DNA of 24,268 nt from a virus, in IMG/VR virus record IMGVR_UViG_3300006072_000043, positions 1-24,268 of that record; one strand, 5' to 3'. The notes under the pieces are model-generated. The model was given only the letters and a program-made list of their open reading frames with translations. It was not told where the DNA came from and ran no database searches. Numbering within the stretch: position 1 is the stretch's first letter; every line of letters begins with the position of its first letter. The position numbers and the translations under genes are program-made. Positions 1-24,268 of the stretch are shown piece by piece.

Positions 1-1
1 A

Positions 2-367
2 ACAGTAAGAGGCTTACAGCAACATGTCATGGACAAATCACAGATCGTCCAATCAAGGCTTAAGACTACAAAGGCTGCAGAAGAGAAGCAACGCGGTGCA
101 CAGCAAGAAATTAACCATATCAATAAGCATGCAAGCTCATACGAGAACTTATTGAAGATGCATCAGCATATCCAAAAAGCAAAGAACGTATTGGTAAAGA
201 CATTGAACCAACATCCTGGAACTCTAAGCCATCACATTGAAGGTAAGGAGACACATCCAGAAGGCTATGTAGTTAACCATAAGAACGAACCAACAAAGCT
301 TGTAGATAGAGCTGAGTTTAGTCGTGCAAACTTAATGAGGAACCGTAAACCAAATGCTAACGTTTAA
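2..367 (+). CDS. C-terminal part of a phage protein (DUF6267-like), cut by the window start
   Basis: The reading frame is open to the first base of the window, so the ATG at 29 is probably internal and the true start lies upstream. The visible part is hydrophilic and rich in Lys, His and Gln. It ends with a segment containing PEGYVV and PTKLVDRAEFSRAN, which resembles the C-terminus of DUF6267-type proteins of T4-like marine phages; that is recall of the family, not a search. Function is unknown. It overlaps the next gene by 14 bases, as in a translationally coupled operon. Without the N-terminus I cannot tell whether it carries the capsid-targeting-like leader seen on its neighbours. Confidence 0.6.
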   Translation, partial: TVRGLQQHVMDKSQIVQSRLKTTKAAEEKQRGAQQEINHINKHASSYENLLKMHQHIQKAKNVLVKTLNQHPGTLSHHIEGKETHPEGYVVNHKNEPTKLVDRAEFSRANLMRNRKPNANV

Positions 368-629
368 AGAGTACCTTAAAGAAGACAAGTACAAGTCAGA
401 GACCGGTGGTTTAACCCGTGCTGGTGTAGATAAGTATAACAGAGAGAATCCTGGTCATCATTTAAAAATGGCTGTAACAACACCACCATCCAAACTTAAA
501 AAAGGTGGTAAGGCTGCAGGACGACGTAAGTCTTTCTGCGCTCGTATGGGTGGAGTTAAAGGTCCTATGAAGGATGAACATGGCAAACCAACAAGGAAGG
601 CATTAGCTTTAAGAAAATGGAATTGCTAA
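354..629 (+). CDS. Small basic phage protein (DUF6321-like) with a capsid-targeting-like N-terminus
   Basis: This 91-aa protein is Lys/Arg rich. Its middle and end (ETGGLTRAGVDKYN, KAAGRRKSFCARM, GPMKDEHGKPTRKALALRKW) match a small family common in T4-like phages that I know as DUF6321; its role is not known. The first ten residues, MLTFKEYLKE, have the same length and pattern as the T4 internal-protein capsid-targeting sequence MKTYQEFIAE, with L-x-E at residues 8-10. A GAGGAA stretch at 337-342 may serve as a distant ribosome site, or the gene may be coupled to the upstream frame that it overlaps. It overlaps the next gene by 13 bases. The two Cys residues (one in FCARM, one at the C-terminus) are the only ones. 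Confidence 0.75.
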   Translation: MLTFKEYLKEDKYKSETGGLTRAGVDKYNRENPGHHLKMAVTTPPSKLKKGGKAAGRRKSFCARMGGVKGPMKDEHGKPTRKALALRKWNC

Positions 630-1228
630 GTCTAAAAGATTTTATCACAGAGGATACTGGTGCTAAGCATCATGTATTGACTTATGGTCGTATGAACCCT
701 CCTACGACTGGTCATCTTTCACTTATCAAGAAGGTCCATGACGTGGCTGATAAACATGAAGCTGGTCATACAGTGGTGACATCACATAGCCATGATAAGA
801 AAAAGAACCCACTATCACCAGAGCAAAAGCTTAAACACCTTAAACGCTTCTCACCTAAGACAAACATTAAGGCATCATCTGCCGAGCATCCAACCATATT
901 ACACCATGCAGCTGATCTACATAAGAAAGGTGTAACTCACCTACATGTTGTGGTAGGATCAGATCGTAAGAAGGAGATGACGACGCTGTTAAATAGGTAT
1001 AATAACAAGAAAGCCGGACACGGGCATTATAACTTTAAGAAGATAACAGTACACTCTGCTGGTCATAGAGATCCAGATTCTGAGGGTACATCAGGCGTAT
1101 CAGGCACTAAACAAAGAGAGCATGCAAAATCAGGTAACTTCCATGAGTTTCGTAAGGGTGTACCAGAGCATGTATCAGATAAACATGCAAAAGAACTAAT
1201 GCATGACGTACAACAAGGGAGCAAGTAA
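617..1228 (+). CDS. HxGH-type nucleotidylyltransferase (PPAT/NMNAT-like fold)
   Basis: A 203-aa protein of the cytidylyltransferase/adenylyltransferase superfamily. It has the signature GRMNPPTTGH at residues 24-33 (the T-x-G-H form of the nucleotide-binding motif) and a second motif, GTKQR at 163-167, matching the S/G-T-x-x-R motif that contacts the triphosphate. VVVGSDR (111-117) fits the central strand. Enzymes of this fold transfer a nucleotidyl group from an NTP, for example to NMN or phosphopantetheine; the substrate here cannot be read from sequence. Proteins of this kind are frequent in T4-like marine phages. The N-terminus LSLKDFITE precedes the fold and ends in I-x-E at residue 12, like a T4 capsid-targeting leader. 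It overlaps the next gene by one base (TAATG). Confidence 0.85.
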   Translation: MELLSLKDFITEDTGAKHHVLTYGRMNPPTTGHLSLIKKVHDVADKHEAGHTVVTSHSHDKKKNPLSPEQKLKHLKRFSPKTNIKASSAEHPTILHHAADLHKKGVTHLHVVVGSDRKKEMTTLLNRYNNKKAGHGHYNFKKITVHSAGHRDPDSEGTSGVSGTKQREHAKSGNFHEFRKGVPEHVSDKHAKELMHDVQQGSK

Positions 1229-1584
1229 TGAAGAGACTACTATTAGTAAGTGTACTACTATTGAATGGGTGTGCTATAACTAACCTACTACCCAAGCATC
1301 ATGATACTGCAGAAGCAGCCAAGCTTACAGACCTTAAAGTAGATATTGAGAAGGTATCTTGCAATGATAAGAAAGAAGTTGACTGGGCAAAGCTTATTGA
1401 GGATGCCCGTTGGTTGGATGTATATACAGCATGGAGGGATGACCCTCAACAGAAGGCAGTAACTGAGTTCTACATCGCAGCACAAAAAGCTAGAGACGGA
1501 AGCCCAGCATACTGTGAAGCCACCATTAAACTTAATAGGACTCGTCTTCAAGTGATTGAGTCAGCATGGAAAGGAAGATCATGA
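1228..1584 (+). CDS. Predicted outer-membrane lipoprotein of unknown function
   Basis: A 118-aa protein that begins with a short lipoprotein signal: Lys-Arg, then a Leu/Val stretch, then the lipobox LNGC with the lipidated Cys at residue 15. Residue +2 is Ala, so outer-membrane sorting is expected. The rest is hydrophilic and mostly helical, without a recognisable catalytic motif. A good ribosome site (GGGAG, about 7 nt before the ATG) supports the start. I do not recognise the family. A lysis or superinfection-exclusion role is possible because phage lipoproteins often serve these purposes, but the better o-spanin candidate is at 12283. It overlaps the next gene by four bases (ATGA). Confidence 0.7.
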   Translation: MKRLLLVSVLLLNGCAITNLLPKHHDTAEAAKLTDLKVDIEKVSCNDKKEVDWAKLIEDARWLDVYTAWRDDPQQKAVTEFYIAAQKARDGSPAYCEATIKLNRTRLQVIESAWKGRS

Positions 1585-1817
1585 GTGTTTTAACCGAATT
1601 AAGATCTGCCATGGCAGAGCCGGGAATCAAAGGCGCATTAGCTCAACAGTTACATGACATCACAGAGCAATACAATGATGGCATACTTACAGACGTAGAG
1701 TATAAGGATCTAGTTACCGAGATTGGTAACGTCCAAGCTAACGCAGAGCTTGCACAAGATGAGGTAACTGCAAGATGGGTCGTGAATATTACAAAAACGA
1801 TACTTTCTGTAGTATAA
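1581..1817 (+). CDS. Small hypothetical protein
   Basis: A 78-aa protein starting at the ATGA overlap with the upstream lipoprotein gene. An AAGGA ribosome site at 1571-1575 sits five bases before this ATG, which is why I prefer it to the in-frame ATG at 1566. The protein is acidic and predicted mostly helical; its end (VVNITKTILSVV) is hydrophobic. No known motif was recognised. Its TAA stop codon lies inside a TATAAATA late-promoter element. Confidence 0.65.
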   Translation: MSVLTELRSAMAEPGIKGALAQQLHDITEQYNDGILTDVEYKDLVTEIGNVQANAELAQDEVTARWVVNITKTILSVV

Positions 1818-1820
1818 ATA
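1813..1820 (+). promoter_or_regulatory. T4-type late promoter (TATAAATA) upstream of the homing endonuclease
   Basis: An exact match to the T4 late-promoter -10 element TATAAATA, recognised in T4 by the phage sigma factor gp55. It lies 37 nt before the ATG at 1850 (measured from its first base) and overlaps the TAA stop (1815-1817) of the upstream gene. Late expression of a homing endonuclease is known for T4 I-TevI. The phage sigma gene is not in this window. Confidence 0.75.
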
Positions 1821-1849
1821 ATAATATACTTTTATATAGATGGATTTAA

Positions 1850-2449
1850 ATGAAGAATAAACCCAGCCCATTAGGCACTATATATTACATATATGCCTAT
1901 CTAAGTAAAAAAGGCATTCCTTACTATATTGGTAAGGGTAAAAACGATCGTGCGTATGAAACACACGGCCGAATTAAAGTGCCTAAAGACAAGAATAAAA
2001 TAATACTACTAGAAACTAATCTTACTGAGATTGGAGCTTTAGCTCTTGAACGTCGTATGATCCGTTGGTGGGGTCGTAAAGATCTTGGAACCGGGTTATT
2101 ATATAATATGACAGATGGTGGAGAAGGTACTAGCGGTATAATAGTTACTAAGTTAACAAGAGAAAAACAATCTAAAGCTAAATTAGGTAAAATTTATACT
2201 GAAAAACAAAGAACAAATATGTCTAATTCAGCTAAAGGCAAAATTATTGCTGAACAAACAAAACAGAAAATGTCAGAAGCTAAAAGAGGTAAATCATGCC
2301 CTTGGGTAAAAGGATCTCCACGTTCCGCAGAAACTAAAGCTAAAATATCTGCAGCATTTAAAGGAGTGCCAAGGTCTGAAGAAACTAAAGCTAAAATAGC
2401 AGCAACAATATTAAGCAAAAAACTGGCGACAAAAAATGAAGAACTATAG
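1850..2449 (+). CDS. GIY-YIG homing endonuclease with NUMOD3 DNA-binding repeats
   Basis: A 199-aa protein. The N-terminal GIY-YIG nuclease domain has IYYIY at residues 11-15, YYIGKG at 25-30, a likely catalytic Arg at 34 and a metal-binding Glu at 67 (ALERRM), followed by NMTDGGEG. From about residue 105 it carries repeated NUMOD3-type DNA-binding units (SKAKLGK, KMSEAKRGK, ETKAKISAAFKG, ETKAKIAA). It probably cuts a phage-genome site and spreads itself into unoccupied relatives. By hand count, 2161-2280 is about 27% GC, against about 49% for 2461-2580 in the next gene, so it looks recently acquired. Its last 14 bases overlap the start of the downstream gene. A late promoter lies just upstream. 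Confidence 0.9.
   Translation: MKNKPSPLGTIYYIYAYLSKKGIPYYIGKGKNDRAYETHGRIKVPKDKNKIILLETNLTEIGALALERRMIRWWGRKDLGTGLLYNMTDGGEGTSGIIVTKLTREKQSKAKLGKIYTEKQRTNMSNSAKGKIIAEQTKQKMSEAKRGKSCPWVKGSPRSAETKAKISAAFKGVPRSEETKAKIAATILSKKLATKNEEL
2330..2397 (+). repeat. Tandem NUMOD3 units with an exact 17-nt repeat
   Basis: The 17-mer gaaactaaagctaaaat occurs at 2330-2346 and again at 2381-2397, exactly 51 nt (17 codons) apart. It encodes the ETKAKI core of two successive NUMOD3 repeats, indicating tandem duplication of the DNA-binding unit. Confidence 0.8.
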
Positions 2450-4208
2450 ACAACTCATACGGGAATTGCCTTCTAAGACCGTCATCATGACAGTCGGAAG
2501 CTTTAACCCGCCTACCTCGGTCACTGAGATGACTCTTAAGCTAGTCCATAAGCTAGTTGAGTCAAACTCTGCCGACCACATAATCTATGTTACAGAAGAC
2601 AAGGATAGCCTACCAGTAGATCGTAAGCTACACTTCCTTGAGATGATGTTTGGTTCAATGAACTTTAAGGCATTGAACGAGTCAAACTTTGCTTCTGAAC
2701 TAACAGCTCTTAAGAAGAGGTACAAGGATGTCATCGTAGTTGCTTCAGAAGATAAAGCCAAGCTATACGAGTCAATGAACGTTGTCACCACAGGCAATGA
2801 CGTTGACTTCTCAAAGATCAAATCAATGGTCACCAAGGGTGACTTTACATCGTTTAAGAAACAACTGCCATCAATGGTACGTGAACTTGACGCTCGTAGG
2901 ATCATGAACGAGATGAGACAAGTCCAAGGTCTTGAACTAATCAAAGAAGATATCAAGTTCTCAGTAGACATACTTAGAGAGAAGTACTTTAAAGGTGAGA
3001 TCTACCATGTGGGTGACATCGTTGAGTCTGCTGGTCATCAGTACGAGATCATGGACCGTGGATCAAACTACCTAGTCGTAGTTGATAACACTGGCACCTT
3101 ACATAGGAAATGGGTGAAGGATGTGTCATTAGTAGAAGCTAAGTCCCTATCTAAAGCATGTTGGAAAGGCTACAAGGCTATCGGCCTTAAAAAGAAAAAT
3201 GGTAAGACAGTCCCTAACTGTGTGCCTGAGCAAGTAGAGGTCAACGAAGGTCATGAGATCTCCTACAAAGGCTACACGACAACTAATATGCATCATTGTC
3301 CACAAGGCTCAAAAGCCTTTAAACTAACTATGGACAAAGCTACAGATCCAGTTGCTATGTTAAATGCTATCAAGACAACTGATGCATACCTTAAGATCTA
3401 TGACTTCGACCCGTCCAAGCCAGAACTATATGGCTTTAAACATGTTAAGGATGCTCAAGAAGCTCATAAGAAGTCAAGAGAATCACTAGAGAAACTAGGA
3501 TGCTTTGATTCTCACAAAGAACATTGGGAAAAACATAAAGCCGAGCTTGATAAGATGACTATCAAGGAAGGCGTATCTAACACCTATAACATAGCTCAAG
3601 ACGTATTAAGATACTCTGACTTCATGAAACTACATAAGATGAACCAAGGCATCATACCTGATGACAAAGAGATCAAGCAAGTCTTAGACCCTAACATCTC
3701 ACAGCAGATCGATGATTTACAAAAGTACCCGTTCCATAAACATACCGAAGTTGGTCATACACTAGAGACAGATCGTCACCTACGTAGACGTAAAGTCATG
3801 TATGCTACTGAGTCTGTGATGACAAAGAACGAGACAGCAGGTGTACAGATCAAACCTGAACACGAAGCTGGTTACTACGTAAGATGTACAGCGTCAAACG
3901 ATATCTTATCTGGCCCTCATAAATCAAGAGGAGAAGCTGGAGCAGCTGGTAAGAAGTACGGTAAAGAATGCTACATCACAAAAGACGGCGAGTATACACA
4001 GGAGTCGGCAGACGGTGAAGTAGAAGGCCAAAAGGTTACTAAGGTTGTACCACTACCAGCTAATATGGCACCACCAGCAGATGATGAACCAAATAAACAA
4101 AAAGGCAAAGGCTTTAGTGCTTTCTTTGAAAAGAAGATTAAAAAAGAAAACCTTAATACTCTCCTAGATTATGATTCATGGATGAGACAGCAAACCGAGA
4201 GAAAATAA
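2436..4208 (+). CDS. Multidomain phage protein with a degenerate nucleotidylyltransferase domain and a capsid-targeting-like leader
   Basis: A 590-aa protein. It opens with MKNYRQLIRE, nearly superposable on the T4 capsid-targeting sequence MKTYQEFIAE, with I-x-E ending at residue 10. Residues ~15-180 resemble the nucleotidylyltransferase fold of the gene at 617 (VGSFNPPT), but SVTE stands where TTGH should be, so it is probably not catalytic in the usual way. An L-V-E|A site occurs at residue 234. It is followed by ACWKGYKAIG...NCVPE, a Cys-containing module I recall from other T4-like marine phages. The remainder is hydrophilic, with a basic C-terminus. The start lies within the end of the endonuclease gene. 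Function is unknown; packaged cargo is an inference. Confidence 0.7.
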   Translation: MKNYRQLIRELPSKTVIMTVGSFNPPTSVTEMTLKLVHKLVESNSADHIIYVTEDKDSLPVDRKLHFLEMMFGSMNFKALNESNFASELTALKKRYKDVIVVASEDKAKLYESMNVVTTGNDVDFSKIKSMVTKGDFTSFKKQLPSMVRELDARRIMNEMRQVQGLELIKEDIKFSVDILREKYFKGEIYHVGDIVESAGHQYEIMDRGSNYLVVVDNTGTLHRKWVKDVSLVEAKSLSKACWKGYKAIGLKKKNGKTVPNCVPEQVEVNEGHEISYKGYTTTNMHHCPQGSKAFKLTMDKATDPVAMLNAIKTTDAYLKIYDFDPSKPELYGFKHVKDAQEAHKKSRESLEKLGCFDSHKEHWEKHKAELDKMTIKEGVSNTYNIAQDVLRYSDFMKLHKMNQGIIPDDKEIKQVLDPNISQQIDDLQKYPFHKHTEVGHTLETDRHLRRRKVMYATESVMTKNETAGVQIKPEHEAGYYVRCTASNDILSGPHKSRGEAGAAGKKYGKECYITKDGEYTQESADGEVEGQKVTKVVPLPANMAPPADDEPNKQKGKGFSAFFEKKIKKENLNTLLDYDSWMRQQTERK

Positions 4209-4210
4209 AT

Positions 4211-4669
4211 ATGGAAAAGCTAATCGCTACGTTGAAGGTTGCATTGGGTAATACGTTTTGTATGTACTTCAAGAGTCATTCATACCATTGGAACGTGGAA
4301 GGGATGTTCTTTAGTCAGTACCATAAGTTCTTCCAAAAGATCTATGAAGACACCTATGGAGCTGTAGACCCATTTGCAGAGAACTTGCGTAAGCTTGATG
4401 TGTATGCACCTATCAGCCTTGAAGAGATCCATAGCTATAAGACTATAGAGGAAGATAAAGTTAAGCCTGAAAACATCAGTGAGATGTTAGTTAACTTACT
4501 ACATGCAAACACAGAGATACTACACGTATTGACAGAGCTATTTGATGATGCTACAAGAGAAAAACAACAAGGCCTTGCTAACTTTGTAGCAGACCGTATG
4601 GATAAACATAAGATGTGGGAATGGCAAATCCTCGCATCATTAAAACAAATTAAGAAACCCGGAGAATAA
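4211..4669 (+). CDS. dps: Dps-like ferritin-family protein (iron/DNA protection)
   Basis: A 152-aa protein of the Dps family, close to the usual length. Dps proteins form 12-subunit shells, oxidise Fe(II) with peroxide and store it, which limits oxidative damage. The family hallmark HSYHWNV is at residues 23-29, followed by H38, D53 and E57 in VDPFAENLRKL, then APISL. Aligned by spacing with E. coli Dps H51, H63, D78 and E82, these residues are kept, while the position of D67 is Gln (Q42). There is no basic N-terminal tail, so DNA binding through such a tail is not expected. The start at 4211 directly follows the upstream stop; an in-frame ATG at 4178 would only overlap that gene. With the heme oxygenase and NrdB downstream it suggests iron handling. 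Confidence 0.8.
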   Translation: MEKLIATLKVALGNTFCMYFKSHSYHWNVEGMFFSQYHKFFQKIYEDTYGAVDPFAENLRKLDVYAPISLEEIHSYKTIEEDKVKPENISEMLVNLLHANTEILHVLTELFDDATREKQQGLANFVADRMDKHKMWEWQILASLKQIKKPGE

Positions 4670-4671
4670 GA

Positions 4672-7395
4672 ATGAAGTCGTACAAAGACCTAACACAAAG
4701 ACTAGATGAGATCTTAACCAAGTCCACACCAGCTGGTAAGTGGATAGATGACTTTGTACACTCAGATAATCCTAAGTTTGCAGGTAAGTCTGCTGCAAAG
4801 CGTAAACAAATGGCACTCGCAGCATACTATTCTAAACAAAGAGAAGAGTCAGCTGCAGTATCACAAAATTCTACAGCAGAAGTTGACATGAGAGAAGCTA
4901 AAGAAGAGCATTTAGTACATGTATCTGATGGTTCTAAGTACGATGAACAACCACATGAAAAAGATGTAGAGCATGTCATGGCTGGTGTTAAACAACATGG
5001 TGGTGAACATGCAGGTGGATCTGATAAAGGTGTATTCTTTAAATTCCCATCAAAAGAACATGCACAAAACTTCATGCATCATGTTAATAAGTGTCCACAT
5101 AAATCATGTGATGCACACCTTTCAGAAGCTATTGAGTATAAAGGTATCGGTACAGATGTAGTTGACAAGAAAAAGGTTTTAAATCCTCCTATCCCTTTAA
5201 CACAAAAGAAAAAAGAAGTTAAAGATTTTAAAGAAGGATATGAACATGGCCCTATCGATCGTGATGCTAAAGTAGCAGTTGGTCATAAAGCTGCTGTATT
5301 AGCTGGTTCTGGTCTTGATTCTGGTAAACACGGCACAGTTGTTGGTTCATCAAAAGAACGTACTGGTGATATGTGGCATATTAAAACTGCTAGCGGTGAT
5401 ATAGTTAAGATGCACAAACATAGAGTAGCTAAATTAAAAGAAGAAGTTGAACAAATCGACGAGATCTCAAAGAAGACTTTAGGTTCTTATGTTAAGAAAG
5501 CTGAGAAGGAAGAAGATAAGTATCAACAAAACTATTCTAAACTCAGAGATATTAGAGACAAAACACATGGTAAATTCTCTGATGATACACCTGAAATGAA
5601 ACATCTTGATAAGAAGTATCTTAATCGTGCAGATGGTGTTTATAAAGCAAAACAAAAACTCGCTAAAGAAGACGTAGAGTTAGACGAATCTAAAGTATAC
5701 GATCCTATCACTAAGAAGATGGTCGCTACTAAACCAATTAAAGTACAAGCAGGTGGTGGTGCAACACGAAATGGAGTTCCAGTTGAAGGTGGCCCATCTA
5801 AGTATAAGACTATACGTCAAGCTTATGATGCTGCAACTGCAGGACAAACAGTTACACCTAAACAAAAATTAACTAAAGAAGAAGTAGTTAACCTTGACGA
5901 GTTAAAGAAGAGCACATACCAATCTTACAGAGATAAAGCTGCTAAGGACGTGAATCGTGCTTATGCTATCCATCAAAGCCCTTATAAGAAGACTGCTAAA
6001 GATGATATGCGTAAGCTATCAAATAGAGTTAAAGGTGATGAGCGTGCAGAGAGATCACTTAAAGAAGAGCAGATCGATGAAGCAAAATCTATTACATTTC
6101 ATGAACCTGCTAAATTTCATGATGCTGTAGATAAAGAATTGGATCATAACAAATCTAATTTTAATGTTAAAGTGATGTCACGCGATTTAAATCATATTAA
6201 AAATAATATTGATAAATCAGGTAAATTTCATGGACATGCAGATCATGTTGAACAAGCACAAAAATTTGCTAAAAGACATAAGTTAGCTCATACTATTGGT
6301 GAATCAGTACAGATCGATGAAGTATCTAAGTCAACACTTATGAGATACATTCCTAAAGCATCAAGAGATGTTGGTTCCCATACTTATGCAGGTAAAGAAG
6401 CTGGAGAATGGGCATCACACTATACAAGAGCTGGTGACTGGGAAGCTGCAGAGAAACACTCTAAGAAGTCTTATGCAGACTTTAAGAAAGCAAACAAACG
6501 TATCGCTGGTATTGACCGTGCTACTAAGAAGCTTGGCACACAAAAAGAAGAGGTAGAACATATCGAAGAAGCAACAGTGTCATCACGTAAGTATGATTGG
6601 GGTACAATGAAGACTGTTAACCACGGTAAATCATTCTCGATCCCACTACATCCTGAACACCATGAGCCAATCGCTAAGTTAAAACATGGTGAATCTCATT
6701 CATTTAAAGATGAGACAGGTCGTAAATGGAAAGCTACACGTGACAATGATACAGTACACTTCCATGGTGGTTCATATGGTACACAAAAGACATCTGTACC
6801 GCATAAATCATTAACAGAAGCCCATCATCATGATGGTATTCCAGGATCACAAGTTAAACCTAAAACCATGCAAGTTAAGACACAATCTAAAGTCATGAAG
6901 AAGGAAGAAGTTGAAGAGTCAAGAGGTCATAAAGTACTTGCTAACTTTTTTAAGAATAGAGAAGTTGCACAGAGAGCTTTTACAGGTCAAAACAACCCTG
7001 CTGATAAAGGCATAGAGACTCCTAAGAAGGATGCAGAACAAAAGAAAAAGATGATGGGTATGAAAGAAGGCTTCTTAACAAAGAACGTTGAGGACGATAT
7101 GAAAAACTTAGATAGCCTCAAATACTTTAAGAAGTATGGTAAACATAAATCTCAACATCGTAAGATGTTTGGTATCAGGACTGCAGACATAGAAAGAGTC
7201 GCAGAAGCAAACATGCCTACTGATGAAAAGTGGACAGACTATATGGGTAAGTCATTGACACATGCTCATGAGCTTCATAAACAACATGCAGCAGCAGAAC
7301 ATCCTGCAGAAAAAGCTGGCATTAAAGGCAAGATTTCAAAACATAACCAACGCATCATTGATGCCGCTAAAAAACTAAGAAGAGAGGGATATTAA
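4672..7395 (+). CDS. Long Lys/His-rich modular repeat protein, possible prohead-protease-cleaved polyprotein
   Basis: A 907-aa hydrophilic protein rich in Lys, His, Asp and Glu. It begins MKSYKDLTQRLDE with an L-x-E at residue 13, then a TPAGKWIDDFV...AAKRKQMALAAYYSK segment I recall from related phages. Modules of about 60-140 aa follow, divided by I/L-x-E sites after residues 152, 264, 339, 410, 470, 550, 633 and 716. Most of these sites sit in a K-E-E-V-E-Q-I-D-E-like linker, and three modules then start with a version of SKKTLGSYVKKA. In T4 the prohead protease gp21 cuts after (L/I)-x-E in internal head proteins, so ordered processing into peptides is plausible. No enzymatic domain is recognised. 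GGAG lies seven bases before the ATG. Confidence 0.75.
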   Translation: MKSYKDLTQRLDEILTKSTPAGKWIDDFVHSDNPKFAGKSAAKRKQMALAAYYSKQREESAAVSQNSTAEVDMREAKEEHLVHVSDGSKYDEQPHEKDVEHVMAGVKQHGGEHAGGSDKGVFFKFPSKEHAQNFMHHVNKCPHKSCDAHLSEAIEYKGIGTDVVDKKKVLNPPIPLTQKKKEVKDFKEGYEHGPIDRDAKVAVGHKAAVLAGSGLDSGKHGTVVGSSKERTGDMWHIKTASGDIVKMHKHRVAKLKEEVEQIDEISKKTLGSYVKKAEKEEDKYQQNYSKLRDIRDKTHGKFSDDTPEMKHLDKKYLNRADGVYKAKQKLAKEDVELDESKVYDPITKKMVATKPIKVQAGGGATRNGVPVEGGPSKYKTIRQAYDAATAGQTVTPKQKLTKEEVVNLDELKKSTYQSYRDKAAKDVNRAYAIHQSPYKKTAKDDMRKLSNRVKGDERAERSLKEEQIDEAKSITFHEPAKFHDAVDKELDHNKSNFNVKVMSRDLNHIKNNIDKSGKFHGHADHVEQAQKFAKRHKLAHTIGESVQIDEVSKSTLMRYIPKASRDVGSHTYAGKEAGEWASHYTRAGDWEAAEKHSKKSYADFKKANKRIAGIDRATKKLGTQKEEVEHIEEATVSSRKYDWGTMKTVNHGKSFSIPLHPEHHEPIAKLKHGESHSFKDETGRKWKATRDNDTVHFHGGSYGTQKTSVPHKSLTEAHHHDGIPGSQVKPKTMQVKTQSKVMKKEEVEESRGHKVLANFFKNREVAQRAFTGQNNPADKGIETPKKDAEQKKKMMGMKEGFLTKNVEDDMKNLDSLKYFKKYGKHKSQHRKMFGIRTADIERVAEANMPTDEKWTDYMGKSLTHAHELHKQHAAAEHPAEKAGIKGKISKHNQRIIDAAKKLRREGY

Positions 7396-7396
7396 T

Positions 7397-9979
7397 ATGT
7401 TAAAGTTCAATGATTTTTTAAAGGAAAATGTACAGCTCAATGAGGAGAATATTAAAGATTCTCATTGGAAACATGAACCTTTATCTACAAAGAGATCTGA
7501 TTATGATAGCGGTGCTGAACATGGTGAAGCTAAAGACATTAATAAATGGGCTCATGAGATCACTAAGCATAAAGAAAAAGCTGAAGCTGCAAAGAAAAAA
7601 GGTGACATGCATGCTTATCATAAACACATGGAGACTCATCATGATGAAGCACGAATTTTTCATCATGAATCAGAATCCGGTGAACATCACTTAAGTCCAG
7701 CTAATCAAGAAGAACATGGTTCATATTTTGGTCATGAAAGAGCATCTGAGTATCATAGATTAAAAGCTGAAAGATTAGAGAAAAAGCATGTTAAAGAATC
7801 TTGGTCTGCACAAGCTGGTAAAGCTAAGATGTCAGAGGCAGACGTAGACGAATCAGGTCTCCGTATGGCAGCTCATGCAGCTCATAAAGAGGGTAAGAAA
7901 GAGTTTGAGTTCCAAGGTAAAACATACCCTGTTAAAGTACAAAAAGAAGAAGTAGAACAGATCGATGAGTTATCAAAAGACACATTAGCATCATATACTA
8001 AGAAAGCTTCACATGATGCACGTATCAAACAACATGTAGCTGCAGACTTTAAGAGTAAAGCTGCACATGCAAGAAACCCAAGAAAGAAAGAAACATGGGA
8101 TAGTCTTGCTGGCAAATACCAATCTCAAGCATGGAAGCGTGAGAAAGGCCATGATAAAGCTGTTGACAAATTAAAAGAAGACGTTCAGTTAGATGAAGGT
8201 AAGATGAAAGAACTTGCTTATGACTTACAAAACATGGGTCATGACGAGTTCCATAAACACTATGGTCATCCTAAACATCATTACGATCCTACAAATTTCA
8301 AGAAGCCAGTAGAAAAAGGCCATGAAATGGATCGTGCTAAAGCTTTAGCTCAACGCGGCATGCAATCATTATCCAAAGAAGAAGTAGAACGCATCGAAGA
8401 GAAGTTAACACAGATCGATGAGTTATCTAATAAGACTTTAGGTAACTACGTTAAGAAAGCTTCATCAGATTTAGCATCGTCTATCCATAATGAGCGTGAT
8501 GCAGAAGAAAATGATGATGCTCCAGAAGCATCAGAGCATGGTCGTCGTGCTTCTAACAGGATGTCAGGTTTAGAAAGAGCTGGCAAGAAGATTGCTAAAG
8601 AAGAAGTAGAATTAGAAGAAGCTACTACACGTAAAGACTTCCAAATGGTTGCTGATCTTATTAAAGGTCACGAATCTGCAGAGAAACGTAAAGAACTTGC
8701 TACACATCATGCAGGTATCTTCGCTAAACAAAACCCACGCTTCGATCATGCTAAGTTCATGAAAGCAGCTGGTGTTAACGAAGGCGAAATGTGTGAGGAC
8801 GAAATGCGTTTTCCTAAAGACGGTTGGTCTAAAAATGATTCAATGGCTAAACCAGTAAAATCTTCAGATGCAATGAAACAACACTCACATTACTTTAGTA
8901 AAGTTACTAAGTTAGATCCTAAGACTGGTAACCCTGTTAAAGAAGAAGTTTCACAAGAGATATCACCATACCTTAAAGCTACACTACAAGTTATGGATGA
9001 AGGTAAGATCGATGAAGGCAAGATGAAAGACATCTATACTGACATGATGGATCATGCTACCAAGAAGGGTTACTCAAGTCATAAACAGTTTACACCTACA
9101 GATTATGAGACAGTTGGTAAACAACATGGTATCTCAGGTAAAGAACTTGCTATTGTTGCCGGTCATAAGACTGCACAACAAGCAGATACTCACTTCAAGA
9201 AACCAGTAGAACCTGGTAAAGGTATGGATCGTGCTAAAGCTTTAGCTCAACGTGGTATGCAATCATTATCTAAAGAAGAAGTAGAACGCATCGAAGAAAA
9301 GTTAACACAGATTGATGAATTATCTAAAAAGACTTTAGGTTCATATGCTCATAAAGCTACGGATGATGCTCAAGATAAAGCACATGATGCATATGATAGT
9401 GGAACACCTACAAGACATGAACTTGAAATTCAAGGTGGAAAAAATAATCAAGGAAAATATGGTCATAAACCACTTCAAAATAGATTAACAGGTTTAGCAA
9501 GAGCTTCTAAAAAGCTAGGTGATAAGGGCATTGGTAAGGATGTTGAAAAGTCAGTAGCTCATCATCTTAAACAAAGATATCATTATGATAATATGGATGA
9601 TGGAAAAGCTTCTCGATCTGATGATGCTGCATTACGTCAATCAAGCAAAGCTCATGAGAAAATTCATAAAGCTTCTGGTGTTAAAGAAGAAGTTTCACAA
9701 GAAATGTCTCCATACGTTAAAGGTACTTTAGCAGTTATGGATGAAGGTAAGATCGATGACTTAAGAGACGCTCAGAAGTTAAGACAAGCTAGTCAATCAG
9801 CGTATGATCCTAAGTTTAAACCAGATACAAGCCATCCGCATATCAATCTAGTTAAAGGTACAGCGTATGGTGGTGCTAATCAAAAAGATGATGAGACTGA
9901 TGAGAAACCTGATGATGAAACAAAAGAGAAACGCGGACGTGGCAGACCAGCGGGATCTAAGTCAGGTGCTAGAGTATAA
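7397..9979 (+). CDS. Second Lys/His-rich modular repeat protein ending in an AT-hook
   Basis: An 860-aa protein built like its upstream neighbour and probably an old duplicate of the same architecture. It begins MLKFNDFLKE, a capsid-targeting-like leader ending in L-x-E at residue 10. I/L/M-x-E sites follow after residues 191, 267, 342, 408, 535, 540, 641 and 783. Three modules start with LSKKTLGSY-like sequence. Several end with a GL-x-RA-x-KK helix before the linker. One 153-nt block is duplicated in frame (residues ~301-351 and ~600-650). The C-terminus contains RGRGRPAGSK (846-855), a canonical AT-hook that binds the minor groove of AT-rich DNA. A packaged, DNA-associated head protein is my favoured reading; no enzyme motif is seen. 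Its stop codon lies within a late promoter. Confidence 0.75.
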   Translation: MLKFNDFLKENVQLNEENIKDSHWKHEPLSTKRSDYDSGAEHGEAKDINKWAHEITKHKEKAEAAKKKGDMHAYHKHMETHHDEARIFHHESESGEHHLSPANQEEHGSYFGHERASEYHRLKAERLEKKHVKESWSAQAGKAKMSEADVDESGLRMAAHAAHKEGKKEFEFQGKTYPVKVQKEEVEQIDELSKDTLASYTKKASHDARIKQHVAADFKSKAAHARNPRKKETWDSLAGKYQSQAWKREKGHDKAVDKLKEDVQLDEGKMKELAYDLQNMGHDEFHKHYGHPKHHYDPTNFKKPVEKGHEMDRAKALAQRGMQSLSKEEVERIEEKLTQIDELSNKTLGNYVKKASSDLASSIHNERDAEENDDAPEASEHGRRASNRMSGLERAGKKIAKEEVELEEATTRKDFQMVADLIKGHESAEKRKELATHHAGIFAKQNPRFDHAKFMKAAGVNEGEMCEDEMRFPKDGWSKNDSMAKPVKSSDAMKQHSHYFSKVTKLDPKTGNPVKEEVSQEISPYLKATLQVMDEGKIDEGKMKDIYTDMMDHATKKGYSSHKQFTPTDYETVGKQHGISGKELAIVAGHKTAQQADTHFKKPVEPGKGMDRAKALAQRGMQSLSKEEVERIEEKLTQIDELSKKTLGSYAHKATDDAQDKAHDAYDSGTPTRHELEIQGGKNNQGKYGHKPLQNRLTGLARASKKLGDKGIGKDVEKSVAHHLKQRYHYDNMDDGKASRSDDAALRQSSKAHEKIHKASGVKEEVSQEMSPYVKGTLAVMDEGKIDDLRDAQKLRQASQSAYDPKFKPDTSHPHINLVKGTAYGGANQKDDETDEKPDDETKEKRGRGRPAGSKSGARV
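8297..8449 (+). repeat. In-frame 153-nt direct repeat, copy 1
   Basis: The segment encodes FKKPVEKG, MDRAKALAQRGMQSLSKEEV and TQIDELS modules and is nearly identical to 9194-9346. Differences are mostly at third codon positions, so the peptide is under selection or the copy is fairly young. Confidence 0.85.
9194..9346 (+). repeat. In-frame 153-nt direct repeat, copy 2
   Basis: Same length and reading frame as 8297-8449, 897 nt (299 codons) downstream in the same gene. It includes the same predicted I-D-E cleavage site. Confidence 0.85.
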
Positions 9980-9982
9980 ATA
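9975..9982 (+). promoter_or_regulatory. T4-type late promoter (TATAAATA) for the Ig-domain virion gene
   Basis: An exact TATAAATA, 33 nt before the ATG at 10008. It overlaps the TAA stop (9977-9979) of the upstream repeat protein. A strong ribosome site, AAGGAG, follows at 9995-10000. With the terminator at 10959 this frames a single-gene, high-output late transcription unit. Confidence 0.85.
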
Positions 9983-10007
9983 ACTAATCTAATTAAGGAG
10001 TAATAAA

Positions 10008-10952
10008 ATGGCTTTATGGGGAAATCACGACAATCAGGCTTCAAAGCCTAAGTATGTCGCAAGGATTGCGTACTTTAACAGTGCAACGACTGTTAATACT
10101 ACAGCAGAAACAATAGATTTAACGGGTGCAAACACTGACTTCGCTAAGGGCGACGGTGTTGTATATTCAATCAATGGTGGTACAGTCATCGGTGGCTTAA
10201 CAGACGGTAAAACTTACTATGTAGGTCTTACAGCTACATCAGGTATTATCAGTCTTTATGATACACAAGCTAATGCTATCGCGGGTGGTGCTACAGGTAA
10301 AGTTAACTTAACAGGTGCTGGTGTTGGCGTTCAAACACTACAACGTACTGGTGAAGCTAACGTTAATGACCATAACTACAACGGTAGAGGTTTATACTTC
10401 GAAGACGTAGACGAAGCTTCAAACGCTGAAAACCGTGGTCGTGGTCTTAAGACACCAGGTTGGGTTGAGTATGTATCATATACAGACTCTAACGGTAACG
10501 TACGTCATAAATCAGAGATCTTAATAGCTATGGGCTCAGCACAAACACAATCAGTAACAGGTGATGCTAACCCAGCTAAAGGTGCTTCTGGTGCAACAGG
10601 TACAGCTGACGATTCAGTATTACTTGATGCTACTACAATCATTACTGCACAACCGGTTAACGCTACAGCTGCAGCAAATGCTGGAGTTGATGCATTATTC
10701 ACAGTAACTTCTGCTGCAACTGGTGCTTATAATAGCTTAACATACCAATGGCAACAAAGTACTGATGGTGGTACTACATGGACTAACATCAGCGGTGCAG
10801 CATGGAAGGGCTATAATACTAATACATTAGGTATTAATTCTGGCCATCTAGCTGTAGGTGATACTGGTATGAAGATCCGTGTAATCTGTGGTACTGATAC
10901 AGCTAATACAAATGCTATCTCTAACGCAGTAACATTAACAGTAACAGCTTAA
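10008..10952 (+). CDS. Virion structural protein with a C-terminal Ig-like domain
   Basis: A 314-aa protein, Gly/Ala/Thr rich and poor in Lys and Cys, as is typical of virion surface proteins. The opening MALWGNHDN and a central GWVEYVSYTD...EILIAMGS segment resemble a structural protein found in T4-like marine phages. Residues ~35-115 look like a beta-rich domain (YYVGLTATSG). Residues ~209-314 form an Ig-like beta sandwich with a central YQWQQSTDGG-TW and the final strand AVTLTVTA. Such domains decorate phage heads and tails and can bind host glycans (T4 Hoc is the known comparison). Its own late promoter, an AAGGAG site and an intrinsic terminator point to abundant expression. Which virion part it belongs to cannot be told. 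Confidence 0.75.
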   Translation: MALWGNHDNQASKPKYVARIAYFNSATTVNTTAETIDLTGANTDFAKGDGVVYSINGGTVIGGLTDGKTYYVGLTATSGIISLYDTQANAIAGGATGKVNLTGAGVGVQTLQRTGEANVNDHNYNGRGLYFEDVDEASNAENRGRGLKTPGWVEYVSYTDSNGNVRHKSEILIAMGSAQTQSVTGDANPAKGASGATGTADDSVLLDATTIITAQPVNATAAANAGVDALFTVTSAATGAYNSLTYQWQQSTDGGTTWTNISGAAWKGYNTNTLGINSGHLAVGDTGMKIRVICGTDTANTNAISNAVTLTVTA

Positions 10953-10958
10953 CTAAGT

Positions 10959-10982
10959 GGGGGAGGTTAACTCCCCTCTTTT
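10959..10982 (+). terminator. Intrinsic (Rho-independent) terminator after the Ig-domain virion gene
   Basis: The stem GGGGAG (10960-10965) pairs with CTCCCC (10971-10976) around the loop GTTAA; a G-T pair can extend it by one. A T-rich tail, TCTTTT, follows. It lies directly after the stop codon and is the only clear intrinsic terminator in the window. Confidence 0.88.
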
Positions 10983-10985
10983 AAT

Positions 10986-11363
10986 ATGGACCAATTGTTG
11001 ACAGATGATAATTTTTTAACCTATGCGATGCATCATTATGACAATACCCAATGCTATTCGTTGGAAGAGTTTAATGATGATCTTAAGAGGTTTCTATACT
11101 TAAAGAAGCTATTCAATAGGTATAAGAGCGAAGGGGATCTTAAAGAGAACCTAATACTTAACCACTTGATAGTACTATATAACTTATTTGGTGATCAAAC
11201 AACAAACATGTTATTCTTTAAGATAGATGAAGAGTATTGGAGTTACTTAGTAACGTTTTTGATATTCCTTAACAGGATGCCAGATGAGTTACCAGAACAC
11301 AAGCTAAAGATGTCTGATGTCAAGCTAGATGAACACATAATAAAAATACTTAGGAAGATTTAA
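10986..11363 (+). CDS. Conserved T4-like phage protein of unknown function
   Basis: A 125-aa, mostly helical, mildly acidic protein. Segments such as VLYNLFGDQTTNMLFFKI, FLIFLNRMPDE and LDEHIIKILRKI resemble a short protein that recurs in T4-like marine phages; I recall it as a DUF without known role. No catalytic motif is visible. It begins just after the terminator, so it is either read through or transcribed from an unrecognised promoter. It overlaps the next gene by one base (TAATG), and the two likely act in one unit. Confidence 0.65.
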   Translation: MDQLLTDDNFLTYAMHHYDNTQCYSLEEFNDDLKRFLYLKKLFNRYKSEGDLKENLILNHLIVLYNLFGDQTTNMLFFKIDEEYWSYLVTFLIFLNRMPDELPEHKLKMSDVKLDEHIIKILRKI

Positions 11364-11950
11364 TGTCACAAGTAATAGATAATTTAATAGCGTTAAGAGT
11401 ACTTACCATGTTGGTTAAGCCCTTCAGTGAGACTGATGCCTTTAAGCTTGGCATCATCGATAAAAAAGGAAAAAATCTCATAAAGCCATCTTTTTTCACG
11501 ACGAGTGAACAAAGAAATGCGTACACGTTCCTACATCGATTGGTCTTTAACATGAAGAAGATAATCAACAAACTGCCAGGTGGAGAAAATAAGCTAAAGA
11601 GTTTAGTTACAGCATACTTCCTAATCAAAGAGTATTATGAAAAGAATGATAGGACGACATCAATGATGGAACAAAGATTCCATACTTTGATGGGTATGGG
11701 TGTTTACTTTGCTGAGGAAACTATCCTTCTTGAAAAGTTCATCAAGAGCATTGAAGAAGATGGTGGTGCTGGAGGTGGTGGTGTTTCAGGTGGAGGTGGT
11801 GCAGGTGCAGCTCCAGCTAATGCAACAGGGGTGATGACATCTACAGATGCAGCTACTACACCATTACTCAAGAAGAAAGACATAGATAAGTATAAGAAGA
11901 CAAATCAAGGTGCAGTAAGTATGGCGCGCCGAAACAACAAGGTATTTTAA
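11363..11950 (+). CDS. Conserved phage protein with a helical domain, Gly-rich linker and basic tail
   Basis: A 195-aa protein in three parts. Residues 1-~133 are a helical domain (GIIDKKGKNLIKPS, LHRLVFNMKKIINKLPGG, LVTAYFLIKEYY) of a type conserved in T4-like phages, often called a possible virion protein. Residues ~134-155 are a Gly/Ala linker. The last ~25 residues are Lys/Arg rich and end NNKVF. The GIxDKxGK and TSEQRNAYTFLHR motifs are the most recognisable. The molecular role is unknown. The basic tail after a flexible linker could contact DNA or membrane, which is an inference. Confidence 0.65.
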   Translation: MSQVIDNLIALRVLTMLVKPFSETDAFKLGIIDKKGKNLIKPSFFTTSEQRNAYTFLHRLVFNMKKIINKLPGGENKLKSLVTAYFLIKEYYEKNDRTTSMMEQRFHTLMGMGVYFAEETILLEKFIKSIEEDGGAGGGGVSGGGGAGAAPANATGVMTSTDAATTPLLKKKDIDKYKKTNQGAVSMARRNNKVF

Positions 11951-11951
11951 T

Positions 11952-12551
11952 ATGTTCTTATTATCATTTATTCCAGATGCATGGTTATTAAAAGCAACAA
12001 CGATGTTAGTGGGTGTAGGTGGGATTGGATTTGTAATATTCACCATACTCGGTAATATCCCAGGTGTTAAGCTATCAGCCATCATACTTAAATGGGTATC
12101 ATTAGTAGTACTATGCGTTGGTTGTTATTTTACTGGTGCATACTCTAAGGATATGTTATGGAGAGCTGAAGCTGAGAAGCTTCAGGCTGACATGGATCGT
12201 AAGGTTGCTGAAGCTGATAAGAGATCAAAACAAATTGTAACGAAATATGTAACACAAACAAAGGTAATCAAGGAGAAGGGTAATGAAATCAAGAAGTTAT
12301 CTCAACATGTTAAAGAGTCTGATGCTAAGTGCAGTGTGCCTAAGTCTTTTGTCTTGCTCCACGATTCTGCCGCAAAAAATGAAGTTCCCGACACCTCCAA
12401 AGGAATTGATGGATCCGCCTCCGGAGTTAATCTCTCTGCCGTCGGAGAAACAATAAGCATCAACTATAACAACTACCATCAGTTATCAGAGCAACTAAAA
12501 GCACTACAAGACTGGGTAACATCACAGGAAAAGATCTATAATGGCAAATGA
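11952..12551 (+). CDS. Rz: Inner-membrane spanin subunit (Rz-like) with two membrane segments
   Basis: A 199-aa protein with two hydrophobic segments (about residues 15-35 and 44-62), followed by a charged coiled coil (~65-120) and a C-terminal region containing CSVPKSFVLLHDSAA, an Rz-like signature. Lys residues lie in the short loop between the membrane segments, so by the positive-inside rule both termini would face the periplasm, which suits an i-spanin. Spanins join inner and outer membranes and fuse them in the last step of lysis of Gram-negative hosts. A complete o-spanin gene is embedded in the +1 frame (12283-12456). That dual-coding stretch is GC-rich by hand count (about 50% for 12361-12450). 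One TM rather than two is the commoner form. Confidence 0.82.
   Translation: MFLLSFIPDAWLLKATTMLVGVGGIGFVIFTILGNIPGVKLSAIILKWVSLVVLCVGCYFTGAYSKDMLWRAEAEKLQADMDRKVAEADKRSKQIVTKYVTQTKVIKEKGNEIKKLSQHVKESDAKCSVPKSFVLLHDSAAKNEVPDTSKGIDGSASGVNLSAVGETISINYNNYHQLSEQLKALQDWVTSQEKIYNGK
12283..12456 (+). CDS. Rz1: Outer-membrane lipoprotein spanin (Rz1-like), fully embedded in the i-spanin gene
   Basis: A 57-aa reading frame entirely inside the i-spanin gene, shifted by +1. It has a strong ribosome site, AAGGAG at 12270-12275, seven bases before the ATG. The product has a basic N-terminus, a hydrophobic stretch (LMLSAVCLS) and the lipobox LLSC with the lipidated Cys at 25 and Ser at +2, so outer-membrane sorting is expected. 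The mature 33 residues are Pro-rich (PTPPKE, DPPPE, LPSE), the hallmark of Rz1-type o-spanins. The pair would form the periplasm-spanning complex needed to disrupt the outer membrane. Embedded architecture is known from lambda Rz/Rz1. Signal, ribosome site, Pro content and position all agree. Confidence 0.9.
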   Translation: MKSRSYLNMLKSLMLSAVCLSLLSCSTILPQKMKFPTPPKELMDPPPELISLPSEKQ

Positions 12552-12924
12552 TTTCGAACAATTAGAACGTATAGTTGAGAAGCTTGATTTATCGATAGAT
12601 AAGCTTACTGAAGTTAGTAATAATGTTAGTAAACTATTAGCTGTACATGATACAAGAATAAATGTCATAGAGAAAGATACTGTGCGTAACGAAGACGACA
12701 TAAGAGACATACACGTAAAGATAGATAACATAGCTAAAGAGATCAATAAGAAGCTAGACCAGTCTATGGCTAACAGCATAGAAGGTCATGCTAAGATCCA
12801 ATCTGCTATAGAAGAGAAGCTTAAAGGCATCGATGCTCGTGTTAAAGTCCTTGAAGTATGGCGCTGGGTAGTCATCGGCGGAGCTGTTGTTATTGGTTGG
12901 TTGATTAATAAAACTTTCAAATGA
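12541..12924 (+). CDS. Coiled-coil protein with a C-terminal membrane anchor (XhlA-like, possible holin component)
   Basis: A 127-aa protein. Residues ~1-105 are heptad-like helices (LERIVEKLDLSIDKL, IDNIAKEINKKLD, IDARVKVLEVWRW). They are followed by one membrane segment (VVIGGAVVIGWLI) and a short basic end, NKTFK. This layout matches XhlA-type haemolysin/holin-associated proteins and similar small proteins of T4-like phages. Its position directly after the spanin pair, overlapping it by 11 bases, supports a lysis role. I cannot exclude a virion or scaffold role. It overlaps the next gene by four bases (ATGA). Confidence 0.6.
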   Translation: MANDFEQLERIVEKLDLSIDKLTEVSNNVSKLLAVHDTRINVIEKDTVRNEDDIRDIHVKIDNIAKEINKKLDQSMANSIEGHAKIQSAIEEKLKGIDARVKVLEVWRWVVIGGAVVIGWLINKTFK

Positions 12925-13637
12925 AATACGCTCAGTACATATCAGAGTTAAAACTTCAACTACAGTACCATACCGAACTAAACCCAAAACTCTGGAACGA
13001 ATACCAACTAAAGCCTGAAGTAAGAGCCAAGCTACTTCAGTTTGCAGAAGCATGGAGAGAATTTGCTAAGATCCCTAAAAGTGCAGTTAAAGAAGTTATC
13101 ATGCTCGGCGGCAACGCCAACTACAACTATACTGATCTATCTGATATTGATGTTCACTTGGTTGTTAATAAGTCCGAGATTGCCAAAGATAACCCATTAC
13201 TAGACGACTACTTACAAGATAAGAAAGTCATGTGGACTATGGCCCATAAGATCACCATCCTTGGATATGGTCTTGAGCCTTATGCACAAGATGAGTCAGT
13301 AGCATACCCTAAAGACCAAGGTGTCTATTCATTGACAAAGGATGAATGGATCGCCAAGCCAGAATTCATTGGTGATGATTTCCTAAAGAACCCATACCTT
13401 AAGAAGAAGATTAAGTTCTATATGGATATGATCGATGATATGATCAAGAACAAGATGGATGTAGAAGCATTCAATAACCTCAAGGATAAACTAAGAGACA
13501 TGAGAGGCGCTGCCATCCTAAAAGGTGGTGAATTCTCATTCGAGAACCTAGTGTTTAAGGAACTACGTAATCAAGGTTACTTAGACAAGATGGCTCGATA
13601 CAAAAAAGATGTACAGGATCAAGCCCTGTCGTTATAA
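12921..13637 (+). CDS. Pol-beta superfamily nucleotidyltransferase
   Basis: A 238-aa protein with the superfamily signature MLGGNANYNYTDLSDIDVHL at residues 61-80. The G-G/S motif is followed by D75-x-D77, which would bind the two metals; a later Asp or Glu would complete the triad. Enzymes of this fold add NMP groups to RNA, antibiotics or proteins, and the substrate here cannot be read. Related predicted nucleotidyltransferases occur in T4-like marine phages. The N-terminus MKYAQYISE resembles a one-residue-shorter version of the T4 capsid-targeting sequence and ends in I-x-E, so packaging in the head is conceivable. The start overlaps the upstream stop (ATGA). A late promoter overlaps its own stop codon. 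Confidence 0.75.
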   Translation: MKYAQYISELKLQLQYHTELNPKLWNEYQLKPEVRAKLLQFAEAWREFAKIPKSAVKEVIMLGGNANYNYTDLSDIDVHLVVNKSEIAKDNPLLDDYLQDKKVMWTMAHKITILGYGLEPYAQDESVAYPKDQGVYSLTKDEWIAKPEFIGDDFLKNPYLKKKIKFYMDMIDDMIKNKMDVEAFNNLKDKLRDMRGAAILKGGEFSFENLVFKELRNQGYLDKMARYKKDVQDQALSL

Positions 13638-13640
13638 ATA
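13633..13640 (+). promoter_or_regulatory. T4-type late promoter (TATAAATA) for the glycosyltransferase
   Basis: An exact TATAAATA, 42 nt before the ATG at 13675, overlapping the TAA stop (13635-13637) of the nucleotidyltransferase gene. No clear Shine-Dalgarno sequence precedes the downstream ATG. Confidence 0.8.
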
Positions 13641-13674
13641 CAATTATTAAAACTGACTTGACTGACACTAAACA

Positions 13675-14724
13675 ATGAAAACATTATTCATCCTAAAGCG
13701 TAAAACAAACTTCTACGCAAAACAAGACGACCATATAGGAGTATCCACTGGTCTCTATAATTCCGCAAAATTCATGGACGACATGCTTCAGGCAGCTGGT
13801 ATTGAATCAAAGCTCGTTGTTGTTGAGGATAATAATAAGATCGATCGAGAAGTAACCCTATTTAGACCAACCCATGTTATCATTGAGGCACTATGGGTTG
13901 TACCAGAAAAATTTGTAATCCTTCAAAAACTTCATCCAAACGTTAAGTGGATTATAAGAATCCATTCAGAGATGCCGTTTATGGCGGGTGAAGGACCAGC
14001 TATGAATTGGATAGCTGAATACGCCATGCATAAGAACATTATATTATCCTGCAACGCTCCTAGAATGCTTGATGAGGTACAGTTCTATATACAAACAGCT
14101 TTTGGTTTATCAGACGATGAGGTAAACGAAAAGGTTGTATATCTACCAAACTACTATCCACCAGGCTATAAGACAAAAGAATACATATCAAATAAAGATA
14201 CGATAGATATTGGTTGCTTTGGTGCGGTAAGACCATTAAAGAGTCATCTCGTACAGGCGTACGGTGCTTTAAAATTTGCTGAGGAATCTGGTAAACTATT
14301 AAACTTCCATATTAATACGGCAAGACTTGAAATGAATGGTGGTCCAGTGTTAAGTAACCTTATTGGACTATTTGAACACCTCTATGATCGTGGTCATAGA
14401 TTGGTTAATCATGAATGGACACCAAGGGAAGAGTTCATTCAACTATGTTCTACAATGGATATAGGTATGCAGGTAAGCTTCTCTGAAACATTTAATATTG
14501 TGGCTGCTGACTTTGTTAGTCAAGGTGTACCAGTTATAGGAAGTATCGAGATACCATGGATGCATGAGGACTTTCACTCTGATCCAACAAGTAGTAACAA
14601 TATTGCATACACACTGGATCAGGCTCATCAGTATCCAGAGTATAACGTAAAAGTTCATCAAGCTTTACTAAATGAATATTGTATAAATAGTAGAGAAATC
14701 TGGTTAAATTATTTTCAGGAGTAA
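13675..14724 (+). CDS. GT-B fold glycosyltransferase (GT4-like)
   Basis: A 349-aa protein with two Rossmann-like halves. The N-terminal half has MKTLFILKRK and HVIIEALWVV strands. The C-terminal half starts near DIGCFGAVRPLKSH (~residue 180), and the donor-binding loop SFSETFNIVAADFVSQGVP has Glu271, as in family-4 glycosyltransferases. It would transfer a sugar from a nucleotide-sugar donor. The acceptor could be a virion protein, host surface polysaccharide or DNA, and sequence does not decide. A GalE-like epimerase at 16506 could supply the donor. Expression should be late, from the promoter at 13633. A second TATAAATA occurs inside its 3' end. Confidence 0.8.
   Translation: MKTLFILKRKTNFYAKQDDHIGVSTGLYNSAKFMDDMLQAAGIESKLVVVEDNNKIDREVTLFRPTHVIIEALWVVPEKFVILQKLHPNVKWIIRIHSEMPFMAGEGPAMNWIAEYAMHKNIILSCNAPRMLDEVQFYIQTAFGLSDDEVNEKVVYLPNYYPPGYKTKEYISNKDTIDIGCFGAVRPLKSHLVQAYGALKFAEESGKLLNFHINTARLEMNGGPVLSNLIGLFEHLYDRGHRLVNHEWTPREEFIQLCSTMDIGMQVSFSETFNIVAADFVSQGVPVIGSIEIPWMHEDFHSDPTSSNNIAYTLDQAHQYPEYNVKVHQALLNEYCINSREIWLNYFQE
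14682..14689 (+). promoter_or_regulatory. Possible intragenic late promoter (TATAAATA) before the gene at 14728
   Basis: An exact TATAAATA inside the 3' end of the glycosyltransferase gene, 46 nt before the next ATG. That distance is close to the 33-42 nt of the intergenic late promoters in the window. It could be a chance match in AT-rich sequence. Confidence 0.5.
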
Positions 14725-14727
14725 GAC

Positions 14728-14925
14728 ATGGCACATAAAGTTAAATTAACAAAATGGCAAGGTCCTATGTTAAGAGTCTATTCAATGGACTTTGAAACAT
14801 TAGATCAAGCTAAAGAGCACGCTTATAAGCATAAACACACTCATCATAACATTAAGATCTATGATGAAAGTAATAACTTAGTTACTACAATCGCTAACGG
14901 CACAGAAACACCTAACTACGCTTAA
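14728..14925 (+). CDS. Small conserved phage protein
   Basis: A 65-aa protein with a GPMLRVYSMDF strand, a helix (LDQAKEHAYKH) and a second strand (NIKIYDESNNLV), a likely small alpha/beta fold. Similar short proteins occur in T4-like marine phages; the role is unknown. A good ribosome site (AGGAG) precedes the ATG. Its TAA stop forms part of the AATTAA half of the promoter element at 14924. Confidence 0.65.
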   Translation: MAHKVKLTKWQGPMLRVYSMDFETLDQAKEHAYKHKHTHHNIKIYDESNNLVTTIANGTETPNYA

Positions 14926-14959
14926 TTAATTTTACATTAATTGACGTTTATATTATAAT
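14924..14959 (+). promoter_or_regulatory. Predicted early/middle promoter with inverted repeat, upstream of the gene at 14965
   Basis: In order: AATTAA (14924-14929), 7 nt, TTAATTGA (14937-14944), 9 nt, TATAAT (14954-14959), then 5 nt to the ATG at 14965. AATTAA and TTAATT form an inverted repeat. TTTACA at 14931-14936 is a fair -35 box with a 17-nt spacer to TATAAT. The same arrangement precedes the primase gene (15464-15498). Transcription would begin at or next to the ATG. Confidence 0.65.
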
Positions 14960-14964
14960 ACATT

Positions 14965-15198
14965 ATGAAGTACTTTGATATTAAGTGGTTATCCACGACT
15001 CTTTTCATCCTATGCGGTACATCTGTGGCATTAAAACTGCCGTTCATGAAGTATGCTTTCCCAGGCTTTGTCATAGCTCATGGTATCCTTGTGCACCATT
15101 TCCATAAGGTCCACCCAAACAAACCCCTCTTGATTCAAAATGTTTACTTCTTTTTCTTAAACATATTTGCCAGCTACATCTGGCTCATTAAAGGATAA
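14965..15198 (+). CDS. Small multi-pass membrane protein
   Basis: A 77-aa protein with two or three hydrophobic segments (LSTTLFILCGTSVALKL, YAFPGFVIAHGILV, NVYFFFLNIFASYIWLI) separated by short basic or His-containing loops (HHFHKVHPNKP). No family is recognised with confidence; it might be a reduced transporter-like protein or a host-membrane modulator. No Shine-Dalgarno sequence precedes the ATG, and the -10 box ends only 5 nt before it, so the mRNA may be leaderless. It ends directly before the ribosome site of groES. Confidence 0.6.
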   Translation: MKYFDIKWLSTTLFILCGTSVALKLPFMKYAFPGFVIAHGILVHHFHKVHPNKPLLIQNVYFFFLNIFASYIWLIKG

Positions 15199-15202
15199 CA
15201 TC

Positions 15203-15469
15203 ATGGCAGTAAGACCATTAGGCAAGAAAGTATTAGTAGCAGAGAACAAACGTGATAACCAAACTGCATCAGGCATATTAATCGAGGGTTCAGACCGTCA
15301 TGGGGAATCAAAGACAGGTACAGTGCTGGCTATCGGCCCAGAGGTGACAGAAGTGCAGGTGGGTGACAAGATCCTATTGGACTGGTCAAAAGCTCAGCTG
15401 GCAACCGTGGATGGTGCCCAACGTGTCATGATCTTGGAAGAGAACATCGTAGCAGTATTAGAAAATTAA
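15203..15469 (+). CDS. groES: GroES-like co-chaperonin
   Basis: An 88-aa protein close to the usual GroES length (~97). It begins MAVRPLGKKVLV, followed by the mobile-loop region with SGILIEGS, then GTVLAIGPE, VQVGDKILLDW and the end ILEENIVAVLE, which together match the GroES fold. Ten-kDa co-chaperonins cap the host GroEL; T4 uses gp31 in this role to fold its major capsid protein. This protein looks like a true GroES homologue rather than gp31. The start at 15203 is chosen because AAGGA at 15191-15195 lies seven bases before it and the product begins where GroES does. An in-frame ATG at 15167 would overlap the upstream gene. Confidence 0.92.
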   Translation: MAVRPLGKKVLVAENKRDNQTASGILIEGSDRHGESKTGTVLAIGPEVTEVQVGDKILLDWSKAQLATVDGAQRVMILEENIVAVLEN

Positions 15470-15498
15470 TGTACTTTAATTGAGTTATATTATATAAT
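15464..15498 (+). promoter_or_regulatory. Predicted early/middle promoter with inverted repeat, upstream of primase
   Basis: In order: AATTAA (15464-15469), 6 nt, TTAATTGA (15476-15483), 9 nt, TATAAT (15493-15498), then 6 nt to the ATG at 15505. It matches the element at 14924-14959 in sequence and nearly in spacing. In both copies AATTAA contains the stop codon of the upstream gene. No good -35 hexamer is present at the standard 17-nt spacing (TGTACT), so the TTAATTGA part may matter instead. Confidence 0.65.
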
Positions 15499-15504
15499 GG
15501 TTCT

Positions 15505-16512
15505 ATGTTATACATTGATGCAAGATTCGTAGGTCAAATCTCCTACAAACTCCGTAACTTTAAAAAGAAAAATGACTACTATTGGAACTTTAGTTGTCCG
15601 ATATGTGGTGATTCCAAAAAGAACGAGTTAAAGGCTCGAGGCTTTGTCTATAAGAACAAAGACAGGTTAGTGTATAAGTGCCATAACTGTGGCATATCCA
15701 TGAGCATTGGTAACCTCATTAAACACCTTGACCCAGCTGTCTATAGCGAGTATGTACTAGAACGGTATAAAGAAAATACTTCTAAGCACACACCTCATGC
15801 TAAGGTCGAAGAAGTCGTACCTGAGATCACACAGCCTATATGTACAGACCTTATCTTGGCAGGTGCACAACCTTTACAATCTAACCAAGAAGCTTTACAA
15901 TATGTTATATCTCGTAAGATACCGCAAGATCGTTGGAAAGATCTCTACTATGTACCCAAGTTTAAAGAGTTTGTCAATAAACTAAAATATAGTTTTACAG
16001 ATACAACATATGATACACCAAGGTTAATCATCCCGTTCTATGATGAAGATGGTAAATGCATTGCTTTTCAAGGTAGAGCACTTGGTAAAGAACAACCCAA
16101 GTACATCACAATTAAGTTAGATGAAAAGAAAGAAAAGATTTATGGTATAGATCGTATGGATCATATAAAGAGGATCTATGTAACAGAAGGTCCAATAGAT
16201 TCTATGTTTATCCCTAATGCAATAGCTGTGGCTGGTGCAGGGTTTGATACTAAGTTCATACAAGCAATCAAAGATAATGCAACTCTTATCATGGATAATG
16301 AACCAAGATCCATACAAATCTGTAACTTTATTGAGAAGTTAATTGATGAGGACTACGCAGTATGCCTATGGCCAGAAACCATAGAATATAAAGATATTAA
16401 TGAGATGGTGTTACATGGTAAATCTATTGAGTCTATCATGGATACGATAAATACGAATACATTCCAAGGTATGGAAGCAAAGCTTAAGTTTATTGAATGG
16501 AGAAAATGTTGA
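15505..16512 (+). CDS. 61: DNA primase (T4 gp61-like)
   Basis: A 335-aa protein. The N-terminal zinc ribbon has C31-x2-C34 (CPICGDSKKN) and C59-x2-C62 (CHNCG), and ARGFVYKNKD between them, as in T4 gp61 and related primases. The TOPRIM-type catalytic part follows, with VTEGPIDSMF (226-235) and MDNEPRS around D264, the metal-binding acidic residues. It makes RNA primers for lagging-strand synthesis together with the gp41 helicase. Length is close to that of T4 gp61 (~340). No Shine-Dalgarno sequence is visible and the -10 box ends 6 nt before the ATG. It overlaps the next gene. Confidence 0.9.
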   Translation: MLYIDARFVGQISYKLRNFKKKNDYYWNFSCPICGDSKKNELKARGFVYKNKDRLVYKCHNCGISMSIGNLIKHLDPAVYSEYVLERYKENTSKHTPHAKVEEVVPEITQPICTDLILAGAQPLQSNQEALQYVISRKIPQDRWKDLYYVPKFKEFVNKLKYSFTDTTYDTPRLIIPFYDEDGKCIAFQGRALGKEQPKYITIKLDEKKEKIYGIDRMDHIKRIYVTEGPIDSMFIPNAIAVAGAGFDTKFIQAIKDNATLIMDNEPRSIQICNFIEKLIDEDYAVCLWPETIEYKDINEMVLHGKSIESIMDTINTNTFQGMEAKLKFIEWRKC

Positions 16513-17378
16513 AAGTATTAATCACAGGTGTTACAGGTTATATCGGATCTCATCTAGCAAAGGTTTTATTTGAAGCTGGACACCAGATAACCGGTCTTGA
16601 TATTGAATGGAAGAAACATAATCATGATGTTACAAGATACTGTCAACGAATCCTTATCAAAGATGTAACAAAGCATGTGGTTGATGAAGACTATGATGTC
16701 ATCGTACACCTTGCAGGGTTAATCCAAGTAGAAGAAAGCGTTGCAAGACCAACTAAGTACTACTCAGCAAACCTCGGTGGTACTGTAAACATGTTAAGGC
16801 AGCGTATAAATGGTGAACCTCACTTCATATTTGCGTCTACAGCTGGAGCATTTGATGCACAGTCACCTTATGCAAGGTCTAAGTTGGCAGCAGAAGACGT
16901 CATCAAAGAACAATCAAGGTCATATACCATATTCAGGTTCTTTAACGTTGCAGGTTCTGATGGTATACACAGACAAGTTGGTCGAGCATCACATCTAATT
17001 AGGATAGCAGCAGAGACAGCTGCAGGTAAAAGAGATTATATGTCAATTTATGGAGATGATTATGATACACGTGATGGGAGTTGCGTGCGGGACTATATTC
17101 ATGTTGTGGATCTTGTTAACGCTATTCGTGATACTATTAAGCATGGTCCTTTTAACACGCCGTATGAATGCATTGGAACAGGAAATGGATACTCAGTCAA
17201 AGAAGTCGTTAAGACCATGAAAGAGGTCACAGGTATAGATTTTCAAGTAAAAATGGCAGGTCGAAGAGATGGTGATCCAGCATCCCTAGCAATTACTAAT
17301 CAATTCAACCTGTTACACCCACAGTATAGTTTGAAAGATATGTGTCTATCAGCCTATCGAGTAGAATCCCAAGTATAA
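16506..17378 (+). CDS. galE: NAD-dependent sugar epimerase (GalE-like)
   Basis: A 290-aa short-chain dehydrogenase-type epimerase. The NAD-binding G-x-x-G-x-x-G (GVTGYIG) is at residues 8-14, the catalytic Y122-x-x-x-K126 (YARSK) is present with FASTAG before it, and SIYGDDYDTRDGSCVRDYIHV is the GalE sugar-binding signature. UDP-glucose 4-epimerases interconvert UDP-glucose and UDP-galactose. The protein is shorter than bacterial GalE (~338 aa), mainly by trimmed loops. I choose 16506 because GGAG (16499-16502) precedes it and the family begins with this strand; the in-frame ATG at 16497 is also possible. It may feed the glycosyltransferase at 13675. Its stop lies in a late promoter. Confidence 0.85.
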   Translation: MLKVLITGVTGYIGSHLAKVLFEAGHQITGLDIEWKKHNHDVTRYCQRILIKDVTKHVVDEDYDVIVHLAGLIQVEESVARPTKYYSANLGGTVNMLRQRINGEPHFIFASTAGAFDAQSPYARSKLAAEDVIKEQSRSYTIFRFFNVAGSDGIHRQVGRASHLIRIAAETAAGKRDYMSIYGDDYDTRDGSCVRDYIHVVDLVNAIRDTIKHGPFNTPYECIGTGNGYSVKEVVKTMKEVTGIDFQVKMAGRRDGDPASLAITNQFNLLHPQYSLKDMCLSAYRVESQV

Positions 17379-17381
17379 ATA
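17374..17381 (+). promoter_or_regulatory. T4-type late promoter (TATAAATA) before nrdA
   Basis: An exact TATAAATA, 40 nt before the ATG at 17414, overlapping the TAA stop (17376-17378) of the epimerase gene. A ribosome site, TTGGAG, follows. RNR genes are usually needed early or mid infection, so late transcription here would be additional, or the element may be active more broadly. Confidence 0.7.
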
Positions 17382-17413
17382 CAAAATAGTTAAATTAAAT
17401 TATTGGAGTTAAA

Positions 17414-19198
17414 ATGACTGACGAAGTCCACGGTATTAAGGTAGACTATTCACGAGATTCATTGTTCGATGAATTGGGAATGATTAGGTTAAAAGAGTCA
17501 TACATGGCAGATAATGAAGTAAGTCCTCAAGAGAGGTTTGCATTCGTATCATCAGCCTTCGCAACAGATAAATTCCATGCGCAAAGATTATATGAGTATA
17601 GCAGCAAGCACTGGTTATCCTATGCTACTCCTATCCTTTCATTTGGCCGCAGCAAACGAGGTCTTCCAATTTCCTGCTTCCTTAACTTTATTGAAGACAC
17701 CGCGGAGGGTTTAGTTGAAAACTTATCTGAAACAAATTGGCTATCTATGCTTGGGGGTGGTGTTGGCATCGGCTTTGGTATTCGTAGTGCTGATGACAAA
17801 TCTACTGGTGTTATGCCTCATCTTAAAATGTACGACGCTAGTTCTCTCGCATACCGCCAAGGTCGTACTCGTAGGGGTAGCTACGCTGCTTACCTTGACA
17901 TTAGTCATCCGGACATTATGATGTTCTTGGAAATGCGTAAGCCAACAGGTGACCAAAACATGCGATGCTTGAACTTACATCATGGTGTTAATATTCCTGA
18001 TGCATTCATGGAGATTATTGAAAATTGTATGAAGGATCCTGAAGCTAACGATGATTGGGAACTAAAAGATCCACACTCAGGTGAAGTAAGGGAAGTGGTA
18101 TCAGCAAAAGAATTATGGCAAAAGCTATTAGAATTACGTATGCAAACAGGTGAACCATACCTGCACTTTATCGATGAGTCTAATAGAAAGTTGCCTCAAT
18201 GGTTAAAGGACAAAGGTTTAAAAGTACATCAATCTAACCTATGCTCCGAGATTATTTTACCTACTAATGAAAAGAGAACAGCTGTATGCTGCTTATCTAG
18301 TTTAAACTTGGAGTATTATGATGATTGGAAAGATGACAAACTTTTTCTTAAAGATGTTGCAGAAATGCTGGATAATGTCTTGCAATATTTTATTGACAAT
18401 GCTCCTAGCACTATTAAGCGTGCTAAGTATTCTGCTTCTCGTGAGCGGAGCATTGGCATTGGTGCTCTTGGCTGGCATGCTCTCCTTCAGCGAAGAAATA
18501 CTCCCTGGGAAAGTGCAATGGCAACGGGACTTAATAAACAGATCTTCGCACACATTAGATCAAGCTTGGACAAAGCGAATCAGCAATTGGGTAAAGAACG
18601 AGGTGAAGCACCCGACGCAGTGGGTACGGGTAACCGTTTTAGTCATCTTATGGCTATTGCTCCTAACGCTAGTTCTTCGATCCTCATGGGAAATACATCA
18701 CCCTCAATCGAACCATTTAGAGCAAATGCGTATAGACAAGATACCTTATCAGGATCCCATCTACACAAGAACCAGTACCTTGACAAGATTATAAAGGAGA
18801 AAGCTGGTGATAAATATGATGAGGTTTGGTCTTCAATTATTGCGAATGATGGTTCAGTTCAACATTTGGATATACTTGACGATTGGACCAAGGATGTGTT
18901 CAAGACTTCTATGGAGATTGACCAACGATGGGTGGTGCAGCATGCAGCAGACCGTCAAGAGTTTATCGACCAAGCACAAAGCTTAAACGTATTCTTTAGA
19001 CCAGATAGTAACATCAAATACGTCCATGCAGTACACTTTATGGCATGGAAACAAAAATTAAAGACTATGTATTATTGTCGTTCGGATAAGATTGCTAAGG
19101 CAGACAAAGTATCTAAACGTATTGAACGTGAAGTGATAGCGGAAATCAACCTTAAAGCAATGACAGACGGAGACACTTGTCTTGCCTGTGAAGGATGA
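17414..19198 (+). CDS. nrdA: Class I ribonucleotide reductase, large (alpha) subunit, without ATP-cone
   Basis: A 594-aa catalytic subunit that reduces ribonucleoside diphosphates to deoxy forms. All key residues are visible: C88 (PISCFLNF) and C292 (AVCCLSS) for the redox pair, N275-C277-E279 (SNLCSEI) for the active site, Y553-Y554 (MYYCR) for radical transfer from NrdB, and a C-terminal C-x2-C (CLACEG) that would be re-reduced by thioredoxin or glutaredoxin. E. coli NrdA has 761 aa; here the core begins by about residue 30, so the N-terminal ATP-cone (overall dATP-inhibition domain) is missing. The partner nrdB lies about 2.9 kb downstream. No intron is seen. A perfect hairpin spans the stop codon. 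Confidence 0.96.
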   Translation: MTDEVHGIKVDYSRDSLFDELGMIRLKESYMADNEVSPQERFAFVSSAFATDKFHAQRLYEYSSKHWLSYATPILSFGRSKRGLPISCFLNFIEDTAEGLVENLSETNWLSMLGGGVGIGFGIRSADDKSTGVMPHLKMYDASSLAYRQGRTRRGSYAAYLDISHPDIMMFLEMRKPTGDQNMRCLNLHHGVNIPDAFMEIIENCMKDPEANDDWELKDPHSGEVREVVSAKELWQKLLELRMQTGEPYLHFIDESNRKLPQWLKDKGLKVHQSNLCSEIILPTNEKRTAVCCLSSLNLEYYDDWKDDKLFLKDVAEMLDNVLQYFIDNAPSTIKRAKYSASRERSIGIGALGWHALLQRRNTPWESAMATGLNKQIFAHIRSSLDKANQQLGKERGEAPDAVGTGNRFSHLMAIAPNASSSILMGNTSPSIEPFRANAYRQDTLSGSHLHKNQYLDKIIKEKAGDKYDEVWSSIIANDGSVQHLDILDDWTKDVFKTSMEIDQRWVVQHAADRQEFIDQAQSLNVFFRPDSNIKYVHAVHFMAWKQKLKTMYYCRSDKIAKADKVSKRIEREVIAEINLKAMTDGDTCLACEG

Positions 19199-19206
19199 CC
19201 TTCACA
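19187..19206 (+). other. Perfect 8-bp hairpin spanning the nrdA stop codon
   Basis: TGTGAAGG (19187-19194), loop ATGA, CCTTCACA (19199-19206). The stem is perfect, and the TGA stop overlaps the loop and the 3' arm. No T-run follows, so it is not a standard intrinsic terminator. It could stabilise or process the mRNA, or attenuate transcription between nrdA and the next gene. Confidence 0.6.
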
Positions 19207-19231
19207 CTATTCACAAAATATAGGGATTAAA

Positions 19232-20671
19232 ATGGCAATAGAAAATTTTAGTAAGTTCATAGACTATAAAAATAAGAAGTATGTAAAGTTTGATGGTAGG
19301 AAGATCTTGATCTTAGGTTATGGATCTGTAGGTCAAGCGATCTTACCAATAATCCTTAGACACATCACATCTGAAGCATCTAACATTATAGTGCTTGAGA
19401 AGGGTGAGAACGAAAAAACTTTTAAAGAACGTAATGGTAAGTCTGCAGTCACATACATTAAGAAAGAGATCTTAAGGAATAACTTAGAATCTACACTATC
19501 AAAGTATGTAGATGAAGGTGGGTTTGTTATCGATGTATCACTAAACATCGGTGCACTTGAGATCCTTGAATGGTGTTTAAAACATGGTGTTCATTACATC
19601 AATACATCTCTTGAAAGATGGGAAGATGAACCAGACGAGACTATCCCTAAACTAGCAGAACGTACACTATACCATACTCATAAAGAAGTTCGTGCTATGG
19701 CAGAGAAGTACAAAGGTGCAGCAACGGTTGTTGGAACTCATGGTGCAAACCCTGGTTTGGTGACACACCTTACTAAGAGAGCGTTACTCAAGTTAGCAGA
19801 AAAGAAAGGCATCAAGTATGTAGTACCAACCGATAAAGAAGGTTGGGCACAGTTGATGAAGAAGGTTGGTGTTAAGGTAGTACATGTTGCAGAACGTGAC
19901 ACACAAGTCCTTGGTGAACCAAAAGAAAAGAATGAGTTTGTAAATACATGGTCATGTGAAGGTTTTTGGGCAGAAGGTAGAGCTCCCGCTGAGATGGGTT
20001 GGGGTACACACGAAGATACTAACCCAGAGAATGGTAAAGCACAAGGTAACACTGCATACCTATTCCAACCCGGTGTATCAGTGTTACTAAGATCATGGGT
20101 TCCATTAGGTGGTCAATACAATGGCTTCCATATCCAACACTCAGAAGCTGTAACGATATCAGAATACTTTGAAACTAAAGATAAATCGTTTAGGCCATCA
20201 GTATACTACGTCTATCAACCATGTGATGCAGCTATCGCTTCAGTACATGAGATGAGAGGTAAAGAGTTAGATCTACATACTAAACTACGCATCGCTAAGG
20301 ATGAGATCGTGGGTGGTATGGATGAATTAGGTGTGCTATTATTGGGGGATGACTTTGGTATGTGGCACGGTTCACAGTTAACTATCGAGGAAGCAAGGAG
20401 ACTAATACCAGGAGAGAACGCTACATCATTACAGGTTGTTGCATCAATGTTAGGTGCAATGATATGGGCAATAGAGAATCCTAATGAAGGTTATGTGGAG
20501 CCAGAAGCAATACCATATGACTTCGTATTGAAGTATGCTGACCCATATCTAGGTAAAGTCCCATTCGTCGAGACAAAATGGACACCATTCAAAGATGTCA
20601 ACAGTTTATTCTACAGAGAGTTGGATCCAAAAAATCCATGTGCTTACGAAAACTATAGGGTCTGGACATAA
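19232..20671 (+). CDS. hss: Homospermidine synthase
   Basis: A 479-aa protein, the usual length of bacterial homospermidine synthase (~475-480). It shows the NAD-binding GYGSVG at residues 29-34, VGTHGANPGLVTH near 168-179, GWGTHED, GFHIQHSEA, YVYQPCDAA and GSQLTIEEARRL, plus NATSLQVVASMLGAMIWAIENP, all characteristic of the bacterial enzyme in the saccharopine dehydrogenase-like superfamily. The enzyme joins two putrescines (or spermidine plus putrescine) by an NAD-dependent aminobutyl transfer to give homospermidine. In a phage this is an auxiliary metabolic gene. Polyamines neutralise packaged DNA in T4, which suggests a purpose. It starts 33 nt after nrdA with a GGG-containing leader. Confidence 0.92.
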   Translation: MAIENFSKFIDYKNKKYVKFDGRKILILGYGSVGQAILPIILRHITSEASNIIVLEKGENEKTFKERNGKSAVTYIKKEILRNNLESTLSKYVDEGGFVIDVSLNIGALEILEWCLKHGVHYINTSLERWEDEPDETIPKLAERTLYHTHKEVRAMAEKYKGAATVVGTHGANPGLVTHLTKRALLKLAEKKGIKYVVPTDKEGWAQLMKKVGVKVVHVAERDTQVLGEPKEKNEFVNTWSCEGFWAEGRAPAEMGWGTHEDTNPENGKAQGNTAYLFQPGVSVLLRSWVPLGGQYNGFHIQHSEAVTISEYFETKDKSFRPSVYYVYQPCDAAIASVHEMRGKELDLHTKLRIAKDEIVGGMDELGVLLLGDDFGMWHGSQLTIEEARRLIPGENATSLQVVASMLGAMIWAIENPNEGYVEPEAIPYDFVLKYADPYLGKVPFVETKWTPFKDVNSLFYRELDPKNPCAYENYRVWT

Positions 20672-20672
20672 C

Positions 20673-20870
20673 ATGCATATCGAAGGAATGATTAAAAGAT
20701 TAAAAGATGCTGGACGTAATATCTTTTTAGCAACAAACAATGCAGCATCTTTAAAGAAGAAGTACGTTGAACCTCATGTCTTTGTGAGGATTGATGGTAA
20801 GAAAGTGAAGATCAAAGACATAACAGTAAGTGAGTGTAATATATATTTAGAAACCGAGGACAATAAATGA
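20673..20870 (+). CDS. Small hypothetical protein
   Basis: A 65-aa basic protein starting one base after the synthase stop. The start is chosen because in-frame upstream ATGs lie inside the synthase gene. It has a helix (MIKRLKDAG), NIFLATNNAASLKKKYV and a final beta-rich part (VFVRIDGKKVKIKDITV, NIYLETED). No function is recognised. It overlaps the nuclease gene by four bases (ATGA), and its last codons supply that gene's GAGGA ribosome site. Confidence 0.6.
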   Translation: MHIEGMIKRLKDAGRNIFLATNNAASLKKKYVEPHVFVRIDGKKVKIKDITVSECNIYLETEDNK

Positions 20871-21583
20871 AAAAGATTATAGCAGCATTATTTTTTGCAT
20901 CAGCAACAACAGCAGCATTTGCAGGTTTAAAAGACTGCAGTCAGTTTGAAGCAGCATTACCAACATATACAGCAAAAGCAGGTGACCAAGAGTTATGTCA
21001 TTTAAACTATGCAGTAATCCATCGTTGTGATGTTAAAGCTCCAGAAGCAGTGTTTGAGCATTTAACAAAAGCAGCAATCAGTGGACCAGCAAAACGTAAA
21101 GATAATTTTCACCCTGATGCATTAGTAACACCTAACTGTTCAGCATCCCTAGCTGACTATGCTATCGTTGGTAAAACACATGACCGCGGTCATATGGCAC
21201 CAGCAGGTAACAACACACAGAGCGATGCGATCATGAGTGAGAGTTTTAACTTATCAAACATGGTTCCACAAGTAGCTAACAACAATCGTGGTATTTGGAA
21301 ACAAGCAGAAACATATGAACGTCAATGGGTTGCAACACCAAACACAGACTTCTATGTTATCTCTGGTGGTATTTGGGATCAAGGTTATCAAAAGATCGGT
21401 AGTGGTTTAGGTATCCCTACTCGTTTATATAAGATCGTTTATGAAAAGAATAGTAAGAAAGTTACTGCATGGTTAATGCCAAACGCTGCATTACCCGTTA
21501 AAGACTTGCCTAAGTATCAAACAACTGTACCAGCAATCGAGCAAGCAACTGGTATTAAGTTTAACTTACCAATCGCTAAGTAA
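20867..21583 (+). CDS. Secreted non-specific DNA/RNA endonuclease (NucA/EndoG-type, beta-beta-alpha-metal)
   Basis: A 238-aa protein with a clear Sec signal peptide (KK, then IIAALFFASATTAAFA, probable cleavage after Ala19). The catalytic signature DRGHMAPAGNN is at residues 106-116 (general base H109), and SFNLSNMVPQ...NNNRGIW near 126-144 includes the Asn/Gln metal-site region. Such enzymes cut DNA and RNA without sequence specificity. The signal peptide places it in the periplasm or outside, so it should not attack cytoplasmic phage DNA. It could degrade DNA in the periplasm (host, competing phage) or release nucleotides. It is tightly coupled to neighbours on both sides by ATGA and TAATG junctions. 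Confidence 0.92.
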   Translation: MKKIIAALFFASATTAAFAGLKDCSQFEAALPTYTAKAGDQELCHLNYAVIHRCDVKAPEAVFEHLTKAAISGPAKRKDNFHPDALVTPNCSASLADYAIVGKTHDRGHMAPAGNNTQSDAIMSESFNLSNMVPQVANNNRGIWKQAETYERQWVATPNTDFYVISGGIWDQGYQKIGSGLGIPTRLYKIVYEKNSKKVTAWLMPNAALPVKDLPKYQTTVPAIEQATGIKFNLPIAK

Positions 21584-22125
21584 TGGCAACGATACTTACA
21601 GAACATACTCGAGCAAAACACAAAGAGGTCGAAGGATCTGATTTTGTCCAGTATATGTTCACTGGTAAGATAACTAAGGAACACTATCTTACATACCTTC
21701 AACAGATGTGGCATATATACTCTACACTAGAAGCATGCGCTACAGTTCATGGGCTGTTTGAAGGTATGGAAGACCTTAGACGTACTCATAAGATATCACT
21801 TGATATTGCAGAGTTAGGTGGAACTATCGTGGCACCTTATATAAGTACAAAGAATTACATGTTTCATCTATTATCTTTAGCTGATAGTCGACCAGACCAG
21901 ATCATGGCTCATGTATATGTAAGACATATGGGTGATTTATACGGTGGTAAGATGATAGGTAAGTTAGTACCAGGACCCAGTCATGCTTATGCATTTGAAG
22001 ATAGACCTGCATGCATTGCATACATAGACTCTAAGTTAAGTATAGATCTATTAGACGAAGCAATAGCAGGATTTGATCATTGTATGAATTTATTTAACGA
22101 ACTAAAGAAAGAGTTGAACATCTAA
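21583..22125 (+). CDS. ho1: Heme oxygenase (biliverdin-producing)
   Basis: A 180-aa protein of the heme oxygenase family. The proximal heme-ligand region is HTRAKHKEVE, with H13 in the expected place. YLTYLQQMWHIYSTLE follows. The distal-helix signature VRHMGDLYGGKMIG corresponds to R-Y-L-G-D-L-S-G-G of known enzymes. It opens heme to biliverdin, CO and Fe(II), using electrons from ferredoxin or a similar donor. Cyanophages carry ho1 with bilin reductases to make phycobilins, but no such reductase is in this window. The gene overlaps nrdB by one base (TAATG), so the released iron could serve the NrdB diiron site; that is an inference. Confidence 0.92.
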   Translation: MATILTEHTRAKHKEVEGSDFVQYMFTGKITKEHYLTYLQQMWHIYSTLEACATVHGLFEGMEDLRRTHKISLDIAELGGTIVAPYISTKNYMFHLLSLADSRPDQIMAHVYVRHMGDLYGGKMIGKLVPGPSHAYAFEDRPACIAYIDSKLSIDLLDEAIAGFDHCMNLFNELKKELNI

Positions 22126-23105
22126 TGGCAGACAAATTAACCGATACGAGAGAATACTTTAAGCCATTCAATTATCCATGGGCATATGACGCATGGTTGA
22201 AACATGAACAGGCACATTGGTTACATACAGAAGTTCCTATGGCAGAAGATGTTAAGGACTGGAAGAAGAAGTTAACAAAGGAAGAGAAGCAGTTCCTTAC
22301 TAATATATTTAGGTTCTTTACGCAAGGTGACATCGACGTTGCCGGCGGTTATGTTAAGAACTACCTACCATACTTCCCTCAACCAGAAGTTCGAATGATG
22401 CTTATGGGCTTTGCGGCTCGCGAAGCATTACATATCGCAGCATACTCTCACTTGATTGAGACGTTAGGTATGCCAGAATCTACATATAATGAATTCCTTG
22501 AATACCAAGAAATGAAGGACAAACACGACTATGTTACGGAACTCAGTTCGAAAAACGGTGACTTATCTTCAACTGCAACGCACATCGCAGTATTCTCTGC
22601 TTTCACGGAGGGTATGCAGCTTTTTAGTTCTTTTATCATGCTGCTTAATTTTCCTCGTCATGGTTTGATGAAAGGTATGGGTCAGATCGTTACATGGTCA
22701 ATCGTTGATGAAACTATGCACGCTGAGAACATGATTAAGCTATTTAAAACATTTATCAAAGAGAACAACGAGATATGGAATGATGACTTGAAGGGTCGCA
22801 TATATACTATAGCTGAGAAGATGGTTCAACTCGAAGATAAGTTTATTGATTTATCATTCTCAGGTACACACATGAGAGAGTTAGAGCCAGTAGATGTTAA
22901 ACAATACATCCGTTACATCGCTGATAGGCGTTTGATCTCACTCGGATTAAAAGGTATTTTTAAAGTTAAAAAGAACCCGCTACCATGGGTTGAGGAGATG
23001 ATCAATGCTCCAGTTCATGGTAACTTCTTTGAGAACCGTGTAACCGACTATGCGAAGGGTGCACTTAAAGGTTCATGGGAAGATGTATGGGGAGGAGCCC
23101 AATAA
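22125..23105 (+). CDS. nrdB: Class I ribonucleotide reductase, small (beta) subunit
   Basis: A 326-aa radical-generating subunit. The six metal ligands fit the E. coli spacing: D69 (TQGDID), E100 and H103 (REALH), E162 (FTEG), E196 and H199 (DETMH). The radical Tyr is Y107, in REALHIAAYSH. It is therefore a diiron-tyrosyl (or manganese) class Ia/Ib-type protein, not the Tyr-less class Ic. It lacks the usual long C-terminal region of some homologues, but the end KGSWEDVWGG is suitable for binding NrdA. It is co-translated with heme oxygenase upstream and the zinc-ribbon gene downstream. Confidence 0.96.
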   Translation: MADKLTDTREYFKPFNYPWAYDAWLKHEQAHWLHTEVPMAEDVKDWKKKLTKEEKQFLTNIFRFFTQGDIDVAGGYVKNYLPYFPQPEVRMMLMGFAAREALHIAAYSHLIETLGMPESTYNEFLEYQEMKDKHDYVTELSSKNGDLSSTATHIAVFSAFTEGMQLFSSFIMLLNFPRHGLMKGMGQIVTWSIVDETMHAENMIKLFKTFIKENNEIWNDDLKGRIYTIAEKMVQLEDKFIDLSFSGTHMRELEPVDVKQYIRYIADRRLISLGLKGIFKVKKNPLPWVEEMINAPVHGNFFENRVTDYAKGALKGSWEDVWGGAQ

Positions 23106-23248
23106 TGGCAACAAAATATTTTCATTGCGAGAACTGTGAGTCAACAGGCAAGGTGACCGTTAAGACTAACGATGTTACGATTGAAGATATTGTGTATTGT
23201 CCAGTATGCGGTGCAGATATATTTGAAGAAGACGAGGATGATGAATGA
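23105..23248 (+). CDS. Small zinc-ribbon protein
   Basis: A 47-aa protein starting on the last base of the nrdB stop (TAATG) and ending in an ATGA overlap with the next gene. It has two C-x2-C pairs (CENC at residues 8-11 and CPVC at 33-36) and an acidic tail (EEDEDDE). It probably binds one zinc. The role is unknown; small phage zinc ribbons may act as transcription or nuclease cofactors. A redox role with NrdAB is possible because the C-x2-C pairs are adjacent to nrdB, but the layout looks structural. Confidence 0.75.
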   Translation: MATKYFHCENCESTGKVTVKTNDVTIEDIVYCPVCGADIFEEDEDDE

Positions 23249-23676
23249 CATGGATGTACAACAATGTGCCCGTTGAGACTATTGACGATAAATATGTTGG
23301 GTTTGTATATATCATTACTAACTGCATTACCAATAAAAAGTATATTGGTAAGAAACTCACTAAATTTTCTAAGACTGCTACAAGAACAGTTACGCTTAAA
23401 AACGGTAACAAAAAGAAAAAGAAAATCCGCAGCAAGATAGAATCAGATTGGAGGACATATTGGTCCTCATCAAAAGAAGTAATAGATGATGTCAAGGCAT
23501 TAGGAGAAGATAAGTTCAAACGGGAAATCCTAATGTTTTGCTTATCCAAAGGTACCGCAAGTTATTTTGAAGCAAAATTACAAATGCAAAATGAAGTATT
23601 AGAAAACCCAGATAAGTGGTATAATGGGATCGTGAACTGTCGTGTACATAGGAGTCATATAAAGTATGAGAATTAA
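23245..23676 (+). CDS. Seg-like GIY-YIG nuclease-fold protein
   Basis: A 143-aa protein with GFVYIITN at residues 19-26 and KKYIGKK at 31-37 (the two GIY-YIG strands), a basic KKKKKIRSK stretch and SDWRTYWSSS, then KFKREIL, FEAKLQ and the end YNGIVNCRVHRSH. This C-terminal pattern belongs to a short family of T4-like phages, related to the Seg endonucleases but without separate DNA-binding repeats. It may be a resident DNA-processing enzyme rather than a mobile element, because it is short and in operon phase with its neighbours. It overlaps the next gene by 11 bases. Confidence 0.8.
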   Translation: MTWMYNNVPVETIDDKYVGFVYIITNCITNKKYIGKKLTKFSKTATRTVTLKNGNKKKKKIRSKIESDWRTYWSSSKEVIDDVKALGEDKFKREILMFCLSKGTASYFEAKLQMQNEVLENPDKWYNGIVNCRVHRSHIKYEN

Positions 23677-23956
23677 GTTGAGAGTAATTGGATTCATGTT
23701 AACGTTATTATGCGCTGCATGTTTATATACATCATTCATGTGTTATATCCAGATGGTGGATTATCATGAGCAGATCGTCTATCAAAATAAACGTATAGAT
23801 GAAGCAACGAGTAGATGGAATAACCTAAACTCAGAAGATCTAATATTGATCGAACGTATAGAAGATTTAAAGAAACAAATTAAGGCACAGGACGATAAGA
23901 TCCGTATACAAGATGCTCTTATTGTAGAGACAAGAGCTAGAACAAAGAAAAAATGA
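23666..23956 (+). CDS. Membrane-anchored coiled-coil protein
   Basis: A 96-aa protein with one N-terminal membrane segment (VIGFMLTLLCAACLYTSFMC) followed by a long charged helix with heptad character (IERIEDLKKQIKAQDDKI) and a basic end. The shape resembles a small i-spanin or a membrane tether. Because a convincing spanin pair exists at 11952/12283, I leave the function open. It overlaps the next gene by four bases (ATGA). Confidence 0.55.
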   Translation: MRIKLRVIGFMLTLLCAACLYTSFMCYIQMVDYHEQIVYQNKRIDEATSRWNNLNSEDLILIERIEDLKKQIKAQDDKIRIQDALIVETRARTKKK

Positions 23957-24268
23957 ACGATAAAGTAATGACGAGCATAATGTTTGTATCAGCAATATCG
24001 CTGAGTTGTATCGCTGCGTTCTACTCTATTGCAGGCTTAACAGCTATATTTGCTGCAGCCGTAGTTCCAATCATCATCATGGGTGGGATACTTGAAGTAT
24101 CTAAGTTAGTCGTAGCCTCATGGTTATACAGAAACTGGCAAGATGTTCCTAATACATTTAGGATCTACTTTACTACAGCAGTAATTATCCTCATGATGAT
24201 TACATCTATGGGTATTTTTGGTTTCTTATCAAAAGCTCACCTTGACCAAGCTGTCCCAGCTGGAGACG
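23953..24268 (+). CDS. N-terminal part of a multi-pass membrane protein, cut by the window end
   Basis: Starting at the ATGA overlap, 105 residues are visible. There are three hydrophobic segments: VMTSIMFVSAISLSCIAAFY, the stretch around AAAVVPIIIMGGILEVSKLV, and TTAVIILMMITSMGIFGFL. GGILEVSKLVVASWLYRNW and MGIFGFLSKAH are recognisable from large membrane proteins of T4-like marine phages, whose function I do not know. The protein continues beyond the window. Confidence 0.7.
   Translation, partial: MNDKVMTSIMFVSAISLSCIAAFYSIAGLTAIFAAAVVPIIIMGGILEVSKLVVASWLYRNWQDVPNTFRIYFTTAVIILMMITSMGIFGFLSKAHLDQAVPAGD

Follow-up and report, generated by a model that had tools for sequence, protein, structure and literature searches.

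Two giant adjacent open reading frames in a viral genome raise the question of whether a tailed phage can supply its head with a set of small proteins from a single chain that is cut at regular sites. The DNA analysed (the window, 24,268 nt, IMG/VR record IMGVR_UViG_3300006072_000043) matches part of G003, a 160-kb contig of the T4 superfamily, at 100% identity. The two ORFs, P907 and P860, are placed as in the original prediction, which had read each as a precursor of about nine packaged peptides cut after I/L-x-E:

4672-7395, + strand: P907, ORF of 907 aa
7397-9979, + strand: P860, ORF of 860 aa

All 18 claimed I/L/M-x-E sites (nine in each protein) were found in the sequence. The list was correct in its entries but incomplete: P907 has further I/L-x-E sites ending at residues 257, 465 and 544 and M-x-E at 75 and 799, and P860 has further [ILM]-x-E ending at 16, 147, 261, 272, 335, 467 and 634. 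Most sites fall at module borders, as proposed, but some do not, such as P860 272, which is inside a module. The residue after the site is partly A, G, S or V, but L and I are common there too. There are 55 His in each protein. The cuts used here give pieces of 44 to 191 aa (leaving out the N-termini and one 5-aa piece); the original prediction gave modules of 60-140 aa. The pieces of P907 are as follows:

4672..4710, +: residues 1-13, CTS-like N-terminus MKSYKDLTQRLDE, ending L-D-E
4711..4896, +: 14-75, module of TPAGxW / NPKFAGKS type, ending M-R-E
4897..5127, +: 76-152, HLVHV module, mixed strand/helix, ending L-S-E
5128..5463, +: 153-264, EYKG and HGPID modules, ending KEEVEQIDE
5464..5688, +: 265-339, module of ISKKTLGSY type, ending ELDE
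5689..5901, +: 340-410, KVYDP module, ending NLDE
5902..6081, +: 411-470, module of LKKSTYQSY type, ending QIDE
6082..6321, +: 471-550, module ending QIDE
6322..6570, +: 551-633, module of VSKSTLMRY type, ending HIEE
6571..6819, +: 634-716, RKYDWG module, beta-rich, ending L-T-E, local pLDDT up to 77
6820..7392, +: 717-907, C-terminal part with GHKVL module and others

Those of P860 are:

7397..7426, +: residues 1-10, MLKFNDFLKE, T4-like CTS
7427..7837, +: 11-147, His-rich helical module, ending M-S-E
7838..7969, +: 148-191, ending KEEVEQIDE
7970..8197, +: 192-267, LSKDTLASY module, ending VQLDE
8198..8422, +: 268-342, GKMKELAYDL module, ending TQIDE; it overlaps a duplicated 147-bp stretch
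8423..8620, +: 343-408, LSNKTLGNY module, ending ELEE
8621..9001, +: 409-535, ending VMDE
9002..9016, +: 536-540, GKIDE, a short second site
9017..9319, +: 541-641, GKMKDIYT module, ending TQIDE
9320..9745, +: 642-783, LSKKTLGSY module and what follows, ending VMDE
9746..9976, +: 784-860, GKIDDLRDAQ C-terminal module

AlphaFold models built from 5-row alignments were poor (mean pLDDT 41.4 for P907 and 52.7 for P860, with about 54-78 locally at P907 residues 81-150), so they offered no structural check of the module borders. A PDB fold search with the P860 model gave no match at E below 0.001.

We compared the number of sites with shuffled sequences, as the original prediction had suggested. 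[IL]-x-E occurs 12 times in P907 against 5.8 in residue shuffles (about twice chance, P 0.0085; dipeptide-preserving shuffles, P 0.018) and 11 times in P860 against 7.0 (P 0.08; dipeptide-preserving 0.055), which is above chance for P907 but borderline for P860. For [ILM]-x-E the counts were 14 vs 7.7 (P 0.0115) and 16 vs 9.5 (P 0.021), and for [ILM][DE]E 7 vs 1.1 and 10 vs 1.7, respectively. The motifs [IL]E, [IL]..E, [IL]...E and [IL]-x-D were not enriched over shuffles. Other ORFs of the same contig carry [IL]-x-E at 1.13 times expectation, which makes some of the excess unremarkable. The striking feature of the sites is their position rather than their density.

The main support for a polyprotein comes from the layout of related sequences, where the same modules appear as stand-alone tagged proteins in one phage and as internal beads in another. 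This comparison started from 441 alignments. To be kept, an alignment had to span 25 or more columns, begin no more than 4 residues from the tag and lie 45 or more residues inside the larger ORF; 90 passed and 351 were removed. [ILMVF]-x-E lay within 2 residues of the junction in 32 of 52 rows and exactly at it in 14, against 11.7% and 2.7% by chance. The 52 rows repeat some junctions; merged to one row per junction, which removes the repeats yet leaves the rows non-independent, the counts were 22 and 12 of 36, while 14 junctions had no site and the best control motif reached 10 (13 of 52 unmerged). When P907 and P860 were aligned locally with 68 other modular proteins, 73% and 74% of the alignments, respectively, started near a site (12 residues before to 1 after P1'); with the sites rotated, the shares were 16% (P 0.009) and 14% (P 0.012). 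Alignment ends against the same 68 proteins, unlike starts, showed no preference for sites. As an illustration only, a pool of ten anchors, chosen from 22 and given offsets after the sites were seen, had [ILMVF]-x-E in 44/47 and [ILM]-x-E in 28/47 instances; some anchors outside the pool, e.g. CWxGY and HGPID, begin away from sites.

The motif is absent from the interior of one module family. In 57 LSKKTL interiors, [ILMVF]-x-E was found 0 times against 16.1 expected (0 vs 14.4 with one per locus), and a hydrophobic residue stood at -2 of Glu in 0 of 130 cases; other G003 ORFs carry [ILMVF]-x-E at 1.16 times expectation. LSKKTL is the one family with sharp anchors, picked after a cruder depletion test had come out negative. 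That test treated E-[ED]-[VAFIT] linkers and the 20 N-terminal residues as the only non-interior sequence and found no depletion of [IL]-x-E in 70 proteins (187 vs 163 expected) or in the two window proteins (9 vs 8.0 expected), which counts against the polyprotein reading. At 10 of 118 LSKKTL junctions (120 matches minus two unrelated sequences) V stands at P3, a departure from the strict T4 motif.

One scan, with two patterns, yielded at least 374 related stretches. One pattern included the site itself, so selection through the search explains part of the site conservation seen in these loci. Whole-protein tblastn against the phage collection gave no match, nor did one single-module query. 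Short LSKKTL queries matched Cr30, P-TIM68, S-SKS1, P-RSM6, BUCT-ZZ01 and one marine fragment; weaker matches of E 0.8 to 5 were also returned. Modules are shuffled among the relatives. The modular protein of Caulobacter phage Cr30 (gp064, 682 aa) has sites that end at residues 8, 75, 142, 287, 361, 418, 514 and 601. In each of the 5 different contexts listed, ELDE, TIDE or ELEE stands before the KVYDP module, and the N-terminus of P907 differs in its residues in three relatives (L004, L083, L009) that keep I-N-E. In L009 and L010 a single 1207-aa ORF fuses homologues of P907 and P860, with an internal MINFKDYLKE followed by A.

The same phage encodes a gp21-type prohead protease, as expected for internal proteins of the T4 kind (Peptidase_S77, G003 positions 101452-101910, E 1.7e-35). 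Of the other records searched, the 7 above 100 kb all carry Peptidase_S77, and 8 shorter ones (13-76 kb) gave no match. The capsid protein was recovered at 9 of 18 loci examined (8 with LSKKTL modules, and S-CREM2), each with L-x-E between residues 53 and 71; we give this little weight because the mature start was picked among several motifs by analogy with T4.

T4 IPII and IPIII begin with MKTYQEFIAE followed by A, their sole I/L-x-E. Among the 204 ORFs of G003, 5 start with a strict T4-style CTS of this kind, and these share one 12-kb cluster; shuffling predicts 0.11, and none of 2000 shuffles got as far as 5. The start of P860 matches the strict form and the 13-residue variant of P907 does not. 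Judged by its sequence, the P860 N-terminus thus appears to be a CTS of about 10 residues ending in (L/I)-x-E, like that of T4 internal proteins. For 66 modular proteins, P907 and P860 among them, the start lies within the contig; with each ORF read from its first ATG, 30 of them have no [ILMVF]-x-E in the first 14 residues, which counts against the polyprotein reading, and only 10 show the aromatic T4-like form. Both P907 and P860 sit within a cluster of genes with CTS-like starts. Further genes of the window are:

2..367, +: C-terminal part of a DUF6267 protein (396 aa) that in its full G003 copy begins MISFSQYLTE
354..629, +: stand-alone CTS protein, MLTFKEYLKE followed by DUF6321
617..1228, +: CTS-like MELLSLKDFITE followed by a cytidylyltransferase-like domain
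2436..4208, +: CTS MKNYRQLIRE, cytidylyltransferase-like part, CWKGY module and further parts, 590 aa
10008..10952, +: head-protein family phrog_613, directly 3' of P860
12921..13637, +: protein starting MKYAQYISE, phrog_36119, homologue of S-CREM2 gp156

The DUF6321 domain of 354..629 also lies inside 279-1316-aa ORFs of 5 relatives, with a site within 2 residues of the junction in 0 of 5, a result against the polyprotein reading. The product of 12921..13637 has a weak nucleotidyltransferase match below the Pfam cut-off. In S-CREM2, gp154, gp156 and gp160 were detected in virions, although the authors allow for contamination; the virion proteins include a small modular protein and two tagged neighbours of it, a CTS-headed cytidylyltransferase and the homologue of 12921..13637.

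We consider it probable that P907 and P860 are internal-head-protein polyproteins of a T4-superfamily phage, matured by gp21. The idea is supported because a gp21-type protease, CTS-like N-termini and the coincidence of sites with borders occur in the same system, and because relatives add the interchange with stand-alone proteins, a motif-free module family and a position between gp20 and gp21. A single N-terminal capsid-targeting sequence would carry the whole chain into the prohead core, where the protease would strip the tag and cleave the linkers after hydrophobic-x-E, so that each chain would yield about ten small modules. Some of these, at least, would stay associated with the DNA and enter the next host along with it, as happens with T4 internal proteins. 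The original prediction is thus partly supported: its core, a precursor cut at module borders by a T4-type protease, is retained, and the figure of about nine packaged peptides is less secure, as some fragments may be expelled, like most T4 core fragments (PMC9026906).

This arrangement resembles T4 IPI, IPII and IPIII in its short N-terminal tag ending I/L-x-E, its gp21-type protease and its predicted small mature proteins. T4 IPI* is a 76-residue injected inhibitor of a restriction enzyme, and T-even internal proteins are described as variable, with the CTS alone conserved (PMC3012670). The T4 proteins, however, are separate genes with an N-terminal site each, whereas here about ten modules would follow one tag. 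Because they have 12 and 11 [IL]-x-E against one each in IPI, IPII and IPIII, P907 and P860 may work like T4 internal proteins, but are not such proteins. Polyvalent proteins likewise have many domains per chain and are thought to be packaged and injected, and P1 DdrB is processed prior to packaging; as described in PMC5512222, they carry recognised enzymatic domains, some with their own peptidase, whereas P907 and P860 have no Pfam domain above cut-off and none in NCBIfam, and thus no recognisable effector or enzyme domain by these searches. Head proteins of phiKZ and SPN3US share a prohead protease, a short x-x-E motif (S/A-X-E in phiKZ) and several sites per protein, but the sections consulted of PMC5694885, PMC10052503 and PMC9026906 describe long propeptides that are cut up and removed, and no chain of retained modules.

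P907 and P860 could instead belong with T4 gp67, gp68 and gp22 as proteins of the prohead core or scaffold, cut by gp21 into pieces that are mostly expelled, with no packaged effectors. Both gp20 and gp21 were in the flank at 16 loci (two pairs, L041/L045 and L056/L058, look near-identical), 14 of which had a module-pattern ORF; at all 14 it sits between the portal gp20 and the protease gp21, the interval occupied by T4 genes 67 and 68, as does a module-bearing ORF of BUCT-ZZ01, and one relative (L059) has a module within a gp22-type scaffold (phrog_237, E 1.4e-74). T4 core proteins are cleaved by gp21 into several fragments, most of which leave the head (PMC9026906). The placements in relatives and the L059 scaffold also speak for the polyprotein reading. 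The window's own two genes lie outside the gp20-gp21 interval, which counts against the polyprotein reading too. T4 gp22 has 16 [IL]-x-E in 269 aa and the gp22 of G003 18 [ILM]-x-E in 348 aa, whereas the 14 and 16 [ILM]-x-E of P907 and P860 are few for the length of the chains and mostly lie at a border or close to one, so the modules would survive gp21. The motif-free LSKKTL interiors also speak against this explanation, as does the small modular protein of S-CREM2 virions, though it may be a contaminant. We regard the scaffold reading as unlikely.

We think it quite unlikely that the beads are packaged whole, with acidic linkers serving as flexible joints and recombination seams and I/L-x-E merely a conserved linker part. 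Large uncut packaged proteins are known, e.g. the N4 virion RNA polymerase (PMC5512222), the modules are shuffled, and linker conservation extends over about 8 residues, beyond P3 and P1. Packaging whole leaves unexplained why internal borders equal the mature N-terminus of stand-alone tagged proteins, why hydrophobic-x-E persists behind differing linker bodies (SENLNE and SEEMINE in Cr30), the motif-free LSKKTL interiors, and the tag. An origin of the sites in E-rich composition alone, without special function, fits the borderline density in P860 and the negative crude depletion test, but is already disfavoured by the spacing-specific enrichment, the position tests and the module avoidance, and is very improbable.

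Polyproteins cut by their own protease are familiar from RNA viruses. In the tailed-phage literature, so far as the sections consulted extend, the cleavage described is that of propeptides and scaffolds, and a single chain that gives rise to several packaged proteins is not reported. We see as evenly balanced the case for a head polyprotein strategy of T4-superfamily phages in which one tag imports a swappable cassette of about ten small proteins, freed in equimolar amounts by the prohead protease in the closed prohead. A phage could then gain, lose or reshuffle injected proteins just by taking up a module that brings its hydrophobic-x-E linker along. If true, the many hypothetical modular phage proteins among the related stretches would become readable: hydrophobic-x-E would predict where their modules end, and every module would be a candidate for injection. 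It would also suggest a simple evolutionary route to exchange injected proteins, and a possible tool, a chain of cargo proteins behind a single tag. In Cr30, a protein with a start similar to that of the phrog_613 product (MGLWGKN) immediately follows the modular protein.

Over its full length the window matches, at 100% identity, a stretch of G003, a viral contig of 160,126 bases that encodes a gp21-type Peptidase_S77 protease (E 1.7e-35). Because of this protease, and because the contig's gp20, gp21 and gp23 candidates match the same loci as their T4 counterparts, its source is, judged from its genes, a T4-superfamily phage. The two giant modular ORFs adjoin each other:

4672-7395, + strand, ORF of the 907-aa protein (P907)
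7397-9979, + strand, ORF of the 860-aa protein (P860)

The original prediction was that both are head polyproteins cut at I/L-x-E sites of the T4 prohead protease type. All the I/L/M-x-E sites it claimed were present, with several more besides. An excess over shuffled sequence was borne out for P907 (12 [IL]-x-E against 5.8 in residue shuffles, P 0.0085) and fell short for P860 (11 against 7.0, P 0.08). The pattern [ILM][DE]E occurred 7 times against 1.1 in P907 and 10 against 1.7 in P860, and other motif spacings were not enriched over residue shuffles. In 143 other G003 ORFs (>=100 aa), [IL]-x-E stood at 1.13 times expectation. Site density taken alone makes a weak polyprotein case. Two 147-bp stretches of the P860 gene (8297-8443 and 9194-9340) are 89% identical, likely through module copying. 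Net charge, taken without the acidic last 12 residues, was positive for 9 of the 10 P907 modules and for 6 of the 10 P860 pieces, which fits DNA-associated proteins only in part.

The most telling test was interchange. Short proteins headed by a T4-like capsid-targeting sequence (CTS) were compared with larger ORFs carrying the same module internally, at the position homologous to the mature N-terminus. [ILMVF]-x-E lay within two residues of this junction in 32 of 52 rows and exactly at it in 14, against 11.7% and 2.7% for random positions in the same proteins, 5.7% for positions 10-25 residues off, and at best 13/52 for nine control motifs. Counting one row per junction gave 22/36 and 12/36 (best control motif, 10/36). 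For example, with a slash for the presumed cut, stand-alone MIGFKAFISE/ATYKGKKVSL corresponds to internal DSMDE/ATYQGRKVPL, and MKKFNEFINE/VKEPTGDLKK to QIDE/VEKATGGLKD and KMQE/VKEPTGDLKK. The window's own stand-alone protein (354-629) had a site at 0 of 5 junctions, which counts against the polyprotein reading.

Module order is shuffled among homologues of the giants. In one relative (L001), P907 is 98% identical, yet the P860 homologue differs in composition; in two others (L009, L010), homologues of both giants are fused in a single 1207-aa ORF that keeps MINFKDYLKE/A internally. In comparisons with 68 other modular proteins, local alignments started near a site (12 residues before to 1 after P1', the residue following the cut) in 73% of cases for P907 and 74% for P860, against 16% and 14% for rotated sites (P 0.009 and 0.012), while alignment ends showed no preference (10% each). 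At 118 junctions of one module family, LSKKTL, the residue before the presumed cut was always Glu (118/118), with I (69), L (37), V (10) or M (2) at P3. T4 gp21 cuts after L/I-X-E (PMC9026906); the relatives' V extends this rule. Caulobacter phage Cr30 uses other linker bodies (SENLNE, SEEMINE, EELDE), and its modular protein begins MRSKILAE/ISKKTL.

In this family, module interiors avoid the motif. LSKKTL interiors, anchored at start and end with no motif required inside, held 0 [ILMVF]-x-E against 16.1 expected (57 non-redundant, 2,961 residues), or 0 against 14.4 with one per locus (53 interiors). None of 130 interior Glu had a hydrophobic residue at -2, although I/L/M/V/F make up 15.7% of residues there. 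T4 IPII and IPIII likewise have their CTS site and none elsewhere. A cruder earlier test of 70 proteins outside linkers showed no depletion (187 against 163 expected), which may reflect linkers that escaped recognition and were scored as interior.

P860 begins MLKFNDFLKE/, resembling MKTYQEFIAE/ of T4 IPII and IPIII, and P907 begins with a longer CTS-like variant, MKSYKDLTQRLDE/, whose residues vary in three relatives while I-N-E/ is kept. In T4, the N-terminal 10 residues of IPIII are enough for packaging (PMC9026906). The strict T4-style CTS pattern heads 5 of 204 G003 ORFs (simple ORF caller) against 0.11 expected, equalled in 0 of 2000 shuffles, and all five lie within 49-61 kb. Looser versions head neighbours, including a cytidylyltransferase-like protein (617-1228) and the product of 12921-13637. 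A ferritin-like protein (4178-4669; Pfam Ferritin, E 2.1e-18; phrog_3636, 'DNA binding protein'), with homologues in 16 of 79 related loci, sits amid the tagged cluster, yet lacks a CTS-like start. Near the N-terminus, within the first 14 residues, [ILMVF]-x-E occurs in just 36 of the 66 modular proteins (10.0 expected), and therefore other N-termini exist. Modular proteins of L046, L055, L057, L060, L092, L062, L066, L027 and L051 start in non-T4-like ways (MFNDKILKSVAEAV, MFTKKL, MKTEDIK) and may carry another kind of targeting sequence or have another fate.

A query combining the repeated linker and the LSKKTL module matched at least 374 stretches in IMG/VR, from which the 79 loci were retained. 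With the window's own phage left out, 69 of 78 loci are flanked by a homologue of at least one G003 marker (head, tail, primase, nrdA or neighbouring genes). Both gp20 and gp21 are present in 16 loci; 14 of these have a module-pattern ORF, lying between the two genes in 14/14, the interval that genes 67 and 68 occupy in T4; two pairs here, L041/L045 and L056/L058, look like near-duplicates. The module is also present inside the L059 scaffold protein (4698-5864; phrog_237, E 1.4e-74) and, in BUCT-ZZ01, in an ORF that lies between portal and protease. Of 16 records searched for Peptidase_S77, 8 had it: all 8 above 100 kb and none of the 8 shorter ones. An EF-hand-like segment, GxQHKIDKNKNGKVDAHDF, presumably calcium-binding, recurs as a module directly behind tag or linker (L037, L039, L046, L079, L095 and others).

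The cultured cyanophage S-CREM2 also carries cytidylyltransferase, primase and nrdA genes, in this order. Mass spectrometry of its virions detected 3 peptides of gp154, 6 of gp156 and 7 of gp160 (PMC10665884, Table 3); the table and the virion section report no semi-specific peptides, and the authors consider that such proteins may be cell carry-over. The cytidylyltransferase gp154 begins MKNFSSFLTE/, and gp156, a homologue of 12921-13637, begins MKKLISE/. In the 297-aa gp160 (L103, 12343-13236), NLEE/ and EISE/ are followed by a CWPGY and a DACYHK module, and there is no LSKKTL module. The N-terminal part of gp160 is similar to phrog_696, a family of major capsid proteins (E 4.8e-10), and GFTGAAAP is common to gp160 and S-CREM2's own capsid protein.

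For the tags, border sites, interchange and avoidance together, the simplest account is that internal head proteins are strung together as polyproteins, from which gp21 cutting would free them. The weakest link in this proposal is that the freed pieces would remain inside the head. Among the best-ranked literature matches, mostly in non-subscription journals, no title or abstract opening mentions such head polyproteins. In similar coverage, the peptide KKTLGSY and capsid targeting sequences in metagenomes gave no match, and capsid targeting in cyanophages matched one T4 review only.

Elsewhere in the window, 19232-20671 encodes a 479-aa enzyme of the saccharopine dehydrogenase type (Pfam, E 1e-24 and 2.4e-23; no PHROG match), which we take to resemble homospermidine synthase; the phage possibly synthesizes polyamines. 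A DNA/RNA non-specific endonuclease (20867-21583, Pfam E 2.4e-37) has a signal-peptide-like start, judged by eye, and a heme oxygenase (21583-22125, Pfam E 9.7e-18) adjoins a ribonucleotide reductase gene.
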